The notes beneath the pieces were generated by a model. The model was given only the letters and a program-made list of their open reading frames with translations, searched no databases and had not been told where the DNA came from. From a virus, in the IMG/VR virus record IMGVR_UViG_3300027969_000042, positions 113,546 through 177,545 of that record: a stretch of DNA of 64,000 nucleotides. One strand, 5' to 3'. Shown here one piece after another: positions 1 to 64,000 of this stretch (within the stretch, counting starts at the first letter, position 1; each line of letters opens with the position of its first letter). The translations under genes were made by a program, and so were the position numbers.

Positions 1-2049
1 AGCACCACTCCATTTTTTTGTACCTAAGTTGTAACCCATACCGAATAAACTCCATGGATATTTAGAACCATCGTCACCCCATTTTATTACTTCTTGCCAT
101 ACTGTAGAATTATTTAAAGATAAAACAATTTTTAGTTCTTTTTCTAAGAAACTTTTAAATTGATCATCACTTAATAATCTCTCGTTAAAGGTGCTTTCTT
201 TGTTATATCTTTCAATATTTACATTTTTAAGAGTAAACCTAAAAATTTTATCTATATTATTATCATAAATACCAGTTATTTCAACATAGTTAAACCCAGT
301 TATCTGTGGTTCAGTTGTGACTGGAGCTACAGCTGGAGTTGGTGTAACAGGATTTGTAACTGAATCAATAGTCGGTGTGGCTGTTGTAGCCGCAATAGTT
401 GGTGTATCAGGTGTATCAGGTGTAGTAGGAACAAAATTATCAAACTCACTTTGTTTACAAAGAGTATAAGTAAATGTTTCTTTTTTGGCAATAGTAACTT
501 GACTTTCACATAATGTTATAAATTGATCCCACTGTGATACTGTTTTAAATACTTGAGCACCACCAGAATAATTAAATACATTTTCTGCAGATCCTACATC
601 ACTTGATTTATGTAGTAAAACAATTGATTTTATATTTATTTTCTCTGATTTATAATTATAAATTTTTGTAGAGTCATTTATATGTATAGTAGCCTCGGCA
701 ATTTTTAAACACTTATCATTTTTAGGAGGAGTTGCAGTAGGATCTGATATATAAGTATCTAACTTACATTGATCATTATATTGTCCTAATGCTAATAACC
801 CAACACCCTCTGGTAATAATTCAGTTTTCGGGAAATAACCTGGCATTGTTGTTATTTGATATTCTAATAATTCCCAATTTCCATTTTGATTTTTATAGAA
901 TACGTTTAATGTATCATCAAATTTATTTGATATACTACCATCGTCTTTTTTAGATGATTGGAATGCGACAATATTTAATATCCCAATTTGATCAAATGTT
1001 CGGTAACCCTTAGACTTTAAGAAACTAATCAATTTATCTATCTTTGGATTAGATGTTGTTGATGATAATGGATCGGCAGGTGGATTAGTATTTATAGGAC
1101 CTGCTACACCATTTGCCACACTTGCACTCGCAACAGTTGTCGAAGTAACACCATTAGTACTTGCACTCGCACCTTGTCCAGTTATAGGGGCAGTTGTAGG
1201 AGTATTTATTGAAGGTTCTACGTGTTTATCATTATACTCTGGTTTAGGACCATCTACTGGTTTGAAATTCTCATTAGTCTTTTTAGTTAGATTATTTTCT
1301 TTCTTTGTAGAGTTCCAAGCATCTCCAAGTTGTGCAGTATCTTCTCTATGGGTATTTTTAACAGTTGAGACTTTATTATTATCTACAATATTTACGTGGT
1401 GTGATAAGAAAACAGGATCTCTTAATTGTTTATATTTCATTAAAACTTGTATCATAGCAGGGTTAGTAACAACAGGTGCACCTAAGTTACCTAAATAAGG
1501 TCCTCCTTTATTTCCCATTAAATTATCAACAAACTCATCAAACCAATCCATCCAATGGTTTCCTAAAATTGCTTGTTGTCCTGCAGTTGCATCTCCAATA
1601 TTTACGTGTCTATTATTGTCCTTTAAATTAAGGTCAATTGTATTGTCTGTAATATTGATATTATTGAACTTATGATCTATTTTTAAACCTTCTTTATCGT
1701 TTACGTATATTTGAGTTTTATGATCAAATATAAGAGACTTCATAGAAACATAATCAGTTGCTGATAATGATGTTAGTTTTTTTTCTAAATTTACATTATA
1801 GTGATCTGCAGATATAAACTCTGGTTTGTGTTCATCACCTGAATCAAATACAACTAAAAGTACTTTACCTTTCTCAGGTACATTAAACTCATTACCATTA
1901 AGATCCTTCCACGGACTGGCCCATGGAATTGCACTAACTTCAATATCATCAAATACATCTAAAACTCTAACTCTTGCACGACCTAATTTTAATGGATCAT
2001 TATTATCTTCAACAATACCAATATATGTTTTATTTGCTTCTACTCTCAT
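1..2049 (-). CDS. Baseplate hub protein, gp5-like N-terminus (3' end outside window)
   Basis: The frame is open for 683 codons from ATG at 2049 to the window edge, so the C-terminus is missing. Residues 7-90 read like the OB-fold of T4 gp5: the segment GIVEDNNDPLKLGRARVRV is nearly the same as gp5 VGVVEDRMDPLKLGRVRVRV. A Thr/Ser/Ala/Pro-rich linker (about 285-335) follows, then a domain (about 340-530) recalling a phage hydrolase-like family with a late H...S-x-G-C-Q-V-F motif. Here the motif reads H...YSGGAQVF, so the expected cysteine is alanine. A second Thr/Pro-rich linker comes next. Being first to be listed and last to be transcribed in the tail block supports a spike/hub role. The OB-fold call is firm; the second domain is a recollection. 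Confidence 0.72.
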   Translation of the reverse strand, partial: MRVEANKTYIGIVEDNNDPLKLGRARVRVLDVFDDIEVSAIPWASPWKDLNGNEFNVPEKGKVLLVVFDSGDEHKPEFISADHYNVNLEKKLTSLSATDYVSMKSLIFDHKTQIYVNDKEGLKIDHKFNNINITDNTIDLNLKDNNRHVNIGDATAGQQAILGNHWMDWFDEFVDNLMGNKGGPYLGNLGAPVVTNPAMIQVLMKYKQLRDPVFLSHHVNIVDNNKVSTVKNTHREDTAQLGDAWNSTKKENNLTKKTNENFKPVDGPKPEYNDKHVEPSINTPTTAPITGQGASASTNGVTSTTVASASVANGVAGPINTNPPADPLSSTTSNPKIDKLISFLKSKGYRTFDQIGILNIVAFQSSKKDDGSISNKFDDTLNVFYKNQNGNWELLEYQITTMPGYFPKTELLPEGVGLLALGQYNDQCKLDTYISDPTATPPKNDKCLKIAEATIHINDSTKIYNYKSEKINIKSIVLLHKSSDVGSAENVFNYSGGAQVFKTVSQWDQFITLCESQVTIAKKETFTYTLCKQSEFDNFVPTTPDTPDTPTIAATTATPTIDSVTNPVTPTPAVAPVTTEPQITGFNYVEITGIYDNNIDKIFRFTLKNVNIERYNKESTFNERLLSDDQFKSFLEKELKIVLSLNNSTVWQEVIKWGDDGSKYPWSLFGMGYNLGTKKWSGA

Positions 2050-2055
2050 AATTTA

Positions 2056-4287
2056 TTACTTTTTAATAAAGTTAGTAGCACCATTTAAAACGTTACTAAC
2101 TGCACCACCTGCAAAGTCTGCCAATTCATTTCTAATATCATAAAAAAATCTATCAGTTGTATTTGTTAGTGCAATACCCATTGGATCTTGTGGACCTACA
2201 TAGATATTTTGTGGTGGACTAATTCCTTTTTTTCCAACAAAGTCAATTAAAAGTTTATTTATTGTTCTTGATAATAAACTAACTCTACCATTTACTAATG
2301 TTGCTAATTCTTGTTTAGCACTTTTTATAGTTTTATCTTTTAATCTTTCAATAAAGTTACCAATATTAGTATCTGCTTTTTTGTTAGTTAGCTCTTTTAA
2401 AGATGTTGGTATTCCAATTGTTTTATTTTTCTCAGTAAAGTTTTTTATGGCAGACTCTGCACTATTTTTTAATAATGTTTTAGGATTATTTAATAACTCT
2501 AATTTTTTATTTTGTTCTTTAACTAATTTACTTAGATCTGCACCGATCGCAGTTTGATCTTTAGCATACCTTTTAAATTTATCTAAGTCAAATTTATCTT
2601 CTTCATCCTTTGTTTGTAAATCATCTATCTTCTCATCAATTGAAAATCCTAAAGGGTTTTCTGGTAAATTAACACCAAATCTATTTAATACTGCTGGTGA
2701 TTTAACACCATTGTTATTAGTTGTATTAGTACCTGATGTGAAAAATCTAGGTAAAGAAGTATCGCTTGTAGTTGATTGTGTTCCACCTCTTTGTACTCTT
2801 GCACCCGCGTTACCGATTTTCCAAATAGCACCACCATCATATCCAATATATTTACCGAAATTTGCAGATGGCATAAATTTTTCAAACTTAACTGTAGAAT
2901 ATTTATAATCAAACTGAATACCATAAGTATCATATGTTGCAATAGCAGCCATATCAATATCAGGATTGTGAGGCATTGTATTAAAAAAGAACTGACATTC
3001 TTTTAAAGAGTAAACATATCTAGATAAGTTATCTTTAATAACCTCTAAATCACCGTTATCCATAGCTTTTCTAACTCTATTAAAATTTCTACACTCAGAA
3101 ACTATAATATCACAGTTAAATCTTAGTAGATTTTCAGGTACTATACTTTTACCATTTGGTTTAGACCAATATAGTAATTTATATAAATGTGCTAAAGTAC
3201 CCATTGTCAGTGATACATCCTCTGTAAAATCAAGTGTAATAACATCCGTTCTATAATCAACCAGAAATTTTTTCTTATCTGGAGTATTTGATTCTATTAA
3301 ATTTCCTAATCCACCAATTTTTTTAAGATAATAACTCATATATGATGTTTTTCCACCTCTAAAAAGATCTTTAGAACTATCAGTATTTGCATAACCAGGT
3401 TTAGTTTTACTCATTGATACTTGTTCATCATTTATATTTACAGTAGTTTTAGTTCTAAATAGTTTTACAAATTGTTGTTTAAAATCCTCATAGACCGGAA
3501 TTTTATACTTTATCTCATCAACCCCACTATAAATCTTTAAAAAATCAAGTACAGAACCATTTAATAATGGAGAGGATATATCATCTATTATAATCTCAAA
3601 TCCAAACATAACAGGGTCGTTATTCTCATAAGGTGTTTGTTGAAATTGTGATAAACGTAATTCTGATTTACCATTTTCTGGATTTTCAATAGGAGTTAAA
3701 TTATCAATTATTTGTAAACCATGTTTAAAATAATCAGTTCTTGTATCATTAAATAATAAGTAATAATCACGTGTACTATAGGGAGATGATTTCAAATCTT
3801 TTGGTTTTTTAGGTAAATTTTTACTCTCACTAAACCTCTCATCAGTATCTAAGATAGTAGAATTTGCACCCGGCTTTATTAGTTGTCCCAACCAATCAAC
3901 ATACTCATACTCTCCTACTTTAATTTGATTTACTGTATTAGGAGTTGCTTCTAATTTATTTTCAGGACTAGTAGTATTAGTATCACCATTCGCATATTGT
4001 TCGGTTGACTTTGGAGTACTACCATATCTAAAATCTTTACTAGGTCCTATAAAATATGGAGACAAAAATCCTTTATCAATACTTGCCTGTGGCCAAGGAT
4101 TTCCATTTTTAATAATATTATCAATATTTGATCTCAAATCACCTTTAAGCTTATTAAGTTCAATAGTTTCAATTTGTCCAGTTTCTTTGTTAAAGATAGT
4201 ATAAGTTCCTGCTTTATACGAGTATTTAGGAGGAGTACCAACAATTGATTCAGCACTAGTAGAAGTAGACAGTTTACTTAGATCCAT
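2056..4287 (-). CDS. Baseplate/tail structural protein, function unknown
   Basis: 743 residues, no recognised enzyme motif. The first 150 residues are low-complexity and Asn/Thr/Pro-rich. A folded centre (about 170-480) contains a stretch DMAAIATYDTYGIQFDYKY and many aromatic residues, typical of tail-tube or baseplate proteins. The last 180 residues are Lys/Asn-rich and probably helical. It sits 6 bases from the gp5-like gene and 43 bases from the lysozyme-like gene, all on the same strand, so a baseplate or tail-tube-initiator role is inferred from position. I could not match it to a specific T4 gene. Confidence 0.5.
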   Translation of the reverse strand: MDLSKLSTSTSAESIVGTPPKYSYKAGTYTIFNKETGQIETIELNKLKGDLRSNIDNIIKNGNPWPQASIDKGFLSPYFIGPSKDFRYGSTPKSTEQYANGDTNTTSPENKLEATPNTVNQIKVGEYEYVDWLGQLIKPGANSTILDTDERFSESKNLPKKPKDLKSSPYSTRDYYLLFNDTRTDYFKHGLQIIDNLTPIENPENGKSELRLSQFQQTPYENNDPVMFGFEIIIDDISSPLLNGSVLDFLKIYSGVDEIKYKIPVYEDFKQQFVKLFRTKTTVNINDEQVSMSKTKPGYANTDSSKDLFRGGKTSYMSYYLKKIGGLGNLIESNTPDKKKFLVDYRTDVITLDFTEDVSLTMGTLAHLYKLLYWSKPNGKSIVPENLLRFNCDIIVSECRNFNRVRKAMDNGDLEVIKDNLSRYVYSLKECQFFFNTMPHNPDIDMAAIATYDTYGIQFDYKYSTVKFEKFMPSANFGKYIGYDGGAIWKIGNAGARVQRGGTQSTTSDTSLPRFFTSGTNTTNNNGVKSPAVLNRFGVNLPENPLGFSIDEKIDDLQTKDEEDKFDLDKFKRYAKDQTAIGADLSKLVKEQNKKLELLNNPKTLLKNSAESAIKNFTEKNKTIGIPTSLKELTNKKADTNIGNFIERLKDKTIKSAKQELATLVNGRVSLLSRTINKLLIDFVGKKGISPPQNIYVGPQDPMGIALTNTTDRFFYDIRNELADFAGGAVSNVLNGATNFIKK

Positions 4288-4330
4288 TAAGTTAAATTAT
4301 ATTTGTAGTATATATAAATATTTTACTTTT

Positions 4331-6475
4331 CTATGCGACTTGTACTCCCGTCAATTTAGCGATTTTTTTACCACCTTGTGCAATTAATGAAGCCGATCTA
4401 GAACCTAGACTTTTACCAGTTCCTAATTTATACATTCTATGACCACCATTTACTCTTTCAATAACACTAGATTTTAATAAAGATTCTGAATCTTTCTTAC
4501 CAGAATTATACTCTTCATTTATTACCTTTAATAATCCTTTAATCCATCCAACTCCATTCCACTGTGCATAAATGACATTAAACATTAATCTACCATCAGA
4601 CTTAATAAGTGCTTGTATATTTTTATCAGGACAATAGTTGTTTAGACTACTATTAAATTTTGGTTCCATCACACCAGCGGCAAGTTTTACTAATTGACTA
4701 TATAATGGTTCTTTTGGCATGTGATTCCATCTCCATTTACTTCTTGCACCGGAACTATCAATTGCAGACCAAAAGTTTTTTGCAGCAGTACTGGTACTAT
4801 CTCCTTGTTTTCTATCTAAACCAAACATGGTTTCACCACTAGTACTATATCTACTATCTTTAACCCTACCATCCTTTGTCATATCTGGATGAAAATATCC
4901 TCCCTCTAAATTAGAAATAACTGCCTCTGTAACTTGTGTAAAAGTCATCGACTTTGTCAGCTTACTTGGTTTTAATTTGGCACTTGCTTCAAAATTTCCA
5001 GCCCCATTATTACCTGAAACAGAGTCAGATGTGTCATTAAGTCTTGCCTCAGCCATATCCATTTGTACTTCTGCCAACTCTTCCATTTGTTCTAATGCAA
5101 ATTCATCTTGACCAGCAAACTCATCCTCAACATATTCACTACCATAAACATCTACACCATCATCATATAATAAAGTTTCATCTTCTTGACCAATAATGAA
5201 TAAATTACCAAAGTCTGCATTTGAAAATATATCCAACTGTTCTACATTAAAAGTAAACTCTTGTGTTCCAATTGTACTTGTAGTTGGACCAGGAATCGAA
5301 CTTTCTGATGCCCCAGTTACGGTACTTGCCGATGAACCCACTGGTAAATCACTTGGTGGTACTACTGGAGGACCATCTGGTTCTGTATATTTAAGATAAA
5401 TTGATAAACCATAAGTACCTTCGATTATATTTTGTAAAGCAAGAATTGCATCAGTTGCAAGATTATTTTTAGTCGAAGTACTTTTACCACCATTAAATGT
5501 AATAGTTCCAGAATTATTTGGTACTACTACTTTAGTCTTTGGATTTGTCCATGGATTTGGTAATCCATTTAATGTACTATTAGGTATTATGTAATTTCCA
5601 CTTTCAATAAAAACTATTTTACCTTGTACTTTCTTCTCAATATCACTCAATGGATTTATTACACTCAATATATAATCAGTGTTTGTACCGGATTGTGTTC
5701 CAGACTGTGTTCCAGAAGTTTGAGATGGAAAAAAACCATCACCTGCTTCTAAAACTGCCAGAAAATATTTAGATTGTTCAGCAGTACCTAAAGGTAACCG
5801 AGTACCTGTATGATAATAACCTTTTAAATAATCATCAGTCAACTCATCTTCAATTCTCATAAAAATACTAGAGTAGTCTTTATATTTTAAATTTGATACA
5901 GATATTTTTGTATTATATATAACTCTATATAAAGAATGCATCCAAAAGTCAAACCAAGCTTTACCACCTAAGTTTTTTAGTTGTTTATATGATTTCAAAC
6001 TTTCAAAACTACCATCTTTAGTTCTTAATATATTATATAAATCCTGGTGTGTTTTAAGACCTGTTTCATATTGTTCTGCCAAGTATGACATAGTTGCGTA
6101 AGTATATCCTTCGGTGTATAAAGAGGTTGGAGTTATTAGATTATCATCTCTATCATATTTTCTATCGACATAATCTTCTACAATCTCAGGGTTTGACCTA
6201 TAATTATTATATTGGATACTATAGTTTTTAGGTCCACTTGCAGGATAAGACCAGTCAAATAATTGACCTAATGTTGTTACATCAAATCCGTCTATTGTAA
6301 ATTTATCAGTGATACCTAAAACATCCATTTTTGGCATCTTTAGTGTAAAGGGATCCGTAAGTGCAATTGCAGTTTGTCTAGCTGCTAAGTAAGCATCTAC
6401 CTCACTTTGTGCATTTGCTATCTCTACATCTACTGCAGTATTCCATGCATCAATAAGCTCTTGTATCTTTGACAT
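4331..6475 (-). CDS. Baseplate protein with C-terminal lysozyme-like domain
   Basis: 714 residues. The N-terminus (MSKIQELIDAW...) and a middle module containing LNGLPNPWTNPKT are paralogous to the same regions of the 6482-9436 protein. SGTQ repeats join the modules. The C-terminal 200 residues hold VISNLEGGYFHPDM followed by SGETMFGLDRKQG, the E-G-G-Y and G-x-T-x-x-G-L pattern of phage lysozyme-like (GH108-type) muramidases. An acidic region (about 430-470) precedes it. The likely role is a tail-associated wall hydrolase that opens peptidoglycan during injection. The enzyme class is inferred from the motif; the paralogy to its neighbour is visible directly. Confidence 0.6.
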   Translation of the reverse strand: MSKIQELIDAWNTAVDVEIANAQSEVDAYLAARQTAIALTDPFTLKMPKMDVLGITDKFTIDGFDVTTLGQLFDWSYPASGPKNYSIQYNNYRSNPEIVEDYVDRKYDRDDNLITPTSLYTEGYTYATMSYLAEQYETGLKTHQDLYNILRTKDGSFESLKSYKQLKNLGGKAWFDFWMHSLYRVIYNTKISVSNLKYKDYSSIFMRIEDELTDDYLKGYYHTGTRLPLGTAEQSKYFLAVLEAGDGFFPSQTSGTQSGTQSGTNTDYILSVINPLSDIEKKVQGKIVFIESGNYIIPNSTLNGLPNPWTNPKTKVVVPNNSGTITFNGGKSTSTKNNLATDAILALQNIIEGTYGLSIYLKYTEPDGPPVVPPSDLPVGSSASTVTGASESSIPGPTTSTIGTQEFTFNVEQLDIFSNADFGNLFIIGQEDETLLYDDGVDVYGSEYVEDEFAGQDEFALEQMEELAEVQMDMAEARLNDTSDSVSGNNGAGNFEASAKLKPSKLTKSMTFTQVTEAVISNLEGGYFHPDMTKDGRVKDSRYSTSGETMFGLDRKQGDSTSTAAKNFWSAIDSSGARSKWRWNHMPKEPLYSQLVKLAAGVMEPKFNSSLNNYCPDKNIQALIKSDGRLMFNVIYAQWNGVGWIKGLLKVINEEYNSGKKDSESLLKSSVIERVNGGHRMYKLGTGKSLGSRSASLIAQGGKKIAKLTGVQVA

Positions 6476-6481
6476 TATTCA

Positions 6482-9436
6482 TTAAATATTTTTTATAGTT
6501 GCTTTTACTTCTTTACCATTTGTAGAAACTTCAGTAATTGTCAATTTAAACGCTTTACCAGAATTGTTCTGAACAAGGAATACCTGACCAACTTTATAAA
6601 CACTATTTGGTGGTACGGCAGTTGATAATATAGGTTGTGTTTGACCCGGTACTACAGGATTTTCGTTATTCTGTGTATTTGTTTCTGCATTTGTAGGTGC
6701 AGAATTTGCATCTTTTTTCAACTCATCATCTGTTTTACTAAGCTCTTTTCTAACAGCGGTAACTTTTTGAGTTAAATTGCCTTGTGTCCAAGTATATGAT
6801 ATATCAATAATAACCCATTCACCTGTTAAACGTTTTTGTGAGATCTCATCATTATTAACAGAAGTTTTCATATTTATAAAGTTTAACTGTATCTTCATAA
6901 ATTTATATAAATTGAAATTTGCGTTAGGAAGTTCTAAATCAACAGAAATTCTAGCCATATTATCAAAGTTTACTTTATTCTGTGTTTCTGAATAATAGTA
7001 TTGTTTATGTACATTCTCAGTATCCATTTTACCAGAGTATCTTGTACGATAATTATCTTTAATACTTTTATCATCAGACGGAGAACCTTTTAGTATAATA
7101 CTTTTTGATCCATCTGATGTCTGTGAATCAACATCAAATACTAAAAATTGCTTTTTTAAACTATCATATGTTTTTGATACTGTGAAGTGACCATTATTAA
7201 GAGAAGTTTGTGTTGAATTATTATTTACTCTATACCTATTAAAGAAAAATGAACTACTATTTTGACTTAAATCATTACTCAATTGTAATTTTACAACCTT
7301 TTCACTTTCTTCTTTTGTATTTAAGTGATTTAAACCTCTCGAATTTATACCAACATCTTTAGATATATCTCTAATCCATTCTTTTTCAATATCTACATAA
7401 TTGAAACAATAATAAAAGTCTACATAACCTATAAGAAATGTTTTATCTGAAATATATGAATGTGAAATAATATCAGTAATAAATGTTCTAAATAGCTTAC
7501 CATTATTTACCCAGGTCATACTATCAGAAGTATTTGTAATATTAGAATTAAATCCTATTCCCAACTCCTTACACATTTTTTGCAATGTCTCAAATGAAGT
7601 TCCTTTATAACTCTGAAATCTTATTTTATAAAAATCTTGAAGGTCTAGTGTACCGACTATTGTATAAGTTTTACTTTTATTTTCTTGGAAATTATTTAAT
7701 TTAAACTTTAGATGTATTGATTTTAGATTCTTTGAACCAGAATTTAAAAATATCTCAAATTTACTATCATCAAGTGGAAATCCATCTTTTTTCATAACTC
7801 CCATTGAGTCAACAAAAACAATAGATACCATAGGTACTAGACCATCATAATATAAATTCAGTGAGTTTATATATCGTTGATCTATCTGAACACCAGAATA
7901 CCAGAAAAATGGAGTAAATCCAAGAGCACCTGCTACTTCTGCATTATCTTTATTATTTTGTAATGCATCAAATTCAATAGGTTTTAGTTTAATTGTTGGT
8001 TTATCTATCTGTGCAATTATTGGACGTGTGCCTTGTATATCTTTTGGTTCTTGTTCACCACCTCTTGACTTATCTTGTGCTATAACATCATCTTCTGGTA
8101 AAACTTTTATTGTAACTTCAGATGTTTCTATAAGATTTGAATCAGGTATTACCGAAATAACATAATCACCAGGTGCATCAAATTGAATACCTGCAAAATT
8201 CACAAAACCATCTTTAACTGTTTGTTCTACTTCACCTATTAGTTCACCAGGACCACTTTTCTTTTGTAGCTTAATCTTTATTCCAGTTGCATCAAAAGTA
8301 CTTTGAGTCATACCAGATTGAGTTGCAGTTAAAGGTGCAGAAGACTGAGTACCAGATTGAGTACCAGATTCAGGTCCGGATACTAAAGAAGTGTCAGATG
8401 GTGTATATTGTAACTTTAATTCTATTCCCCAGTGATAATCTATAAGATTTTGTAGATTTCTAATTGCATCATCTGCTATTATTGTATCACTTAAATTACC
8501 TGTATTATTAAGAGGTCTACCATCATATGAAATAGTACCATTTTTATCAACTTGTTTATCTGTCTTTGGATTTTTCCATGGATTCGGTAAGTTATTTAAT
8601 ACAGATTTTGCAATTCTATCTTTTCCTTGTTCAGAAAATTTAAGTGTACCTTCTATCTTTTTATCATTATCACTTTTTGGATCTTTTACTGATATTTTAT
8701 ATTCTACATTAGGTACATTAGATTGTGTAGTAGATTGAGTACCAGATTGAGTACCAGATTGAGTACCAGATTGAGTCGCAGCTACAACACCAGGTGGAAG
8801 TTGATAGTTATCGCCTGCTTCAATAAAAGCATCGTAAAGAATTGGAAGTGTAGTAATCCAACTTGTTGAAACATCTGCAATATCACCATAATTATATTTG
8901 AATTCTGAAATAAAATCACTATAATCATCAGTAAACTCATCAGAATTTTTATAATCTGATATTGATTTTTTCTCATCTTTTAAAAATTTAAGTGCAGATG
9001 ACATGAACGCATCAAACCATTTTTGTGCACCATATTTTCTAAGGTCATTAATAAATTTTACTTGTAGTGAAGCTCCATATGTTTTTTTAAGAATATCTTC
9101 TAGTGGTTTTGCTCCAGTATCTTGATCCTTAAGCTCTGCAAAAACATCACCGAGACTAGTAGGATCATTTCCACTAGGAAACCATCTTTCACCACCTTCT
9201 GGATTATGATAGATATACTTAAATAGATCTCCAACTGTACTTACAGCGGGATCTCTACGATAAACACCATCACTATCTGGTTCTTTCTTATAGGGCCAAG
9301 AACAAATTTTACCATAGGTTATTGCAATAGCAGACGCTCTTGCAGTTTTATATTCGGCTACTTTACCAGTATAAAAGTTAAGTTTTGCTAAAGTGAGAGT
9401 CTCAAAATTATCAATGAAAATTTGTATTTTTGACAT
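6482..9436 (-). CDS. Large baseplate hub protein (gp27-like candidate)
   Basis: 984 residues. The N-terminal about 130 residues and the module around LNNLPNPWKNPKTD match those of the 4331-6475 protein. Three SGTQ-repeat linkers separate modules. Residues about 360-450 look like a beta-sandwich (...QFDAPGDYVISVIPDSN...). Residues about 510-900 have the look of a hub domain: FFWYSGVQIDQRYINSLNLY, a long beta-rich region and a final segment on WVIIDISYTWTQGNLTQKVT, as in gp27/gpD-type hubs. The protein ends with a small SH3-like module. It is transcribed first in the block of four tail genes. The hub call is an inference from fold-like features and neighbours. Confidence 0.5.
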   Translation of the reverse strand: MSKIQIFIDNFETLTLAKLNFYTGKVAEYKTARASAIAITYGKICSWPYKKEPDSDGVYRRDPAVSTVGDLFKYIYHNPEGGERWFPSGNDPTSLGDVFAELKDQDTGAKPLEDILKKTYGASLQVKFINDLRKYGAQKWFDAFMSSALKFLKDEKKSISDYKNSDEFTDDYSDFISEFKYNYGDIADVSTSWITTLPILYDAFIEAGDNYQLPPGVVAATQSGTQSGTQSGTQSTTQSNVPNVEYKISVKDPKSDNDKKIEGTLKFSEQGKDRIAKSVLNNLPNPWKNPKTDKQVDKNGTISYDGRPLNNTGNLSDTIIADDAIRNLQNLIDYHWGIELKLQYTPSDTSLVSGPESGTQSGTQSSAPLTATQSGMTQSTFDATGIKIKLQKKSGPGELIGEVEQTVKDGFVNFAGIQFDAPGDYVISVIPDSNLIETSEVTIKVLPEDDVIAQDKSRGGEQEPKDIQGTRPIIAQIDKPTIKLKPIEFDALQNNKDNAEVAGALGFTPFFWYSGVQIDQRYINSLNLYYDGLVPMVSIVFVDSMGVMKKDGFPLDDSKFEIFLNSGSKNLKSIHLKFKLNNFQENKSKTYTIVGTLDLQDFYKIRFQSYKGTSFETLQKMCKELGIGFNSNITNTSDSMTWVNNGKLFRTFITDIISHSYISDKTFLIGYVDFYYCFNYVDIEKEWIRDISKDVGINSRGLNHLNTKEESEKVVKLQLSNDLSQNSSSFFFNRYRVNNNSTQTSLNNGHFTVSKTYDSLKKQFLVFDVDSQTSDGSKSIILKGSPSDDKSIKDNYRTRYSGKMDTENVHKQYYYSETQNKVNFDNMARISVDLELPNANFNLYKFMKIQLNFINMKTSVNNDEISQKRLTGEWVIIDISYTWTQGNLTQKVTAVRKELSKTDDELKKDANSAPTNAETNTQNNENPVVPGQTQPILSTAVPPNSVYKVGQVFLVQNNSGKAFKLTITEVSTNGKEVKATIKNI
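8722..8777 (-). repeat. 12-bp SGTQ linker repeats (first cluster)
   Basis: Repeated gagtaccagatt units encode SGTQ linkers in the hub protein. Similar shorter clusters lie at about 8339-8376 and 5690-5722. They are protein linkers, not a CRISPR array. Confidence 0.8.
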
Positions 9437-9479
9437 TAAATATAATAAATTTTATCTATTATATATAAAGATAGTGTCG

Positions 9480-11141
9480 TTACAAATTAATTTTTATTAT
9501 CTTATATGGGTATTTTCTTTTATTATAAAATCCCTCTCTTTCTTTAAAATGTCTATAAAGTATATTAGACATATCATTTGGATTGAATATATCAACTAAA
9601 TCAAAGATGTTTACTTTATCTTTGTCAGTGTGTAAACGAAGTCCACGACCAATACTTTGAATAATAATCTGCTCTGATTTGAATGAGTCAGTAAATATAA
9701 CATTGAAAATAGCATTTATACTCACACCGGTAGAAAGTGTTCCAAAAGAAGCTACAAGTACTTTAACTTTATCAGAAGTTACCTCCATCAATTTTTTAAT
9801 CTCTTCTCTTTTCCTACCACTTATCTCACCATCAATATAATAGAATTCTTTATCTGGTAATTCATCTTTTAATTTCTGAAATATTCTTTGTCCATTTTCA
9901 ATAGTGTGAAATAATAATAAAGTATTATTAGTACACTTTTCAACAATCTTTCTAATAAAGACTAATCTTTTCTCAGATTGATGAGCATAAGCTTTCTCTA
10001 AATCAAATGCTGCCTTACCATCACCACTCTTTCTTATCAATTTCAATCTTTCATGAAACTCTAAGTCATTATGGTTCATTATAACGGCCTTTATTTCCAT
10101 TGGAGTAATAATACCCTTCTTCTTTAATTCATCCGCAGAAACCTCTGTTATTTTAGGTCCTAAAACGGCCTGTATATTAAGTATCTCACAAGTATCATCT
10201 GTCGGAAAAGTACCAGATACTCCAAATCGACAATAAGCATGTGTAAATGTACTTTCTAGAATAGATGAAATTGTTTTTGCTTTGGCGCCGTGGGCTTCAT
10301 CGGTCGCAATTGTATGAAATTGTTGAAAGAATTTTTTAGGCCACTTCTCTAAAGATTGATAAGTACCAATATAAACATTAGGATTTTCTGTACCAGAAAA
10401 CTTTCTTGGTCTGTCAGACATTACTTCTTCTACTCTAACAGTACAAGGTATATGTCCATTATTTAGATCTTCAAATTTATCAATTTTACTTTCTCTCATT
10501 TGCAGAAGGTTATTCAAACCATAGTTATACTCTATAATATTATCATAAAACTGTGTAACTAAAGTAATTGAAGGAACGATTATTAGAAATTTTGCATCTG
10601 GATCAGTATGTTTTAAAGTATAAAACATAACTATTGATATGATGAGTGACTTACCACCTGAAGTTGCTACTTCTGCCATACAAAATCTATTCTTTAAAAT
10701 TTTATAAGCCGCTTCAATTTGATGGTCGTATGGCATAAAAGGAACTATTTCACCATCTTTCTTCATTTTATGAGTTTTGAAGAAGTCTTTACAGAAGTCT
10801 TGAACTTTTTCTAAAGTAACATCTCTATTGATTGGAAAATCTTCTTTATTTTCAACTATAAAAGGAGCATCAATTTCTTTACAACCTCGCATAGCTTCTT
10901 TCCACAAACCTAAGTTTATTTTACCATCTCTAAAGTAAGATTTTTTACCATCCCATACTCCCATTTTCACCGCTGGTTGGTATCTCCAACCTTTGACATG
11001 ACGAGTTAACCACAGTGATAACTGATGATATTCAACTCTACTTGCTTCTGTGACTACTAACTCTTCTTTATCTTTATCATATCTAAGTTTCATCTCATTA
11101 TTATATATAAAAACCTTGTGTTTGTTTAGTTTATGAAGCAT
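9480..11141 (-). CDS. uvsW: UvsW-like superfamily 2 DNA/RNA helicase
   Basis: 553 residues. Helicase motifs are plain: Walker A VATSGGKS (T4 UvsW has PTSAGKS), motif II TDEAHG, motif III GVSGTFP and motif VI QSIGRGLRL. The N-terminal 120 residues contain GWRYQPAVKMGVWDGKKSYF, matching the UvsW N-terminal domain GYRFNPRFRYGNWDGRIRL. UvsW unwinds R-loops and branched recombination intermediates and switches T4 from origin-dependent to recombination-dependent replication. The first ATG gives a 16-residue extension over a second ATG (MKLRYDKDK), which may be the true start. It lies upstream of the tail genes on the same strand. Confidence 0.9.
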   Translation of the reverse strand: MLHKLNKHKVFIYNNEMKLRYDKDKEELVVTEASRVEYHQLSLWLTRHVKGWRYQPAVKMGVWDGKKSYFRDGKINLGLWKEAMRGCKEIDAPFIVENKEDFPINRDVTLEKVQDFCKDFFKTHKMKKDGEIVPFMPYDHQIEAAYKILKNRFCMAEVATSGGKSLIISIVMFYTLKHTDPDAKFLIIVPSITLVTQFYDNIIEYNYGLNNLLQMRESKIDKFEDLNNGHIPCTVRVEEVMSDRPRKFSGTENPNVYIGTYQSLEKWPKKFFQQFHTIATDEAHGAKAKTISSILESTFTHAYCRFGVSGTFPTDDTCEILNIQAVLGPKITEVSADELKKKGIITPMEIKAVIMNHNDLEFHERLKLIRKSGDGKAAFDLEKAYAHQSEKRLVFIRKIVEKCTNNTLLLFHTIENGQRIFQKLKDELPDKEFYYIDGEISGRKREEIKKLMEVTSDKVKVLVASFGTLSTGVSINAIFNVIFTDSFKSEQIIIQSIGRGLRLHTDKDKVNIFDLVDIFNPNDMSNILYRHFKEREGFYNKRKYPYKIIKINL

Positions 11142-11183
11142 TTGTCGTTTTTTTGGGGTTTTTTACAAAGGGGAAAGAGTAAA

Positions 11184-11194
11184 TTGAATATATA
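11184..11194 (+). promoter_or_regulatory. Promoter-like element (TTGAATATATA)
   Basis: One mismatch from TTTAATATATA; 22 bases before the ATG at 11217. Confidence 0.5.
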
Positions 11195-11216
11195 ATAAAA
11201 AAATAAATTAAATATT

Positions 11217-11528
11217 ATGGGATTATTCAAATTCTTAAAAGGAATTTTTGGAGCAAAAGAGACAGAAACTTGTCCAACTCCAGAAGTAAAAGTACCAGTT
11301 GTAAAAGCTGAGGAAATTAAAAAAGAAGTAGTAAAAGAAGTACCGGTACAAGCTGTGGAAACTAAAGTAACTGCTAAAGAGATTAAAGCAAAAAGAACAC
11401 CTGCTATTAAGAAAACTGAAGAGGTTAAAGTAGAAGAGGTTTCAACAGAAGTTGTTGCTGAGAAAAAAGCTAAACCACGTAGAAGAAGAAAGCCAAAAGC
11501 TAAACCAGAAAACGGAGATCAAGCATAA
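11217..11528 (+). CDS. Small Lys/Glu-rich protein, unknown
   Basis: 103 residues, starting MGLFKFLKGIFGAKE, which looks like a short amphipathic helix. The rest is almost entirely Lys, Glu, Val, Pro and Ala, with a strongly basic end (KPRRRRKPKAKPENG). Such composition suggests a disordered nucleic-acid- or membrane-associated peptide. The gene has its own promoter-like element at 11184-11194 and a palindromic terminator, so it is an independent unit. No family recognised. Confidence 0.6.
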   Translation: MGLFKFLKGIFGAKETETCPTPEVKVPVVKAEEIKKEVVKEVPVQAVETKVTAKEIKAKRTPAIKKTEEVKVEEVSTEVVAEKKAKPRRRRKPKAKPENGDQA

Positions 11529-11530
11529 TT

Positions 11531-11560
11531 AAAAAACCACTCATATGAGTGGTTTTTTTT
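11531..11560. terminator. Bidirectional terminator
   Basis: Palindrome CCACTCAT/ATGAGTGG flanked by A and T runs, between convergent genes. Confidence 0.75.
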
Positions 11561-11562
11561 AT

Positions 11563-12024
11563 TTAAAAGAATCCTATATTATTATCCAATAAATCATCTA
11601 TTTTCTTTTCACGCTTAATCGCTTTTAAACGTAGATCATCTTCAAATTTATACAATCTTATATTATATCTTTTACTATTAGGATCATAAGTCAAATCATA
11701 AAATCCAATAACTTCAGTATCTTTTAAATAACCAATAACACTTTGTGCTAAATCATCTAATGTAGAGTTTTGTGATGTCGCCACACTATAGGTATTTTGC
11801 AAAACTTGACTACCTACAATTTTACTAAGAACACCATTAGGTGCATTTAAAATTTTAGTTGTTCTATCAGAAATCTTTTCAAAGAATGATTTAAGTTCAG
11901 AATCCGAAATTTCATTTTTTGGAAATAAAGTATTACTCACACTAAATACACTAAACTTATGTTTTACGTCAGCTACTAACTTTTGAACTTTTTCATCATC
12001 CGATAGAAATGTTATATCTTCCAT
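11563..12024 (-). CDS. Hypothetical protein
   Basis: 153 residues, mixed helical and beta content, soluble. Its C-terminus KREKKIDDLLDNNIGFF resembles the C-terminus of the 17760-17966 protein (FKRDKRIDDLFNDI), a short shared tail that may be a binding motif. It follows the ClpP gene with a 5-base gap on the same strand and is probably co-transcribed with it. Function unknown. Confidence 0.6.
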   Translation of the reverse strand: MEDITFLSDDEKVQKLVADVKHKFSVFSVSNTLFPKNEISDSELKSFFEKISDRTTKILNAPNGVLSKIVGSQVLQNTYSVATSQNSTLDDLAQSVIGYLKDTEVIGFYDLTYDPNSKRYNIRLYKFEDDLRLKAIKREKKIDDLLDNNIGFF

Positions 12025-12029
12025 TCATA

Positions 12030-12689
12030 TTATTTTCTTTTTAATATTATCTCATCGATAATTCCATACTTTTTTGCATCTGGTGCAGTCATCCAATAAT
12101 CTCTATCACCATCTTTAGCAACTTTATCAAAAGCTTGTCCAGATTTATCAGAAATTATTTCATAAAGTTCTTTTTTCAAAGAGTTTATCTCTTTTACTTC
12201 AATCTCTAAATCAGATGCTTGTTGATATCCAGCATATGATAATGGTTGATGTATCATTGTTCTACTTCTTTTAAGAGCCATTCTTTTACCTTTTGTACCA
12301 GAACATAGAATTACCGCAGCCATTGATGCAGCAAGCCCCGTATTGATTGTAACAATGTCTGGTTTAACAAAGTCCATTACATCAAGTAAACCTAATCCAG
12401 TATAAACTGAACCACCTGGAGAATCAATATAAATTGATATGTCATCATCACTTTCGGATTCTAAATAAAGAAGTTGTGCTTTGATTATGTTTGTAACATA
12501 CTCATCAACTTCAGTAGATAAAAAGATAATCCTGTCATCTAATAACTTTGAGAAAACATCAACAGACATACCATTATCCTCTAATAACATAGGAGTGCTG
12601 TTTTTTCTTTGTAAATGTTTAAAGTAATTGTCTTGAAAGGTACTTGAAATAGATTGACTTCGTAGAAATTTTTGTAAGTCGTTTTTCAT
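12030..12689 (-). CDS. clpP: ClpP-family serine protease
   Basis: 219 residues, close to the usual ClpP length of about 200. The SPGGSVYTGLGLLDVM segment forms the oxyanion region, the catalytic serine is in TGLAASMAAVILCSG, and the histidine is in RTMIHQPL. The N-terminal 50 residues are phage-specific. ClpP forms a barrel protease fed by Clp ATPases; in phages, ClpP-like enzymes can also process proheads, but here a separate gp21-like protease is fused to the scaffold, so a cytoplasmic role with a host ClpX/ClpA is more likely. It is notable beside a phage tmRNA, since tmRNA-tagged proteins are degraded by ClpP complexes. Confidence 0.9.
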   Translation of the reverse strand: MKNDLQKFLRSQSISSTFQDNYFKHLQRKNSTPMLLEDNGMSVDVFSKLLDDRIIFLSTEVDEYVTNIIKAQLLYLESESDDDISIYIDSPGGSVYTGLGLLDVMDFVKPDIVTINTGLAASMAAVILCSGTKGKRMALKRSRTMIHQPLSYAGYQQASDLEIEVKEINSLKKELYEIISDKSGQAFDKVAKDGDRDYWMTAPDAKKYGIIDEIILKRK

Positions 12690-12733
12690 TTATGGGTATT
12701 ATTTTTTGTTTTTATTATAAAATAGAGTAAAAG

Positions 12734-12744
12734 TTTAATATATA
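12734..12744 (+). promoter_or_regulatory. Promoter-like element (TTTAATATATA)
   Basis: Perfect match, 5 bases before the HAD gene at 12750. Confidence 0.6.
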
Positions 12745-12749
12745 CTAAT

Positions 12750-13400
12750 ATGAAGTATTTAAAGATTTTTGAAACATTTGATAGAAATAATACACTATAT
12801 GTATTCGACTTTGATGATACACTTGTAAACACACCAGAGTTTGAAGAGTTTGTTATTGAATACTTAACAGAAGACGTTTCTATAAAAGAAATAGTTGATA
12901 AATCAACTGCAAGTATTGGAGTAAATAAGTCAGACTTAAAATGGCAAGATGGTAGAATTTATGTAGAAGATCCAGGTGAGAACATTGAAGTTAAAGGAAA
13001 CTGGGTTAGAAAGGGTAAAAGGGTTTATCTTATGTCACCAGATATATTTGGTATGACTGATTTAAGTTTACCAACTGAAGTATTAGAATTGGCAGAATTT
13101 TATAATTCAATTGAGAATAAATGTATAGTAACTGCTCGTTCAGAAAAGATTAGAGATAAAATTGAAAAAGTTATGAAAGAGTTAGGATTAGAATATCCTA
13201 AATATGGACTTCATATGTATCCTTATGAAAATCACTATAATGCAGGTGGTTGGAAAGGTGAAAAGATTGTTGAACTGGTTGAGAAAACTGGATTTAATAA
13301 GGTTATATTTTACGATGATAATATAAAGTATTTAAAAGGTGCTACTAAAGTCATTAAGAATAAACTACCGAATCTTGATTACAAGTATGTAAAAGTGTAA
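12750..13400 (+). CDS. HAD-superfamily phosphatase with capsid-targeting-like leader
   Basis: 216 residues. After the leader MKYLKIFETFDR come the HAD motifs: motif I VFDFDDTLVNT, motif II IVTARS, a conserved Lys in GWKGEKIVEL and motif IV FYDDN. These support a metal-dependent phosphohydrolase, of the type associated with nucleotide or polynucleotide-end processing in phages. The leader resembles the T4 internal-protein targeting sequence MKTYQEFIAE. A TTTAATATATA element lies 6 bases before the start. The second HAD gene at 13829 is close by. Substrate unknown. Confidence 0.78.
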   Translation: MKYLKIFETFDRNNTLYVFDFDDTLVNTPEFEEFVIEYLTEDVSIKEIVDKSTASIGVNKSDLKWQDGRIYVEDPGENIEVKGNWVRKGKRVYLMSPDIFGMTDLSLPTEVLELAEFYNSIENKCIVTARSEKIRDKIEKVMKELGLEYPKYGLHMYPYENHYNAGGWKGEKIVELVEKTGFNKVIFYDDNIKYLKGATKVIKNKLPNLDYKYVKV

Positions 13401-13416
13401 AAAAGAGGTTTAATAA

Positions 13417-13427
13417 TTTAATATATA
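13417..13427 (+). promoter_or_regulatory. Promoter-like element (TTTAATATATA)
   Basis: Perfect match; precedes the acidic-protein gene at 13448. Confidence 0.6.
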
Positions 13428-13447
13428 ATAAAAAAATAATAACATAT

Positions 13448-13756
13448 ATGAAAACTAAAGTTGAAGTACTTGGATATGAAATCGAAATTGAAGAAGTTGA
13501 TGGTGTTGTAACTGTTAAAGCTGAATTAGATGGTGAAACAGTTGAGGAATTCACTCTTGAAACTCCTGAAGAAGGACAAGGTCAAGATGAAGAATCAGAT
13601 GACGACGTTAAAGGATTTAAAGATTTTGATGGTCAAGACGAAGAAGAAGATTTCGGAGACGAAGAATCAGAAGGTCAAGAATCAGAAGAAGAAGATGAGG
13701 ATGAAGACGAAGGTCAGACACTAGAATCTTTTCAATCTTTTTTCAATAAAAGATAA
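13448..13756 (+). CDS. Highly acidic small protein
   Basis: 102 residues. The first 40 form a likely beta-hairpin region (VEVLGYEIEIEEVDGVVTVK); residues 45-90 are almost all Asp, Glu, Gln, Gly and Ser; the tail is LESFQSFFNKR. This charge profile suits a prohead-core component like T4 gp67, or a DNA-mimic inhibitor. Its own promoter-like element and terminator bracket it. The function is not determined; both suggestions rest only on composition. Confidence 0.65.
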   Translation: MKTKVEVLGYEIEIEEVDGVVTVKAELDGETVEEFTLETPEEGQGQDEESDDDVKGFKDFDGQDEEEDFGDEESEGQESEEEDEDEDEGQTLESFQSFFNKR

Positions 13757-13762
13757 ATAAGA

Positions 13763-13787
13763 AAGAGGATTTAGTCCTCTTTTTTTT
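13763..13787 (+). terminator. Terminator
   Basis: AAGAGGA/TCCTCTT with T run after the acidic-protein gene. Confidence 0.75.
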
Positions 13788-13797
13788 ATAAATAAAA

Positions 13798-13808
13798 TTT
13801 AATATATA
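13798..13808 (+). promoter_or_regulatory. Promoter-like element (TTTAATATATA)
   Basis: Perfect match; precedes the second HAD gene at 13829, just after a terminator. Confidence 0.6.
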
Positions 13809-13828
13809 ATAAAAAATATTATAATACT

Positions 13829-14983
13829 ATGTTATTAAAATTTAATAATTTCATCAAAGAAAGTGTTTCTGGTAAAGGAACTTTACTTTTTTATGCATTT
13901 GATTGGGATGACAATATACTAAACATGCCAACTGAAATTATGGTACAAACCGAAGATGGTGAAGAAGTTGGTATGAGTACCGCAGACTTTGCGGTTTATC
14001 GTTCTAAAATAGGAAAAGAAGATTTTGAATATGATGGGAAAACTATTGTTGGTTTAGACTATAATACAGCATTTAGAAACTTTAGAGATATTGAAGATCC
14101 AGAAATATTCAAAAAAGATGTTGCCAAAGCATTACAAATGGAGGCATTTGCACCTGCTTGGGAAGATTTTATTGAATGTTTAACTAATGGTTCTGTATTT
14201 GCTATTATTACTGCAAGAGGACACGAATCAGAAGGTATGAGAAAAGGTGTTGAATATATTATTGATAGTTTAGATCAACAAGATAAAGAGAAAATGCATG
14301 ATAGTTTACTTATGTTCCTTCAACTTTTTGGTAAATCAAGAAATGAAGAAAGTTATGAAAGTATTACAAATTTCTCTCAAAGTGAATTAGTTAAAAACTA
14401 CTTAGATTTATGTCACTTTGTTGGTGTTTCTGCACCTTCAAGAGGTGGTTCACCTGCTAATCCAGAAGCAGCAAAAGAAGATGCTTTAAGAGAATTTATT
14501 ACTGATGTAAATGGATATGCAGAAAAAATTGGATTTGTTGCAAAAGTTGGTTTCTCTGATGATGACCCAGGAAATGTTAAACATATGAAAGATGCTCTTT
14601 CGAGTGAAGACTTAGATCATGAAGAATTATGGCCATTCATTAAAGAGTTTATTATTAAAGATACTAATAAACCCGAAAATGTAGTTAAGACTAATATACC
14701 AACAAGAAGAGTTAAATCATTTGGTGATTTTAATGAGAGTCAAAGTCAAACTACAGGACTACAAAGTTCTACTATTTCTATGCAACCAGAAACTAATCTA
14801 ATGATTATGGCTGGTAAGACTGATGATTTCAGTGCAAATGGTGATGAAACTCGTCAAGATCCTTATGGTAATAGATTAAAAGCACAAGCAAGAAGATTAG
14901 GTAATCAAGAATGGTGTGCTTGTTGTGACAACTCAAAGGCCGAATGTGATTGTGGTGACGATTGTGACTGTGATCGTAAATAA
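13829..14983 (+). CDS. HAD-like hydrolase with Cys-rich tail and capsid-targeting-like leader
   Basis: 384 residues. The leader MLLKFNNFIKE is followed by HAD motif I (YAFDWDDNILNMPT), motif II (IITARG) and motif IV (GFSDDDPGN). There is a large insert of about 180 residues. A second leader-like site, SFGDFNES, occurs near residue 305. The C-terminus is Cys-rich (WCACCDNSKAECDCGDDCDCD), possibly metal-binding. The catalytic Asp is kept, so a phosphohydrolase is likely, although DWDDN in place of DxDxT is a variant. It lies between its own promoter-like element and a terminator. Confidence 0.72.
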   Translation: MLLKFNNFIKESVSGKGTLLFYAFDWDDNILNMPTEIMVQTEDGEEVGMSTADFAVYRSKIGKEDFEYDGKTIVGLDYNTAFRNFRDIEDPEIFKKDVAKALQMEAFAPAWEDFIECLTNGSVFAIITARGHESEGMRKGVEYIIDSLDQQDKEKMHDSLLMFLQLFGKSRNEESYESITNFSQSELVKNYLDLCHFVGVSAPSRGGSPANPEAAKEDALREFITDVNGYAEKIGFVAKVGFSDDDPGNVKHMKDALSSEDLDHEELWPFIKEFIIKDTNKPENVVKTNIPTRRVKSFGDFNESQSQTTGLQSSTISMQPETNLMIMAGKTDDFSANGDETRQDPYGNRLKAQARRLGNQEWCACCDNSKAECDCGDDCDCDRK

Positions 14984-14990
14984 TAAAAAA

Positions 14991-15016
14991 AAATCCTCTT
15001 TTTAAGAGGATTTTTT
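14991..15016 (+). terminator. Terminator
   Basis: AAATCCTCTT/AAGAGGATTT, TTT loop, T run, after the second HAD gene. Confidence 0.75.
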
Positions 15017-15052
15017 ATTTAAACTTAGTAAGCTTTTTACAATATATTCTGT

Positions 15053-16249
15053 ATGGATAAAGTCTATATTAAAAATATTCTTCAAAAAATTCTTAACAAA
15101 GAGTTTGCAAATGTTCAAAAACGTAGAGTAAATGATTACTCAGACCGTTTGAACTTTGCTTGTCCATTTTGTGGAGATAGTCATCGAAATAACCATGCAA
15201 AACGTGGTAATCTTTATTTTAACCGATTAGTTTTTATTTGTTTCAATTGTGATAAGAAAACCACATTCGATAGAATGTGTAAAGAATTTAATGAACAAAT
15301 TGATCCTGATAAGAAATTAGAAATGATTGAACACTTAGATTCAATTATGACTTATAATGATTACCAAAGTGAATTTACTGATGCAAAATTTGATAACTTA
15401 ATCGATTTAACTGATTTAGAAAAATCTATTGAACTAAATCTTACTCCATTTTCTGACTTTAAGCCGATTCAAGTAAACGGTGGTATCTACAAGTACCTAA
15501 TTGGTCGTGGTATAGAACCAGATAAACATAAAAATATCTACCAAGCAAAGTATTGGAAAAATGAAGATGAGTCTGAATGGATTATAATAATGCTTAATCG
15601 TAGAGATACTAAGTTGTTAGGAATGCAAGTTCGTAATCTTAAAGAAGGTCGAAAAAGAATGTTTAAAATCTATAATTATGAAAATATATTAGAGTGGGTA
15701 AATCTAGCTAAGGAAGAACCTAAACAAGTTGATATAAATGAGTTAGTTATTTATAACAAGTTATCTTATTATTTTAATATACTTAATGTTGACTTCGATA
15801 GAATGATTACTGTTTTTGAAGGTTACTTAGATTCATTATTTTACCCTAACTCAATTGGTTTAGTTGGGGTAAATACAGATTTTAGATTTTTAGAAAATAG
15901 TGGATTTGATCTACAATACTTTTTCGATAATGATGAGGCCGGATTTAAGAAGTCAGAAGAGAAGTTAAAAGAAGGATATACAGTATTCTTATGGAATAAA
16001 TTATTTGAGAGTATTGTTGACCAAAAGAATTCTAATGATCCTTTTAGTTTATTACATAGAATTAGTAAAGTAAAAGATATAAATAAATTATGTCAACTAA
16101 CACCAGATGCGTTTAAAAAGTTAAAACTTCCATTATTTTTCAGTAAAGATACGTTGGATGTAAAATGGATTCCTAAATTCAAACGTAAGAGAAATAATAA
16201 AGAAGAAGTTGATTATAATAAAAAATTTGAAGAATTTAAAAAATTATAA
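15053..16249 (+). CDS. DnaG-type DNA primase
   Basis: 398 residues. The N-terminal zinc finger is seen as CPFCGDSH... and CFNCDKK (about residues 40-73). The TOPRIM region follows: VFEGYLDSLFYPNSIGLVG (Glu motif) and QYFFDNDEAG (DxD-like motif). The length and order match the T4 gp61 / DnaG group. It makes RNA primers for lagging-strand synthesis, with the clamp and loader encoded elsewhere in this window. It is flanked by a terminator upstream and lies before a small membrane protein. Confidence 0.85.
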   Translation: MDKVYIKNILQKILNKEFANVQKRRVNDYSDRLNFACPFCGDSHRNNHAKRGNLYFNRLVFICFNCDKKTTFDRMCKEFNEQIDPDKKLEMIEHLDSIMTYNDYQSEFTDAKFDNLIDLTDLEKSIELNLTPFSDFKPIQVNGGIYKYLIGRGIEPDKHKNIYQAKYWKNEDESEWIIIMLNRRDTKLLGMQVRNLKEGRKRMFKIYNYENILEWVNLAKEEPKQVDINELVIYNKLSYYFNILNVDFDRMITVFEGYLDSLFYPNSIGLVGVNTDFRFLENSGFDLQYFFDNDEAGFKKSEEKLKEGYTVFLWNKLFESIVDQKNSNDPFSLLHRISKVKDINKLCQLTPDAFKKLKLPLFFSKDTLDVKWIPKFKRKRNNKEEVDYNKKFEEFKKL

Positions 16250-16280
16250 GCTATTTTATTTATTTTTTTGTGTTTTTTGT

Positions 16281-16291
16281 TTTAATATATA
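16281..16291 (+). promoter_or_regulatory. Promoter-like element (TTTAATATATA)
   Basis: Perfect match; precedes the membrane-protein gene at 16310. Confidence 0.6.
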
Positions 16292-16309
16292 AAATAAAAA
16301 AGACTTATT

Positions 16310-16633
16310 ATGGCAGAACAAGTTAAAAAGAAGTTAGGATTCTTTGGAAGTATCAAATGGTTCTTCACAGAGATTATGAAAATCTATTCCACACAAGATT
16401 CTTACTTTTCTAAAAAAAGAGTTGAGTCAGGTATTGGATTTGTAATTGCAGAGTGGGGAATGATATTTTTCCTATTAAGCAAATTTGAAACAATGACTAT
16501 GATTGAGTTTGGTGGATGGGCTTCTATTCAGTTTCTTGTAGCAGGTTATATGGTTAGCCAAATACAAAGCGAAAAGAAAGCATCAGACGTTAGTAATTCA
16601 GCAGATGCAACGGTTGAGGAAAATCAACAGTAA
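16310..16633 (+). CDS. Small membrane protein, two transmembrane segments (holin-like?)
   Basis: 107 residues with two hydrophobic segments, about 43-60 (GIGFVIAEWGMIFFLLS) and 66-87 (IEFGGWASIQFLVAGYMVSQ). The N-terminus is basic and amphipathic, the tail polar. Size and topology would fit a holin, but no lysin gene lies next to it, so the role is open. A TTTAATATATA element is 18 bases upstream and a terminator follows. Confidence 0.6.
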   Translation: MAEQVKKKLGFFGSIKWFFTEIMKIYSTQDSYFSKKRVESGIGFVIAEWGMIFFLLSKFETMTMIEFGGWASIQFLVAGYMVSQIQSEKKASDVSNSADATVEENQQ

Positions 16634-16637
16634 AACA

Positions 16638-16664
16638 AAAACCACTCAAATGAGTGGTTTTTTT
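16638..16664. terminator. Bidirectional terminator
   Basis: AAAACCACTCA/TGAGTGGTTTT between convergent genes. Confidence 0.75.
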
Positions 16665-16679
16665 ATATCTATTAAAATA

Positions 16680-17222
16680 TTATTTTAATCTTCTTTCTCT
16701 TCTTGAGAATTTATAACTTTTAGCTTCAAATTCAGGATCAATTCTGTCTTCTTCTTCTAATCTAGGAGCAACTCTTTCAGAACCACCTTGTAAATAAGAA
16801 ACAACTTGATCAACTGTATCAAATTTCTTTCTATCAACGTGGAACTTTTCAGTTTCAGAAGGAAAAATAATTTCTTTTCCATCAAATTCTAATTTGTTGT
16901 TTTGAACTGCATCCGATTCTAATCCTAATGCTTGTGCCAATTCTTTTAATCTACTAGAATAAACATCTTCTTGTTCTTCTTCTTCACCACCTTCAAACTC
17001 TTGTTCAAATGGATTATTTTTAGCCAATGGATTATCTTGTTCACTTGGAACATCATCTGGGATAACACCTGGTCTAGTTGGTCTAGGAGCAGTAGGTCTA
17101 TCTGTATCTGGTCTAGATGGAGTTTCCGTTTCTCTTCTTGTAGGTGCAGGAGCTTGTTCAGGTCCAGCAGTAAACTCTTCATTTATTTTGTCATCTACGA
17201 ATTGATTATACTTTTTAATCAT
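16680..17222 (-). CDS. Pro-rich protein with capsid-targeting-like leader
   Basis: 180 residues. The leader MIKKYNQFVDDKINE ends at a potential gp21-type cleavage site (INE/EF). Residues 18-75 are a Pro/Thr/Arg/Asp-rich disordered stretch, 75-95 are acidic, and the remainder looks folded (LKELAQALGLE..., FHVDRKKFDTVDQVVSYLQGG). The end is basic. The layout suggests a packaged internal protein or a virion-linked protein. No family recognised. Confidence 0.65.
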   Translation of the reverse strand: MIKKYNQFVDDKINEEFTAGPEQAPAPTRRETETPSRPDTDRPTAPRPTRPGVIPDDVPSEQDNPLAKNNPFEQEFEGGEEEEQEDVYSSRLKELAQALGLESDAVQNNKLEFDGKEIIFPSETEKFHVDRKKFDTVDQVVSYLQGGSERVAPRLEEEDRIDPEFEAKSYKFSRRERRLK

Positions 17223-17243
17223 ATCAAATAATTATTTTTTTAT

Positions 17244-17254
17244 TATATATTAAA
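17244..17254 (-). promoter_or_regulatory. Promoter-like element on minus strand
   Basis: TTTAATATATA read on the minus strand, upstream of the Pro-rich protein gene (start 17222). Confidence 0.55.
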
Positions 17255-17270
17255 TTTAAAATACCTGTTT

Positions 17271-17744
17271 TTACTCTAATTCTTGAACCACATAGTCTAT
17301 AAAGCTATCTAATTCATATTCTAATCCACCACAAAACTCAAAAACATCATATTCCACTACTTTACCCTTATCATTTACAACTTTTAAAAAATCAAGTGAA
17401 TAAGCACCGGTATTATAAAGTATTATTTTACCTTTTAAGTTTCCTTCTATTGTTTTATGTGATTTTTCTAAATCTGGTACATATAAAGTACCAATATATT
17501 CAATACCATCTTCTTCATACTTTATATCATCTAATTCAAATTTAAAGTAATCATCCTCAAAAATAGTATCAGTACTTAAAATCCTCATCTTAGTTTTAAC
17601 TGCTTCTTCATCACCTAAAGAAACTGCGTCTAAAAAGTCTTTTTCATGTATAGTCAAAGATATTATGCCATACTTAGATATTTTATCCAGTAATTCATCA
17701 GTCTTTTCTTGACCGGAAAATTCTTCTGTTACTATACTTTTCAT
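17271..17744 (-). CDS. Hypothetical protein with Bacteroidota DKISKxG motif
   Basis: 157 residues. Residues 17-45 (LLDKISKYGIISLTIHEKDF) match a short motif, DKISKxGxxSLTxxEK, that I associate with C-terminal tails of Bacteroidota rhomboid-type proteins. The same motif ends the 36807-37508 protein. The remainder is beta-rich and acidic. It is followed after 15 bases by the 17760 gene (which lies upstream on the minus strand). Function unknown. Confidence 0.6.
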   Translation of the reverse strand: MKSIVTEEFSGQEKTDELLDKISKYGIISLTIHEKDFLDAVSLGDEEAVKTKMRILSTDTIFEDDYFKFELDDIKYEEDGIEYIGTLYVPDLEKSHKTIEGNLKGKIILYNTGAYSLDFLKVVNDKGKVVEYDVFEFCGGLEYELDSFIDYVVQELE

Positions 17745-17759
17745 ACAACTATATATTGT

Positions 17760-17966
17760 TTATATATCATTAAAAAGATCATCAATCCTCTTATCTCGCT
17801 TAAATTGAAGGGAGAAGTCTTTATCATTTTCAAATCTATACTTAAAATCATTAAAAGCACTTTCACTAATTCTTAGTAGAGAAAATGAACCTCTACTTAA
17901 TTTACCTTCCGTAAGTCTGTTATCTAAATGTTTTAGATAATATGGATATATTTCATCTTCTTTCAT
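17760..17966 (-). CDS. Small hypothetical protein
   Basis: 68 residues: MKEDEIYPYYLKHLDNRL... ending in FKRDKRIDDLFNDI, the same tail type as the protein at 11563-12024. Soluble, charged, probably helical. It precedes 17271-17744 in a likely two-gene unit. Start chosen at the only ATG, just downstream of an AT-rich divergent promoter region shared with 17998. Confidence 0.5.
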   Translation of the reverse strand: MKEDEIYPYYLKHLDNRLTEGKLSRGSFSLLRISESAFNDFKYRFENDKDFSLQFKRDKRIDDLFNDI

Positions 17967-17997
17967 ATTTTATATATTATTTTTTTATATATACATT

Positions 17998-18726
17998 ATG
18001 AAATGGATAAAATTAAATGAAAGCTCCTTAAAATTAGGGAACGTAATGACTAAGAAATATGGTGAATTTAACTCAATAGATTGGTTAAATGGTAAAATCA
18101 AGGAATATATCCAAGAGGTATATGAGCCATTTGGTTTTAAATATGGAGTGAATCAAGATTTAAACATAGAAGGTCAGATTATAAGTAGCGAATATATCAG
18201 TAAAATGGTAAATAACTATACGGTATTCAAATCAATAATTAGAGAAAACTCTATTAGAACAGAAGCCGCATTCTATCACTATATGACTAATAATATGAAA
18301 GAGATATATCACTGGAAAGGTAGATACTTTAAACGTATTACTTTACCTGTTTTAATCAATACCTCCAGAAGAGGAAATGTAGGAGAACAAGATTCTTTAA
18401 GATTTTTTAAACAATCTTTACAAGAAAAGAAAGGAATATCAGTAAACTTTATTACACCAACAGTTGAAGAAGATATTTCTGGAATTGATGGAAAATTTAT
18501 TTACTTAGGTAAAGAAGTAACTATTCAAGTTAAACCTTATGATAAAGCAGTTATTAGCGAATCAACAAGAAAAGTGAAAGTTCACTCACAAGGATCATTA
18601 TCGTTGAATACAGACTACCTAATACTTTATAAAGGACAATCATTTATTATTGTAAGAGGTAAAGATGTTACAATAGAAGGAAATTTCTTCACATTTCAAG
18701 AAGATAAAGTAGTAGCAAAAACATAA
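17998..18726 (+). CDS. Putative PD-(D/E)XK-like nuclease with leader-like N-terminus
   Basis: 242 residues. The N-terminus MKWIKLNE/SS looks like a short capsid-targeting leader with an LNE site. Near residues 160-180, EEDISGIDGKF...EVTIQVKPYDK gives an E...D...QxK arrangement, the core of PD-(D/E)XK nucleases with Gln in place of Glu, preceded by a helix containing RRGNVGEQDSL. This is suggestive, not proof. If packaged, the protein could act on host DNA at infection. It is followed 7 bases later by 18734, probably in one transcript. Confidence 0.55.
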   Translation: MKWIKLNESSLKLGNVMTKKYGEFNSIDWLNGKIKEYIQEVYEPFGFKYGVNQDLNIEGQIISSEYISKMVNNYTVFKSIIRENSIRTEAAFYHYMTNNMKEIYHWKGRYFKRITLPVLINTSRRGNVGEQDSLRFFKQSLQEKKGISVNFITPTVEEDISGIDGKFIYLGKEVTIQVKPYDKAVISESTRKVKVHSQGSLSLNTDYLILYKGQSFIIVRGKDVTIEGNFFTFQEDKVVAKT

Positions 18727-18733
18727 AGTATAT

Positions 18734-19045
18734 ATGAAAAGAATTGATACATTTAATAAGTTTAATGAAAGTGAAGACAATAAAAGGTTTGTAGGTCCTA
18801 ATGGAGAGTTTCAACCTACTGAACAACCAAAAGAAGGAACTACTACTATAAAATTTATGGAAGAACTACTTGAATGGATATATTATCATGATAGCATGCC
18901 TTTTGAAGAAAAAATGAAATTCATAACTGGTATTGAAGAGCAGATACAATTACTTCTAAATGGTGATGGAGGTGGTGCACCATTTGGCATGCCAATCAAT
19001 TATATACCAACTTGGTCAACAAAACTAAAAAAAGATTTAAAATAA
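18734..19045 (+). CDS. Small protein with capsid-targeting-like leader
   Basis: 103 residues. Leader MKRIDTFNKFNE/SE carries an FNE site. The rest is a helical segment (FMEELLEWIYYHDSMPFEEK) and a Gly/Pro-rich region. No family recognised. It ends just before a perfect palindromic terminator shared with the convergent polymerase gene. Confidence 0.6.
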   Translation: MKRIDTFNKFNESEDNKRFVGPNGEFQPTEQPKEGTTTIKFMEELLEWIYYHDSMPFEEKMKFITGIEEQIQLLLNGDGGGAPFGMPINYIPTWSTKLKKDLK

Positions 19046-19046
19046 A

Positions 19047-19074
19047 AATCCTCTCAATATTGAGAGGATTTTTT
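19047..19074. terminator. Bidirectional terminator
   Basis: 24-nt palindrome, AATCCTCTCAAT arms, between 18734 and the polymerase gene. Confidence 0.75.
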
Positions 19075-19075
19075 A

Positions 19076-20380
19076 TTAGAAGCCTCCGAAGATGTCCATC
19101 ACGACCGACAACCTTTTAGTTATTTCAGGTAAACCTAATGGTTCAATAATTGAATTGATTGGAGAAAGTATAGCTTTCGCGAACTGTTCGTCATAATCTA
19201 TCTCTGGAGCGAACTCATGAGGGTATGAACCTCTCATATAAGCAAACTGATCATTCACAGTTTTATCCTTACAAACATAATACTTAATCTTTGTACCCGA
19301 TTTAATAAATTCATATTTCTGTTGTGCTGCTCTATCCAAATTTAATAAGTAATTATGATAAGCAGCTGCTTTGACTGCGAAGTGAGCACCATTTACATAT
19401 CTCAAAGGTAAAACCTTATCATCAATAATTTTAGCATCATAGTTAGAACAAGAAGACTGCATTGCAATATCATCAATATCAGCTAGCTCAAACTCTTTTC
19501 TAAGATTTTTAACTAACTTCAATAATTCTTTTATGTTGAATGTATCTGGATTAGAAAATAAGTATCTTACAATATCTACAATCTTATCTCTTGCAAATAA
19601 AGGTGTAGATGATCTTACAAGTTCAACTCCTTTAGGGAATATGTAAGTCATAGGATCAAAGTTGATACCATCTTCATGTACAATATGCTGAATATATTTC
19701 TTTTTAGCAATATTGATAATTGATTCAGAAATCTTTTCTAACTCAAAGTCTTCTTTATTCTCTACTCCAAATGAAGCAGCATAATCTTCTAAACATTGTT
19801 TGAAATATCCACCATACCTAAAATGGTCTAAGCCTTGAATTAGTTCTAATTCACTAGTCCAATTCCATTTTATTTCTGATGTAAATACACCATCATTTAT
19901 CATACCATTAAGATTTCTATCTTTAATAAAATACCCATCAAATACTAATAGGTCATACGCATTACAAATTGTATCTTTTAATTCACTAACTGAATGAACA
20001 ACGGCAACGCAGTTTGGATTATTATGTCTTACTTTTTCTTTTGAAAGAACAATAAACTTTTTATCAATCTTATCAACTTCACTTAAAACTAAATTCTCCC
20101 AATCACAATGATCAATTGCTGGTTTAAATGATACAAATAATGAGTCAGTATCAGCATAAATACTAACATGTTCATTTTTATCAATTTGAGTAACATTTTT
20201 TATTCCTACTTTATCGTGTACTTCAAAATCAAGATGCCATTGGTTATACCAATAATCTTCATTTACTCTATCCATTGTTTTTGTAAGATCACGACCTTGT
20301 GCCGTTATTGTGCCTGCTACGTGATTATTATATAATATGAAGTAGGCCGTTGCGAATGCTCCGCTAATTTCCCCCACCAC
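19076..20380 (-). CDS. gp43: Family B DNA polymerase, C-terminal half (downstream part of interrupted gene)
   Basis: 434 codons from a GTG at 20380, but homology only begins at GGA 20362 (GAFATAYFILYNNHVAGTIT). This aligns without gaps to T4 gp43 GALGNIHFRYYDLRNATAIT, the second half of motif B. Motif C follows as IYADTDSLFVSF, then the palm and thumb. The exonuclease, motif A and first part of motif B are absent here. The missing part of motif B lies upstream at 20402-20527, separated by a stop and hairpin. The GTG start lies inside the hairpin and is an unlikely true start. The N-terminal half of the polymerase is not in this window; split gp43 genes are known in T4-like phages. Confidence 0.82.
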   Translation of the reverse strand: MVGEISGAFATAYFILYNNHVAGTITAQGRDLTKTMDRVNEDYWYNQWHLDFEVHDKVGIKNVTQIDKNEHVSIYADTDSLFVSFKPAIDHCDWENLVLSEVDKIDKKFIVLSKEKVRHNNPNCVAVVHSVSELKDTICNAYDLLVFDGYFIKDRNLNGMINDGVFTSEIKWNWTSELELIQGLDHFRYGGYFKQCLEDYAASFGVENKEDFELEKISESIINIAKKKYIQHIVHEDGINFDPMTYIFPKGVELVRSSTPLFARDKIVDIVRYLFSNPDTFNIKELLKLVKNLRKEFELADIDDIAMQSSCSNYDAKIIDDKVLPLRYVNGAHFAVKAAAYHNYLLNLDRAAQQKYEFIKSGTKIKYYVCKDKTVNDQFAYMRGSYPHEFAPEIDYDEQFAKAILSPINSIIEPLGLPEITKRLSVVMDIFGGF

Positions 20381-20401
20381 ATAACGTAGTGGGGGCTAAG
20401 C
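20363..20401 (-). other. 39-nt hairpin insertion in polymerase motif B (bypass-like element)
   Basis: Read on the minus strand: GCTTAG, stem CCCCCACTAC, loop GTTAT, stem GTGGTGGGGG, then AAATTAGC. The stem is 10 bp (one T-G wobble), very GC-rich in a genome that is otherwise strongly AT-rich. The outer ends GCT and AGC can also pair, so the flanking Tyr (TAT) and Gly (GGA) codons are brought together. Length is divisible by three. It includes an in-frame UAG. Excision or ribosomal bypass would rebuild motif B exactly. Confidence 0.75.
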
Positions 20402-20527
20402 ATAGGAGCCATTAAGCACAAGCTTCAATGCTGTCTGCATTGCGTTATAGTATTCAACATCTTTTTTTAGTTGTACTGCTTGTATCTTTAATGACTCTAT
20501 TTTTAATTTTTTTTCTTCTCTTGTCAT
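20396..20527 (-). CDS. Upstream part of interrupted polymerase: 43 codons ending in motif B
   Basis: A 43-residue frame, MTREEKKLKIESLKIQAV... ending ...MQTALKLVLNGSYA then UAG. The end KLVLNGSY is the first part of family B motif B (K-x-x-x-N-x-x-Y-G); T4 has KIAINSLYG. It is in the same reading frame as the downstream polymerase part and 39 nt from its matching Gly codon. It has an AT-rich promoter-like region before the ATG. It is too short to be found by length filters, and it is needed to complete the catalytic motif. Confidence 0.75.
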   Translation of the reverse strand: MTREEKKLKIESLKIQAVQLKKDVEYYNAMQTALKLVLNGSYA

Positions 20528-20576
20528 AAATATTATATGAATATATATATAAAAGTTTTAAAGGAACATATGGGGC

Positions 20577-20587
20577 TTTAATATATA
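20577..20587 (+). promoter_or_regulatory. Promoter-like element (TTTAATATATA)
   Basis: Perfect match, 4 bases before the HNH gene at 20592, so the mobile gene uses the phage's own signal. Confidence 0.55.
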
Positions 20588-20591
20588 TGTT

Positions 20592-21455
20592 ATGATAAAG
20601 AATGACAAAATTAAAGTAAATATTTCATATAGGAATATTACACATTATATTAAATTAGGATATAATCCTATTTTAAATAAAGAATTAGAAATCGAAACTA
20701 ATCATTTATCAACATCATCACATGTTAAGATTGATGTTATATGTAAAATATGTGGAATCGAGAATAATATTATGTATTATAAATATATTGATAATGTTGA
20801 AAGACACGGTTTCTATGGTTGTAGAAAATGCTCCAGACAAAAAGCGGCAATGACATCATTAGAGAAATATGGAGTTGATAATTATAGTAAAACAAATGAA
20901 TGGAAGGATAGAGTTGAAAAAACAAATATTGATAAATTCGGTTATAAAACAAATTTATTATCACCTGATTATAAAGAAAGTATATCAAATATATTACTTG
21001 ATAAATATGGTACAAAAAATTGGTGGGAGATAAGAAATACTAATAAAAAATCAAAGTTAGTTATAATTGATAATATTATTAAAAATGTAATAATATATTC
21101 CGAAGATTTATATGATAACGGATTTATAAATGATAATTACCTTCTGTATAGAAATGAATGTAGAAGAATAACAAATTCTAATATTAAAAATCTAATGATT
21201 GAATGGAATGGTACTGATTACTATACTAAAGAGAATATATCGAATAATTTTACTCTACCACATAATGATCCTGGGTACCCAACAATAGATCATAAAGAAT
21301 CGGTTTATTTTGGATTTACTAATAATATAAGTTCCGAAGATATAGGTTCACTAGAAAATTTATGTATTACAAAAAGAGGTATAAACTCAACAAAAAGAGA
21401 TTTATGTGAATTGGAGTTTTTAGAAAAGTTTTTAAATAAAAAAGAAGAACATTAG
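20592..21455 (+). CDS. HNH-type homing endonuclease
   Basis: 287 residues. N-terminal region with a zinc-ribbon-like CKICG...CRKCS, then short repeats of the type EKYGVDNYSKTNEW / DKYGTKNWWE seen in phage homing endonucleases, and a C-terminal HNH-like segment: PTIDHKESVYFGF ... GSLENLCITKRGINSTKRD. The gene lies on the strand opposite to the polymerase and IF3, next to the interrupted polymerase motif B, and ends on the IF3 stop. Upstream is a perfect TTTAATATATA. A truncated relative of its N-terminal half lies at 49579-49986. Likely mobile; target probably the polymerase gene, by inference. Confidence 0.78.
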   Translation: MIKNDKIKVNISYRNITHYIKLGYNPILNKELEIETNHLSTSSHVKIDVICKICGIENNIMYYKYIDNVERHGFYGCRKCSRQKAAMTSLEKYGVDNYSKTNEWKDRVEKTNIDKFGYKTNLLSPDYKESISNILLDKYGTKNWWEIRNTNKKSKLVIIDNIIKNVIIYSEDLYDNGFINDNYLLYRNECRRITNSNIKNLMIEWNGTDYYTKENISNNFTLPHNDPGYPTIDHKESVYFGFTNNISSEDIGSLENLCITKRGINSTKRDLCELEFLEKFLNKKEEH

Positions 21456-21467
21456 TTCTTCTTTTTT
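21438..21467. terminator. Bidirectional terminator over two stop codons
   Basis: AAAAAAGAAGAAC/GTTCTTCTTTTTT with ATTA loop; the stops of HNH and IF3 genes lie in the loop. Confidence 0.7.
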
Positions 21468-21985
21468 GGTTTTAATATCATAAGCCATTTACTAGACTCA
21501 AGTTTTGGTATATTTTCGGCAGATCCAAACTCGTCCAACATTGTGGCAAATTTTAGCATTACTAGTTGTCCTCTATCTGGATTACCTTTTTGTCTTCCTT
21601 TTAATTGAATAACACATTTTACTTTATCATTATCCAAAAGGAACTCTTTACCCTTCTTAGCTTTAATCTCTAAATCGTGATCTGAAATCTCACAAGAAAG
21701 TTTTATTTCTTTTAATTCTGATTTAATTGCATTTTTCTTTTGTTCTTTTAACATTTTCTCGATGTTATAAAGGAACTTACCATAATCTTCAATTTTGGCA
21801 ATAGGTGGATCTTGATTCTCATTTATTAAAATAAGATCTTTTCCTTCTTCATCTGCAAGACGAAGTGCGTCTTTAGTTCTGATTATTTCTGGTGCTGCAC
21901 CGGTAACGATTAGTCTAACTTCAAATGACTTAATGTCGTCATTTATTTTATGTTTTCTTTTATTATTTGGTTGTTTTTTATTCAA
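21452..21985 (-). CDS. infC: Translation initiation factor IF-3
   Basis: 177 residues, full-length IF3. N-domain: FEVRLIVTGAAPEIIRTKDA, LRLADEEGKDLILINENQDP, PIAKIEDYGKFLYN. C-domain: KEIKLSCEISDHDLEIKAKK, KVKCVIQLKGRQKGNPDRGQ. IF3 binds the 30S subunit, checks initiation codon pairing and blocks premature subunit joining. The start is a TTG overlapping the previous gene's stop (the upstream in-frame codons reach a stop with no ATG), so translation is probably coupled. Phage-borne IF3 is rare and known mainly in very large phages. It may favour phage mRNAs on host ribosomes. Confidence 0.88.
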   Translation of the reverse strand: MNKKQPNNKRKHKINDDIKSFEVRLIVTGAAPEIIRTKDALRLADEEGKDLILINENQDPPIAKIEDYGKFLYNIEKMLKEQKKNAIKSELKEIKLSCEISDHDLEIKAKKGKEFLLDNDKVKCVIQLKGRQKGNPDRGQLVMLKFATMLDEFGSAENIPKLESSKWLMILKPKKKN

Positions 21986-22166
21986 TGTTGAATAGCTTTA
22001 TTATTTTTATTTGTCTGTTTATATATTTGTTTTTAAAATCGTAAGAATTCTTTTTCCAGATTTCCCACCATTTGTTTTTTGATTTCAGTGATTCTAGTGG
22101 TATTTTGATTACTAATCTTTGATCGTTACCAATTATATTCCAATCCCAAGTCATTTTATTACTCAT
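21978..22166 (-). CDS. Small hypothetical protein overlapping clamp gene
   Basis: About 62 residues if it starts at ATG 22166 (MSNKMTWDWNIIGNDQRLVI), which overlaps the clamp stop as ATGAGTAA. A longer frame starts inside the clamp gene, but the overlapping ATG is the natural coupled start. Trp- and Lys-rich, with no recognised family. It ends overlapping the TTG of the IF3 gene, so three genes form a tightly overlapping chain. Confidence 0.55.
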   Translation of the reverse strand: MSNKMTWDWNIIGNDQRLVIKIPLESLKSKNKWWEIWKKNSYDFKNKYINRQIKIIKLFNIE

Positions 22167-22941
22167 CGTCGTCCAGCATCTGTTCAAAGCTCAACATTAA
22201 ATTTGAGTTATTGTCTTTTATAAGCATGAAATTTTCAAAAATAAGGAACTCTATATTTTCCATCTTATCATTTATACAACTTAAAAATCTTTTATTTAGT
22301 ATCAAAGTTGCGTTTCTATCATCGTTTAAATTATCTACTTCTAATTCCCAAGAAGATTTCTCTGATAAAGTAACAACTCCTTTAACAACGTCCATATTTA
22401 TGATTCTCTCACCATTTATACCAGATAACTTTTTAATGTCTAAGAAATCACTATTAGGAATATTAAAAGTCCATTTTTTATTTCTAACATCTAATCTAGT
22501 TGCCAGTGCTACTTTACCAATATCTCTTATTGTCCCACCTTCACCACCTAACCAGTTTACTTTAAATTTACCAGAAGATATTTGAAGACCTCTTGCAATA
22601 TATAATGAATCATCATCTGGTGATTCTTTATAAGAAACATCAAATCCTATTTTATCCATATCTTTTATGAATGCCAAGTTTTTAACGAACTTTTTAGCAG
22701 AAGGTATGATAATATCTAATGAAAAATCTTCCATATCATTATCAAAGTACTCTTTTGTAGGTAAAAGAAAGTTTTTGAATGCCAAAATAACATTACCACC
22801 ACCTAACATTGCATACATTAAAATATTTTCATTATCTATCTTTAATTTAACGGTGTCATCAATGGATGCTACGGTATTTAACTTCTCGATGAAGTCACTA
22901 AACATACTTGGTACTACTTTTAACTTTACTTTTCCTGCCAT
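22159..22941 (-). CDS. gp45: DNA polymerase sliding clamp, gp45-like
   Basis: 260 residues with the pattern of a clamp: repeated beta-alpha units, MAGKVKLKVVPSMFSDFIEK..., a central region with KWTFNIPNSDFLDIKKLS, and an acidic C-terminus ending SFEQMLDDDE. It is longer than T4 gp45 (228 residues). The location upstream of polymerase and the presence of a gp44 clamp-loader gene at 62203 support the call. Sequence identity to T4 gp45 is low, so this is a fold-and-context assignment. The clamp tethers the polymerase, and in T4 also activates late transcription with gp55. Confidence 0.65.
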   Translation of the reverse strand: MAGKVKLKVVPSMFSDFIEKLNTVASIDDTVKLKIDNENILMYAMLGGGNVILAFKNFLLPTKEYFDNDMEDFSLDIIIPSAKKFVKNLAFIKDMDKIGFDVSYKESPDDDSLYIARGLQISSGKFKVNWLGGEGGTIRDIGKVALATRLDVRNKKWTFNIPNSDFLDIKKLSGINGERIINMDVVKGVVTLSEKSSWELEVDNLNDDRNATLILNKRFLSCINDKMENIEFLIFENFMLIKDNNSNLMLSFEQMLDDDE

Positions 22942-22996
22942 ATTTAATTTAATTATTAGAGATTATATGAAAAAGTTGATTTTTTGTTTAATAGTT

Positions 22997-23007
22997 TTTA
23001 ATATATA
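22997..23007 (+). promoter_or_regulatory. Promoter-like element (TTTAATATATA)
   Basis: Perfect match; precedes the HExxH peptidase gene at 23012. Confidence 0.6.
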
Positions 23008-23011
23008 ATTT

Positions 23012-23983
23012 ATGATTAAAAACTGGAACCAATTTATCAACGAGAATGTCACTAACCCAGATAGTTATTTAGACATGAGAATGCAAGAAATCAAAGATTT
23101 ACTTGACAACACTGAAAATAGTGATACACTTATATATGAGTGGGAGAATAAAGATGACCATGAGTTGTTTATAAATTTCTCAGCAAATGGTATGAATGTT
23201 AGATATGAATTTGACATTGATGATATGAAAGTTACTAAAATTGCAAATGATGTACTTGACTACGAAGAACAAGTTGAATCAATGGAAGCAGGAGTTGAAA
23301 TGATTGAAAAAGATATTCACTCTATATTAGGTATATCTGAAAGTAAAGTAAATGAAGCAATCGTTGATTATAAAAATGAGGCAGTAGATGGTTTAATGGG
23401 AGAAATCAATACATATCCGAGACATCATAGATTTCAAATACCAGAATTGACTGCACTCGGAGCAGAGTATGATATAGAAATTGTAGATTATAATACTTTT
23501 TTAAATGATTTACCCGAAAGAGATAAAGCAACTGCACCTCCAAGATCGGCTCAGTTTTTTGCTTTAGTAAATCCGGTTACTAAAAGACCTAGAATTGTTT
23601 TAAATTTACCAATGCCTTTTATACCAAAAGACTTCTTTGATCAAGTTCCACTTGGTGACATACTTAAACATGAACAAATTCACGTAGGGCAACATTCTAG
23701 AAGACCTAATATAGATATGGCATTACCAGAACCAAAAGATCAGAAAAAATATTTCTCTAATAAAGATGAAGTTATGGCGTTTGCCTTCTCAGTTGCTAAG
23801 GAAATAGTTACTATGTTTCCAACAATCACAACTCCTAAAGAGGGAATAGATAAACTTACTCAAAACCCAGGTAGATTTAGACTATATGGTGATATTAAAA
23901 GAAATGTTGATCCATTTATCTTAAAAAGATACCACAAATATATATACTTATATTTAGAAGACTTATTGAAAACAGAAGAATAA
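23012..23983 (+). CDS. HExxH metallopeptidase with capsid-targeting-like leader
   Basis: 323 residues. The leader MIKNWNQFINE/NV has an INE site. The middle (about 30-120) is acidic and helical. Residues about 220-235, GDILKHEQIHVGQHSRRP, contain HEQIH, a zincin motif, and the following NKDEVMAFAFSVAKE could supply the third ligand. A zinc endopeptidase is therefore likely. If packaged with DNA, it would reach the host cytoplasm first. A TTTAATATATA element ends 4 bases before the start. The next gene overlaps by one base. Confidence 0.68.
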   Translation: MIKNWNQFINENVTNPDSYLDMRMQEIKDLLDNTENSDTLIYEWENKDDHELFINFSANGMNVRYEFDIDDMKVTKIANDVLDYEEQVESMEAGVEMIEKDIHSILGISESKVNEAIVDYKNEAVDGLMGEINTYPRHHRFQIPELTALGAEYDIEIVDYNTFLNDLPERDKATAPPRSAQFFALVNPVTKRPRIVLNLPMPFIPKDFFDQVPLGDILKHEQIHVGQHSRRPNIDMALPEPKDQKKYFSNKDEVMAFAFSVAKEIVTMFPTITTPKEGIDKLTQNPGRFRLYGDIKRNVDPFILKRYHKYIYLYLEDLLKTEE

Positions 23984-24249
23984 TGAAACACTTAAAATTA
24001 TTTGAAGAATTCAATTTTGATATTGAACCATTTGATGTTCATGGTAGTGAACTTGAAGTTTTTATTGATGACCAAGAATTCTCATTTAAAGTAATAAATG
24101 GAGAAGTTAGTTTCTCAAGTGAAGATGACTTTGAAAGAGCATTTGAAATTGGTATTGAATTAGATGATGAGTTAAGATCTTATATACTTGATGAGTATAA
24201 TAAAATGTTAAGTAAAACTAGAATGAAAAGATTTGGTTTCTTTAAATAA
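23983..24249 (+). CDS. Small protein with capsid-targeting-like leader
   Basis: 88 residues, leader MKHLKLFEEFNFD. The rest is acidic with a small beta region (EVFIDDQEFSFKVINGEVSF). It overlaps the preceding peptidase gene by one base (TAATG), so the pair is co-translated. No family recognised. Confidence 0.6.
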   Translation: MKHLKLFEEFNFDIEPFDVHGSELEVFIDDQEFSFKVINGEVSFSSEDDFERAFEIGIELDDELRSYILDEYNKMLSKTRMKRFGFFK

Positions 24250-24576
24250 TTAAAGCATTTCATTTACATTCTCTCTTATAAACTTTTCTATTTCCTTTAA
24301 TTTCTTTCTTGATGTTTTTACATCAAGTTGTATTCTCCAATTACCTACTTTATTTTCATCATCTTCAGTAATTTCTCTTACATCTAATTTTAATTCAAGT
24401 AACTCTTCAAATAACTCAGGTTTTGAAAGTAAATCTTCTTTAGTAAATGTTCTACTTATTTTAGGAAATACATAATCACCATTTTCATTAGGTTCAGTAA
24501 TATCTCCTTTTTGTAGAATTATTTCTTCACCAAATCCGGTATTTAATATAAAGTCGTTTATTAGTCTAAATTTCAT
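24250..24576 (-). CDS. Hypothetical protein
   Basis: 108 residues. Beta-rich N-terminus (FRLINDFILNTGFGEEIILQ) and a charged, helical C-terminus (RKKLKEIEKFIRENVNEML). Its stop abuts the stop of the convergent 23983 gene. Divergent from the M42 peptidase gene. Function not recognised. Confidence 0.55.
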   Translation of the reverse strand: MKFRLINDFILNTGFGEEIILQKGDITEPNENGDYVFPKISRTFTKEDLLSKPELFEELLELKLDVREITEDDENKVGNWRIQLDVKTSRKKLKEIEKFIRENVNEML

Positions 24577-24658
24577 AATGATTATATCAAAGTTGATAAC
24601 TTTGTTTAAACTAATTTACATTTTCATGTATAACATAAGAACATTAAAAATATCTAAA

Positions 24659-25729
24659 ATGAAATTAAACAAAAAGTTTTTAAAAGAGTACTTGAATAGT
24701 ACTTCTCCAACAGGTTTTGAGTATGAATTAGGTGGACAAAAAGTTTGGATGGACAATATTGAAAAATATGTCGATTCTGTTGAACTTGATAATTATGGTA
24801 CTGCCTATGGTGTTACCGGTAATTTAGAGTCTGACTTTAAAGTTGTTATCGAAGCACACTCTGATGAAATCAGTTGGTTTGTAAACTACATTGACTCAAA
24901 AGGATATATTAGAGTTATCAGAAATGGTGGCTCTGACGTACAAATTGCTCCTTCTATGAGAGTAAATCTATGGGGTGAAAAGGGTGCCGTTACAGGTGTC
25001 TTTGGACATCCAGCGATACATATCTCTGATAGAAAGAAAGAGGTTGATTTAAACTCAATTTTTATCGATATTGGTGCTTCTTCAAAAGAAGATGTTGCTA
25101 AAATGGGTATTAAAGTTGGTACAGTAGTTACTTTTAAAGATGAGTTGATGAAACTTGGTAATGATTACTACTCTGGTAGAGCACTTGACAATAGAATTGG
25201 TGGTTTTATGATTGCCGAGGTTGCAAGAAAATTGAAAGAGAAAGGTAAAAAACTACCATTTAAACTTTACATTGTTAATTCAGTTCAAGAAGAAATTGGA
25301 TTACGTGGTGCTGAAATGATTGCACACACAATTAAGCCAAATGTTGCTATTATAACTGATGTTTGTCATGAGACATCGTCACCTTGTTATACTGCAAGTA
25401 AACAAGGCGATCATATTGCTGGTGATGGAGGTGTTATTACAAGAGGTCCTGCAGTTCATAATAAATTGAGAAAATTGATTTTGGATACCGCAACGGCTAA
25501 AAAAATCCCTCACCAGTTAGCAGCTTCTTCGAGATCAACTGGAACAGATACCGATGCATTTGCTTATGCGAATGGTGGTACTCCTTCTGCACTTATTTCT
25601 TTAGCACTCAAGTACATGCACACAACTTGTGAAACTGTTCATAAGGAAGATATTAAAAATGTTATAGAGTTGATTTACGAAACTCTTCTAAATATTGAAG
25701 AAAATCATGACTTTAAATACAACTCTTAA
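24659..25729 (+). CDS. M42-family aminopeptidase
   Basis: 356 residues from MKLNKKFLKEYL; an upstream ATG at 24578 would add a hydrophobic 27-residue extension that is unlikely. Ligand motifs are EAHSDEIS, GRALDNRIGG, VQEEIGLRGAEM, ITDVCHET and TDTDAFA, with a late H in YMHTTCETVH. These mark an M42 glutamyl/deblocking aminopeptidase, a two-zinc enzyme that forms tetrahedral shells. It could recycle peptides for phage protein synthesis. Two further M20/M28-like peptidase genes lie at 41613 and 43510. A hairpin terminator follows. Confidence 0.88.
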   Translation: MKLNKKFLKEYLNSTSPTGFEYELGGQKVWMDNIEKYVDSVELDNYGTAYGVTGNLESDFKVVIEAHSDEISWFVNYIDSKGYIRVIRNGGSDVQIAPSMRVNLWGEKGAVTGVFGHPAIHISDRKKEVDLNSIFIDIGASSKEDVAKMGIKVGTVVTFKDELMKLGNDYYSGRALDNRIGGFMIAEVARKLKEKGKKLPFKLYIVNSVQEEIGLRGAEMIAHTIKPNVAIITDVCHETSSPCYTASKQGDHIAGDGGVITRGPAVHNKLRKLILDTATAKKIPHQLAASSRSTGTDTDAFAYANGGTPSALISLALKYMHTTCETVHKEDIKNVIELIYETLLNIEENHDFKYNS

Positions 25730-25733
25730 AAAC

Positions 25734-25763
25734 AACCCATCTTTTAAAAAGATGGGTTTTTTA
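25734..25763 (+). terminator. Terminator
   Basis: AACCCATC/GATGGGTT with T run after the M42 gene. Confidence 0.75.
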
Positions 25764-25774
25764 TTTAATATATA
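25764..25774 (+). promoter_or_regulatory. Promoter-like element (TTTAATATATA)
   Basis: Perfect match; precedes 25779, directly after the M42 terminator. Confidence 0.6.
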
Positions 25775-25778
25775 GTTT

Positions 25779-26228
25779 ATGAAATATATTAAACATTATG
25801 AAGGTTTTATACCAAAAGGTGGGTTATATGGTGCAGAGAAGGGTACGAAAGTACCATTATCACAATATGGTGGTATGTTATATAACTCTGAACAAGAAGC
25901 TAAAAAAAGAGTTGCTGTTGCAGACTTAAAAATTGGTGATAAAATTAAATTTATAAAATCTACATCATTATTTAGAAGATTGATGCCATCATTTACTCAC
26001 AAAGTGGCTGGACACGGTGAAGAATATTTCTTAAAAAATGAAGTTTATGAATTTGTTAATTATTGGAGTGATTTTGCAAGAGATTCTGGTTGGGATTATG
26101 ATGAAACTATAGCAATGGAATTTGAATGTTTAGAGTCTGCTAAATCAAATAGGATAGGAACTACATTTGTTTTTTCACTAAGACATTTTCACGAATACAA
26201 AGACGAAGGTAAATTTATAATAATATAA
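25779..26228 (+). CDS. Hypothetical protein with capsid-targeting-like leader
   Basis: 149 residues, leader MKYIKHYEGFIP. Middle: VADLKIGDKIKFIKSTSL resembles a small beta-barrel; the end is aromatic (FVFSLRHFHEYKDEGKFI). No family recognised. It overlaps the next gene by one base (TAATG) and has a TTTAATATATA element five bases before its ATG. Confidence 0.6.
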   Translation: MKYIKHYEGFIPKGGLYGAEKGTKVPLSQYGGMLYNSEQEAKKRVAVADLKIGDKIKFIKSTSLFRRLMPSFTHKVAGHGEEYFLKNEVYEFVNYWSDFARDSGWDYDETIAMEFECLESAKSNRIGTTFVFSLRHFHEYKDEGKFIII

Positions 26229-27292
26229 TGATTAGCAAGTATAACCAATTTTTAATAAATGAATCTAAACTTATACTAGAAGCATTTTTAAGTGCAGATA
26301 CAAGTTTCTTATCTAAATTAGATAAAATTTCAAGACAGTCAAATTTTTCATCTACAATTGCACATATGCTTTTATCTAGAATTAATGATAAAGACTGGGT
26401 TTCTGAGATAGATTTAAAACAAGATTTCTTTAAAACAACTGATGATAAAGATAAAGTATCTTTTATTCAAACAAACAGAGTAAAAGATGATGTAGATCCA
26501 TATACAATGGCTGGTAGAAGTGATCTTAAAGTTGGTAGAGCAATAAAATACATAGCAAAAGATTTATATGATATTAAGATTACTGATAAACAAATAGAAG
26601 ATTTTGTAAATGTTTATAAATCAATTGCAGATGAAGGAGAAGCAGATTTTCAATTTTATGTTGGAGAAGAAATAAAATCAGGTTATGCTGAAGAGAATTA
26701 CTTTGATAGAAACTTAGGAACTCTGGGTAGCTCTTGTATGACTGGACACCCATCATTTCTTAAAATATACGCTAAAAATGAAAAGAAAGTTAGATTACTA
26801 GTTCTTCTCGAAGATGGTAAAATATGTGGTAGAGCATTAGTTTGGAAATTAGATAAATCTCCTTGTGATGCAGAATATTTTATGGATAGGGTTTATACAA
26901 ACCGTGATTATGAAGTAAATAAATTTACACAATATGCTGAGAAAAATGGATGGTTATACAAACAAAGTATGACTTGTGGTGATTCTGCAGCAGTAAAGTT
27001 TAAATATAATGGAAAAGAATTATTAGGAGAAATATCTGTTAAGATAGATGGTAAACATTCCAAATATCCTTATATGGATACTTTATTTTGTTTAAATAAA
27101 GATAAAGATGAACTTTCTAATGTTCCTTCTTGGAAATGTTATAGATTATGGGACACCGATGGTGATCGCGAAAGATGTGATGACTGTGAAGGTAAATCAA
27201 AGAATAAGAATCTATGTTATGGTTGTTCAGAAGGTGTAATGGTTTTAAAACAATCAGGTATTGAAATAGACGTTGAGAAGGGAAGAGGTTAA
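26228..27292 (+). CDS. Phage protein of the SCM-motif family, with leader
   Basis: 354 residues. The leader MISKYNQFLINE/SK has an INE site. The core (about 170-260) reads LGSSCMTGHPSFLKIYAKNE ... CGRALVWKL; the same pattern, LGGSCMTDKLSYLDLYTKNP ... VGRCLVWTT, occurs in the 39451-40590 protein, so the two are paralogues. The C-terminus has a Cys cluster (CDDCEG...CYGCSEG), possibly zinc-binding. I know this pattern only as an uncharacterised family in large phages. Confidence 0.65.
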   Translation: MISKYNQFLINESKLILEAFLSADTSFLSKLDKISRQSNFSSTIAHMLLSRINDKDWVSEIDLKQDFFKTTDDKDKVSFIQTNRVKDDVDPYTMAGRSDLKVGRAIKYIAKDLYDIKITDKQIEDFVNVYKSIADEGEADFQFYVGEEIKSGYAEENYFDRNLGTLGSSCMTGHPSFLKIYAKNEKKVRLLVLLEDGKICGRALVWKLDKSPCDAEYFMDRVYTNRDYEVNKFTQYAEKNGWLYKQSMTCGDSAAVKFKYNGKELLGEISVKIDGKHSKYPYMDTLFCLNKDKDELSNVPSWKCYRLWDTDGDRERCDDCEGKSKNKNLCYGCSEGVMVLKQSGIEIDVEKGRG

Positions 27293-27375
27293 ATTATAAA
27301 TATTCTTATTATTATTTCCATTCTCTTATATCGTCTTAATACAGTAGCCATTAAAAATGGATTTACACTAGTCAT
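27289..27375 (-). CDS. Possible 28-residue peptide after uvsY
   Basis: The ATG overlaps the UvsY stop (TAATG), which suggests coupled translation of MTSVNPFLMATVLRRYKRME.... It is basic with a hydrophobic end. Such short frames arise by chance in AT-rich DNA, so this is only a possibility. Confidence 0.25.
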   Translation of the reverse strand: MTSVNPFLMATVLRRYKRMEIIIRIFII

Positions 27376-27869
27376 TATTTACCTAAGTAATTCATCAACT
27401 CAATCATATTCTTAACTGCAAATCCTAATGATTCAAGATTTTTAACAGTATCTCTCATATAAGAAATATAAGCTTCTATAATTTCCATTGCTCTATCATT
27501 TTCTGCTAAATGCCCATCAATTAAAATACCCTTTTCTCCCATATTTGTTTTGATACCAAATCCAGTTGCATAAAAAACAAACTTATCTTGTTTAAGTTTT
27601 TTAATTTTAGTCATTTCTCTACTTCGTTTATTTAAAAAGAAGTTTATTTGCTCATTTAACATTTGTCTATATGAAAGTGCAATAGCTTGAGTATCTAATA
27701 TTACTTTAGAATTTGCAGGATTTACTAAATCTAATGATAATGATTTAAAAAGTGGATCAACATTTTTACTCCACTCTGATCTTTTATCATTGAAGTACTC
27801 TTCTAACTTATCGTTAGTTTCTTTAGCTTTAGTAATTCTATCTATTTCTTCTTGACTAAATAAATTCAT
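27375..27869 (-). CDS. uvsY: UvsY-like recombination mediator
   Basis: 164 residues, helical. The C-terminus YISYMRDTVKNLESLGFAVK and NMIELMNYLGK matches the T4 UvsY end SGALDAIKSRGFAIKHIQDM in pattern. The central segment (ALSYRQMLNEQINFFLNKRS) fits the UvsY helix that begins with an aromatic-rich stretch. UvsY loads the UvsX recombinase on single-stranded DNA. UvsX is not in this window. It lies next to an unknown protein gene (27871-28272), on the same strand. Confidence 0.65.
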   Translation of the reverse strand: MNLFSQEEIDRITKAKETNDKLEEYFNDKRSEWSKNVDPLFKSLSLDLVNPANSKVILDTQAIALSYRQMLNEQINFFLNKRSREMTKIKKLKQDKFVFYATGFGIKTNMGEKGILIDGHLAENDRAMEIIEAYISYMRDTVKNLESLGFAVKNMIELMNYLGK

Positions 27870-27870
27870 A

Positions 27871-28272
27871 TTAAATATCCATTTTTTTTAATTTATAACC
27901 TCTTAACAAACCTTTTTGATTAGTATTTGTGAATGTATTATTTATTAAATCTCCAACCGTCTTTTCGAGATTATCTTGAATATATTCCTCAAAAATATTT
28001 GTCCATTTTTCCACTAATTCAGTATCTTCAACTACGATAGTATCCATATTAGAAAAAATATCAATACATTTATTTCGATTATCTATTACAATTGTAAAGT
28101 CTGATATATAAAGTCCATTTTTTGAGAAACTAATTTCTGTCTCTTCTTCTTGTTCAACTTTGATATTTAAGTAGTAATGTCTGTAGCCATATTTCATCTT
28201 TTTTAATAAAGAAATATCTTCACTCTCGATATTATTGAAAAGATGTGTTAAAAAGCTGTCTAATTCGTTCAT
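27871..28272 (-). CDS. Hypothetical protein
   Basis: 133 residues, mixed alpha/beta and acidic: MNELDSFLTHLFNNIESEDI... with a basic end RGYKLKKMDI. It is separated from UvsY by one base and transcribed ahead of it. No family recognised. A recombination or ssDNA-related role could be guessed from the neighbour, but nothing in the sequence shows it. Confidence 0.55.
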   Translation of the reverse strand: MNELDSFLTHLFNNIESEDISLLKKMKYGYRHYYLNIKVEQEEETEISFSKNGLYISDFTIVIDNRNKCIDIFSNMDTIVVEDTELVEKWTNIFEEYIQDNLEKTVGDLINNTFTNTNQKGLLRGYKLKKMDI

Positions 28273-28331
28273 TCATAGGCCATTATTTTTTAATTCCTAA
28301 TTAAGGAGTTAAACTTCAACTTATATGAAAT

Positions 28332-28345
28332 ACTAACATGTTAGT
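28332..28345. promoter_or_regulatory. Perfect 14-bp palindrome, possible operator
   Basis: ACTAACATGTTAGT lies between the divergent-facing ends at 28273-28383, near the start of the 27871-28272 gene. Could be a repressor site; no supporting repeat seen. Confidence 0.3.
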
Positions 28346-28352
28346 TTAAAAG

Positions 28353-28381
28353 AAAAAGCCTCATTTTTAGTGAGGCTTTTT
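28353..28381 (-). terminator. Terminator
   Basis: AAAAAGCCTCA/TGAGGCTTTTT after the 28384-29073 gene. Confidence 0.75.
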
Positions 28382-28383
28382 AA

Positions 28384-29073
28384 TTATTTTGTAAAGAAAC
28401 TTTTCAAATGGGTCATTGGATTAGAATCATTTTTTTCAGAATCATCACCATCAAAACTACCATCATGTGTAGCAAGTCCAAAATCCTCTTCTGGATTATT
28501 GTGTCCTGCAATAAAATCAAATACTTCTTCAATATCATCTTTAGAAGATGTAATATGATCAGAAGCCCAATCATGTTCTGTTAGCATTGCATCGATTTCT
28601 GATTTATCCATTTTTAATAATTCATCAACTAATCTTTTGATAGTTTCTAAATTACTAAAAAACATATAATTCTCTTGTTCACTATGTTCTTTAACTGCTT
28701 TAAGTTTACTTAAAGTTTTTGCCAACTCTAATCTTCTTTTTTTAGTAGCATCTTTTTTATCTAATTGAGTACCCGGTTTTTTCTTATCTTTATCCTTAGC
28801 TTTTAATTTAGAAAGTTCTGAGTCTATTTCTTTCTTAGAAATCTTTTCATCATCTTTTTTACCTAAAGATTTTTTTAATGCACCAGGATGTTTAATTGCA
28901 TCTTTGATCCAATTTTTCTTCTCATTGAATTCTTCTGAGTTTTCATCAGTTAGTTCATCAGTTAGTTCATCTGTTTCCTCATCTTTTTCACCATAACACA
29001 TACAATGTTCAATTGGATCTTGACAATTCATACACATTTCCTCTTTATCGAAATTCTCAAATTTCTTAATCAT
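28384..29073 (-). CDS. Leader-bearing protein with Cys motif and PGAL element
   Basis: 229 residues. Leader MIKKFENFDKE/EM, then a Cys cluster CMNCQDPIEHCMCYG, an acidic stretch, a second possible processing site EEFNE/KKNW, and WIKDAIKHPGALKKSLGKKD, an element I recall from many phage and giant-virus small basic proteins. The middle is Lys-rich, the end acidic (HDGSFDGDDSEKN). A DNA-condensing packaged protein would fit, by inference. Promoter-like element at 29098-29108. Confidence 0.6.
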   Translation of the reverse strand: MIKKFENFDKEEMCMNCQDPIEHCMCYGEKDEETDELTDELTDENSEEFNEKKNWIKDAIKHPGALKKSLGKKDDEKISKKEIDSELSKLKAKDKDKKKPGTQLDKKDATKKRRLELAKTLSKLKAVKEHSEQENYMFFSNLETIKRLVDELLKMDKSEIDAMLTEHDWASDHITSSKDDIEEVFDFIAGHNNPEEDFGLATHDGSFDGDDSEKNDSNPMTHLKSFFTK

Positions 29074-29097
29074 AACTTTTTAATTATTTTTATATAC

Positions 29098-29108
29098 TAT
29101 ATATTAAA
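29098..29108 (-). promoter_or_regulatory. Promoter-like element on minus strand
   Basis: Perfect minus-strand copy upstream of the 29073 start; overlaps the end of the 29104 gene. Confidence 0.55.
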
Positions 29109-30009
29109 GTTTTTTATCGAATAAATATAAATCATATAAAGCATTACCTTTTACATTCTTAATACTTTTTAAAACATCACCAGTTATAGAATCAAGTACT
29201 TTAAAAATACCTAAATTTACTTGCTTATCAGTTAAAACTCTAACTGTATTACCAGGTTGTCCTAATGCACCTAATACAGCAATATACTTATTACCATAAA
29301 TACTTTTTAAGAATGATATTCTTAGACCCGCCATATCTTTATTGTTATTTACATAAACATTTTCAAATGGTTTCATTAAGTCTAATTTAGATTCTTCTGT
29401 TTCTTTAACTTGTATAGAAGCAAAAGTTTTATCTTTTTCACCAATAGTAACTTCTTCTCTGTTTTGAATTTTGTTCTGATTTACAAGTGCTTGTTGATTT
29501 CTTCTAATTTCATTGAAATCTGCTCTAACAACAATACCACCTCTCATACCTTTATCATTCATATTATAACCTGTGGGAGGCAATCTATAGAACGATCCAG
29601 TAAAAGTCATAGAAAGTATCCTATCTGTTCTAAAAAGTCTCCAAATCTTATTTATATGTCTTCTTTGAGATACTGACCATCCATTTAAGTGCCAACCTCT
29701 CAATAACATCTTACCTTTAGATGAACGTCCAAGTACCATAGGGTATATAACTCTCTCGTGACCAGCAAAGTGTTTATCTTTTTCTCCTTTGTAGTTTAGT
29801 AAAAACATCATACCATATTTGATGGCTTTAGTCATTATTTGATCAGAATATTTAATCGGTTGATTGATAGGTATATTCGCAATATCCTTAACATTCTTTA
29901 ATGAAAAACGTGGAATATACTCATTATCTTCTATTAAGTTATAATGTTCTTTAAGAACAAACTCAACAGGTTTATTATTATAAAAGTCTCTAAGTTGTTT
30001 TAAATTCAT
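29104..30009 (-). CDS. Hypothetical protein with WYL-like central segment
   Basis: 301 residues. The central part (about 75-150) contains FLLNYKGEKDKHFAGHERVI, YPMVLGRSSKGKMLLRGWHL and IWRLFRTDRILSMTFTGSF, a pattern reminiscent of WYL-type ligand-binding domains (aromatic, R-x-I-x-P, final W-R-x-F-R-x-D-R-I). No DNA-binding domain is seen. The C-terminus forms a second beta-rich unit. The WYL comparison is from memory and uncertain; it could equally be a virion protein. Promoter-like element 5 bases before the ATG. Confidence 0.5.
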   Translation of the reverse strand: MNLKQLRDFYNNKPVEFVLKEHYNLIEDNEYIPRFSLKNVKDIANIPINQPIKYSDQIMTKAIKYGMMFLLNYKGEKDKHFAGHERVIYPMVLGRSSKGKMLLRGWHLNGWSVSQRRHINKIWRLFRTDRILSMTFTGSFYRLPPTGYNMNDKGMRGGIVVRADFNEIRRNQQALVNQNKIQNREEVTIGEKDKTFASIQVKETEESKLDLMKPFENVYVNNNKDMAGLRISFLKSIYGNKYIAVLGALGQPGNTVRVLTDKQVNLGIFKVLDSITGDVLKSIKNVKGNALYDLYLFDKKL

Positions 30010-30013
30010 AAAC

Positions 30014-30024
30014 TATATATTAAA
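30014..30024 (-). promoter_or_regulatory. Promoter-like element on minus strand
   Basis: Perfect minus-strand copy four bases before the ATG at 30009. Confidence 0.55.
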
Positions 30025-30042
30025 TACATAATTCCTAAAAAC

Positions 30043-30074
30043 AAAAAAGAGAAACATTTCTGTTTCTCTTTTTT
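30043..30074 (-). terminator. Terminator
   Basis: 14-bp arms AAAAAAGAGAAACA with TTTC loop after the lipoprotein gene. Confidence 0.75.
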
Positions 30075-30118
30075 CACATCAAACAAAATGATTGAAAAAT
30101 TGTCAGTGTTTTTTTTGA

Positions 30119-30307
30119 TTACTTAACTACTTCAGTAGTTTTAGTAGTATCAACAGCAGTTGAATCTAAAGCAGTTGAATCAACTTTAGTAGTGTCAACA
30201 GCAGTTGAATCAACAGTTGTTGTAGTTGCATCTACAGTTTCAGTTTTTTTGCAAGATGTTAAAGAAATTGCAGTGATTGCCATTACAGCGAATAATACTT
30301 TTTTCAT
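30119..30307 (-). CDS. Small lipoprotein
   Basis: 62 residues from ATG 30307 (MKKVLFAVMAITAISLTSC): basic n-region, hydrophobic core and lipobox LTSC, giving lipidation at Cys19. The mature part is Thr/Asp/Val-rich with repeats of the type VDSTAVDTTK. A longer frame runs upstream but lacks a signal peptide. Phage lipoproteins of this type serve in superinfection exclusion or as outer-membrane spanin parts; neither can be decided here. The composition after Cys suits surface export in Bacteroidota. A terminator follows at 30043-30074. Confidence 0.75.
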   Translation of the reverse strand: MKKVLFAVMAITAISLTSCKKTETVDATTTTVDSTAVDTTKVDSTALDSTAVDTTKTTEVVK

Positions 30308-30388
30308 AGTTTTTTTGTTTTTTAATTTTTTTACATGATTATATATCATGAAAATTATCTTTTGTTTAGTAAAAAGTGAAAATATTTT

Positions 30389-30399
30389 TTTAATATATA
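30389..30399 (+). promoter_or_regulatory. Promoter-like element (TTTAATATATA)
   Basis: Perfect match; 26 bases before 30426. Confidence 0.55.
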
Positions 30400-30425
30400 G
30401 TTCTAATAAAAAACACAATTAAATA

Positions 30426-31148
30426 ATGTCAATAAACAGTAGAGAGGATGCAAATAAATATTATCAAGTAGTAAATAAGCTAGTTGATGAGTATATTGAT
30501 AAGTGGAAGATTAAACCTACTAATTTAAAAAGATATTTAAAGAATGGTTCTGATAAATTTGAAAAGTTTATAGATAGAAATGGTTTAAAAGATATAAATG
30601 GTATTAAACAGGTTATAAATGATGTTATTGAAGATAGAGTTCATATGGAATCAGATGGAGTTTTAACATTTGAAAGATTTAAAGTGTTTGAGTCAGATGA
30701 ATTTAAAATTACTTCAATTATTCAATGTCTTTATAAAGGTATTGGTAAAACTGATATTAAAGCTGAGAAGTTTTTAGCAGATCATTTTGATGCAAATTTA
30801 AGTCAGATAGATATAGTTGATACAGATAAACATATGTTTAAAATTAGTAATTGGGAAAATGAAGATCTATTAGTAATTGTTTACAATAAAGATGAATTTG
30901 ATATTATTAAAGAGAATATTAAAGAGTATTTGTATGATGAACTTCTTAAACAACAAATTGATCTAATTGTTGGAGTATCTTTAAAACTAAATACAGTTGT
31001 GGATAAAGATAAATTCGATACAGATATAGAATCTAAATTGACTGATAATTTAATAACTGATTTAATAAATGATTCTCTTGAGATGAACTATACAAAGTTT
31101 GACTTTGAGAAAACGGATGATTATTATCTTTGGATTAAGAAACAATAA
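30426..31148 (+). CDS. Hypothetical protein
   Basis: 240 residues, strongly acidic/basic and helical. MSINSREDANKYYQVVNKLV... It contains LTFERFKVFESDEF near residue 78, which looks like a buried leader-type motif but lies inside the protein. No recognised family. Promoter-like element at 30389-30399 and terminator after the stop, so it is a single-gene unit. Confidence 0.55.
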   Translation: MSINSREDANKYYQVVNKLVDEYIDKWKIKPTNLKRYLKNGSDKFEKFIDRNGLKDINGIKQVINDVIEDRVHMESDGVLTFERFKVFESDEFKITSIIQCLYKGIGKTDIKAEKFLADHFDANLSQIDIVDTDKHMFKISNWENEDLLVIVYNKDEFDIIKENIKEYLYDELLKQQIDLIVGVSLKLNTVVDKDKFDTDIESKLTDNLITDLINDSLEMNYTKFDFEKTDDYYLWIKKQ

Positions 31149-31150
31149 AT

Positions 31151-31178
31151 AAAAAGAGAGTTTAACTCTCTTTTTTTA
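31151..31178 (+). terminator. Terminator
   Basis: AGAGAGTT/AACTCTCT plus T run after 30426-31148. Confidence 0.7.
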
Positions 31179-31196
31179 TTATTATGAAAATAATAT

Positions 31197-31207
31197 TTTA
31201 ATATATA
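31197..31207 (+). promoter_or_regulatory. Promoter-like element (TTTAATATATA)
   Basis: Perfect match; precedes the first fibre gene at 31228. Confidence 0.6.
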
Positions 31208-31227
31208 CATAAAAACATTAATTATAT

Positions 31228-32247
31228 ATGTCATTTTTATACAAATATGGTACTGCGAGTAATTACGAATCTAAACGTTGGTCAACCGTACAGAATTTAT
31301 TAGATCAAATAAAAGATAATAATGCGAATTTGATTTTTGCAAATCATGTAAGAGATGCAGTATTTACTTTATGGGAGAGAGTAAGTGATGTTGAAATAAC
31401 TGTGGCATCTGCTTCATTAGCTTCGCCATATTTTCAAAATCCAAATCCCACAACTATTGGAGTTGGTGGTATTCCAGAAGGAACAACATTCTCTACTCCA
31501 CACACGATACAACAAATGTTTGATGCTCTTTTATATCCATATGCGGCACCAATATTAAGTTTATCTACTATAGCCAATAAAGAATATGGTCAACCTCTAA
31601 ATTCTACAATAACTTGGAGTGTTATTAAAAAGTCTAATACAATTACATCAATTAATGTTGATGGTCAAATAATATTTCCAGTAAATGGTGGTGATCAAAG
31701 TGGAACAAAGGTAGTAACAGGAACATGGAGTACTCCAGCGGTTTCTACTCCAAATACTTTTACAATGACAGTTAGTGATGGATCAACAACGACAACAAGT
31801 ACATCGTACGAGTGGATGAATAAAATATATTGGGGAAGATTAGATCTGACATCAATATTAAATCCAGACTTATCAGATCCTATTACACGTAATTCACGTA
31901 TAGCAACAATAGTATCAAATTTTTTCCCTACATCTAATAGTGGAAGTTTACTAATTCGAGGATTGACCGGAGCAGGTGTTTCTCCAGGTAATATGTTATC
32001 TAAAGTAAAGAATAAAACTTATGCCAATATAAATGGTGCTGGTGGATATTTATTATTTGCTTGGCCAAGTAATGTTCCAAATGCAACAACACCTGCATTT
32101 TCAGTAAATGGACTTACAAGTACGGGTTTTAGTAGACTATTAACTGGTTTTAGTTTTATAAACACACATGGTATTATAACAAACTATGAAGTTTGGATAT
32201 CAAATACTGCACAGAATTCACCATTGAATCCTGTAATAATAAGTTAA
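31228..32247 (+). CDS. Tail fibre or baseplate-associated structural protein
   Basis: 339 residues. N-terminal helical part (about 1-60), then YPYAAPILSLSTIANKEYGQ starting a beta-sandwich (Ig-like) domain with TMTVSDGSTTTTSTSYEWMN, then a Gly/Ser-rich end. This pattern, a short anchor plus Ig-like repeat, occurs in many T4-like and Bacteroidota phage fibre proteins. It directly precedes the large collagen-containing fibre gene. Promoter-like element at 31197-31207. Confidence 0.6.
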   Translation: MSFLYKYGTASNYESKRWSTVQNLLDQIKDNNANLIFANHVRDAVFTLWERVSDVEITVASASLASPYFQNPNPTTIGVGGIPEGTTFSTPHTIQQMFDALLYPYAAPILSLSTIANKEYGQPLNSTITWSVIKKSNTITSINVDGQIIFPVNGGDQSGTKVVTGTWSTPAVSTPNTFTMTVSDGSTTTTSTSYEWMNKIYWGRLDLTSILNPDLSDPITRNSRIATIVSNFFPTSNSGSLLIRGLTGAGVSPGNMLSKVKNKTYANINGAGGYLLFAWPSNVPNATTPAFSVNGLTSTGFSRLLTGFSFINTHGIITNYEVWISNTAQNSPLNPVIIS

Positions 32248-32265
32248 AAAAAATATAGAATATAA

Positions 32266-35200
32266 ATGTCACAAAATATAGGAACTTTAGTATCATCCGC
32301 AATTCGTCCAAATGATTCATTAGATCAAATTGCCTCAGCATTTGCCAATGAAATAAAAGGTGGTGCTCACGGGTATGAAACGTATGATGATATGAATAAC
32401 ATAATAGAAGCGAGAAGAGAATGGGGAATGTTAGTAACTGTTTATAATGATTCCGATTCTGATCTTAACGGCACATATCAGCTTAAATATGGTAATACTA
32501 ATAACAATGTGTTCGATATATTAGATAATTCAAATTGGGTAAAACTCAATTTAGGTGATAATGCATCAACTGAATGGGTTGACTCAGTAATTTCAATTCT
32601 AAGTATTGAGCCTACATTAGAACCTTTTCCAGGTGACAGATACTTATTAGCAACTATACCAAATTTACTTCCATCAGGTACAAACTGGGATAATTATTCA
32701 TACGGAACAATAATTGTAGAGTATAGTAACATAGGTACATGGAAGCTTACTATTCCAACTAATGGTATGACTGTTAGAGTTGATAATGATGATAATTCAA
32801 TTTATAAATATGAGGGTAATTATCCTACTGGAATATGGAAACAAGAGAAGACAACACAAGTATTTTATATTGAACCAACTTCAATAGGTGGTTTAACCTA
32901 CTCAGTAAGTACAGATCCAATATTTAATGCATATAGTAGAGACTTAATATTTTTAACTAAATTTAATACTGCTAATACTGGTACTGCATCAATCAATATA
33001 AATGGATTAGGATATAGAAATATTAAAATTGCAACTAAAAATGGAGTAAGAGATCTTATAATAAGTGATATTGTAACAAATGGTATTTATAGTTTAACAT
33101 ATAATGGAACTTACTTTCAAATGACTAAACCATTTCCATCAGATAGTTATAACATCGAGTATTATATTGGACCAGGTGAGGTTGTTACTGTTCAAGAATA
33201 TGAACAATATTGGGTTTATGGTGATTTAACAATAGACGGGGGTGTAATGCAAAACTATGGTCATGTAGTTGTGGCAAATGGTTCAGTAAATCTTGTAAAT
33301 AGTGGAGTTTTTAATAATAATGGGTCAGGTGAGTTGATTTTAGTTGACTTATTTAACACTCCTATTTTTAATACAACAGATACTATTCAATTATCATCCG
33401 TGATGACCATAAATGGTCCTTCTGTTTCTGCAATAGTTTTAAACAATAGTTTAACACCGTCACATATAAATTCGGTAAATACTGCAACTGCAAGTTGGAT
33501 TCTTTCTAATAATGGAAGTTCATTTGAGTGGGTTTTACCAACATCAGTTAGTGGTACAGTAAGCCAAGGAGTAACAGGTGCAACAGGACCTCAAGGAGCA
33601 ACAGGACCTCAAGGAGCAACAGGTTCACCAGGAGAAATGGGTGCAACAGGACCTCAAGGAGCAACAGGTTCACCAGGAGAAATGGGTGCAACAGGAGCAG
33701 GTGTTACATCTTCATTTTATTTGAAAGGAACATCTAACTATTCATATGATACAACATCTGATATTTACAGAACTGGATCAATAAATATTGGAACAGGAAC
33801 TGCTACTGATGGTAGATTTGTTGTTTCATCTTCTGGTGGTACGACTTCACTAGTAGTTGATGAAAGTGGAAATATTTATAACTATAGTATTAATCTTAAT
33901 ACTAAGTTTGGTTATCAATCATTAAATTCTGTAACAAGTAGTTTCATATCTATGGGTCAATTTAATGTAGCAATTGGTTATCAATCATTATATTCCACTA
34001 CATCTGGTGCTAGTAATACGGGACTTGGTGTGATTTCATTATATTCAAACACAACTGGATATAATAATACTGCTCTTGGTTTTATTTCATTAAGTCAGAA
34101 TACAACTGGATATAATAATGTTGCGATTGGAAGTAATACATTAAGTAGTAACACAACTGGATATCTTAATACTGCACTTGGAAACGCGGCATTATTTAAA
34201 AATACAACTGGATATTATAATATAGCACTTGGTTTTTATTCGGGTAGTACTATATCAGGAACAGGAGATATAAATACAGGAATTGGTGTAACAAACTCAA
34301 ATAATTCTATCTTTATAGGTTATGATACAAGACCTTCTGCAGGAAATAATACAAATGAAATAGTAATTGGACATGGTGCCACAGGAAATGGTTCTAATAC
34401 AGCTACTTTAGGTAATAATGATATAACAAAAACGTATCTAAAAGGCACAATAAATGGAGATTCTTTTGTAAAAAATGGTGGAACTTCATCTCAATATTTG
34501 ATGGCCGATGGTAGTGTATCATTAGGACCAAGTTTTTCAGGATTGCCTCTTTCAGGAGGAACATTAACAGGTCCATTAAGTGGAACTAGAGCATCTTTTT
34601 CACAATCATCATCTTTAGATACATTATTTGCGTATAATGGAACAACTAATGCAACGGCTATTAGTGGTGGTGCTGCTAATGGTATTAGTGGATATTTTGC
34701 AAATAATTCAACTACAAATCCTGTACTGAAATTATTAGGTTTATCTTCAACTACACTGATTGATGGTAGAAATACTAGTGATGTAACTACTTTTTCTGTA
34801 ACATCAGCTGGTAAAGTAACCGGAACTTCTTTTGTAAAAAGTGGTGGAACTTCATCTGAATATTTGATGGCCGATGGTTCAACAACTATAGTAAATAGAT
34901 TGTTTAATTTCTCTTCTAATACTTACCAAACTGTTTCTGGAACTGTATCAGCTACTTCCTCTGTAATGTCTTCAAGTATATTTAGTACTGGTGATGTATT
35001 AAGAGTGCAAAGTATAATTACTTTAAGTGTTGCTTCTACAGCTACTGCATCAATTTCATACTTTATAAATTCCACCGAATCACTTATTGGTGCCACACAA
35101 ATAGCTACTTATGATGGACCAGTAGGTAATAGATTTATATGGACAGATAGAAATTTCTGGTCAGTAGGAGGAACGTTTAATTCAAGAAATTTTGGAAACT

Positions 35201-35340
35201 CATCACAGACATCGGTATCTAATAGTAGTGCGTCATTAGGATCAGTTGCAATACCAAGTACATTTTATATATTAGTAACTGTAAAAACAACTGGAACTGA
35301 TTTGGCATGTATATCCTCAGTTGTAATACAAAAATTATAA
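32266..35340 (+). CDS. Long tail fibre with collagen-like and YadA-head-like repeats
   Basis: 1024 residues. Residues 1-90 anchor domain; 205-285 contain GPGEVVTVQEYEQYWVYGDL-type beta-roll; residues 435-479 are 15 Gly-X-Y triplets (GAT, GPQ, GSP, GEM) forming a collagen-like trimer stem; about 565-660 hold 17-residue repeats of the type NTALGFISLSQNTTGYN, like the head repeats of trimeric autotransporters. The last 150 residues are probably the receptor-binding tip. A duplicated segment, SFVKNGGTSSQYLMADGSV and SFVKSGGTSSEYLMADGST, flanks a middle domain. No chaperone domain seen. Confidence 0.82.
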   Translation: MSQNIGTLVSSAIRPNDSLDQIASAFANEIKGGAHGYETYDDMNNIIEARREWGMLVTVYNDSDSDLNGTYQLKYGNTNNNVFDILDNSNWVKLNLGDNASTEWVDSVISILSIEPTLEPFPGDRYLLATIPNLLPSGTNWDNYSYGTIIVEYSNIGTWKLTIPTNGMTVRVDNDDNSIYKYEGNYPTGIWKQEKTTQVFYIEPTSIGGLTYSVSTDPIFNAYSRDLIFLTKFNTANTGTASININGLGYRNIKIATKNGVRDLIISDIVTNGIYSLTYNGTYFQMTKPFPSDSYNIEYYIGPGEVVTVQEYEQYWVYGDLTIDGGVMQNYGHVVVANGSVNLVNSGVFNNNGSGELILVDLFNTPIFNTTDTIQLSSVMTINGPSVSAIVLNNSLTPSHINSVNTATASWILSNNGSSFEWVLPTSVSGTVSQGVTGATGPQGATGPQGATGSPGEMGATGPQGATGSPGEMGATGAGVTSSFYLKGTSNYSYDTTSDIYRTGSINIGTGTATDGRFVVSSSGGTTSLVVDESGNIYNYSINLNTKFGYQSLNSVTSSFISMGQFNVAIGYQSLYSTTSGASNTGLGVISLYSNTTGYNNTALGFISLSQNTTGYNNVAIGSNTLSSNTTGYLNTALGNAALFKNTTGYYNIALGFYSGSTISGTGDINTGIGVTNSNNSIFIGYDTRPSAGNNTNEIVIGHGATGNGSNTATLGNNDITKTYLKGTINGDSFVKNGGTSSQYLMADGSVSLGPSFSGLPLSGGTLTGPLSGTRASFSQSSSLDTLFAYNGTTNATAISGGAANGISGYFANNSTTNPVLKLLGLSSTTLIDGRNTSDVTTFSVTSAGKVTGTSFVKSGGTSSEYLMADGSTTIVNRLFNFSSNTYQTVSGTVSATSSVMSSSIFSTGDVLRVQSIITLSVASTATASISYFINSTESLIGATQIATYDGPVGNRFIWTDRNFWSVGGTFNSRNFGNSSQTSVSNSSASLGSVAIPSTFYILVTVKTTGTDLACISSVVIQKL
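33568..33702 (+). repeat. Collagen-like Gly-X-Y repeat
   Basis: 135 bp, 15 triplets: GVT GAT GPQ GAT GPQ GAT GSP GEM GAT GPQ GAT GSP GEM GAT GAG. It forms a trimeric stem in the tail fibre. A 27-bp segment is duplicated. Confidence 0.85.
33960..34240 (+). repeat. 17-residue fibre repeats (51 bp)
   Basis: About five units of the type NTALGFISLSQNTTGYN, with variations, in the tail fibre. Resembles YadA-type head repeats. Confidence 0.75.
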
Positions 35341-35353
35341 ACAATAGAAATCT

Positions 35354-36094
35354 ATGAAGAAATATTTTGAATTTGTACAAGCTGATTTTGAACCAGTAAA
35401 ATCATTTCATTTAAAAGATGAATTGAATCCTAAATTATGGACTGATTTTGAACTTGATCAAGAGGTTAGAGAAGATTTATTAAGAATTGCACAAGACTTT
35501 TATAATTCTACCGATTTAAACGTAGATGTTAAAGATGTCATTCTAACAGGTTCATTATCAAACTATAACTGGTCAGAAAAATATTCTGATTATGATTTAC
35601 ATATCTTAATAAACTTCAATGAAGTAAGTGAAGATGTTGAACTAGTTAAAAAATATGTTGATGCTGCGAAAAACAACTTCAATAAAGATCATGACATTTT
35701 AATAAGAGGTTATGAAGTAGAAGTTTATATACAAGATGTTTCAGAACCACATAAAGCAACTGGAATGTTTTCATTACTCAACAATAGATGGATTGTAAAA
35801 CCAGAGAAAGTTGATTTTACACCTGATGATGATGAAATCAGAGAGAAAGGTAAGTCAGTAATGATGCTGGTTGATGATTTAGAAGATGAAGTAGACGAAG
35901 ATAAGTACGAACAATTTAGTGAAAAGATTAAAAAAGTTTGGGAGAAGATAAAAAACTACAGAAAAAGTGGTTTAGATAGTGAAGGTGGTGAACTTTCATT
36001 AGGTAATTTAGTATTTAAACTACTAAGAAGAAATGGGTATATTGAAAAAGTTATGAAACTTAAAAGATATGCTTATGATAAACAATTTGAATAA
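35354..36094 (+). CDS. Nucleotidyltransferase-fold protein, possibly packaged
   Basis: 246 residues. Residues about 62-85, ILTGSLSNYNWSEKYSDYDL, give G-S-x-x-N followed by S-D-x-D-L, the catalytic pattern of minimal nucleotidyltransferases (MNT/polymerase beta fold). The N-terminus MKKYFEFVQADFE is a weak match to the packaging leader. The family adds a nucleotide to proteins, RNA or small molecules; the target is unknown. It follows the tail fibre by 13 bases and starts a three-gene + strand set. Confidence 0.68.
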   Translation: MKKYFEFVQADFEPVKSFHLKDELNPKLWTDFELDQEVREDLLRIAQDFYNSTDLNVDVKDVILTGSLSNYNWSEKYSDYDLHILINFNEVSEDVELVKKYVDAAKNNFNKDHDILIRGYEVEVYIQDVSEPHKATGMFSLLNNRWIVKPEKVDFTPDDDEIREKGKSVMMLVDDLEDEVDEDKYEQFSEKIKKVWEKIKNYRKSGLDSEGGELSLGNLVFKLLRRNGYIEKVMKLKRYAYDKQFE

Positions 36095-36096
36095 TT

Positions 36097-36801
36097 ATGA
36101 ACATTAGAATATCAGAGATAGAAGAAGCATTTAAAGAGATTTTCAGTGAAGAAGAAGGTGTAGTTACATCAATCGACACCGTTTATGAAAAGTCTGATGA
36201 TGGGCAGTTTTTAAAACTTGTAATTTGTTTACACGGTTTATCAACTGAAGACATATCTATTATACACACCAAATTTATATTTAAAACTGATCTAAATAAA
36301 AGAAATATTATAGATAATTCATTTATTTACTTATATGATATAAACTGTGTTTATCATAAAATAGAATTTACTAGTATTATTGATATGAAAAAGAAAATTG
36401 ATGATATTATTGAATCAAATAACTTTGGAGAAGATATACAAATACTTTCCGACTTTATTGAAGCACCTGCGATGTTCTTAAATTACTATATGAAAAGAGC
36501 AAAGATTACCGAGTATTCAGTATTTGAAGTTGAGTATGAACCTAAGTTTAAAATGGTTTCTTGTGATAAAACTACATTCGACTTTAAAGTAAATATAAAT
36601 AATAGTTATGATATTGAATTATCAATACATAAAATTGATAAAGACATTACAGAAGATCCAGAAGATCAGGATAAATATAAATTCCAATTTAGATTTATGG
36701 ATGAAATAGAAACGATTGAAGTTGATGGAATAAAAAACATTCACTATTTAATTGGTTCAAATATTGCCAAATTATTAGATAGAAAATTAAAAAATCAATA
36801 A
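36097..36801 (+). CDS. Hypothetical protein
   Basis: 234 residues, acidic, alternating strands and helices, e.g. LKLVICLHGLSTEDISIIHT. No motif recognised. It lies two bases after the nucleotidyltransferase gene and five before the next, so the three are one transcription unit. Confidence 0.55.
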   Translation: MNIRISEIEEAFKEIFSEEEGVVTSIDTVYEKSDDGQFLKLVICLHGLSTEDISIIHTKFIFKTDLNKRNIIDNSFIYLYDINCVYHKIEFTSIIDMKKKIDDIIESNNFGEDIQILSDFIEAPAMFLNYYMKRAKITEYSVFEVEYEPKFKMVSCDKTTFDFKVNINNSYDIELSIHKIDKDITEDPEDQDKYKFQFRFMDEIETIEVDGIKNIHYLIGSNIAKLLDRKLKNQ

Positions 36802-36806
36802 AAAAT

Positions 36807-37508
36807 ATGAGTAGAATTAAGAAATATGAGGACTTTCTAAACGAAGGTAAAATTACACAATTTGTATTAAAAACATTACTTAATACAAGTGGATATATCC
36901 AATCTATTATTAAAAGAATAAAAGGTACTTATATACCATTTACTTTCAAAGATAAAAAGGTGGAAAATGATTTTGAAAATAAAATGTTTGAACTATTTGA
37001 TTATTCAGTATTTGATACTATTAAATACCATTTTACTAAAAATCAAAAAGAAATGGCAAATAAAACATCACTTTCTGATTTAATCAAATCGAGAACTGGT
37101 GTTGATGTTTATCAATTATCGGACTCTATTTTAGGTCTATTAAAAATAGAGAATATTAAAGTTGCAGAAGGTAAGGAAGAAGAAGCAAATAAAGTATTAC
37201 AAAATGCAATAGATACCACTAAGAAAATGATTTCATTTATTAAAAAGATTGATGATGAAATTGAGGATGATAGACAATTTATGAAAGATCTTAAAGATTT
37301 AGGAGAATTATTTAAAGGATTAGATCCAAGAACTTCAAATCTAAGAGATAAAGATGATACTTTAGCTGCGTTTGATAAAGTTGGTAGTAAACTAGATGAT
37401 ATGCAAGAACCAAAAGAATTAGATGATATACTTGATAAGATAAGTAAATTCGGTATGAGTTCTTTAACTGAGAAAGAAAAAGATGATTTAGAGAAGTTAA
37501 GTAAATAA
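36807..37508 (+). CDS. Leader-bearing protein with DKISKxG tail
   Basis: 233 residues. Leader MSRIKKYEDFLNE/GK has a clear LNE site. The body is helical and Lys/Asp-rich. The C-terminus DILDKISKFGMSSLTEKEKD shares the Bacteroidota-type motif also found near the start of the 17271-17744 protein. Possibly packaged. Ends at a terminator shared with the convergent methylase gene. Confidence 0.6.
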   Translation: MSRIKKYEDFLNEGKITQFVLKTLLNTSGYIQSIIKRIKGTYIPFTFKDKKVENDFENKMFELFDYSVFDTIKYHFTKNQKEMANKTSLSDLIKSRTGVDVYQLSDSILGLLKIENIKVAEGKEEEANKVLQNAIDTTKKMISFIKKIDDEIEDDRQFMKDLKDLGELFKGLDPRTSNLRDKDDTLAAFDKVGSKLDDMQEPKELDDILDKISKFGMSSLTEKEKDDLEKLSK

Positions 37509-37512
37509 ATAA

Positions 37513-37537
37513 AAAAGAGGATTATAAATCCTCTTTT
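37513..37537. terminator. Bidirectional terminator
   Basis: AAAAGAGGATT/AATCCTCTTTT between 36807 and Dam genes. Confidence 0.75.
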
Positions 37538-38487
37538 ATTTCTTCTTTGATATTTAACATTTTTCCAGTTTCTGGATCATAATTCATAATCAGTAATTCA
37601 ATACCCTTTTCCTTATCAACTCCCTCTACTTTATTCTTAATAACTGCAGATGGTCTATGAAACTCTTTTGAAGTCCAAAGATACTCGTCTCTTGGTAATA
37701 ATTCTTCTAATAAAGGAAAATAGTAATATGATAATGACCATCTACTTTTAGAACTCTTTAATAATTCTAATAAACGTCTATGTGAAGAAATCCCAAAGGT
37801 GTTCTCTGTGTCACAACCATACCAAAATAATCTTCTACCATCATCATCATTTTTTAAGTCGTTAAAACGAGCGTAAGGTGGGTCTAAATACATGTATGTA
37901 TCGTCTGCATCATACATTGTGATAACATCTTCAAAGTCTAAATTATGAAAGTCTGTAATTTTTTGTAACCTTTCAGTGTATTTGTTTTTTTCTAATTTAT
38001 TGATTAGAATTAAAAGATTTAATTTGTTTGTTTTTTTCTTAAATCCAGTAAAACCACCGCCTCTTGGATAAACAGAACTAAAGCTTGATGTAATTAGGAA
38101 TGCGTAAATCGCGCCTACTTTAAAATCACCAATCTCAAAGTTCATATCATCTAAGAAATCATTAGTAACATAAGTTCTATAAATAGCTTTAAAGAAATCC
38201 CATTTTTTATCTAATTCAGTTTCAGTAGTGTAAAGTAAACCACCTGGTGCTAATAAAGATTTAAGTTCTACTAAAAAATCTTGTGGTTGAGAACAACATT
38301 TCATTAGATTCGCTTGATGTCTGTTTCTATCATTAAATACAACATTAGTAAACTCTAAATTAGAATCTAAATATATTGCGAATGAACCAGAAAATGGTTC
38401 GATGTATGTTTTACAATCCGTTGGAATGTTAGGTGTGATAAAGGATTGAAAGTTTGCCTTGCCCCCAAAATAGCTTATGACGCTCAT
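37522..38487 (-). CDS. dam: DNA adenine N6-methyltransferase (Dam-type)
   Basis: 321 residues. The SAM motif reads SYFGGKANFQ and YIEPFSGSFAIYLDSN, the catalytic motif DPPYARF. These define a class D12 adenine methylase. It likely protects phage DNA from restriction or marks it. A LAGLIDADG endonuclease gene lies directly upstream with a 15-base gap. Recognition site cannot be read from sequence. Confidence 0.88.
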   Translation of the reverse strand: MSVISYFGGKANFQSFITPNIPTDCKTYIEPFSGSFAIYLDSNLEFTNVVFNDRNRHQANLMKCCSQPQDFLVELKSLLAPGGLLYTTETELDKKWDFFKAIYRTYVTNDFLDDMNFEIGDFKVGAIYAFLITSSFSSVYPRGGGFTGFKKKTNKLNLLILINKLEKNKYTERLQKITDFHNLDFEDVITMYDADDTYMYLDPPYARFNDLKNDDDGRRLFWYGCDTENTFGISSHRRLLELLKSSKSRWSLSYYYFPLLEELLPRDEYLWTSKEFHRPSAVIKNKVEGVDKEKGIELLIMNYDPETGKMLNIKEEIKEDL

Positions 38488-38502
38488 TTTTTTTATTATT
38501 TT

Positions 38503-39336
38503 TTAAGATTTTCTATATTTAATCTTTGTTTTACTTATAGAGATTGCTCTATCAAAAGTTTCTTTTTTTCTATCTAAATAAATAGTTGCATCTTTATAAA
38601 AAAATTCATAAAATCTTTCTATGTCACTAAAAGATCCCCAGTCTATAACACTATATGTTCCTTTTGGACATCTTATCTTATTCTTTTTTATTCCACAATA
38701 ATTCACTAATTTATCAACATAGACTTCTATAAAGTCTTTACTACCTGAACATATATTTACTTGACCTCTATCAGTTGTATCTCTGGAACCTTCTCTCTTT
38801 TTATGTATGGATATACATCCATCACCATCAAATACACCTCTCATAAAGTGACGTTCTAAATTTTTAGGTATTTCAGGATATCTAACTATCATTGTTTTTA
38901 CCGGATAAATACCTAAATTAAATAAATCACTTTTCATTTTTTCGGATGTGACGGTCAAACTACTACAATTACTACCGTCATTTTTAGTAAAAATATTACC
39001 TTCAAATTTTATATACTCTTTAAACTTATAAAGTATATCAGTATCTTTTTGTATTATACTAACTTGTGGAGTTCTACTATTGATATTACCATCTGCAACT
39101 ATAAATCCTAAAAAGTATGCTTTGTCTTCTGTATCTATATTTTCAAAGTAATCTTCATTTAGATTGTACTTTTTAACTTTATTTTTTATAATGTCACCAT
39201 TATCAATAATTACTTTTTTATAATGTCTATCTGAAATACCATATTCATTTATTATGTCCTTTCTTTTAATACCATTTTGTCTTTTAAAAACTATCTCTAG
39301 TTCTTCTTCCTTTGTAAGTTCTTTTAATTTTCTCAT
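38503..39336 (-). CDS. LAGLIDADG homing endonuclease
   Basis: 277 residues. The two LAGLIDADG helices are YFLGFIVADGN and HFMRGVFDGDGC. The N-terminus (LTKEEELEIVFKRQNGIKRK) looks like a helix-turn-helix. It is free-standing, upstream of the Dam gene and divergent from 39451. Its leader on the DNA (AT-rich ATATTATATATAAAAATT on the + strand just before the start) is the same as that of the EDxHD endonuclease at 55964. Selfish gene; target probably a nearby phage locus. Confidence 0.85.
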   Translation of the reverse strand: MRKLKELTKEEELEIVFKRQNGIKRKDIINEYGISDRHYKKVIIDNGDIIKNKVKKYNLNEDYFENIDTEDKAYFLGFIVADGNINSRTPQVSIIQKDTDILYKFKEYIKFEGNIFTKNDGSNCSSLTVTSEKMKSDLFNLGIYPVKTMIVRYPEIPKNLERHFMRGVFDGDGCISIHKKREGSRDTTDRGQVNICSGSKDFIEVYVDKLVNYCGIKKNKIRCPKGTYSVIDWGSFSDIERFYEFFYKDATIYLDRKKETFDRAISISKTKIKYRKS

Positions 39337-39450
39337 ATATTATATATAAAAATTGTTTAGTTCCCTCCAAAGTAATTTGATAATTTTCATAATTTATTTT
39401 GGTATATAATTTTTTTTTATTACTTTTGTCAAGATAAAAAATAGAAAAGT

Positions 39451-40590
39451 ATGCTTATATATAAAGGGATTGAATACAAACCGGGTAGTAAAGTAATTGC
39501 AAATGTAGATGGTATCCAAATTGAAGGTAAAATTCAACAAGAGGACCCATACTACTATATTTGTCATAATGAACCCGAAAAATCAGGAAATCAAGCCCAC
39601 GATAGACTAGGATATAGTTACTCTTGGGCATTTAAGCAAGAAGGTGATGGAACACTTACCGATGGTGTTGTTATATTAGGTCTAAATGGTGTTGAAAACT
39701 TAAAAGATAAATTTGAAATATCCCAAAAGTTACTTACTTTTTTTCAAAGTAAAAGAATTGATATTCTTTCGATAGAAGATAAAAGGATGTTTCCAGATTA
39801 TAATAAGTTTGATATATCAGAAACCAAAGGAATGATTAAATTAGTAGATTCTACAAAAAATAGAAGTACTGATTTAAAATTTGGAAGATTTTTAAATTCA
39901 TTCTCTAAACAATATAAAGACACATTTAAAATGGAGTCTTTATTTGATAATAAAAAAGTAGAGAAAACTCATAATGATTATGTATCATATCAAACTGGTG
40001 ATCACATTAGAGTAGAGTATTTAACAGGTAAACAAATCTTAGAAGGGTATAAAAGAGAAAATTATCAAGCATCTAAATCATCATTAGGTGGTTCTTGTAT
40101 GACAGATAAACTAAGTTATCTAGATCTTTATACAAAAAATCCTAATAAGGTAAGTATGGTTGCAATTAAAGTGTTTGATAAATTTGTTGGTAGATGTTTA
40201 GTATGGACTACTAATTGTGGGCAAAAGATAATGGACAAACCTTACATTTGTGATGAATGGGTTTTATCTAAATTTGACGAAGTTAGAGAAAAAGAAGGAT
40301 ATTTATCATTTCAAGATGTTATAAACTCATCAATAAAATTATTTATTGATTTGGATACCACTGATATTGATGAATGGCCGTATTTAGATACATTTATGTA
40401 CTTAACTTTTCATCAAAAGAAAGTTATTGTTGAACAACCAGTAGAAGTTCTTACATTAAATCTATTTAATCGTAAAACAGAGGTGTTAGAAGATGATTAT
40501 TCTAAAGGTATATTACAATCTTATCCACCAAACGGTTATTCTATGAGACTTAGAGCAACTAATGGTAGATATGAAGATAATAGAAATTAA
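39451..40590 (+). CDS. SCM-motif phage protein, paralogue of 26228-27292
   Basis: 379 residues. Shares LGGSCMTDKLSYLDLYTKNP ... VGRCLVWTT with the 26228 protein. The N-terminus here is different: a small beta-barrel-like start (MLIYKGIEYKPGSKVIANVD) and no packaging leader. Function unknown; the conserved Ser-Cys-Met could be catalytic or structural. Bracketed by a divergent promoter region and a GAAA-loop terminator. Confidence 0.62.
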   Translation: MLIYKGIEYKPGSKVIANVDGIQIEGKIQQEDPYYYICHNEPEKSGNQAHDRLGYSYSWAFKQEGDGTLTDGVVILGLNGVENLKDKFEISQKLLTFFQSKRIDILSIEDKRMFPDYNKFDISETKGMIKLVDSTKNRSTDLKFGRFLNSFSKQYKDTFKMESLFDNKKVEKTHNDYVSYQTGDHIRVEYLTGKQILEGYKRENYQASKSSLGGSCMTDKLSYLDLYTKNPNKVSMVAIKVFDKFVGRCLVWTTNCGQKIMDKPYICDEWVLSKFDEVREKEGYLSFQDVINSSIKLFIDLDTTDIDEWPYLDTFMYLTFHQKKVIVEQPVEVLTLNLFNRKTEVLEDDYSKGILQSYPPNGYSMRLRATNGRYEDNRN

Positions 40591-40618
40591 AAAAAGCTTA
40601 GAGAAATCTAAGCTTTTT
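40591..40618. terminator. Bidirectional terminator, GAAA loop
   Basis: AAAAAGCTTAGA/TCTAAGCTTTTT with GAAA tetraloop between SCM and NADAR genes. Confidence 0.75.
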
Positions 40619-41117
40619 TGTCTTTAAATAAAACATCAAAAAGATTTGGTTTTTTAACACCATTTAATTCACTTCTTATATCCATTAGAAGTTTACCTAA
40701 TTTATTTTTACCTTTACCAACACACTTTTCACAAGTACATTGACCCCAGAAATTATCGTGCCAATAATTTCCCTCAATAATAGTAACATCACCGGTTGAA
40801 AGTAACATTTCTTTTAATGCTTCATCTTTGAACTTTTCTTTAACTGCCCATTCCATAAATCCAAATTTCTTTGAATCCCACTCTGAACGTACTTTTATAA
40901 CCTTACCTAATTGTTTTGCCTTACCAGGTGCCATATTAGAAACTAGTTCTCTAAAATCAGCAGATGTATAGTATTTACCATCAATCATTTGATCATTGTT
41001 ACACTTCATTGCAACATAATATGTCTCAACACTATTATAAGTAATACCTTGGTATTCTATTTTACACGGATAGAAGTTTGATAGAAATCCATATCTACCA
41101 TCAAATTTTGTTATCAT
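40608..41117 (-). CDS. NADAR (YbiA-like) ADP-ribose/NAD-associated protein
   Basis: 169 residues. Signature pieces: FDGRYGFLSNFYPC, YNSVETYYVAMKC, KFGFMEWAVKEKF, GNYWHDNFWGQC and NKLGKLLMDIRSEL. These match the NADAR/YbiA fold. Members act on N-glycosidic bonds of riboflavin intermediates or remove ADP-ribose from guanine in DNA, as antitoxins to DarT. A phage copy could undo host ADP-ribosylation defence or manage NAD. It lies just after the tmRNA gene. A CTCEKC pair may bind metal. Confidence 0.85.
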   Translation of the reverse strand: MITKFDGRYGFLSNFYPCKIEYQGITYNSVETYYVAMKCNNDQMIDGKYYTSADFRELVSNMAPGKAKQLGKVIKVRSEWDSKKFGFMEWAVKEKFKDEALKEMLLSTGDVTIIEGNYWHDNFWGQCTCEKCVGKGKNKLGKLLMDIRSELNGVKKPNLFDVLFKDKKA

Positions 41118-41133
41118 AATTTTATATATTTAT

Positions 41134-41164
41134 AAAAAAACCCACTCATTGAGTGGGTTTTTTT
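41134..41164 (-). terminator. tmRNA terminator
   Basis: CCCACTCA/TGAGTGGG with A/T runs, five bases past the tmRNA 3' end. Confidence 0.75.
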
Positions 41165-41168
41165 GTTG

Positions 41169-41545
41169 TGGAGATGACGTTGTACTGCCCAACGTGTCTT
41201 TCTCAGTTAAAAATAACTATTCGTTTACAGGTTTAGTAAGTTTTTCTAAGTCTTACAAAATAATTAGTTTTTGAATCTCAAACTACTAATAAAAAGGTTT
41301 CACTTTTAAACTGGTGACCACAGCTGTAGAATTTTTGGTGTATTAGTCTTATTTGATTAAGCTACTACTAAATCTCTATTAGAGATCAAATTGTTTTGTA
41401 AGCAAGCTACTAAATCTTCACTTGTTCCTACTTGATTAACGTTGCCGTTTAAAATTGTATCAACTAATTTATTAATCGGTCATTGTAGACCACCCGATAC
41501 CTGCATAATCACTCTTAGTCCGCAAATCAATTCTGAAACACCCCC
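41169..41545 (-). ncRNA. ssrA: tmRNA (ssrA)
   Basis: 377 nt. On the minus strand the 5' end GGGGGTG pairs with CATCTCC near the 3' end to form a 7-bp acceptor stem, followed by A and no encoded CCA. The 5' part TTTCAGAATTGATTTGCGG resembles E. coli ATTCTGGATTCGAC. Helix 2 is long: AAGAGTGATTATGCAGGT pairs with ACCTGTA and TAGTTATTTTT. The T-arm stem is CGTTG/CAACG with a 7-nt loop, GGCAGTA, unlike the usual TTCRA. A tag frame lies at 41357-41446: GNVNQVGTSEDLV... ending in RDLVVA and TAA. Later pseudoknot-like helices (ACTAATA/TATTAGT, GTAAG/CTTAC) follow. Promoter-like TCTAATATATA is upstream and a strong terminator lies 5 bases past the 3' end. Confidence 0.85.
41357..41446 (-). other. Predicted tmRNA tag reading frame
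   Basis: 29 codons from GGC to TAA. The peptide ends in DLVVA, hydrophobic-Ala as in ClpP degradation tags such as ALAA. The coding DNA contains a partial duplication, GATTTAGTAGCTTGCTTA and GATTTAGTAGTAGCTTAA, which may have lengthened the tag. The resume codon is a guess; a shorter tag is possible. Confidence 0.55.
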
Positions 41546-41559
41546 AAGTTGTTATTGTT

Positions 41560-41570
41560 TATATATTAGA
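41560..41570 (-). promoter_or_regulatory. Promoter-like element of tmRNA gene
   Basis: TCTAATATATA on the minus strand, 14 bases before the mature tmRNA 5' end, the right spacing for a -10-type element. Confidence 0.5.
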
Positions 41571-41612
41571 TAAAAAAAGCCAAAAAGTTTAGTTTTTGAC
41601 TTTATTTTTTTA

Positions 41613-42890
41613 TTATTCCAGAACGTTATCAGTAAACCACTTAATAACTAGTTCTTTTGGTATCACATCACCATAATACTCTGTATATTCTTCACCACCT
41701 TTTTTAATGACATATGATGTATCATCGGTGTTTATACTATCAAAGTATTTAACATACTCTTCAAAGCTCTTAAAACGCATCCCTAATACACTGACCGAGT
41801 CGTCATTAAAGATCATCATCTTATAATCATCTGGACTAATATCAATACCAAATAGGTTACCTAAATATGTATTTAATTTCTTAACATCTTTAAAATCAAA
41901 TCTAACATCTTTCTGACCTTCGATTTGAACTAAAATATCATCTAAAATTGTTACTTTAATATCAACATCTTCAAACCAAGTATTAAATACAAGTGTATCT
42001 GTATTATATGTATCATACTCTAATGTATTTGTGTGAAGTAAGTCATATTTATTTAAAATACTTTTAACTTCTTTTACAACACTCTTATTAGAGAAACGAT
42101 GTCTTGGTGCAATTTTATATTTTGGTTCAAAATAAGTTACTTTTCTTTCAGTTGGTAGGTTCTCCCAATCAATTTTACAAGCAGCTTCTGCAACTTTTTT
42201 AGTATAAGATAAATCTACATACTCTGTTTTATAGTGTTCATTCCATCCACCTGCACTAATATTAGTACATTCTGGAATAATATCTAAGAAAGTGGCAGTA
42301 TCTGTATAATAAGCATTTGGGTCTGGTTTAGACTCAACACCTAAATTGGTTAGTTCATCTGATAAAGCATCTGCAAAATCAATAGAACAACAAAATCTAC
42401 CTTTCTGTCTTAGAACAACAGAACCGGTTTGTTTTCTATCAAATGCAACTGCTCTTTTAAATTTTTTGAAGAATTCTGGGTTTGCTTTTAAAGCATTTTG
42501 TGACCCCCATAAACCACCACTTAAAATTGGCTCTTCTCCTAAGAAGAAATAATAAGTTCCAGGTATTCCTTTAGAAATCATATATAATAAAATAGACATT
42601 CCTAATTTATTATCACCACCTAATATGGTTGTTTCATCAGTTTTAATAATATCACCTTCAATAACGTGATTTACCTTTTCATATTTAGTACAATAAGTAT
42701 CTAAGTGAGTTGTAAATAATGTTTCTGAATTACCTAGTTGAATATAATAGTTGCCAATAGAATCTTTTTTATATCCTTTTGGTAGATATTTTTCTAATTT
42801 GGTTTCATCACCATAAGGAATTGTATATTCAGTTAGTTTCAAAAAAGTATCCTTTATATCTAAAGGATTTATACTTTCATTTTTTGCCAT
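41613..42890 (-). CDS. M20/M28-like zinc peptidase
   Basis: 425 residues. Metal-ligand pattern: FTTHLDTYC, ILGGDNKLGMSILLYM, FFLGEEPILSGG, YTDTATFLDIIPECTNISAG and a late H in WNEHYKTEYVDLS. These match co-catalytic two-zinc exopeptidases. It is paralogous to the 43510 protein. C-terminal 120 residues are a lid or second domain. Cytoplasmic; likely amino acid recycling or processing of a specific peptide. Confidence 0.75.
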   Translation of the reverse strand: MAKNESINPLDIKDTFLKLTEYTIPYGDETKLEKYLPKGYKKDSIGNYYIQLGNSETLFTTHLDTYCTKYEKVNHVIEGDIIKTDETTILGGDNKLGMSILLYMISKGIPGTYYFFLGEEPILSGGLWGSQNALKANPEFFKKFKRAVAFDRKQTGSVVLRQKGRFCCSIDFADALSDELTNLGVESKPDPNAYYTDTATFLDIIPECTNISAGGWNEHYKTEYVDLSYTKKVAEAACKIDWENLPTERKVTYFEPKYKIAPRHRFSNKSVVKEVKSILNKYDLLHTNTLEYDTYNTDTLVFNTWFEDVDIKVTILDDILVQIEGQKDVRFDFKDVKKLNTYLGNLFGIDISPDDYKMMIFNDDSVSVLGMRFKSFEEYVKYFDSINTDDTSYVIKKGGEEYTEYYGDVIPKELVIKWFTDNVLE

Positions 42891-42920
42891 AATTGTTTAA
42901 TTTTTTACAAATATACAAAA

Positions 42921-43508
42921 TTAAAATGGACTTTCATCATCTTCTCCAAAATCTTCATCAGTATCATCATTTAATCCTTCATCATAATAGAATCCAAATT
43001 CTAAGGTTTGACCTCTTTGATTTTCCCACATATCAAATTCTGAATCATATTGAGGTAATATATCCATTTTTAATTTATTTAAAAGATCAAAAACATTTAT
43101 TACATCACTTAATCTTTCTCTATGACCCATAGAACATCTAATAGATAAATCTAAATTATCATTAGTAATAGATACATTTTCAATACCTTTATTTTTAAAC
43201 ATACCTCTTAATAGATATTTTAAGTGTTCCATATCATCATCTTCAATATCTTCATCACTTAAATCTGGATCTCTATCACCATCTTTATTATCATAATGAT
43301 CAAAGTTATGAGCTATTCCACCATAATACTCACTATCATAAAAATCTTCATCATCATCAGATATTTCACCAGACATATCAAAACGAGATGGTAAAGAGTT
43401 ACTCTTTTTTCTAGAACCACCTGCCCAATCATCATTCCAATCTTGATCTGTACCTTCCCAGGCATCATCATCAACTCTTTCTATAAATCTTTTATACTTT
43501 TGTATCAT
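42921..43508 (-). CDS. Acidic protein with capsid-targeting-like leader
   Basis: 195 residues. Leader MIQKYKRFIERVDD. The body is very rich in Asp/Glu with a small folded part, DMEHLKYLLRGMFKNKGIEN... It lies between the two peptidase genes on the same strand, one base from 43510. A packaged internal protein is inferred from the leader only. Confidence 0.6.
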   Translation of the reverse strand: MIQKYKRFIERVDDDAWEGTDQDWNDDWAGGSRKKSNSLPSRFDMSGEISDDDEDFYDSEYYGGIAHNFDHYDNKDGDRDPDLSDEDIEDDDMEHLKYLLRGMFKNKGIENVSITNDNLDLSIRCSMGHRERLSDVINVFDLLNKLKMDILPQYDSEFDMWENQRGQTLEFGFYYDEGLNDDTDEDFGEDDESPF

Positions 43509-43509
43509 A

Positions 43510-44886
43510 TTATTTTAATTCTATTTTGATGGTTGTTTCGTCAAAAACAACGTAAGGGTCTGCGGTTCTGTGCTTATATAATAAACCTTGTACTTGTGAT
43601 AATGTATCAAAGATAGTTTTAACATCAGCAAGATCTAAATCTATTTTAATAAATATTTTATCTTGAACACCAACTACTTTAACATCTAAACCAAATATAG
43701 ATTTTTTAACAGTATCAATTAAAGTTTTATGTTTTCTTAATAATTCTTCATTTATACCTACTTTTCTTACAGCTGGTAATTGTGACCAATTTACTTTTAA
43801 AGAAGCTTTTGCCAATTTCTCTAAATAAGTCATATTTTGTATCTCTCTAAATGTATGCTCGTTATTATATCCAACCGATACGTTAGTACATTCTGATATA
43901 TCATCAATAAATGATGCAGAATCCGTAAATACTCCCGTTGGATCAGTAGATAAATTTAATCCACTTTTATTATATTCTTTACAAAGTGCGGTAGCAAATT
44001 CATTTGAACAACAAACTCTACCATATTGAGAAGTAATAACCGAACCGGTTTTTCTTCTATCAAAAGAAACACATTTTTTAACATTTTTTAGAAACTCAAA
44101 TGAACTATATTCACTTGCCAAATCTCTTGAACCAATACCACCTCTTTCTTCCCCAATAAAGAAGTAATAAATACCTGGTATTTTGTTTTCCATCATATAT
44201 AACATTACTGCTACTCCTGCTTTATCATCTGCACCTAATATAGAAGTACCATCAGTATAAATATACTCATCACCATCTTCTATTTTTGATAATAATTTAG
44301 TAGGTAATTGAGATCTATCTGCAGTATCTAAGTGAGATGTAAACATTGTAGTATCATCTCCTGCGATTACTTTATAATAATTACCAAATTTATCTAATTC
44401 TAGGTCTGGTAAAAACTCTAAAACCTCAGTTTCGTGACCCATAGGATAAGTTTTTGTTACCAATGATAAGAATGTTGAACGAACATCTTTAGGATTATAA
44501 ACAAATGGTTTATGTTCAATTGGTGTACCAACTGGTTGTACTGCAACTTTTACTCCTTTTTTAAGATTTACAATTGTAGTAGAGAATTTTCTAATACTTT
44601 CTTCATCATAAACACCCGGAAAATAACTTCTCAAAAATGTTCCAATTTTGATATATTGTCTTCTTCCACCTATTATAGCATCAAAGAAATAATCTGAATC
44701 AGAGATATCCAATCTTGATATATTCATATCATTCGCATATTTAGACCTAGGATCTGCCATCCAGTTAAGTTCATATGCAATATAATCATCATGATCATCT
44801 TCCATTGTAGTTAGAAGTTTTACTAACCTAGCAGAAAATGCAATCTTTATTTCATCTTCATATTTCATTTTATAATCATTTGCCAT
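43510..44886 (-). CDS. M20/M28-like zinc peptidase with N-terminal extension
   Basis: 458 residues. The N-terminal 130 residues are an extra domain (FFDAIIGGRRQYIKIGTFLR). The peptidase part has FTSHLDTADR, ILGADDKAGVAVMLYMM, FFIGEERGGIGSRDL, DSASFIDDISECTNVSVGYN and EHTFREIQNM. All expected metal ligands appear present. Similar in order to 41613-42890, so a duplication followed by divergence. Promoter-like element at 44908-44918. Confidence 0.75.
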   Translation of the reverse strand: MANDYKMKYEDEIKIAFSARLVKLLTTMEDDHDDYIAYELNWMADPRSKYANDMNISRLDISDSDYFFDAIIGGRRQYIKIGTFLRSYFPGVYDEESIRKFSTTIVNLKKGVKVAVQPVGTPIEHKPFVYNPKDVRSTFLSLVTKTYPMGHETEVLEFLPDLELDKFGNYYKVIAGDDTTMFTSHLDTADRSQLPTKLLSKIEDGDEYIYTDGTSILGADDKAGVAVMLYMMENKIPGIYYFFIGEERGGIGSRDLASEYSSFEFLKNVKKCVSFDRRKTGSVITSQYGRVCCSNEFATALCKEYNKSGLNLSTDPTGVFTDSASFIDDISECTNVSVGYNNEHTFREIQNMTYLEKLAKASLKVNWSQLPAVRKVGINEELLRKHKTLIDTVKKSIFGLDVKVVGVQDKIFIKIDLDLADVKTIFDTLSQVQGLLYKHRTADPYVVFDETTIKIELK

Positions 44887-44907
44887 TTAAAATGTTTTTA
44901 TTTTTAT

Positions 44908-44918
44908 TATATATTAAA
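44908..44918 (-). promoter_or_regulatory. Promoter-like element on minus strand
   Basis: Perfect minus-strand copy upstream of the peptidase start at 44886. Confidence 0.55.
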
Positions 44919-44919
44919 A

Positions 44920-45312
44920 TTATATAGTGACTTCGTGTGCATTTTTATAATCAACCATAACTTGACCATCATTCATACCTGGTTTTTTACTAACAAATCT
45001 ACGTTTACAGTAAACTACAGTTGCTTTATCAGTACCTTTTGCCTTACTATTATCTTTTGCAATTTCAGCAAATCTTCTAATTAATTCAGGAGTTGGTATA
45101 TTATCTCTAACAATGATAACAACATGACTTCCAGGAACACCTTTTACGTGCATCCATATATCGTCATTATCAGCAACATTAAACGTTAGATGGTCATTAG
45201 ACTTTGCATCTTTACCCAGATGTACTAAAAATCCATCAATTTCCATCTTCTTAATATTTGGAAACTTATCTTTCTTGGATTCATTAAACTGTGAATATTT
45301 CTTTAATCTCAT
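44920..45312 (-). CDS. Stand-alone NFACT-R (RqcH-type) domain with capsid-targeting-like leader
   Basis: 130 residues from MRLKKYSQFNES; a longer frame from 45351 adds a hydrophobic stretch and is less likely. After the FNE leader comes GFLVHLGKDAKSNDHLTFNV, DIWMHVKGVPGSHVVI, then KAKGTDKATVVYCKRRFVSK and PGMNDGQVMVDY, the NFACT-R domain of RqcH/Rqc2/NEMF. In RqcH this domain helps bind stalled 50S-peptidyl-tRNA; the N-terminal and coiled-coil parts are missing here. It sits directly downstream of the capsid gene. With its leader it may be packaged. Confidence 0.8.
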   Translation of the reverse strand: MRLKKYSQFNESKKDKFPNIKKMEIDGFLVHLGKDAKSNDHLTFNVADNDDIWMHVKGVPGSHVVIIVRDNIPTPELIRRFAEIAKDNSKAKGTDKATVVYCKRRFVSKKPGMNDGQVMVDYKNAHEVTI

Positions 45313-45337
45313 AATGTATATATTATTTATATAAAAC

Positions 45338-45365
45338 AAAAAAAGACCCAATTGGGTCTTTTTTT
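45338..45365 (-). terminator. Capsid gene terminator
   Basis: GACCCAATTGGGTC palindrome with A/T runs between capsid and NFACT-R genes. Confidence 0.75.
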
Positions 45366-45384
45366 GAAATATTATAACTAATAA

Positions 45385-47112
45385 TTAGTTAAGTAATCCT
45401 AGTGAATCAGAAACTTGGATAGTCATGAACTGTTTTTGTGGGTACCAACCAACTTCAGTTACTGCATATCTTGATCTAAGTAACATTCTTGGTGCGAATG
45501 TAGCCTCAGAGATGATGCTAATTGACTGAGCCATTAAGTAAGGTACGAAAATAATACCTGGTTGATCAGGATTATTTTTTCTTCCTAAAACGATTCTGTT
45601 ATCGTTATATCTCATGTATGGATCAACATAGATAGAGATGTCTCCGATTGAACCTACTGGGTACAATTGACCTTGAGAGTTCATTTTAGATTTTAATGGA
45701 TTGATAGTATAACCTGCAATATCTTGTAATGCTGCAGCAAGACCCCCGTTTGTGATTAAGTATTGAGCTGGCCCAACACGTCCTTCTGTTGCGATGTAGT
45801 TAGAAGCATGAGCAATTTTCGTGATCAATTTTCTTTGTACAGCGTGAGTAGTCTCACCACCAACAGTATTTGCACTTCCTGCATATTTAGTATCTAAGTC
45901 AAAGATTGTTTGACCAGAAATAGCAGATGAGAAAGTAGTTCCAGCTGCAGGAGCAGATTGTCTATTTAAAGCACCCATTTCAAAGATTTTGTTAACAATT
46001 TGTTTAGAAATTGTTTGAGACAATTCATTAACAAGGATTGATTCCATTTTTTGAACGATATCCATACCTGTGTTAGCTTTAATGTCCTCAATTTCAGTTC
46101 TTCTAAGTGCAGAAGATACTTCAATAGTACCAACAGCAACTGTTTTAGAAGAGATTTTTGGTCCGATAACACCAGCATAACTATCATCATCTGTTTGTCT
46201 ATCCATTGGATAAGCACCAGCTGCTGATGAAGTTGGTCCATACCAGTTTGCAGAGAAACCAGGAATGTGATCTTCTAAAGCAGAAACTAAAGAGATTGCC
46301 TTAGTTCCTGAAACTGTTGCACCAGCAAGATTACTGATAGTCTCAGTCATTGCTTGAGTTGCTCCAAATGTATTTTTTTGAACATCAAAAGCCCATGCAT
46401 TTGTGTTTTGAACACCAGCGTTAATACCTGCAGCAGTATTATTTTGTCTATATGCTTTAAAGATTGGTAAACCATCAATACGAGAAAATCCTAAGAATTC
46501 AAGTTGATTAGCTTTATTTGATGGTTCTGCTTGAACATACCATCCTGTTGCAGCAGCAGTATTTGTAGTAACCCATAGTCTACCACCATATAAACCACCT
46601 TGTGTTTCTGTGATACCAAGATTTGCAAATTGTGCTCTTAAATTAGTAATAATAGTAGAAATATTATCACAGCTAAATTTGAAAACTTGTGGTCTCTCAT
46701 CAGATGCACCTAAACGTGTACCGTCATATGCGAAGTCGATATATAATAAATCGATTTTCGGACCTGGTGTTGGTTTAACAGCAACTAAGTCAAGACCAAT
46801 TGTTTGAGCAGCAATTTTCATTGCAACTGGTAACAAGTTTTGACCAACATCACCTGAACCAATTGTTCCTGCTGTTGTAAGTGTAGCTAAACTACCACCT
46901 ATTGTTTGTCCTGCATAAGCAGCTGGTTGAGCAGCTAAAACTGAACCCATACCTGCAACGTTTGAAGCGTTCACGTATGCGTTTTCGTTGATTGAGTGAA
47001 ATTCAGCATATTCTGACATCCATTCTACTCTATCACCTGTAACTCCCATGTTTTCCAACACTGGAGACCATTTTTTCATGGCTTTTTGATTATCTATTCT
47101 AATGTGTGACAT
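45385..47112 (-). CDS. gp23: Major capsid protein, gp23-like
   Basis: 575 residues. MSHIRIDNQKAMKKWSPVLE... corresponds to the gp23 propeptide. A candidate gp21-type cleavage site is FHSINE/NAYVN at residue 43. Downstream LLPVAMKIAAQTIGLDLVAV and PGPKIDLLYIDFAY match the gp23 region that follows the cleavage site. The rest shows typical HK97-like capsid features (e.g. AGSANTVGGET..., VDPYMRYNDNRIVLGRK). GC content is visibly higher than neighbours, as expected for a highly expressed gene. Terminator at 45338-45365. Confidence 0.9.
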   Translation of the reverse strand: MSHIRIDNQKAMKKWSPVLENMGVTGDRVEWMSEYAEFHSINENAYVNASNVAGMGSVLAAQPAAYAGQTIGGSLATLTTAGTIGSGDVGQNLLPVAMKIAAQTIGLDLVAVKPTPGPKIDLLYIDFAYDGTRLGASDERPQVFKFSCDNISTIITNLRAQFANLGITETQGGLYGGRLWVTTNTAAATGWYVQAEPSNKANQLEFLGFSRIDGLPIFKAYRQNNTAAGINAGVQNTNAWAFDVQKNTFGATQAMTETISNLAGATVSGTKAISLVSALEDHIPGFSANWYGPTSSAAGAYPMDRQTDDDSYAGVIGPKISSKTVAVGTIEVSSALRRTEIEDIKANTGMDIVQKMESILVNELSQTISKQIVNKIFEMGALNRQSAPAAGTTFSSAISGQTIFDLDTKYAGSANTVGGETTHAVQRKLITKIAHASNYIATEGRVGPAQYLITNGGLAAALQDIAGYTINPLKSKMNSQGQLYPVGSIGDISIYVDPYMRYNDNRIVLGRKNNPDQPGIIFVPYLMAQSISIISEATFAPRMLLRSRYAVTEVGWYPQKQFMTIQVSDSLGLLN

Positions 47113-47199
47113 AAAATTTTATTTTTTTTTTAGTTTTTTTACAATACTATATATATCCTTGTTTTTACTCGTTTTTCACAAGTATGGATTTTTTATAGA

Positions 47200-49392
47200 T
47201 TATATACTTTTGAATCTTTCCATTATTGCAGTCATCTCATTATCAGACAATTTGTCTTCTTGGATTAAAGCTTCGTGTGCTACTAATTTCTTAGTTGTAG
47301 ATTCATTTTTTTTGATATTTCTAGTTCCCCAGAAATGCTCAATTTGATTTTCAGTTTTTAATACGTCTTCTGGATATAATCTAGCTTGTGACAAGATAGA
47401 TTTTTTAGCAGACTCGTTTAACTGACTCCAGATTGGCTTAATGTTTTCCGGCATCAATCTGATTACTCTTTCTTCAAGAGATTCATTCTTTGTTGATAAT
47501 GACTCTGCAATCAATGTAAGAACTTCTTTCTGTGTAAAATAACTACTTTCGTTTATGTGTAGTTTCACATTTTCTTGTTCTTCGTCTGATAATGCATAAA
47601 AGCTATCAACTTGTGATTTGTTTAAGAACTTTAAAAAGTTCAAATCACTGCTTTCAGAAACTTTACGTTTTTTAGCTTCTTCAATTAATTTATTTATTGA
47701 TTCAGAAAGTTCTGAGTCTTCTTCTCCCATAAATTGAGATTCAAGACCTTGACCTTCTTCACCTTCTAATTCTTCATGTTCTTCACCTTCGTGTCCTTCA
47801 CCTTCGTGTTCTCCAGCAAACTCTGCAGCATCTTCAGCAAACTCTTTAGCTTCTTCAGCAAATTCTTTAGCCTCTTCTGCAAATTCTTCGTGTCCTTCGT
47901 GTCCTGTGAATTCTTCATCTTCTTCTTGTCCTTCTAATTCATCTTCATTTTCTTCAAAACCAGCGTCTTGTAATGTAGGGAATTGAGCTTCATCACCTTC
48001 TTCAGTAGATTCATTTAATTTAAAACCACCATTTAATCTTTCAACGATCATTCCTTGATAAGAGATAGATTTATCTAAACTTTCAGCAACATATTCTGAG
48101 TAAGCGATGTTATCATCTAAATGTTCAGCAATGTATTCTGAGTAAGCAATGTTACCTTCTACGTGTTCTGCTAAATATTCTGAGTAAGCAATTGAGTTAT
48201 CAACATTCTCAGCAATATATTCTGAGTAAGCGATGTTTTTGTCTAAGTTTTCAGCGATATATTCTGAGTAAGCAATATTCTTATCTAAGTTTTCAGCCAA
48301 ATATTCAGAATATTCAATGTTTTTGTCTAAGTTTTCTGCTAAGTATTCTGAGTAAGAGATATTTTTATCTAAGTTCTCAGCAATATATTCTGAATAATTA
48401 ATGTTTTTGTCTAAGTTTTCTGCTAAGTATTCTGAATACTCAATGTTTTTGTCTAAGTTTTCTGCAACATATTCAGAGTAAGCAATAGCTTTTTCTAAAT
48501 TTTCAGCTAAATAGTCATTGTGTTTAGCTAATTTATCAGTTGTATCTTTTAATGATTTATTTTCATTAACTACAACTTGAATTTTGTCAGCTAAATAATC
48601 TAAATATTTAGCAACTTGTGAATTAGTATTATTTAATTCTTCATAATACTCTAACAATTGTTCCAATTTCTGTGGGCTCATATTACCTTTTGAAATTGCG
48701 CTTTTCACTTCACTCTTTGTTGAAGCAATCTCTTTAACCAAATACTGTGAATAGTCACTTAACTGTTTCTTGGTTACAAATTCATCTTTGTTCATATTGA
48801 ATAGTTCATTTATTTTTGACTCGTCAGATAATTCATATATCCTAAAGTTATTTTTTTCGATTTGTCCTTCTGGGCAAAAACCTAACGATTCATTTAATAC
48901 TCTAACACTCATTTTTGCTGATGCAAATCCAGGATCTGCAACAATGTCATAAGTAAAAAGTTTTTTTAATGATACTGAACCATCTGATTCTGTTATACCA
49001 GCTGCTCTTGATGATACAAAAACTGGACATCCGTCGTCAACTAATGATTTAGCTTCCTTACCCCAGTAAGTACTTAGCAATTTTATTTCTCCAGCAACAA
49101 TGTTCTTTTCCGCAACAAATTCTGCTTTTGTAATAATGTGTGATGCTCTTGATAACGAAGTATCAAAAACATCCGGGTGATCGAATTCACCATAAACAAC
49201 ACCTAGGCTGCTCATTCTTTCATTCATTTCTTGTAATGCTGGTAAAAATTTCTCAGCTTGATATATCCTCTCATTACGATTCTTTACACCAAACTCAGTA
49301 AAAGTACCACCCAATACATACTCCTTATTAGTAGAGGCTGACTCTCTAATAAGCGAACTTGTTGAATTTTCTACTATTAAAACCGGTTTCAT
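47200..49392 (-). CDS. gp21: Prohead protease (gp21-like) fused to scaffold with 14-residue repeats
   Basis: 730 residues. Residues 1-175 form the protease: GEFDHP (His), VSSRAAG (Ser) and FTYDIVADPGFASA. The rest is scaffold: a coiled-coil region with 11 repeats of 14 residues (type LAENLDKNIEYSEY), then an acidic Glu/Gly region (GHEGEGHEGEEHEELEGEEG). T4 encodes protease (gp21) and scaffold (gp22) separately, so this is a fusion. Several LNES, INES and KNES sites in the scaffold could be autocleavage points. Located between portal and capsid genes. Confidence 0.83.
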   Translation of the reverse strand: MKPVLIVENSTSSLIRESASTNKEYVLGGTFTEFGVKNRNERIYQAEKFLPALQEMNERMSSLGVVYGEFDHPDVFDTSLSRASHIITKAEFVAEKNIVAGEIKLLSTYWGKEAKSLVDDGCPVFVSSRAAGITESDGSVSLKKLFTYDIVADPGFASAKMSVRVLNESLGFCPEGQIEKNNFRIYELSDESKINELFNMNKDEFVTKKQLSDYSQYLVKEIASTKSEVKSAISKGNMSPQKLEQLLEYYEELNNTNSQVAKYLDYLADKIQVVVNENKSLKDTTDKLAKHNDYLAENLEKAIAYSEYVAENLDKNIEYSEYLAENLDKNINYSEYIAENLDKNISYSEYLAENLDKNIEYSEYLAENLDKNIAYSEYIAENLDKNIAYSEYIAENVDNSIAYSEYLAEHVEGNIAYSEYIAEHLDDNIAYSEYVAESLDKSISYQGMIVERLNGGFKLNESTEEGDEAQFPTLQDAGFEENEDELEGQEEDEEFTGHEGHEEFAEEAKEFAEEAKEFAEDAAEFAGEHEGEGHEGEEHEELEGEEGQGLESQFMGEEDSELSESINKLIEEAKKRKVSESSDLNFLKFLNKSQVDSFYALSDEEQENVKLHINESSYFTQKEVLTLIAESLSTKNESLEERVIRLMPENIKPIWSQLNESAKKSILSQARLYPEDVLKTENQIEHFWGTRNIKKNESTTKKLVAHEALIQEDKLSDNEMTAIMERFKSI
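48049..48510 (-). repeat. 11 tandem 42-bp repeats coding for coiled coil
   Basis: Exactly 462 bp, 11 units of 42 bp, in the scaffold part of the protease fusion. Each codes for 14 residues (two heptads), type AENLDKNIxYSEYx. The units differ by synonymous changes, so the repeat is maintained at protein level. Confidence 0.85.
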
Positions 49393-49578
49393 TTAAAATA
49401 ATTATTTTTTGTAGTTATTACGATGGTATATATTTAACCTGGAAAACAATAAAATTTTAAAGGTGGATTCTTTATAGTAAAAATCTTTTTTTAATTTTTA
49501 TTAGGTATATCTACTGGATTTTTTATCTTTGTGAAAATTTTGGAGGAGAAACGCTATATTTAATAAATACTTAAAAAA

Positions 49579-49986
49579 ATGCGGTTTTTTATGATCCTAT
49601 CAAGAGAGATAAATGTAAAAATCACTGAGTCAAATTACAACTATTATGATGATTTAGGATATGATGTATATATAAGTGAAGAAATTATAATTCCGGTTGA
49701 ATTATTACCAAAAGGATCACATTACAAAATCAAGTGTAAATGTGACAGTTGTGGAATTGAAAAAGAAGTAATCTATAAGAACTACTTAAAATATGATAAT
49801 GATTGGGGAGATTATTATTGTAGAAAGTGTTCCGAAGTTAAAAGAAAAGAAACATTAAGAAAAAATTTCGGAGTTGATTATCCGATACAGAATAAAAAAG
49901 TTTTAGAAAAAATGAAAAATACATTAGTACAGAAGTATGGAGTAGATAACATTTCTAAAAACAAAAAAAAATTAAATAATGAATAA
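49579..49986 (+). pseudogene. Truncated homing endonuclease remnant
   Basis: 135 residues resembling the N-terminal half of the 20592 HNH protein: zinc-ribbon-like CDSCGIEKE...CRKCSEVK, then NFGVDYPIQNKKVLEK and QKYGVDNISKN. It stops before any nuclease motif and its last codons overlap the start of the RNase R gene (AATGAATAA). Probably a decayed endonuclease that arrived with the RNase R cassette. It may now serve only as a translated leader. Confidence 0.65.
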
Positions 49987-51862
49987 AATTAAAGAAGATA
50001 GTGTTTTTGAGGGCACTATCGATTTCGCAAACAGCGGAAATGCCTCAATAAATATAGGAGATAAAAATCTCTTCATATTTAAGAAAAATACACTTAACTC
50101 ACTTAATGGTGATAAAGTTAAGGTTAAAACGATAACTAAGAACAATAAAATTGAAGCCGAAGTTATTGAAGTTCTTGAAAGATTCAGAACACAATTTGTT
50201 GGTAAAGTACAAATAAATAAAGAAAACAAAAGACTAATCTTTGTAGTACCAGACAGTCAGAAAATAGGGGTCGACTTTTATATAAAAGGAGAAAACGATG
50301 CACTACAAGATCAAAAGGTTCTTGTAGAACTAATCGACTGGGAACCAGGAACAAAATCACCAAAAGCAAAAATAGTAGAGATACTTGGTAGTTCAGGTGA
50401 AAATAATGCAGAAATGAACTCAATTATGTATGAGTACGGTTTACCAAACAACTTTCCTTTAATGGTAGAAGCCGAAGCGGAATTGATAGACTTCACAATT
50501 CCCGAATCAGAAATCAGTAATAGACGAGATTTAAGAAATATCACAACATTTACAATTGACCCAGTCGACGCCAAAGATTTTGACGACGCTCTTTCGGTTA
50601 ATATACTTGATGATAATACAGTAGAAGTAGGCATACATATTGCAGACGTTTCACACTATGTTAAAGAAGGTGGGATAATTGATGAAGAAGCTATTAAAAG
50701 AGCAACATCAGTTTACTTAGTTGATAGATGTGTACCAATGTTACCAGAAAGATTGAGTAACGGTGTATGTTCATTAAGACCTAATGAAGATAAACTTTGT
50801 TTCTCAGTTATAGTTAAGTTAGATAGTGAAGGAAAACTATTAGATAAATGGTTTGGAAAAACTATAATACATTCAGATAGAAGATATTCTTATGAAGAAG
50901 CTCAAGAAATAATTGAAGGTAAAGAAGGAGATTTCAAAACCGAAATATTACTATTAGATACTATTGCTAAGAAGATGAGAAAACAAAGAATCAACGATGG
51001 TTCTATTGAAATGGGTGGTATAGAAGTTAGATTCAAATTAGAACCAACTACTAAGAAACCTATCGGAGTTTTCTTTAAAGAACAGAAAGATGCAAATAAA
51101 CTAATTGAAGAGTATATGTTACTTGCAAATAAATTAGTTGCGAAACTTCTTTATGATGCTAAGTATCACAATGTCTATAGAGTACATAGTACTCCCAATG
51201 TTGAAAAGTTAGAAGCACTTTCTTTAATATGTAAAAACTTTGGTTATACTTTAGATGTTGTTGAGAATACACAAGATTTAAAAAAATCTATAAATGAACT
51301 GGTTGCTGACATAAAAGGTAAACCAGAAGAAAATATGATTGAAACTTTAATTACAAGATGTATGTCTAAAGCAAGCTATACAATAGTAAACTCTGGACAC
51401 TATGGATTAGGATTTACTCATTATTCTCACTTTACATCACCAATTAGAAGATATCCTGACTTAATTACTCATAGAGTTCTATTAGACTTTTTGAATAAGA
51501 AGTCAAATGGAAGTCCTCAAAAGATTGAAGGTATGGCAAAATGGTGTTCTGAAAGAGAAATCTTGGCAGCAAAAGCTCAAAGAGACTCTATTAAATATAA
51601 ACAGATTGAATTCTTAGAAGATAAAATCGGACAAGTATTTGATGGAATTATATCAGGAGTAACTGATTGGGGAATGTATGTTGAGCTTATTGAAAGTAAA
51701 TGTGAAGGTATGGTTAGATATAATGGTAATCATAAAGTAGATGCAGAAAACTATACAGTGAATTTAAAATCAGGTGGATCAGTAAGATTAGGTGATGAAG
51801 TAAAAGTTATTGTAAAAGCAGTTGATCTAGACAGAAAACAAATCGATTTTGAATTGTTCTAA
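49979..51862 (+). CDS. rnr: RNase R/RNase II-family exoribonuclease
   Basis: 627 residues. Two N-terminal cold-shock-like parts, then the RNB catalytic domain: FTIDPVDAKDFDDALS (metal-binding Asp cluster), EVGIHIADVSHYVKEG, YLVDRCVPMLPERLSNGVCS, GFTHYSHFTSPIRRYPDL, and a C-terminal S1 domain (GIISGVTDWGMYVELIESKC). It is shorter than E. coli RNase R (813) and lacks its Lys-rich tail. RNase R degrades structured RNA and, with tmRNA, faulty mRNA. The sequence style is that of Bacteroidota. It lies on the + strand inserted in a - strand head module. Confidence 0.9.
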   Translation: MNKIKEDSVFEGTIDFANSGNASINIGDKNLFIFKKNTLNSLNGDKVKVKTITKNNKIEAEVIEVLERFRTQFVGKVQINKENKRLIFVVPDSQKIGVDFYIKGENDALQDQKVLVELIDWEPGTKSPKAKIVEILGSSGENNAEMNSIMYEYGLPNNFPLMVEAEAELIDFTIPESEISNRRDLRNITTFTIDPVDAKDFDDALSVNILDDNTVEVGIHIADVSHYVKEGGIIDEEAIKRATSVYLVDRCVPMLPERLSNGVCSLRPNEDKLCFSVIVKLDSEGKLLDKWFGKTIIHSDRRYSYEEAQEIIEGKEGDFKTEILLLDTIAKKMRKQRINDGSIEMGGIEVRFKLEPTTKKPIGVFFKEQKDANKLIEEYMLLANKLVAKLLYDAKYHNVYRVHSTPNVEKLEALSLICKNFGYTLDVVENTQDLKKSINELVADIKGKPEENMIETLITRCMSKASYTIVNSGHYGLGFTHYSHFTSPIRRYPDLITHRVLLDFLNKKSNGSPQKIEGMAKWCSEREILAAKAQRDSIKYKQIEFLEDKIGQVFDGIISGVTDWGMYVELIESKCEGMVRYNGNHKVDAENYTVNLKSGGSVRLGDEVKVIVKAVDLDRKQIDFELF

Positions 51863-52281
51863 TGGACTATCTATTTGATGTTATATTAGCAGATGATTTA
51901 GAATTTGATGATTATAATTTAGCACTTTCTAATTATCCTACTTGGAAATCTATATATCGAGAGATAAAGTTAAACTTTCTTTTAGAGAGTGGTAAAAAAG
52001 TACAATTTGATATTGATGATATTCAGAAATATATTACACTTGATGATGTTCATCAACATCAAGTATCTTTAAAAAAGGTATGTTGTTCTATAACCGGAAT
52101 GACATTTATTTTAAATGATAATAAAATTAATAAACTTACTTTAAAGTCTAAAATACTTGATACCGAATGTGGTAAAATAGTTAAATCAATTGTTGATTCA
52201 GGTATAGAAATTAAAGTAAGTCAATTTCTATACGAAAAGACTTTAAACTTTATAATAGAAGCACCAAAAAATGCAGCATAA
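51862..52281 (+). CDS. Hypothetical protein
   Basis: 139 residues, start overlapping the RNase R stop (CTAATGG), so co-translated. MDYLFDVILADDLEFDDYNL... alternating strands and helices, with a KKVCCSITGM segment. No recognised family; a partner of RNase R is conceivable by position only. A perfect palindromic terminator follows. Confidence 0.55.
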   Translation: MDYLFDVILADDLEFDDYNLALSNYPTWKSIYREIKLNFLLESGKKVQFDIDDIQKYITLDDVHQHQVSLKKVCCSITGMTFILNDNKINKLTLKSKILDTECGKIVKSIVDSGIEIKVSQFLYEKTLNFIIEAPKNAA

Positions 52282-52308
52282 AAAATCCTTTCAATTGAAA
52301 GGATTTTT
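52281..52308. terminator. Bidirectional terminator
   Basis: AAAAATCCTTTCAA/TTGAAAGGATTTTT between the RNase R cassette and the portal gene. Confidence 0.75.
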
Positions 52309-52316
52309 TATTTATA

Positions 52317-54080
52317 TTAGAATTCAAACTCACCACCACCTTCTGGAGCAGCAGGTGCTTCAGGTGCGGCTTGAGGTGCGGCTTGAGCACCACCACCTTC
52401 TGGAGCGGCTTGAGCACCACCTTCTGGAGCAATTTGACCACCACCTTCTGGAGGTGCACCACCTTCGGCAGGCATTCCAGCACCACCTCCACCACCTTCT
52501 GATGGCATACCAGGTTCACCAGTCGCACCGGCCGCAGCGTTCATCGCATCTTTATCCCAGTATTTTTGATTTTCTGCTTTTTCCTCTGGACTAAGTTTAA
52601 AGATATTATCCATAATCCACTCAATATGAAAATAAGGTTTCTCACCATTCATTACACCAAGCATTGTACCAACAATACCTGCTTTCTTTTCTAAATTATT
52701 TAATTTCTTCCATTCTTCAAATACTTGATTTGAGAAGAAAGTAATATCAACTCCATTAGTAAAGAATTCATCTTCTATAAACTCAGGGAACTCTATCAAC
52801 ATTTGTAGTCTCAATGGTTTAACAATCAATTCTTTGAAATTTGCTCTTAACCTACTAATAAAGTTATGAAATTTAATCTCATCTCTTGTCATCTCAGCGG
52901 CATCAGTAACTAAATTACCACCACCATTATCACTTTCAAATCTTGACATTGGAATCTTAGAAGATCTTTTCAATGCTTTGAAGAACCAGTCTAACATTGA
53001 GTCATCATTTAAGTTATGTCCCTGTGGAGAAACTAATTCCATATTAGGAGTACCACCATCTCCATCAGGAAACCAAATTTGCTTGTTATATGGTAAGTGT
53101 TTAGAACCATTGATAGTCATCGTACCCAATGATTCATCCCATTCTACTTCTTCTGAATAATCATGTATCAATTGACCTATTTGTTCTTCAGCTCTTTGTC
53201 TAGACATCCCTTTAATCGGAATAGTAAACTTTTGATAAACAGTAGCATTGATAATGTTAAACATTATTCTCGTCTGTTGTAAAATCTTTAATTGATTATA
53301 AGGTTTAATTAAACCCTCTATGTATGATGTTTCAGAAAATTCGTTTTGAGTTGAATATGAAATATAAACTAATTGTGAATCTAAAAATATTCTTCTTAAT
53401 TGTGGATCTTCAGGAAACTGAATCCATAAGTGTCCTATACTTGGTTCATATGCAGGAACCACGGTCTCTGGTCTAATTCTATTAAATCCAATAATATTCT
53501 TCTTTTTATCATCATAAATAATCTCGAGTGCCAAATATCCATCAATCAAGAAATCCTTCATCATGTTCCAAGCAGTGATATTATCTGCAAATCCAAACTT
53601 GTTATAAATTCTCTCAAAATACTCTTGGTACTTATCTTGTACTTCTTGTGAATAAGACGTTGGAAGTGCCGTAACAGAACAGAAATCTCTCTCATCATTA
53701 TACACTATACATTCGTCTGCAACAGTGCTTATAAAGTCTCTAATTTCATCTTTAACTGAATACTCTCTTAAAATTCTTCTTTTATCTGCGTAAGCTTTAT
53801 CTAAATAGGGAATAGACTTTCTGTTTAATACTGATGCAACGGCTCTAGAACTAAAGAAATCATACATCGAATTTCCTTTAGCAGCATACGGATCCTCATT
53901 GATACCAATACCTACTTGATTTCTTACAATCATATCATCAAAGTTCATACCGTATGATGACAAGTTTCTCAAAATCCTACTAAATAATCCTTTGTTCTCA
54001 ACTCCAGATGAATTTACCATCGCAAAGTTTGACCCAACGTTATTTTGATTCTCTTGACTGAAATTATTATATGACGCCAT
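52317..54080 (-). CDS. gp20: Portal protein, gp20-like
   Basis: 587 residues. Portal core features: RNSSYG-type start region, EIRDFISTVADECIVYNDER, YNDKRK-like beta region, GDGGTPNMELVSPQGHNLND and SKIPMSRFES...AEMTRDEIKFHNFISRLRANF, as in T4 gp20 (G-G-Q-N-L-G and T-R-D-E-x-x-F-x-x-F-I). The last 75 residues are a Gly/Ala/Pro/Glu tail of disordered repeats. The portal forms the 12-subunit DNA gate. A promoter-like element lies 58 bases upstream. Confidence 0.88.
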   Translation of the reverse strand: MASYNNFSQENQNNVGSNFAMVNSSGVENKGLFSRILRNLSSYGMNFDDMIVRNQVGIGINEDPYAAKGNSMYDFFSSRAVASVLNRKSIPYLDKAYADKRRILREYSVKDEIRDFISTVADECIVYNDERDFCSVTALPTSYSQEVQDKYQEYFERIYNKFGFADNITAWNMMKDFLIDGYLALEIIYDDKKKNIIGFNRIRPETVVPAYEPSIGHLWIQFPEDPQLRRIFLDSQLVYISYSTQNEFSETSYIEGLIKPYNQLKILQQTRIMFNIINATVYQKFTIPIKGMSRQRAEEQIGQLIHDYSEEVEWDESLGTMTINGSKHLPYNKQIWFPDGDGGTPNMELVSPQGHNLNDDSMLDWFFKALKRSSKIPMSRFESDNGGGNLVTDAAEMTRDEIKFHNFISRLRANFKELIVKPLRLQMLIEFPEFIEDEFFTNGVDITFFSNQVFEEWKKLNNLEKKAGIVGTMLGVMNGEKPYFHIEWIMDNIFKLSPEEKAENQKYWDKDAMNAAAGATGEPGMPSEGGGGGAGMPAEGGAPPEGGGQIAPEGGAQAAPEGGGAQAAPQAAPEAPAAPEGGGEFEF

Positions 54081-54137
54081 ATTCTAAATTATCTTTCTTT
54101 ATATCTCTGTTTATTTTACTACAGAGTGGTTGCAAAT

Positions 54138-54148
54138 TATATATTAAA
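54138..54148 (-). promoter_or_regulatory. Promoter-like element of portal gene
   Basis: Perfect minus-strand copy, 57 bases before the portal start and just past the HTH gene stop. Confidence 0.5.
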
Positions 54149-54151
54149 TTT

Positions 54152-54307
54152 CTAACATTTATTATCTTCATTAGACTTTTTATTTTTTTCAATATAAATG
54201 TATCTACCTGTTGGAGTAAGTTCTATATCGATTACACCTTTTTTAACCCAGTTACTTAGTGTTCTTCGGGTTATATTATATTTTTCCATTACATCTTTTG
54301 CTTTCAT
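54152..54307 (-). CDS. 51-residue MerR/excisionase-type HTH protein
   Basis: MKAKDVMEKYNITRRTLSNW then VKKGVIDIELTPTGRYIYIE: an N-terminal helix-turn-helix with a beta wing, the pattern of excisionase and MerR-type binding domains. It is followed by a short charged tail. It has its own TTTAATATATA four bases before the ATG. Candidate regulator or small packaging factor; the region is otherwise gene-free. Confidence 0.75.
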   Translation of the reverse strand: MKAKDVMEKYNITRRTLSNWVKKGVIDIELTPTGRYIYIEKNKKSNEDNKC

Positions 54308-54311
54308 ATAG

Positions 54312-54322
54312 TATATATTAAA
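54312..54322 (-). promoter_or_regulatory. Promoter-like element of HTH gene
   Basis: Perfect minus-strand copy, four bases before ATG 54307. Confidence 0.55.
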
Positions 54323-54366
54323 AATGTGTTACCTCTTTTTCTACATTATACATATTTTTCTATATT

Positions 54367-55062
54367 TTATCTCTTTCCATACTTGGTAAGACTGGTCTGC
54401 AGACGTTTTATATGATCTCTCATAACATTATATTTGTCTGATATTTCGTTATTTACATCATAGAAGTCACTTAGAATAGATGAGATTACTTCTTTATGTC
54501 TTTCATTTCTACTAGAAAGTTTTGCTTGCCAGATTTGTACTAGTTTTTGTGGATCATATTTATTGATAGGATGTTGTGAGTAAAGAAATCTAGGTAGTAG
54601 TTCTAAATGAATTCTATGAACCAAAACTAGTTGTACTGCATTAAACTCCATTAAAGCATATTCAAATCCAGAATTTAACAATTCTTTATACATTCCTTCA
54701 TAATTTACTTTTAAGAAAGTATTATTCTCAAAGTCTTTTGGTAGTATATACTTATCAAATATCTGAGCTCTTATCTCCATTGGAATAAAATTAAAGTTGA
54801 CTGCAAATAAAATTACTTTATCTTCAAATTTCTTAAAATCAACAACAAATACTGGTGCAAATCGCATCCAATTAGAATCATCTTTATATGTGAAGAAATA
54901 GAAACCACCAGGATAAATATCTCTTATATTTATAGATTCAACATCTTTATCAGATTTTTGATACTTTTCATAAAAAAAAAGTGAATTATTTTTAAAATTC
55001 TCAACAATTCCATTTCCATTATAAAGTAAACTTAATTTTACACGTTCTAATAATTCTCCCAT
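54367..55062 (-). CDS. Structural protein, probable head/neck component
   Basis: 231 residues. IYPGGFYFFTYKDDSNWMRF, APVFVVDFKKF and LFAVNFNFIPMEIRAQIFDK form a beta-rich core; the C-terminal half is helical with RRLQTSLTKYGKR-type end. I recall the PGxxxFFxY ... PVFVVDF pattern from T4-like phage virion proteins. It lies between portal and gp4 genes. The endonuclease gene upstream overlaps it by 16 bases, suggesting insertion right before this gene. Confidence 0.5.
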   Translation of the reverse strand: MGELLERVKLSLLYNGNGIVENFKNNSLFFYEKYQKSDKDVESINIRDIYPGGFYFFTYKDDSNWMRFAPVFVVDFKKFEDKVILFAVNFNFIPMEIRAQIFDKYILPKDFENNTFLKVNYEGMYKELLNSGFEYALMEFNAVQLVLVHRIHLELLPRFLYSQHPINKYDPQKLVQIWQAKLSSRNERHKEVISSILSDFYDVNNEISDKYNVMRDHIKRLQTSLTKYGKR

Positions 55063-55964
55063 AACTCTTGACTAAGTATTTTTTCTATCTTATTATAATC
55101 TTTATAACTTATTCTTAAAATTTTAATATTATTATCTAGACAATATTTATTTTTAATATTATCTTTTATTTTAGTTAATTTTAAAGTATCATCTCCACCA
55201 AAAAAATCAATTGACCTTGAATGTTGTTTACCGTCAAACTCAATACACATATTTTTTTCTTTTAAATAGAAATCAAATGGTAAACATTTTTTATATAAAC
55301 AATCATCAAATTTATATTCTCTATTAAATATAATATCATTATTCAATAGATAATCTTGTATTCTTAATTCACCTTTACTACTCGAACACTTGGGACATCC
55401 AGAACCATTAACGTGTGTATTTGGTTGTTGGTTAAAAATACCATGTTTCTCACATATTATATTTACTTTAATCTTATCTGATATATAATCAACTTCCGAA
55501 TAGTCATATTTATTATTATGTATTATTTTTGATTGTTCTATAAATTTATTTTTATTTAATTTTAATCTATCTATCTTGGAACACTGATTACAACCGTTTC
55601 TATTTAGGTGATTTACCGGTGTTTCCATAAATTCTCCGTGTACTGGACAAATTATTACCACCTTAGTATTTCTATTTATATAATCAACTTTCGAATAATC
55701 AAATTTGAAGTTATATTTCATATTCGATTTTTCTATAAATTCATTATTCTTCCTTTGATTAAAAGAAACCAACTTACTTGAACACTTTTTACAAATATTT
55801 CCCTGTATATGATTAAGAGGGGTTTGTTCAAATTCACCGTGTACTGGACAAATTATAACTACCTTTTCCATACAATTTATATAAATAGTCTTTGAATAAT
55901 CATAAGTATCATTATGTACTTTCTTACCCTTTAAAATGAATTCTTCCTTTGTTAATTTTTTCAT
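55047..55964 (-). CDS. EDxHD-type (Vsr-like) homing endonuclease
   Basis: 305 residues. Three repeats of a zinc-ribbon-like unit, type VIICPVHGEFEQTPLNHIQG plus CxxC, lead to a nuclease domain with MCIEFDGKQHSRSIDFFGGD, the ED-x-H pattern of EDxHD homing endonucleases. It is a free-standing mobile gene. Its 3' end overlaps the 54367 gene. The + strand sequence just before its start matches that before the LAGLIDADG gene at 39336. Confidence 0.85.
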   Translation of the reverse strand: MKKLTKEEFILKGKKVHNDTYDYSKTIYINCMEKVVIICPVHGEFEQTPLNHIQGNICKKCSSKLVSFNQRKNNEFIEKSNMKYNFKFDYSKVDYINRNTKVVIICPVHGEFMETPVNHLNRNGCNQCSKIDRLKLNKNKFIEQSKIIHNNKYDYSEVDYISDKIKVNIICEKHGIFNQQPNTHVNGSGCPKCSSSKGELRIQDYLLNNDIIFNREYKFDDCLYKKCLPFDFYLKEKNMCIEFDGKQHSRSIDFFGGDDTLKLTKIKDNIKNKYCLDNNIKILRISYKDYNKIEKILSQELWENY

Positions 55965-56034
55965 ATATTATATATAAAAATTATCCATCCCTGTAATGAA
56001 TAATAAGGGAATTATTTTTATTTATATATAAAAT

Positions 56035-56562
56035 ATGATAAATTCAAAACCAAATAATAAGAACTACAATCAGGGAAATTTCATCCCGGTAAATAAGGAT
56101 AAAGTAATGAAACTAAATACTAATGGTGGAGTTTACTTTAGAAGCTCTTGGGAGAAGAGAATAATGACTTGGTTAGATAATAACTCAAGTATTTTAATGT
56201 GGGGTGCAGAGTGTCTTAAAATACCTTATCAAATGACTCATTTTGACAATGGTGATATGAAAGTTAAAGAACATTGTTACTATCCCGACTTTTATTATGA
56301 GATGCAACTTGCAGATGGAACTAGGAAAAGAGTTGTAGTTGAGGTAAAACCAATGAAAGAATACCAAATGGTAATTGATTTAAAAGAAGGTAAGATGAAT
56401 GTTCCTACAAATGGATTAAAGAAGTTAAAAAACTTCGAGTATGACCTCAAAATGGCTTATAAGAATAAGAATAAGTGGGAGACTATGATTTCTTGGTGTG
56501 ATAAGAAGGGTTATGATTTTATAATCATAACTGAACAACACTTAAAAAAGTTTGGAATATAA
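56035..56562 (+). CDS. gp4: Head completion nuclease, gp4-like
   Basis: 175 residues. GVYFRSSWEKRIMTWLDNNS, MWGAECLKIPYQ, HCYYPDFYYEM and RVVVEVKPMKEYQ match T4 gp4 (gp50), a PD-(D/E)XK-like protein (PDF...EVK) that trims and finishes DNA-filled heads. Length is close to T4's. It is on the + strand, alone between - strand structural genes. The downstream membrane-protein gene overlaps its end convergently. Confidence 0.85.
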   Translation: MINSKPNNKNYNQGNFIPVNKDKVMKLNTNGGVYFRSSWEKRIMTWLDNNSSILMWGAECLKIPYQMTHFDNGDMKVKEHCYYPDFYYEMQLADGTRKRVVVEVKPMKEYQMVIDLKEGKMNVPTNGLKKLKNFEYDLKMAYKNKNKWETMISWCDKKGYDFIIITEQHLKKFGI

Positions 56563-56871
56563 TAAGATAAGTAGAATAATAATTGTTATATGAGGATATA
56601 AATAAGAAAATATTTGATATATTTTTTTATTTATATGATACAAAGGAAACTTTAATAGGTATGTTATAGTTAAGATATAGAAATATAACTTATACTCAGT
56701 AAATAAACCAATAAATACAAAGACATAGTATAATAGATTTATATAATAATATAAAACATCTAGTAATCTAATATTAGTTTTTTCAGAAAATCTCGTTTGT
56801 AAATAATCTCTATTTTTAAGAAAATAAATATTATTTATTATAAATAATAAAATTACTAAACTAACAATCAT
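56542..56871 (-). CDS. Small multi-pass membrane protein
   Basis: 109 residues, mostly hydrophobic: MIVSLVILLFIINNIYFLKN, YYYINLLYYVFVFIGLF, YFYILTITYLLKFPLYHI and PHITIIILLILLYSKLF give about four membrane segments. Overlaps the gp4 stop by 21 bases convergently and the 56861 gene by 11 bases. No family recognised; a lysis or exclusion role is possible. Confidence 0.55.
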   Translation of the reverse strand: MIVSLVILLFIINNIYFLKNRDYLQTRFSEKTNIRLLDVLYYYINLLYYVFVFIGLFTEYKLYFYILTITYLLKFPLYHINKKIYQIFSYLYPHITIIILLILLYSKLF

Positions 56872-57160
56872 TTGGTATTATATCTTTTAATTGTATTAGA
56901 TTATTAAATTCGTTTTGTAATAATCTAATTGTTTTGTCTATCTTTATTAGGTTGTAAACATCATCGTTTACCAAGACCTCAACTGGTTCACCAACTGCAG
57001 AATCATAATCATTTGGTATTTTTAAATTTTCTCTAAATTCATAGATTGATTTTAAATATTTTTGATTTGATTCTAGATCGATATGTAGTGAACATCCATC
57101 AGGTCTTGTTCCTTCATTACTAATTGACTCTTCCCAGATTTGAAGATAAACTTTATTCAT
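56861..57160 (-). CDS. Hypothetical protein
   Basis: 99 residues, acidic, helical: MNKVYLQIWEESISNEGTRP... The start of GCSLHIDLES looks like a small conserved phage motif, but I cannot name it. Overlaps the membrane-protein start, suggesting co-translation. Confidence 0.6.
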   Translation of the reverse strand: MNKVYLQIWEESISNEGTRPDGCSLHIDLESNQKYLKSIYEFRENLKIPNDYDSAVGEPVEVLVNDDVYNLIKIDKTIRLLQNEFNNLIQLKDIIPNDC

Positions 57161-57186
57161 AAAAATTTGTTTAAAAGTATTCTATA

Positions 57187-57312
57187 CTAAAAATTAAATA
57201 AGTTTTTTATTCTTTTCTTTCTTATATAATTCTTAGGAACAAAATTTGCAGTTGTGAACCCAGGATCTGAGACTAAATCAAATGTTTGTATATTAAATTG
57301 AGTGTAATCCAT
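57187..57312 (-). CDS. 41-residue frame resembling the end of the gp21-like protease domain
   Basis: MDYTQFNIQTFDLVSDPGFT then TANFVPKNYIRKKRIKNLFN. FDLVSDPGFTTANF parallels YDIVADPGFASAKM in the protease/scaffold fusion at 47200-49392. Its ATG lies inside the end of the gp55 gene. Either a short fragment of a protease gene left by rearrangement or a coincidence of a short motif. Confidence 0.4.
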   Translation of the reverse strand: MDYTQFNIQTFDLVSDPGFTTANFVPKNYIRKKRIKNLFNF

Positions 57313-57667
57313 TTCCATCGTTGGCACCATTTATTGAGATAAGTTTAATTAAATGTTCATTATCTCCTTTCTTTTTATAAAGGTCATTCCATCCTTTAGC
57401 CAATCCTCTTTTAAAGATTTCTGTAAAATAAGCAAATGCGTTGATTGATTTGTCTTCGTTAAAATTGAACCAGTTTTGAAACATATCTAGTAAACCACTT
57501 TGGTAGCAATCTAACTTGTCATCATTTGACCAGTATCTCATTTTTCTTATTGTCTTTTTTGCTAGTAACTCTAGCATTTTCTCCGCATTTCTTGTTAGTC
57601 GACCTTGTGCCTTTGACACAATGATCTCGATGTATAATTCTTTATTATTTAAGTACATATATAGCAT
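57293..57667 (-). CDS. gp55: Late sigma factor, gp55-like
   Basis: 124 residues. YLNNKELYIEIIVSKAQGRL corresponds to YVNNKELLQAIIDWKTEL of T4 gp55; further on, DKLDCYQSGLLDMFQNWFNF and KSINAFAYFTEIFKRGLAKG match the gp55 region equivalent to sigma region 2 (DGIEASIKGLHNFDE and NPHAYITQACFNAFVQRI). T4 gp55 recognises an 8-bp -10-type late promoter. The second ATG (57658) is an alternative start. It supports the TTTAATATATA element as the late promoter here. Confidence 0.82.
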   Translation of the reverse strand: MLYMYLNNKELYIEIIVSKAQGRLTRNAEKMLELLAKKTIRKMRYWSNDDKLDCYQSGLLDMFQNWFNFNEDKSINAFAYFTEIFKRGLAKGWNDLYKKKGDNEHLIKLISINGANDGNGLHSI

Positions 57668-57740
57668 TTATTTTTTTCAGAGTTGAACTCTGTAATGCTA
57701 TTCATTCATGTTATATATATTTGTTAAAAAAAGTTTAAAA

Positions 57741-57772
57741 AAAATACCCAAACTTTCATTTGGGTATTTTTT
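57741..57772 (-). terminator. Terminator
   Basis: AAAATACCCAAA/TTTGGGTATTTT with CTTTCA loop after the coiled-coil membrane gene. Confidence 0.75.
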
Positions 57773-58427
57773 ATTCTTTTTTCTCACTGGCATATTTAAC
57801 ACCCATGATTGTACCTACAATAGAAAAAGCATTAGTAAGAAGTATTCCAAACATATTACTCCAAGTTGAACCAATAATTTGTGTATCTGCACCACTGAAT
57901 AAAGCAATTGCATACATTATTGTTGTTGTTACACCGACACCCATAATTACATAAAGAGCAACCTTTACAATTGTACTTATAAGTTCTGTCTGAGATTTCT
58001 TTTGTACGATTTCCAAATCATCTAATGCGGCATCTTTAGCATCCTCAGCCAGTTTTTTAGCTAACTCAGTAACTTCTAATGCAGTCTTTAACTCTTCATT
58101 TATTCTTTCATTTTCAATCTGTGAAGCAAGAAGATCTTTATTTGCTAACTCTATAACTTCCAATGTTTCTTTTAACTCTTCATTGATTCTTTCATTTTCT
58201 ACCTGTGATTCAAGAAGATCTTTATTTTGTATTTGTACTTGTTTTGTAATATCAAGTCTTCTTCTTCTCGTTTCTTTATCTTTATCGAGACAATCTTTAA
58301 TATATTTAGAAAATTCATCATCACCAGGTTCTGCCTCAATAATTTTTAGAATATTACCTTCAAGAAATATTTTTTTTAATTTCTTAATATCTAAGAGTAA
58401 GTCTCTCGTAATTTTATCTACTTTCAT
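57771..58427 (-). CDS. Coiled-coil membrane protein
   Basis: 218 residues. Residues 60-130 form a coiled coil with a duplicated unit, NKDLLESQVENERINEELKE and NKDLLASQIENERINEELKT. Two transmembrane segments follow (about 150-182 and 190-212). Probable membrane-anchored phage protein. A terminator lies between its stop and the next gene; a hairpin lies upstream at 58450-58496. Confidence 0.6.
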   Translation of the reverse strand: MKVDKITRDLLLDIKKLKKIFLEGNILKIIEAEPGDDEFSKYIKDCLDKDKETRRRRLDITKQVQIQNKDLLESQVENERINEELKETLEVIELANKDLLASQIENERINEELKTALEVTELAKKLAEDAKDAALDDLEIVQKKSQTELISTIVKVALYVIMGVGVTTTIMYAIALFSGADTQIIGSTWSNMFGILLTNAFSIVGTIMGVKYASEKKE

Positions 58428-58449
58428 ATTTTACATATATCTTTAATTG

Positions 58450-58496
58450 AACATTGCTGACCTCATGACCCGAAGGTATTAGAAATCAGCAATGTT
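58450..58496 (-). other. Intergenic hairpin
   Basis: Arms AACATTGCTGA and TCAGCAATGTT (11 bp, perfect) enclose a 25-nt loop with a smaller CCT/AGG stem. No T-run follows, so it is not a simple terminator; could be an RNA processing site or regulatory hairpin. Confidence 0.55.
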
Positions 58497-58521
58497 ATGA
58501 ATAATAACTTATTTAGTTATC

Positions 58522-59805
58522 TTATCCTTTTATTCTTTCTTTATATTGTAATTCTTTAACTGCACTTAATTCAGTAGAAAGATTAGCTTGTCTTTTTTCT
58601 AAGTTAGATAAAGCAGTTGTTAAAACTTCTGATTCACCAATCATTTTTAAAGAACCTTTAACTTTATCAATATTAAATTCAACATCTTCTAATTTAAGAG
58701 AAATTTCTCTTTCTTTATCTTCAAGTTTTCTTTTAACAATTAATTCTTTACTTAATTTATTTTCGTAGAAATAAGTTAAATCATAGTTTAATTCATTTCT
58801 TACTTCATTTACTAATTCCAAAGCTGATTCATATTTAAAAAATGAGTTACCATATCTTTCATCACATCTGTAAACAAAAGTATTATTTTTGTAATTGAAT
58901 GCAAATACTTCTAAATAAGGATTTACTAAGTTATTAACTCTTTTTACAACATCTAATTCAACAAATTTATCTAAGTTTTTAGAAGTTTCTAATAAAACTG
59001 GATAAAAGTTTTTGTTAACGATAGGAATAATTGGAGAGTTAAATAAACTTTCTAATGTAGTTTCTTCATTTAATTCGTCATCATTGATGAATAATCCACT
59101 TTTTTTACCAACTGATAAACCAATTGTTAGATATTCTGAAATTCTAAAGTTAATTCTACTTTCAGTAACAGTTGAGTATTTCATTGCAGTTTCTAAAGTT
59201 CTTAAACTTCTTAATGCAGTTTCATCTTTAATATGATTTTCTAATAATGTTTTTTCAATTGAATTTTCAGTCAATAAAAACCAAGAATCTCTAACTAAAG
59301 CAACATGCCCTTCTTCAACTTGTTCTACAACAGTAAAGATTGACTCACCACTACCACCACTTAAAAGATTAGATCTTTTTTCTGGAGATTTTGTTAAGTT
59401 ATGAACAAATACTTTAATTTCTGGAACCCAGTCATAAATAGCTAATTCATTAAGAATTTTTGACATTCTATCTTGATCTGATTCAAGATTAATTGTTTGT
59501 AATAAAACGTTTATAGGTTGTCTGTAAAGTTCTCCTTGATTTCTTGTATTAAGAACACCATATAGATTTTTCAATTCGTATAGTAATTCAAATGCAGCCA
59601 TATCATCATTAAGACCTTCTAATAATACCTTCACACCTTTATCATAAGTATAAGGTTTTAATCTTTCATTAAGAGAAGTAATTATAGTTTTCTCTGAATG
59701 TTGATTACAAGCATTCATATGTCCTTCTACAATCGTAGATATTTCTTCTTGATCAAGAGAAAGATCCTTTTTGAAGTTAAACAATTCAAGTTTAAGATTC
59801 TTCAT
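58522..59805 (-). CDS. Structural or core protein, unknown
   Basis: 427 residues, acidic and helical, with a central Gly-rich stretch (SGGSGESIFTVVEQVEEGHV) and a C-terminal coiled coil (KREISLKLEDVEF...). MKNLKLELFNFKKDL is a weak relative of the packaging leader. A virion or core protein is inferred from size and location beside the gp15-like gene. Confidence 0.5.
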   Translation of the reverse strand: MKNLKLELFNFKKDLSLDQEEISTIVEGHMNACNQHSEKTIITSLNERLKPYTYDKGVKVLLEGLNDDMAAFELLYELKNLYGVLNTRNQGELYRQPINVLLQTINLESDQDRMSKILNELAIYDWVPEIKVFVHNLTKSPEKRSNLLSGGSGESIFTVVEQVEEGHVALVRDSWFLLTENSIEKTLLENHIKDETALRSLRTLETAMKYSTVTESRINFRISEYLTIGLSVGKKSGLFINDDELNEETTLESLFNSPIIPIVNKNFYPVLLETSKNLDKFVELDVVKRVNNLVNPYLEVFAFNYKNNTFVYRCDERYGNSFFKYESALELVNEVRNELNYDLTYFYENKLSKELIVKRKLEDKEREISLKLEDVEFNIDKVKGSLKMIGESEVLTTALSNLEKRQANLSTELSAVKELQYKERIKG

Positions 59806-59875
59806 ATTTCTAATTTATTATTTTTTTATATTACTATATATTAAGGGAAAAAAGCCATTTTTTTCCTTTTTTATT

Positions 59876-60769
59876 TTATTTCTTATTATTTCCCAAATCA
59901 CCGTTAGGATTATCATATCTTCTAGAGCTTTGTTCTCTAGCTCTTAGAATATTATTAAACCAACGTGTTCTTTTAGGCGTTACAAAAAATCCAGAATTTG
60001 GTTCTCCAGCAGTACTTCCACCTCGAACATTATTAAAAAAGTCAGAATAACCACCTTCTAGTGTATATCCATTCATATCTGACATACCACCATTTTCTTT
60101 TGTATAACCAGGGAAGTCTACTCTATCTCTTCTAAAAGCAGGATAGTATGTTTGTACTTCAAATGATACAGTCATTTTTATAGAATTGTCAGATGTTAAA
60201 TTTTTATCTCTAGTCATTTCAATAGAATTTGAATCTGGCATTAGAATAACTGCATCTATATTCATAAAGTTATGTTCAAAATACATAAATTTATATATCC
60301 ATAATGTATCCATAATAGCTTGACTACATTTAAAACTATCTATCTCACTTGATAATGTAATTACTAAGTCATAACTAACTGTTACAGGAACTGCTCTAAT
60401 TCGGCCTAAAACTTTTTTTATTTCAACTTCATTCTCAACAACAGTTCTTAACCAAACATTTGGATTTGCAAATTCATCTGAACGAATTGCAAATGACTTC
60501 ATAGTTAGATGTCCTCTTGGTATAATATCTGTATTTAATTCAAGATACCTACCATTTCCAGTAGAATCGCCTGAAACTATATCATCAGTAAATGTATCTA
60601 ACAAAAATCTTTCATCACCAGTCATTGAATAGTAGAAAGGAACTTCTACAAATTTATCACCAGACGTAAATCTATTTACCCACTTTACTTGACCCTCTAA
60701 TGTATCTAATACACATACTGTCAAATCTCTAAAGAATACATCTTCAAAATTAAATCTATCTCCAATCAT
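59876..60769 (-). CDS. gp15: Tail completion/sheath stabiliser, gp15-like
   Basis: 297 residues. FTSGDKFVEVPFYYSMTGDE resembles T4 gp15 LESGDKFIRVPITYASKEHF; the late segment IKMTVSFEVQTYYPAFRRD matches RIEWSLTFEVNGWMYPPVD; DAVILMPDSNSIEMT fits the region between. T4 gp15 caps the tail sheath and joins head to tail. Similarity is modest but spread along the protein. Confidence 0.65.
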   Translation of the reverse strand: MIGDRFNFEDVFFRDLTVCVLDTLEGQVKWVNRFTSGDKFVEVPFYYSMTGDERFLLDTFTDDIVSGDSTGNGRYLELNTDIIPRGHLTMKSFAIRSDEFANPNVWLRTVVENEVEIKKVLGRIRAVPVTVSYDLVITLSSEIDSFKCSQAIMDTLWIYKFMYFEHNFMNIDAVILMPDSNSIEMTRDKNLTSDNSIKMTVSFEVQTYYPAFRRDRVDFPGYTKENGGMSDMNGYTLEGGYSDFFNNVRGGSTAGEPNSGFFVTPKRTRWFNNILRAREQSSRRYDNPNGDLGNNKK

Positions 60770-60774
60770 AAAAG

Positions 60775-60785
60775 TATATATTAAA
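60775..60785 (-). promoter_or_regulatory. Promoter-like element of gp15 gene
   Basis: Perfect minus-strand copy, five bases before ATG 60769. Confidence 0.55.
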
Positions 60786-60801
60786 AAATATAAGTCTCTA
60801 A

Positions 60802-60812
60802 TTTAATATATA
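60802..60812 (+). promoter_or_regulatory. Promoter-like element (TTTAATATATA)
   Basis: Perfect match; precedes 60818, back to back with a minus-strand copy at 60775. Confidence 0.6.
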
Positions 60813-60817
60813 GATAT

Positions 60818-61615
60818 ATGAAGTACTTAAAAATATTTGAAGATTTTAATAATGATTTTCCTGATGTATTTAATGGAACATTAGTAAGAGGTGTTAAAAT
60901 TGATAAAGATGAATATATCGATGATCCTAAATTGCGTACAGTAAGTTCTGGAAATTCAATTGATGAAGATTATATTGAGTTTATAAATAATTATTCTAAC
61001 TTGGGAATTCCACATCCTTTAAAATCAGTGCATATGTATTTTAGACCAAATCCAGATAGTTCGATTAGTTGGTATGGAACAGCATTTGATATTATTCCTC
61101 AAGAAGGTGCAATCTTTGGTTTTAATAAAGAATTAAGAAACGGTGGATTAGGAAGTACTTGGTTCTCTCCAGAGAGAACTGCACAAGATTTCTTAGATAA
61201 AAAAGTTGAAAAATTTCCAGATTACTATGAAGATAAAGATGGATTCATGGAAGAAATTACTAAATACCAGAAAATGCTAATTGATGGTGGTGTAATCGGA
61301 ACACTAACTTATGATGAACTACTTAAAATGTCTAAAGAAGAAGGAGAAACATTACAAGTTTGGACAGAATCACCTTGTCATCATAAAAAACATATAAAAG
61401 TAAAAGAACCTAAGGAAAATAAACCATATAAAAGTGAAACTATACTAACCGATGATGATTTTATGGAATTGGGTATTGATAATAATGGTAGAAATGAATT
61501 TTACAAACAATACGGCAAAGAGATCAATAGAACAGATCTTGTTATACCAATTGGACGTAAAAGAAGATTAGCATTAGACTTATTAAAAAAATGGAAAGAG
61601 AATGAATTACATTAA
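60818..61615 (+). CDS. Leader-bearing protein, possible ADP-ribosyltransferase fold
   Basis: 265 residues. Leader MKYLKIFEDFNND. Next comes NGTLVRGVKIDKDEY, which resembles the R-G start of some ADP-ribosyltransferases, and later YGTAFDIIPQEGAIFGFNKE. No clear STS or ExE element, so this is weak. It overlaps the next leader-bearing gene by 14 bases. If packaged, it would act early on the host. Confidence 0.5.
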   Translation: MKYLKIFEDFNNDFPDVFNGTLVRGVKIDKDEYIDDPKLRTVSSGNSIDEDYIEFINNYSNLGIPHPLKSVHMYFRPNPDSSISWYGTAFDIIPQEGAIFGFNKELRNGGLGSTWFSPERTAQDFLDKKVEKFPDYYEDKDGFMEEITKYQKMLIDGGVIGTLTYDELLKMSKEEGETLQVWTESPCHHKKHIKVKEPKENKPYKSETILTDDDFMELGIDNNGRNEFYKQYGKEINRTDLVIPIGRKRRLALDLLKKWKENELH

Positions 61616-62156
61616 ACTATTTGAAGATTTTACATTCTCTGATTTATACGATAAGAATAAATGGGTTGAACTTTCTATGGAAGATAGAAAAAAACTAAAA
61701 AAAGAGATATGGGAAATTGTTGACCTAGCATATAAACCACTTGGTGGTCACGTTAGAATATCAAGTCCTGATGCAGTAGTAAATGACCCAGACTTAACTT
61801 TTTGGACTGCAGTTGATATAGATAAAGATCCTAATGCGGATGTTATTATATTTTCAAGAGAATCTCACGGACATAAAATTTCTGGTTGGGGTCACGATGG
61901 TACAAAAGAAGCTAGAAAAGAACTAATGAAACAATTGATTATCCTATTACATAAAGAAGGATTTTGGATTGAAGTTTCAGGAAGACCAGCAGAGATACTT
62001 ATAGGAGCAGGTTGTAAATACTGTGATAAACAAACTGTTAGTAAAATTTTTCCTCACTCAGAGATAAACTGGATAAGACAAGGTCTTTACACAAGAACTC
62101 TCCCGGACCATACTATAACAGAAGAAGAATATCTAATTGGACGTCCAAAAGTATAA
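61602..62156 (+). CDS. Leader-bearing protein of a large-phage family
   Basis: 184 residues. Leader MNYIKLFEDFTFS. The core, LAYKPLGGHVRISSPDAVVN, LTFWTAVDIDKDPNAD and ISGWGHDGTKEARKEL..., is a pattern I recall from large-phage proteins of unknown role, loosely like acyltransferases. It ends in a Cys pair (GAGCKYCDKQT). Overlaps 60818 gene, so co-translated. Confidence 0.6.
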   Translation: MNYIKLFEDFTFSDLYDKNKWVELSMEDRKKLKKEIWEIVDLAYKPLGGHVRISSPDAVVNDPDLTFWTAVDIDKDPNADVIIFSRESHGHKISGWGHDGTKEARKELMKQLIILLHKEGFWIEVSGRPAEILIGAGCKYCDKQTVSKIFPHSEINWIRQGLYTRTLPDHTITEEEYLIGRPKV

Positions 62157-62202
62157 ACTTTTTTGATAATTTTTGATATACTCATGAGAAAATGAGATAA
62201 AT

Positions 62203-63174
62203 ATGTCAGTAAATAAATTATTATTATGGGAAAAGTGGCGTCCGAAAACTATCGACGACATTATATTACTTCCAAGAATTAGAAAAGAATTAGAAAGTGG
62301 TGTAAATCAACACTATATCTTCCACGGTCACTACGGAACCGGTAAAACTAGTTTAGCTAGAATACTAATTGGTAGATACTCAAAAGAAACCCCTTACTTA
62401 GAATTAAACTGTTCAATGGATACATCAATTGATGTTCTTAGAACTGAAATTGATAACTTCTGTAAGTTTACTCCAATGATGGATACTAATTCAGATATTA
62501 AATATGTATTCTTAGATGAGTTTGAAAGAGTTTCAGCAAACTTCCAAGATGCTTTTAAAGCATTTATAGAAAGATATAACAGAAACGTTCGTTTTATCAT
62601 TACAACGAACCATATAAACAAAATATCTGATGGACTAAAATCAAGAATTAAACAAATTGGATTTGATTGTCAAGGAGTAGAAGAAGAAAAATATCTTAAA
62701 CAAGAAATTTATAAAAAGATTACCAATGAAATTCTTCCTAAAGAAGAATCAGAGATACCAAAAGAAGATTTAGTCAACATTATTACTAAAAAGTTTCCAG
62801 ATTTTCGTTCAGTATTAGTTGAAGTTCAAAGTTATTTAGAAACAGGTTCTATAAGTGATGGAACAGGTAATGTTTCTGCAAAAGTGAAGTTAGAACTTTA
62901 TAATGCTTTATATGAAGATTTAGACTTTGAGAAAACATATCATTTTCTAATGTCAAACTTTGGAGCTGAGAAAATTGATGTGATGATTAAATTATTAGGG
63001 AAACCCTTTATTGATTGGTGTATTACAGATAAAAAAGAAAGTGTCAATAAATTATTTGAAACTGCTTATGTAATTGCAGATTATACTTCAAAGTTAGAAG
63101 GAGCAACTGATCCTCTTATATTAGGGATCACAATTATAGGAAAATTTAGAGATATATTAAAAAACCCAGTTTAA
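62203..63174 (+). CDS. gp44: Clamp-loader ATPase, gp44-like
   Basis: 323 residues. KWRPKTIDDIILLPRIRKEL, Walker A HGHYGTGKTSLAR, Walker B YVFLDEFERVS, sensor 1 FIITTNHINKI and SRIKQIGF (sensor/arginine-finger region). These are the hallmarks of the T4 gp44/RFC subunit that loads the clamp at 22159. Length is like T4 gp44 (319). The small subunit gp62 was not found in this window. Confidence 0.88.
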   Translation: MSVNKLLLWEKWRPKTIDDIILLPRIRKELESGVNQHYIFHGHYGTGKTSLARILIGRYSKETPYLELNCSMDTSIDVLRTEIDNFCKFTPMMDTNSDIKYVFLDEFERVSANFQDAFKAFIERYNRNVRFIITTNHINKISDGLKSRIKQIGFDCQGVEEEKYLKQEIYKKITNEILPKEESEIPKEDLVNIITKKFPDFRSVLVEVQSYLETGSISDGTGNVSAKVKLELYNALYEDLDFEKTYHFLMSNFGAEKIDVMIKLLGKPFIDWCITDKKESVNKLFETAYVIADYTSKLEGATDPLILGITIIGKFRDILKNPV

Positions 63175-63188
63175 AACTGGGTTTTTTT
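63161..63188. terminator. Bidirectional terminator overlapping gp44 stop
   Basis: AAAACCCAGTTT/AACTGGGTTTT; the gp44 TAA lies in it. Confidence 0.75.
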
Positions 63189-63190
63189 AA

Positions 63191-63550
63191 TTATTGTATT
63201 TCATTTACCATAATTGGATTCATAAAGGATGGTTTCTCACCATTTTTGGTAGTTCCTTTTATAGTAACTTCTTGTCCGTCAAATTCAGTTAAATCCCAAA
63301 CCATTACATCACCAGATAATACCGAAGTACCATCTATAGTTTTATTCATACTTCTAATTTTAATAACTGGAGTTTTTGATGAACCATCTTGTACTTCTAA
63401 CTTACCACTTACTTCAAAACTATCATCATTGAATTGGTCTTCTACTTCAGTACCACGTCCAAATTTAGAACTAATACTAGAACGAGTTTTATCTACTTCA
63501 GATCTAACATCATCTAAAATACCTTCATTAAATTTTTTTAAATATTTCAT
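63191..63550 (-). CDS. Small leader-bearing protein
   Basis: 119 residues. Leader MKYLKKFNE/GI with an FNE site, then a Ser/Asp-rich linker and a beta-rich domain (VSGKLEVQDGSSKTPVIKIR). Similar leader to the next upstream gene, 63582. Likely packaged; function unknown. Confidence 0.62.
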   Translation of the reverse strand: MKYLKKFNEGILDDVRSEVDKTRSSISSKFGRGTEVEDQFNDDSFEVSGKLEVQDGSSKTPVIKIRSMNKTIDGTSVLSGDVMVWDLTEFDGQEVTIKGTTKNGEKPSFMNPIMVNEIQ

Positions 63551-63581
63551 TTTAAAACTTTATTTTTTATTATATTATATA

Positions 63582-63953
63582 TTATTTATCAAAAATGATT
63601 TTCACTTCTGTTACTGGTAAATCAATAATAGTATCTCTCTTAACAGAAAAGAAAATACCACTTCCCTTAATCTTACAAGACATTCTATATTTATATCCTT
63701 TATTCTTCATATAATCCAATAACATAAAAACTTTATCTTTAATTGATTCAAAATCAATCTCATTATATATGAAGTCTCTCCTATTATCATTATCTACAAT
63801 ATCGACTGGTAATTTAATAGAAACCTCTAAAGCCCAAGACTTATCAGTTATTTCTACCATATTATTATCCATTAAATCGACTAAAATACCCTCTATACTA
63901 TCTATTATATCAGATGGAGATTGACCTTCATTAAATTTCTTTAAATATCTCAT
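63582..63953 (-). CDS. Small leader-bearing protein
   Basis: 123 residues. Leader MRYLKKFNE/GQ, then PSDIIDSIEGILVDLMDNNM and an alternating strand region (SWALEVSIKLPVDIVDN). Transcribed ahead of 63191. Shares a bidirectional promoter region with 63985. No family recognised. Confidence 0.62.
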   Translation of the reverse strand: MRYLKKFNEGQSPSDIIDSIEGILVDLMDNNMVEITDKSWALEVSIKLPVDIVDNDNRRDFIYNEIDFESIKDKVFMLLDYMKNKGYKYRMSCKIKGSGIFFSVKRDTIIDLPVTEVKIIFDK

Positions 63954-63969
63954 TAAGTATATATAAAAT

Positions 63970-63980
63970 TTTAATATATA
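63970..63980 (+). promoter_or_regulatory. Promoter-like element (TTTAATATATA)
   Basis: Perfect match; precedes the gene start at 63985. Confidence 0.6.
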
Positions 63981-63984
63981 ATTT

Positions 63985-64000
63985 ATGGCGAATTTTAATT
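63985..64000 (+). CDS. Start of a gene running out of the window
   Basis: ATGGCGAATTTTAATT gives MANFN, five codons only. It is preceded by a perfect TTTAATATATA at 63970-63980, five bases before the ATG, which supports a real start. Confidence 0.5.

What the first reader, a model, noticed from the sequence alone, without database searches (positions are those of the whole stretch)
20363..20527. A 39-nt stop-plus-hairpin element interrupts polymerase catalytic motif B
Seen: upstream frame ends K-L-V-L-N-G-S-Y-A then UAG; downstream frame resumes G-A-F-A-T-A-Y-F in the same phase. Dropping exactly 39 nt (GCT to AGC) joins Tyr to Gly and gives an ungapped match to T4 gp43 NSLYGALGNIHF. The element is a 10-bp GC-rich hairpin whose ends also pair. 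Known: T4 gene 60 has a 50-nt translational bypass with a UAG after the take-off codon and a hairpin, and it travels with homing endonuclease MobA. Here an HNH gene is next to it. Inference: a new bypass, tiny intron or other removal system protecting the cut site. A codon-matched hop (GCU to GCA) would give SYAFATA, one residue short, so the mechanism is open; readthrough would insert 13 residues in the active site.
Basis: partly seen in the sequence, partly recalled or inferred. Interest (0 to 1): 0.95.

Follow-up and report, generated by a model that had tools for sequence, protein, structure and literature searches.

The report
Likely ribosome-skipped hairpin in phage polymerase
A 39-letter hairpin with a stop signal sits inside the active-site code of this phage's DNA polymerase; related phages carry the same kind of hairpin in other essential spots, and the pattern suggests that ribosomes jump over it to make a normal protein.

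Summary
In detail: minus strand, window 20363-20401, 39 nt between the Tyr and Gly codons of motif B in the C-terminal part of a split family-B DNA polymerase. It is not a lone accident. Of 65 related loci (not deduplicated), 39 carry a 36-48 nt hairpin element at one of six positions in this motif, 22 are uninterrupted and 4 were not scored. The same kind of element interrupts Walker A of terminase genes in 37 contigs.
In 48 distinct elements the hairpin starts 5-7 nt after a codon and lengths fall in all frames. At nine of ten site classes, 40 of 40 elements share the first two codon letters before and after the gap. Helix covariation is strong; the genes are under purifying selection. Homing-endonuclease genes often lie next door.
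Best explanation: programmed translational bypass of a hairpin that masks a homing-endonuclease target, resembling T4 gene 60. The window's own site class is the exception: no codon match in 8 of 8 elements. I have no RNA or protein evidence.

The parts
20363..20401 (-). the 39-nt element (bypass candidate), between codon TAT and codon GGA
   Evidence: splice-aware alignment to the uninterrupted L002 protein places a 39-nt insertion in phase 0 after Tyr42; absent in L002
20402..20404 (-). putative take-off codon TAT (Tyr)
   Evidence: 6 nt before the hairpin, as in 42 of 48 elements
20396..20401 (-). 6-nt spacer GCT-TAG, in-frame stop at codon +2
   Evidence: stop at codon +2 in 41 of 48 distinct elements
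20371..20395 (-). hairpin CCCCCACTAC-GTTAT-GTGGTGGGGG
   Evidence: helix covariation across 30 of the elements
20363..20365 (-). triplet AGC immediately before the resume codon; the landing triplet by position, not matched to TAT
20402..20527 (-). first 42 codons of the polymerase C-terminal gene, ending in motif B
   Evidence: same open frame in uninterrupted relatives; pN/pS of the last 31 codons of this part 0.18 in element-bearing genes
19076..20362 (-). rest of the polymerase C-terminal gene (428 codons plus stop)
   Evidence: Pfam DNA_pol_B, PHROG DNA polymerase
20592..21455 (+). divergent DUF7487 / HNH-like homing endonuclease gene next to the polymerase start
   Evidence: homologues at the same place in many element-bearing relatives; the HNH label is by eye

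Best explanation
The 39 nt are a programmed translational bypass element. The ribosome reads to the Tyr codon. A GC-rich hairpin whose base begins 6 nt further on, with a stop codon between, stalls it near the mRNA entry; the peptidyl-tRNA lets go, the mRNA slides past the hairpin, and decoding resumes at GGA, giving the uninterrupted ...NGSY-GAFA... motif. In evolutionary terms the element is a target mask: it splits the conserved motif-B DNA that a neighbouring homing endonuclease is likely to cut, so the gene is immune while the protein stays unchanged. Element and endonuclease gene can move together by gene conversion. Shown here: the insertion, empty sites, many positions, lengths in all frames, helix covariation, near-fixed spacing, two-letter codon matching at nine of ten site classes, purifying selection, neighbouring endonuclease genes. 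Inferred: that the ribosome skips it, that the endonuclease cuts this motif, and how landing works at the window's own site, where codon matching is absent.
For: (1) Empty sites: 22 of 65 related loci read straight through, including the nearest relative L002. (2) 48 distinct elements in ten site classes of two unrelated genes, gaps of 36-48 nt in all three frames; near-identical genes differ by 1 nt (L045 42 nt against L046 41 nt, with 1842 of 1844 nt identical downstream; terminase T1 39 and 40 nt), so readthrough cannot be the answer. (3) Outside the window's site class, 40 of 40 elements match at codon letters 1 and 2 before and after the gap and 31 of 40 differ at letter 3; random triplets of the same gaps give 1.5 of 40 on average (maximum 8 in 20,000 draws). 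(4) Codon-to-hairpin spacing is 6 nt in 42 of 48 and 5 or 7 in the rest, while hairpin span (20-28) and tail (5-14) vary; stem-loops at the entry channel can hinder A-site tRNA binding (PMC7282821, passages). (5) In-frame stop at codon +1 or +2 in 44 of 48. (6) Helix covariation in 30 elements: 91% of cells paired, 8 of 11 pairs with changes on both sides, score 0.52 against 0.18 shuffled. (7) Both halves under purifying selection, pN/pS 0.18 and 0.27, uninterrupted genes 0.21 and 0.22. (8) A homology-free filter (open frame, 6-nt spacer, hairpin, two-letter match, open frame) on scanned hairpins passed 21 of 98 viral cases, 19 of them in polymerase or terminase, and 0 of 36 in cellular genomes. 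(9) Adjacent endonuclease gene in 14 of 23 element-bearing against 1 of 16 uninterrupted polymerases, p = 7e-4; terminases 13 of 35 against 4 of 71, p = 8e-5.
Against: No RNA or protein data. At the window's own site the triplet before the resume codon does not match the take-off codon in 8 of 8 distinct elements (AAC x3, TAA x2, AGC, CAA, GAC); 7 of 8 could form two pairs with a Tyr anticodon if G-U counts, a post-hoc reading. A 2-nt target duplication at insertion would also give two-letter matches, though not their steady place at codon letters 1-2 or the upkeep of both copies. Four of 48 elements have no stop in the first three codons. The endonuclease association is not significant when only independent tree pairs are counted (about 4.1 against 0.6, median p 0.22); 9 of 23 element-bearing polymerases have no such neighbour; and only relatives of the endonucleases found here were looked for, so other kinds could be missed on either side. 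No nascent-peptide signal was identified.
Confidence: 0.72

Rival explanations
1. The element is removed from the mRNA: a tiny intron or hairpin cut out and the ends joined by an unknown enzyme, leaving a normal message.
For: Would need no codon match, so it fits the window's own site as well as all others; the constant stem and C/G-run base could be an enzyme's mark.
Against: No Rfam family reached its threshold in the window. Splicing does not explain why two codon letters are kept on both sides while the third drifts or why codon-to-hairpin spacing is nearly fixed at 6 nt. I know of no enzyme that removes such RNA in bacteria (general knowledge).
Confidence: 0.15
2. The gene is simply split further: the stop ends a short peptide and the C part starts on its own, giving a polymerase assembled from three pieces.
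For: The polymerase is already split into N and C genes. The window has an in-frame GTG 18 nt before GGA.
Against: In other elements an in-frame stop lies directly before the resume codon (L015, L041: TAA-GGA) or before the landing codon (L019, L022: TGA-CTA), so the motif residues could not come from a new ATG, GTG or TTG start upstream. Terminase Walker A is cut in the same way. Codon matching would have no role.
Confidence: 0.05
3. DNA-level switch: the palindrome is excised or inserted in part of the phage population to turn the gene on and off.
For: Empty and filled sites in closely related phages (window and L002: 98% protein, 93.8% DNA identity).
Against: The flanks of window and L002 differ (71-90% upstream against 92-98% downstream), pointing to gene conversion and not clean excision. 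Codon matching is unexplained. Read-level data were not available.
Confidence: 0.04
4. Pseudogene or assembly artefact.
For: The gene is formally interrupted by a stop.
Against: 39 of 65 loci from many metagenomes, conserved hairpin, purifying selection on both sides, no second copy of the C part found.
Confidence: 0.02

Closest known systems
T4 gene 60 programmed translational bypass (50 nt), next to mobA
   Same: Non-coding gap with hairpin and stop codon inside an essential phage gene; an HNH homing endonuclease next door; gap absent in relatives (PMC5009743 and PMC3014915, passages). Two-letter codon matching is shared with 40 of 48 elements here.
   Different: The window's element lacks matched codons; the stop is one codon further on; gap 36-48 nt; the hairpin starts 6 nt after the codon in most; many elements, ten site classes and two genes instead of one case. 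A counterpart of T4's nascent-peptide signal (KKYK) was not identified.
byp elements of Magnusiomyces capitatus mitochondria
   Same: Short inserts that break reading frames and are thought to be bypassed; matched codons not always present (PMC5009743, passages).
   Different: 81 positions in one mitochondrial genome against at most one coding element seen per phage record here; bypass there is described as seemingly independent of mRNA context, here hairpin and spacing are strict. No sequence comparison was made.
Streptomyces phage Hau3 terminase (proposed bypass)
   Same: Terminase gene of a phage (PMC5009743, passages).
   Different: Described there as tied to a UUA codon, with a much shorter gap than gene 60; not compared by sequence.
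Frameshift-stimulating stem-loops (dnaX, HIV)
   Same: Hairpin placed just ahead of the P-site codon, able to hinder A-site tRNA binding (PMC7282821, passages).
   Different: Those inhibit at 11-12 nt from the first P-site nucleotide and are known for one-nucleotide shifts; here the hairpin begins about 9 nt from it and 36-48 nt would be skipped.

Membership tests
T4 gene 60-type programmed bypass | gap absent from homologous genes, both sides in one protein | tested here: met
[quoted passage not shown]
   window element TAT/AGC; 0 of 8 in its site class; 40 of 40 matched at letters 1-2 in the other nine classes
[quoted passage not shown]
   window stop at codon +2; in the set +2 in 41, +1 in 3, none in 4 of 48
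T4 gene 60-type programmed bypass | mRNA stem-loop at the take-off site | tested here: met
   predicted and covarying
T4 gene 60-type programmed bypass | nascent-peptide signal that drives take-off | not testable with these tools
   upstream peptide is conserved polymerase sequence, as in uninterrupted relatives
T4 gene 60-type programmed bypass | Shine-Dalgarno-like sequence 5' of the landing codon | not tested
   the G-run of the hairpin lies 5 nt before AGC, but it is part of the stem
T4 gene 60-type programmed bypass | full-length product made from the gapped mRNA | not testable with these tools
   needs protein data
T4 gene 60-type programmed bypass | homing endonuclease gene adjacent | tested here: met
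   window 20592-21455; 14 of 23 element-bearing polymerases
byp elements (M. capitatus) | many copies in many genes of one genome | tested here: not met
   52 records searched: 39 with a model hit, 37 of these with an element in polymerase or terminase, no second coding one seen; the model missed one known element (L032), so copies unlike the rest could be missed
group I / group II intron | conserved catalytic core | tested here: not met
   0 Rfam matches in the window; 36-48 nt is too short (general knowledge)
intein | open reading frame with intein motifs | tested here: not met
   in-frame stops in 44 of 48 and 36-48 nt length; long inserts ending in HN, which look like inteins, sit at a different site, DTD|S, in some relatives

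The most novel reading that the evidence does not exclude
A widespread class of phage 'hop cassettes' exists: a short conserved hairpin that ribosomes skip, placed by homing in the catalytic motif of essential genes (polymerase motif B, terminase Walker A) together with endonucleases of several families (DUF7487, GIY-YIG and HNH_3 by Pfam). Programmed bypass, so far known in phages mainly from T4 gene 60, would then be common, and at the polymerase Tyr-Gly site it would work without a cognate landing codon.
Probability: 0.55. Interest if true: 0.96.

Novelty: new variant of a known kind. Interest (0 to 1): 0.93.

Why it matters
Programmed bypass in phages has been worked out in detail for one case, T4 gene 60 (PMC5009743, PMC11194080, passages). 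This set offers 48 natural variants with a simple shared layout (codon, 6 nt, hairpin, short tail, codon) in two genes, which makes the rules of take-off and landing testable by comparison. It also gives a concrete test of the idea that such gaps act as shields against homing endonucleases, because elements and endonuclease families can be paired. Gene callers would read these essential genes as broken, so the class may be hidden in existing annotation.

Tried and rejected
Readthrough of the stop: rejected, gap lengths fall in all frames. Second intact polymerase: not found in the record. Rfam: no match. tRNA or tmRNA: none in the window. Exact 45-nt window sequence in viral contigs: none. Taking the codon after Tyr as take-off fails for the GTT/GTC elements (judged by eye).

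The genome-contig scan gave 49 stretches. A homology-free filter over all of these passed 18 of 60 hairpins (17 in polymerase or terminase, L163 a chance context), 3 of 38 (2 polymerase, L488 chance), 0 of 36 from genome contigs. Model hits outside the polymerase in G027, G039, G029 and G009 are followed by T-runs or lie in no long frame. Tree test of the endonuclease link on independent pairs: not significant; row L045 was misread at its intein-like insert and has a false long branch, so the tree's change counts (24 for site, 15 for presence) are approximate. The upstream identity for L015 was misaligned by 30 nt; the correct figure is 68 of 96.

Rows dropped: L004 and L034 (contig end at the site); L064 and L065 (same alignment as L063, not opened); L370 (match starts inside the gene); near-identical polymerases, where L015 also fell out; loci L035, L042, L048, L054, L063, L128 and L192 (all but L035 have the endonuclease neighbour); terminase loci with under 900 nt (element) or 500 nt (empty) upstream; 18 of 48 elements not in alignment A2.

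Full report
What is there. The window is part of a 177,545-nt virus record, 29% GC. On the minus strand a gene starts at 20527, runs 42 codons to ...KLVLNGSY, meets GCT-TAG, a hairpin and AAATTAGC, and goes on as GAFATAYF... to 19076. The product is the C-terminal part of a family-B DNA polymerase; an N-terminal part lies elsewhere in the record. No second copy of the C part was found. A homing-endonuclease-like gene of Pfam DUF7487 lies divergently next to the start.

Relatives. A protein search of viral contigs gave 65 loci, some of them near-identical phages. Splice-aware alignment placed a 36-48 nt insertion between codons in 34 loci and the window; five more (L035, L042, L048, L054, L063) carry one upstream of a long intein-like insert. 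22 loci are uninterrupted in motif B, L004 and L034 are cut at the site, L064 and L065 were not opened. The sites are six: before ALKL (A), before LKL (B), Tyr|Gly (C, the window), at Ser (D), at Gly (E), at Val (F). The nearest relative, L002, is empty with 98% protein identity; L003 and L005 are filled with different tails. L015 (site C) and L016 (site A) are 98% identical downstream but share only 68 of 96 nt upstream, and the window is 92-98% identical to L002 downstream but 71-90% upstream, where it is 88-95% identical to L005. This is what gene conversion at the site would leave. L071 and L072, from 642- and 635-kb uncultured phage records, are uninterrupted.

A second gene. Two pattern scans and one homologue search found the same kind of element in terminase large-subunit genes, at the Walker A loop: 31 contigs of group T1 (GGTSS-S|KT), two of T2 (GGTSA|GKT), two of T3 (GGAA|GGGKS), and L176 and L328 (T4, GGTSAG|KT), 37 in all. 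T1 and T4 take the same place in the motif with different residues. T3 was called a terminase by eye; T1, T2 and L176 match terminase families. Of the relatives of L176, 2 of 79 loci inspected carry the element and 76 read through; L388 has a different small frame break. The nearest named relatives of T1 are Flavobacterium phages at 51% identity, with Bacteroides and Phocaeicola phages at about 40% in the listed 40 of 924 records, so hosts in Bacteroidota are likely but not shown.

Anatomy. 48 distinct element sequences were compared. Gap length is 36-48 nt, in all three frames. L045 and L046, identical at 1842 of 1844 downstream nt, differ by one nucleotide in the gap. The C-run starts 6 nt after the codon in 42, 5 in 2 and 7 in 4. 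An in-frame stop is at codon +2 in 41, +1 in 3 and absent from the first three codons in 4. In nine site classes (40 elements) the codon before the gap and the codon ending it match at letters 1 and 2 in 40 of 40 and differ at letter 3 in 31. In class C (8 elements, the window included) they do not match. Elements within a class are related, so these are not 40 independent events. Helix covariation in 30 of the elements is strong: 91.2% of cells paired, against 73% shuffled and 48-55% when slid; 8 of 11 pairs have changes on both sides. A covariance model searched over 52 whole records hit 39; in 37 the hit is the polymerase or terminase element, in G029 and G039 a terminator; extra hits opened were terminators or non-coding, and the model missed the known L032 element.

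Specificity. A filter that uses no homology (open frame, 6 nt with a stop, hairpin, two-letter codon match, open frame) passed 21 of 98 scanned viral hairpins, 19 of them in polymerase or terminase, and 0 of 36 from cellular genome contigs.

Selection. In 23 deduplicated element-bearing polymerases pN/pS is 0.18 before and 0.27 after the gap; in 16 uninterrupted ones 0.21 and 0.22. Both parts are therefore used as protein.

Endonucleases. DUF7487-type genes (and one GIY-YIG gene, L049) lie next to the polymerase start in 14 of the 23 and in 1 of the 16 (L037, GIY-YIG; Fisher p = 7e-4). Some matched DUF7487 only weakly in Pfam, and L005 not at all, though it is similar to the others in sequence. 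Upstream of the terminase, endonuclease homologues (HNH_3 in L285, L308 and L277 by Pfam; L310 and L328 judged by eye) were found in 13 of 35 element-bearing against 4 of 71 uninterrupted loci (p = 8e-5; the query proteins came partly from these loci). Only relatives of these endonucleases were sought. Counting only independent pairs on the tree, the trend remains but is not significant.

Mechanism. The two-letter match with a free third letter, its place at codon letters 1-2, and the near-fixed codon-to-hairpin distance are what codon-anticodon re-pairing and a ribosome-scale ruler would give. A 2-nt target duplication could create the match, but would not keep both copies while tails and stems diverged. 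Stem-loops at the mRNA entry can hinder A-site tRNA binding (PMC7282821, passages), and T4 gene 60 forms a stem-loop in the A site before take-off (PMC11194080, passages). I therefore commit to bypass. The weak point is class C: the triplets before the resume codon are AAC, AAC, AAC, TAA, TAA, AGC, CAA and GAC. Seven of eight could form two pairs with a Tyr anticodon (recalled as GUA) if G-U counts. M. capitatus is reported to lack perfectly matched codons in several cases (PMC5009743, passages), and a paper title cited in PMC3014915 says minimal pairing can suffice. This is a post-hoc argument.

Literature. Eight searches of the held library showed no report of such elements in polymerase or terminase genes among the papers listed; the lists were partial and the library lacks most subscription journals, so this is not proof of absence. 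Passages of five papers were seen; none was read whole.

Verdict. The feature is real, part of a wider and, as far as these searches go, undescribed class, and most likely works by programmed translational bypass that lets a gene keep a shield against a homing endonuclease. Proof needs RNA and protein experiments.

Noticed in passing
L035, L042, L045-L048, L054, L055, L063-L065 (polymerase at DTD|S): Long insertions ending in HN at motif C look by eye like inteins; several of these polymerases also carry the hairpin element upstream.
   Followed up: partly
G000:C1:90567-90968 (outside the window): An N-terminal part of the polymerase is encoded about 43 kb away; relatives with a full upstream stretch also start the C gene at a similar short peptide.
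   Followed up: partly
L388, upstream of 783: Terminase Walker A region has a small frame break without a hairpin; sequencing error or a different event.
   Followed up: no
window 38503-39336 (-) and 55047-55964 (-): Two further ORFs look by eye like homing-type endonucleases (no database search was run on them).
   Followed up: no
L045 5931-5973 against L046/L047 5932-5973: Near-identical phages differ by one G in the G-run of the element (42 against 41 nt), showing that gap length is free to change frame.
   Followed up: yes
L022 and L024 5284-5568 (+): A short stretch similar to the DUF7487 endonucleases lies near an element-bearing polymerase, perhaps a remnant left after endonuclease loss.
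   Followed up: no
L390, L391, L393, L395: Homologues of the L328 putative endonuclease lie upstream of an uninterrupted terminase; they may cut elsewhere or be protected by sequence.
   Followed up: no

What the first reader, a model, noticed from the sequence alone, without database searches (positions are those of the whole stretch)
40608..41117. NADAR protein as a possible anti-defence factor
NADAR proteins can remove ADP-ribose from DNA guanine and can act in NAD metabolism. Host DarT-type or NAD-depleting systems block phages. Its place beside tmRNA and peptidase genes is an accessory region.
Basis: inference. Interest (0 to 1): 0.62.

Follow-up and report, generated by a model that had tools for sequence, protein, structure and literature searches.

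The report
Phage NADAR enzyme beside hidden tmRNA
A T4-like phage carries a real NADAR enzyme, probably able to strip ADP-ribose from guanine in DNA or RNA, as a fixed gene of its lineage next to a ribosome-rescue RNA (tmRNA) that standard software misses; an anti-defence role is plausible, but nothing here shows that its target is the DarT toxin.

Summary
The 169-aa ORF at 40608-41117 (-) is a NADAR protein: Pfam PF08719 89.6 bits, confident AlphaFold model, PDB matches to E. coli YbiA and an ADP-ribose-bound NADAR. It keeps the family's catalytic Glu and Lys. At the subfamily-defining position it has Glu (YbiA type), not the Asp of DarT1 antitoxins or the His of T4 gp30.3.
The tmRNA beside it is also real, though ARAGORN and Rfam miss it: paired acceptor and T stems with many compensatory changes, G3-U70, and a conserved 27-30-aa tag. 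Its alphaproteobacterial-type T-loop (GGCAGTA) probably explains the miss.
The region is not accessory. It is the head-gene block of a T4-like phage clade that includes two of the largest known phages. Among contigs found by capsid gene alone, 50 of 51 tmRNA loci with enough room have the NADAR.
Guanine de-ADP-ribosylation as protection from host ADP-ribosylation is likely. A specific anti-DarT1 role is only possible: published YbiA and T4 NADARs act in vitro but do not rescue DarT1 in cells. Neighbouring genes (tmRNA, NFACT-R, RNase R) point at least as much to RNA or translation as to DNA.

The parts
40608..41117 (-). NADAR gene, 169 aa, YbiA-type catalytic set E31/K38/E115, CxCxxC loop at C127/C129/C132, clade-specific insertion at about residues 41-52
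41169..41545 (-). one-piece tmRNA gene (G1 to discriminator A73; CCA not encoded)
41357..41446 (-). tmRNA tag reading frame GNVNQVGTSEDLVACLQNNLISNRDLVVA*, 29 aa
41177..41195 (-). tmRNA T-arm ACGTTG-GGCAGTA-CAACGT (alphaproteobacterial-type T-loop)
41131..41165 (-). inverted repeat with T tail after the tmRNA (terminator-like), about 15 nt before the NADAR start codon
   Evidence: sequence
40590..40619 (-). terminator-like hairpin at the end of the NADAR gene
41613..42890 (-). peptidase-like protein (PHROG 4191), paralogue of 43510-44886; just upstream of the tmRNA
42921..43508 (-). conserved acidic protein of unknown function (cluster c2)
43510..44886 (-). M28-like peptidase (PHROG 4191)
44920..45351 (-). 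stand-alone NFACT-R domain protein (PF05670, the RNA-binding domain of RqcH/NFACT proteins)
45385..47112 (-). T4-like major capsid protein (PF07068)
37522..38487 (-). D12-class adenine methyltransferase, conserved downstream neighbour of the NADAR
49979..51862 (+). RNase R-like exoribonuclease (RNB + cold-shock + S1), found in 65 of 80 capsid-selected loci

Best explanation
The ORF encodes an active-site-intact, YbiA-type NADAR hydrolase that cleaves the N-glycosidic link between ADP-ribose and guanine in nucleic acid. It serves as a standing (core) protection of the phage against host enzymes that ADP-ribosylate its DNA or RNA. Shown here: family, fold, catalytic residues, purifying selection, core-gene status, fixed position after a tmRNA. 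Inferred: substrate (guanine-ADPr, from characterised relatives), purpose (counter-defence), and whether the target is DNA or RNA.
For: NADAR domain far above cut-off. AlphaFold model with mean pLDDT 90.5 whose only significant PDB matches are YbiA 2b3w (E=1.2e-8) and ADP-ribose-bound NADAR 8bau (E=2.9e-6). E31, K38 and E115 invariant in 26 phage homologues; these correspond to the published catalytic Glu, Lys and last-strand acid (PMC11543638). All four E. coli and phage NADAR subtypes tested in the literature remove ADPr from guanine in DNA (PMC11125620), and all NADARs tested do so in RNA (PMC11833690). dN/dS 0.10-0.31. Retained in 50 of 51 testable capsid-selected loci, through inversions and gene insertions, and in 635-kb and 642-kb phages.
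Against: No direct assay. Catalytic residues are shared by NADARs with other proposed substrates (riboflavin intermediates, soluble ADPr derivatives). Core status in one clade does not say which host system is countered. No ADP-ribosylation gene sits beside it (no DarT or Macro in the record). The linkage to the tmRNA was seen in one phage clade only, so it may be inherited gene order.
Confidence: 0.5

Rival explanations
1. Orphan antitoxin aimed at DarT1 in particular: it undoes guanine ADP-ribosylation of phage DNA by host DarTG1.
For: DarTG1 blocks phages by guanine ADP-ribosylation and NADARs reverse it (PMC11543638). [quoted passage not shown] title seen, text not held).
Against: Subfamily residue is Glu, not the Asp of DarT1-linked NADARs. 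E. coli YbiA (Glu) and T4 NADAR (His) did not rescue DarT1 toxicity in cells. The gene is fixed in the clade rather than patchy, as a specific anti-defence gene might be.
Confidence: 0.2
2. RNA or translation repair: it removes ADP-ribose from guanines of RNA (mRNA, rRNA, tRNA or the tmRNA itself) as part of a phage ribosome-rescue block with tmRNA, RNase R and NFACT-R.
For: NADARs are the only hydrolases found to reverse guanosine ADP-ribosylation in RNA (PMC11833690). tmRNA lies upstream of every NADAR of this clade where sequence is held; NFACT-R and RNase R lie in the same block. Inverted blocks keep tmRNA, NADAR and methyltransferase together while NFACT-R and peptidases stay behind.
Against: Other genes are inserted between tmRNA and NADAR in several members (gaps to 1,836 nt). 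A terminator-like hairpin separates them in the window. Linkage is confined to one NADAR clade; other phage tmRNAs examined had no NADAR nearby. No known host toxin with guanine-in-RNA specificity is tied to these hosts.
Confidence: 0.25
3. It processes soluble NAD-derived signals or ADPr derivatives made by host immune systems, or NAD-salvage by-products.
For: Proposed as the main role of phage NADARs on contextual grounds (PMC9503650). Two Nudix genes in the record.
Against: No NAD-salvage family and no Macro domain in the record; no such gene among the conserved neighbours.
Confidence: 0.2
4. YbiA-like N-glycosidase of riboflavin-pathway intermediates.
For: Closest solved structure is E. 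coli YbiA, annotated in the literature as an N-glycosidase of early riboflavin intermediates (PMC11125620).
Against: No GTP cyclohydrolase II in the record; YbiA itself also removes guanine-ADPr; no evident benefit to a lytic phage.
Confidence: 0.05

Closest known systems
E. coli YbiA (PDB 2b3w) and the YbiA subfamily of NADARs
   Same: Fold, Glu/Lys catalytic pair, Glu in the last strand, stand-alone domain
   Different: About 30% identical in the structural alignment; 11-residue insertion modelled as a hairpin after the K38 helix; CxCxxC in place of the GDGGHG loop; phage-borne, next to a tmRNA
DarT1-linked NADAR antitoxins (BC4488 subfamily, DarTG1)
   Same: NADAR fold and Glu/Lys pair; guanine-ADPr hydrolysis expected
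   Different: Glu instead of Asp at the third catalytic position; no DarT in the record
T4 gp30.3 phage NADAR
   Same: NADAR superfamily in T4-like phages; active on guanine-ADPr in vitro (literature)
   Different: gp30.3 has His at the third position and lacks the WHDNFWG-C-CxxC motif in the alignment
NADARs of the huge phages LR745206 (635 kb) and LR756502 (642 kb)
   Same: 59% and 56% identity; same clade; same hidden tmRNA about 490 and 355 nt upstream; same gene block
   Different: Other gene insertions between tmRNA and NADAR; much larger genomes
Bacterial and phage tmRNA (ssrA; Rfam RF00023, RF01849)
   Same: Acceptor stem with G3-U70, T-arm, tag ORF ended by a stop; T-loop equals the RF01849 alphaproteobacterial consensus GGCgGUA
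   Different: One-piece gene order with an alpha-type T-loop, 27-30-aa tag without the ALAA ending, below Rfam cut-offs, not seen by ARAGORN, CCA not encoded

Membership tests
NADAR superfamily (PF08719) | Profile match above the curated cut-off | tested here: met
   89.6 bits against 35.1, E=3.5e-25
NADAR superfamily (PF08719) | YbiA/NADAR fold | tested here: met
   AF2 model pLDDT 90.5, pTM 0.81; significant PDB matches 2b3w and 8bau only
NADAR superfamily (PF08719) | Catalytic Glu and Lys seven residues apart (E88/K95 in C7 NADAR) | tested here: met
   E31 and K38, invariant in 26 sequences; published residues
NADAR superfamily (PF08719) | Hydrolysis of guanine-linked ADP-ribose | not testable with these tools
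   needs an enzyme assay
YbiA subfamily | Glu in the last strand (E125 of P. nicotianae NADAR) | tested here: met
   E115 aligns with it and is invariant
DarT1-linked (BC4488) NADAR | Asp at that position | tested here: not met
   Glu115
DarT1-linked (BC4488) NADAR | DarT gene adjacent | tested here: not met
   no PF14487 in the record
T4 gp30.3-type phage NADAR | His at that position | tested here: not met
   Glu115; T4 30.3 has His in the same alignment
Anti-DarTG1 phage NADAR (2025 report, text not held) | Protects phage or cells from DarT1 | not testable with these tools
   needs rescue and plaque assays; source paper not held
tmRNA | 7-bp acceptor stem with G3-U70 | tested here: met
   7/7 pairs in 64 of 66 distinct copies (the other two are parsing slips); GU pair in 16 of 16 aligned rows
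tmRNA | Paired T-arm and helix 2 supported by compensatory change | tested here: met
   8 of 19 pairs changed on both sides, 28 cells against 8.4 in shuffles, slid controls 0-7
tmRNA | Tag reading frame closed by a stop codon | tested here: met
   27-30-aa tag, conserved residues, in frame in nearly all copies
tmRNA | Recognised by Rfam or ARAGORN | tested here: not met
   (best tmRNA model 7.9 bits against 50); other phage tmRNAs with the same T-loop do reach RF00023
tmRNA | Pseudoknots and SmpB-dependent trans-translation | not tested
   pseudoknots not modelled; no SmpB gene in the record, so host SmpB would be needed

The most novel reading that the evidence does not exclude
The tmRNA and the NADAR form a working pair in a phage ribosome-rescue block (with RNase R and a stand-alone NFACT-R): host ADP-ribosylation of RNA stalls translation, the phage tmRNA with its own long tag frees the ribosomes, and the NADAR repairs ADP-ribosylated guanines in RNA.
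Probability: 0.13. Interest if true: 0.75.

Novelty: new variant of a known kind. Interest (0 to 1): 0.42.

Why it matters
It gives a clean test case for an open question: what phage NADARs do outside DarT operons. A YbiA-type NADAR that is fixed for a whole T4-like phage clade, rather than patchy, suggests a broad threat or a built-in need. The tmRNA found while checking is missed by ARAGORN, which the huge-phage survey (PMC7162821) used for its tmRNA calls, so tmRNA carriage in these phages, including two of the largest known, has probably been undercounted.

Tried and rejected
(a) 'Non-canonical, unheard-of T-loop': first thought new because ARAGORN failed; rejected after Rfam RF01849 showed the same T-loop GGCgGUA as the consensus of alphaproteobacterial tmRNA. 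(b) tmRNA-NADAR as a general phage association: rejected; 43 other loci with that T-loop had no NADAR in the stretch held, and the tmRNA-linked NADARs are one clade (100/98 support). (c) Attenuator or leader hits near 41134-41204: only the terminator hairpin, all below gathering scores. (d) NAD-salvage, riboflavin, KptA, Macro, DarT or SmpB genes in the record: none. (e) A relaxed T-arm pattern with wrong spacing found nothing and was corrected. (f) Genome scan for the T-arm: two matches, one tmRNA in a MAG contig, one chance match without tmRNA support.

Full report
What is there. The ORF at 40608-41117 on the minus strand (169 aa) is a NADAR protein by profile (PF08719, 89.6 bits; PHROG 1017), by fold (AlphaFold pLDDT 90.5; only significant PDB matches YbiA 2b3w and ADP-ribose-bound NADAR 8bau) and by active site. 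It is the only NADAR in the 177,545-bp virus record. dN/dS against seven close relatives is 0.10-0.31.

Which kind of NADAR. The literature separates subfamilies by one residue in the last strand: Glu in YbiA, Asp in the DarT1-linked BC4488 group, His in T4 gp30.3 (PMC11543638, PMC11125620). In an alignment with YbiA, 8bau, T4 gp30.3 and about 50 phage homologues the window protein has Glu there (E115 by the numbering), together with E31 and K38. So it is YbiA-type. Two features set its clade apart from other phage NADARs: an insertion of about 11 residues after the K38 helix, modelled as a hairpin at residues 43-50, and V instead of Q in the E31-K38 helix (YYVAMK against AYQAAK). A CxCxxC loop after WG is shared with many other phage NADARs and lost in some members. 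The clade is supported at 100/98.

The neighbour that software misses. ARAGORN finds no tmRNA in the window and Rfam reaches only 7.9 bits for a tmRNA model. The minus strand from 41545 to 41169 is nevertheless a tmRNA. The segment is conserved upstream of the NADAR in the closest NADAR loci. Among 66 distinct copies the acceptor stem pairs 7/7 in 64. On a 16-row alignment 8 of 19 named pairs change on both sides, in 28 cells against 8.4 in shuffles and at most 7 in slid controls. The G3-U70 pair, the alanine identity element (general knowledge), never changes there. A tag frame of 27-30 aa, G(N/K)(V/T)NEVGTREDLVAALQNNM..., stays open and conserved. The T-loop GGCAGTA departs from the tRNA T-loop; it equals the consensus of Rfam's alphaproteobacterial tmRNA, whose genes are permuted. 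Here it sits in a one-piece gene. Distant relatives (L179 type: GTCAGTN; L138: an ordinary TTCGAGT loop) suggest the ordinary loop was ancestral, an inference from few copies.

Is it an accessory region? No. The order protease - capsid - NFACT-R - peptidase - c2 - tmRNA - NADAR - methyltransferase runs through the clade. To avoid selecting on NADAR, loci were fetched by T-arm pattern: 50 contigs, 46 with NADAR downstream on the same strand at 50-1,836 nt; in the other four the stored stretch ends too soon, and two of those contigs show the NADAR in other loci. They were also fetched by capsid protein: 80 loci (the best 80 of 201), tmRNA in 62, NADAR in 53, no NADAR without tmRNA, and 50 of 51 tmRNA loci with at least 2.6 kb of downstream sequence have NADAR; L215 is the exception. 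In inverted arrangements (L163, L177, L189, L190) tmRNA, NADAR and methyltransferase move together. Two huge phages of 635 and 642 kb carry the same pair; phages of that size are assigned to Bacteroidetes hosts, and the authors called tmRNAs with ARAGORN (PMC7162821). The host of the window phage itself was not determined.

How it most likely works. All NADARs tested so far remove ADP-ribose from guanine in DNA and RNA. With catalytic residues intact, the same is the best guess here (inferred). Its purpose is most likely protection from host ADP-ribosylation (inferred). Against a narrow DarT1 reading: YbiA and T4 NADAR failed to rescue DarT1 toxicity in cells, and the record has no DarT, Macro or NAD-salvage family. 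A 2025 paper on phage orphan antitoxin-like enzymes against DarTG1 exists (title; not held), so the anti-DarTG1 idea itself is not new. The block also holds a stand-alone NFACT-R domain (PF05670) and an RNase R-like enzyme (65 of 80 loci). From general knowledge, RNase R works with tmRNA, and NFACT proteins work in ribosome quality control. That makes an RNA or translation target at least as plausible as DNA, but linkage in a single clade with generally conserved gene order is weak evidence of a shared function.

Novelty. Phage NADARs are common (563 phage records at E<=1e-5; survey in PMC9503650) and phage tmRNAs are known (402 of 18,146 phages by ARAGORN, PMC9004378). What is new, as far as the held library shows, is the fixed tmRNA-NADAR neighbourhood, the insertion-bearing YbiA-type clade, and a one-piece tmRNA with an alpha-type T-loop that standard tools miss.

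Noticed in passing
window 41169-41545 (-): One-piece tmRNA with alphaproteobacterial-type T-loop GGCAGTA and a 29-aa tag, missed by ARAGORN and below Rfam cut-offs; ARAGORN finds no tmRNA in any of 80 related loci although 62 carry it.
   Followed up: yes
L220-L256, L119, L121, L122, L125, L126, L128: Other phage contigs (and one MAG contig) with tmRNAs of the same GGCAGT T-loop. Of the loci scanned with Rfam most reach RF00023, RF01849 or RF04321, but ARAGORN reports a tmRNA in only two of these 43 loci.
   Followed up: partly
window 44920-45351 (-): Stand-alone NFACT-R domain protein (PF05670, 51.7 bits) between capsid and peptidase genes, kept in most of the clade.
   Followed up: partly
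window 49979-51862 (+): RNase R-like exoribonuclease (RNB 360 bits) inside the T4-like head-gene block, in 65 of 80 capsid-selected loci.
   Followed up: partly
window 41613-42890 and 43510-44886 (-): Two paralogous M28-like peptidases flanking an acidic protein, directly upstream of the tmRNA; role unknown.
   Followed up: no
L215 (tmRNA on the - strand near 16923) and L206: Divergent tmRNAs of the clade with another T-loop (CATCGGA/CATCGAA as parsed); L215 has no NADAR in the stretch although room is ample. Good outgroup for the order of events.
   Followed up: no
window 38503-39336 (-): LAGLIDADG/HNH-type endonuclease gene (PF14528, PHROG 4645) beside the methyltransferase; present in some relatives only, so probably a mobile homing gene.
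   Followed up: no
window 32266-35340 (+): 1,024-aa tail-fibre-like protein with a collagen repeat.
   Followed up: no
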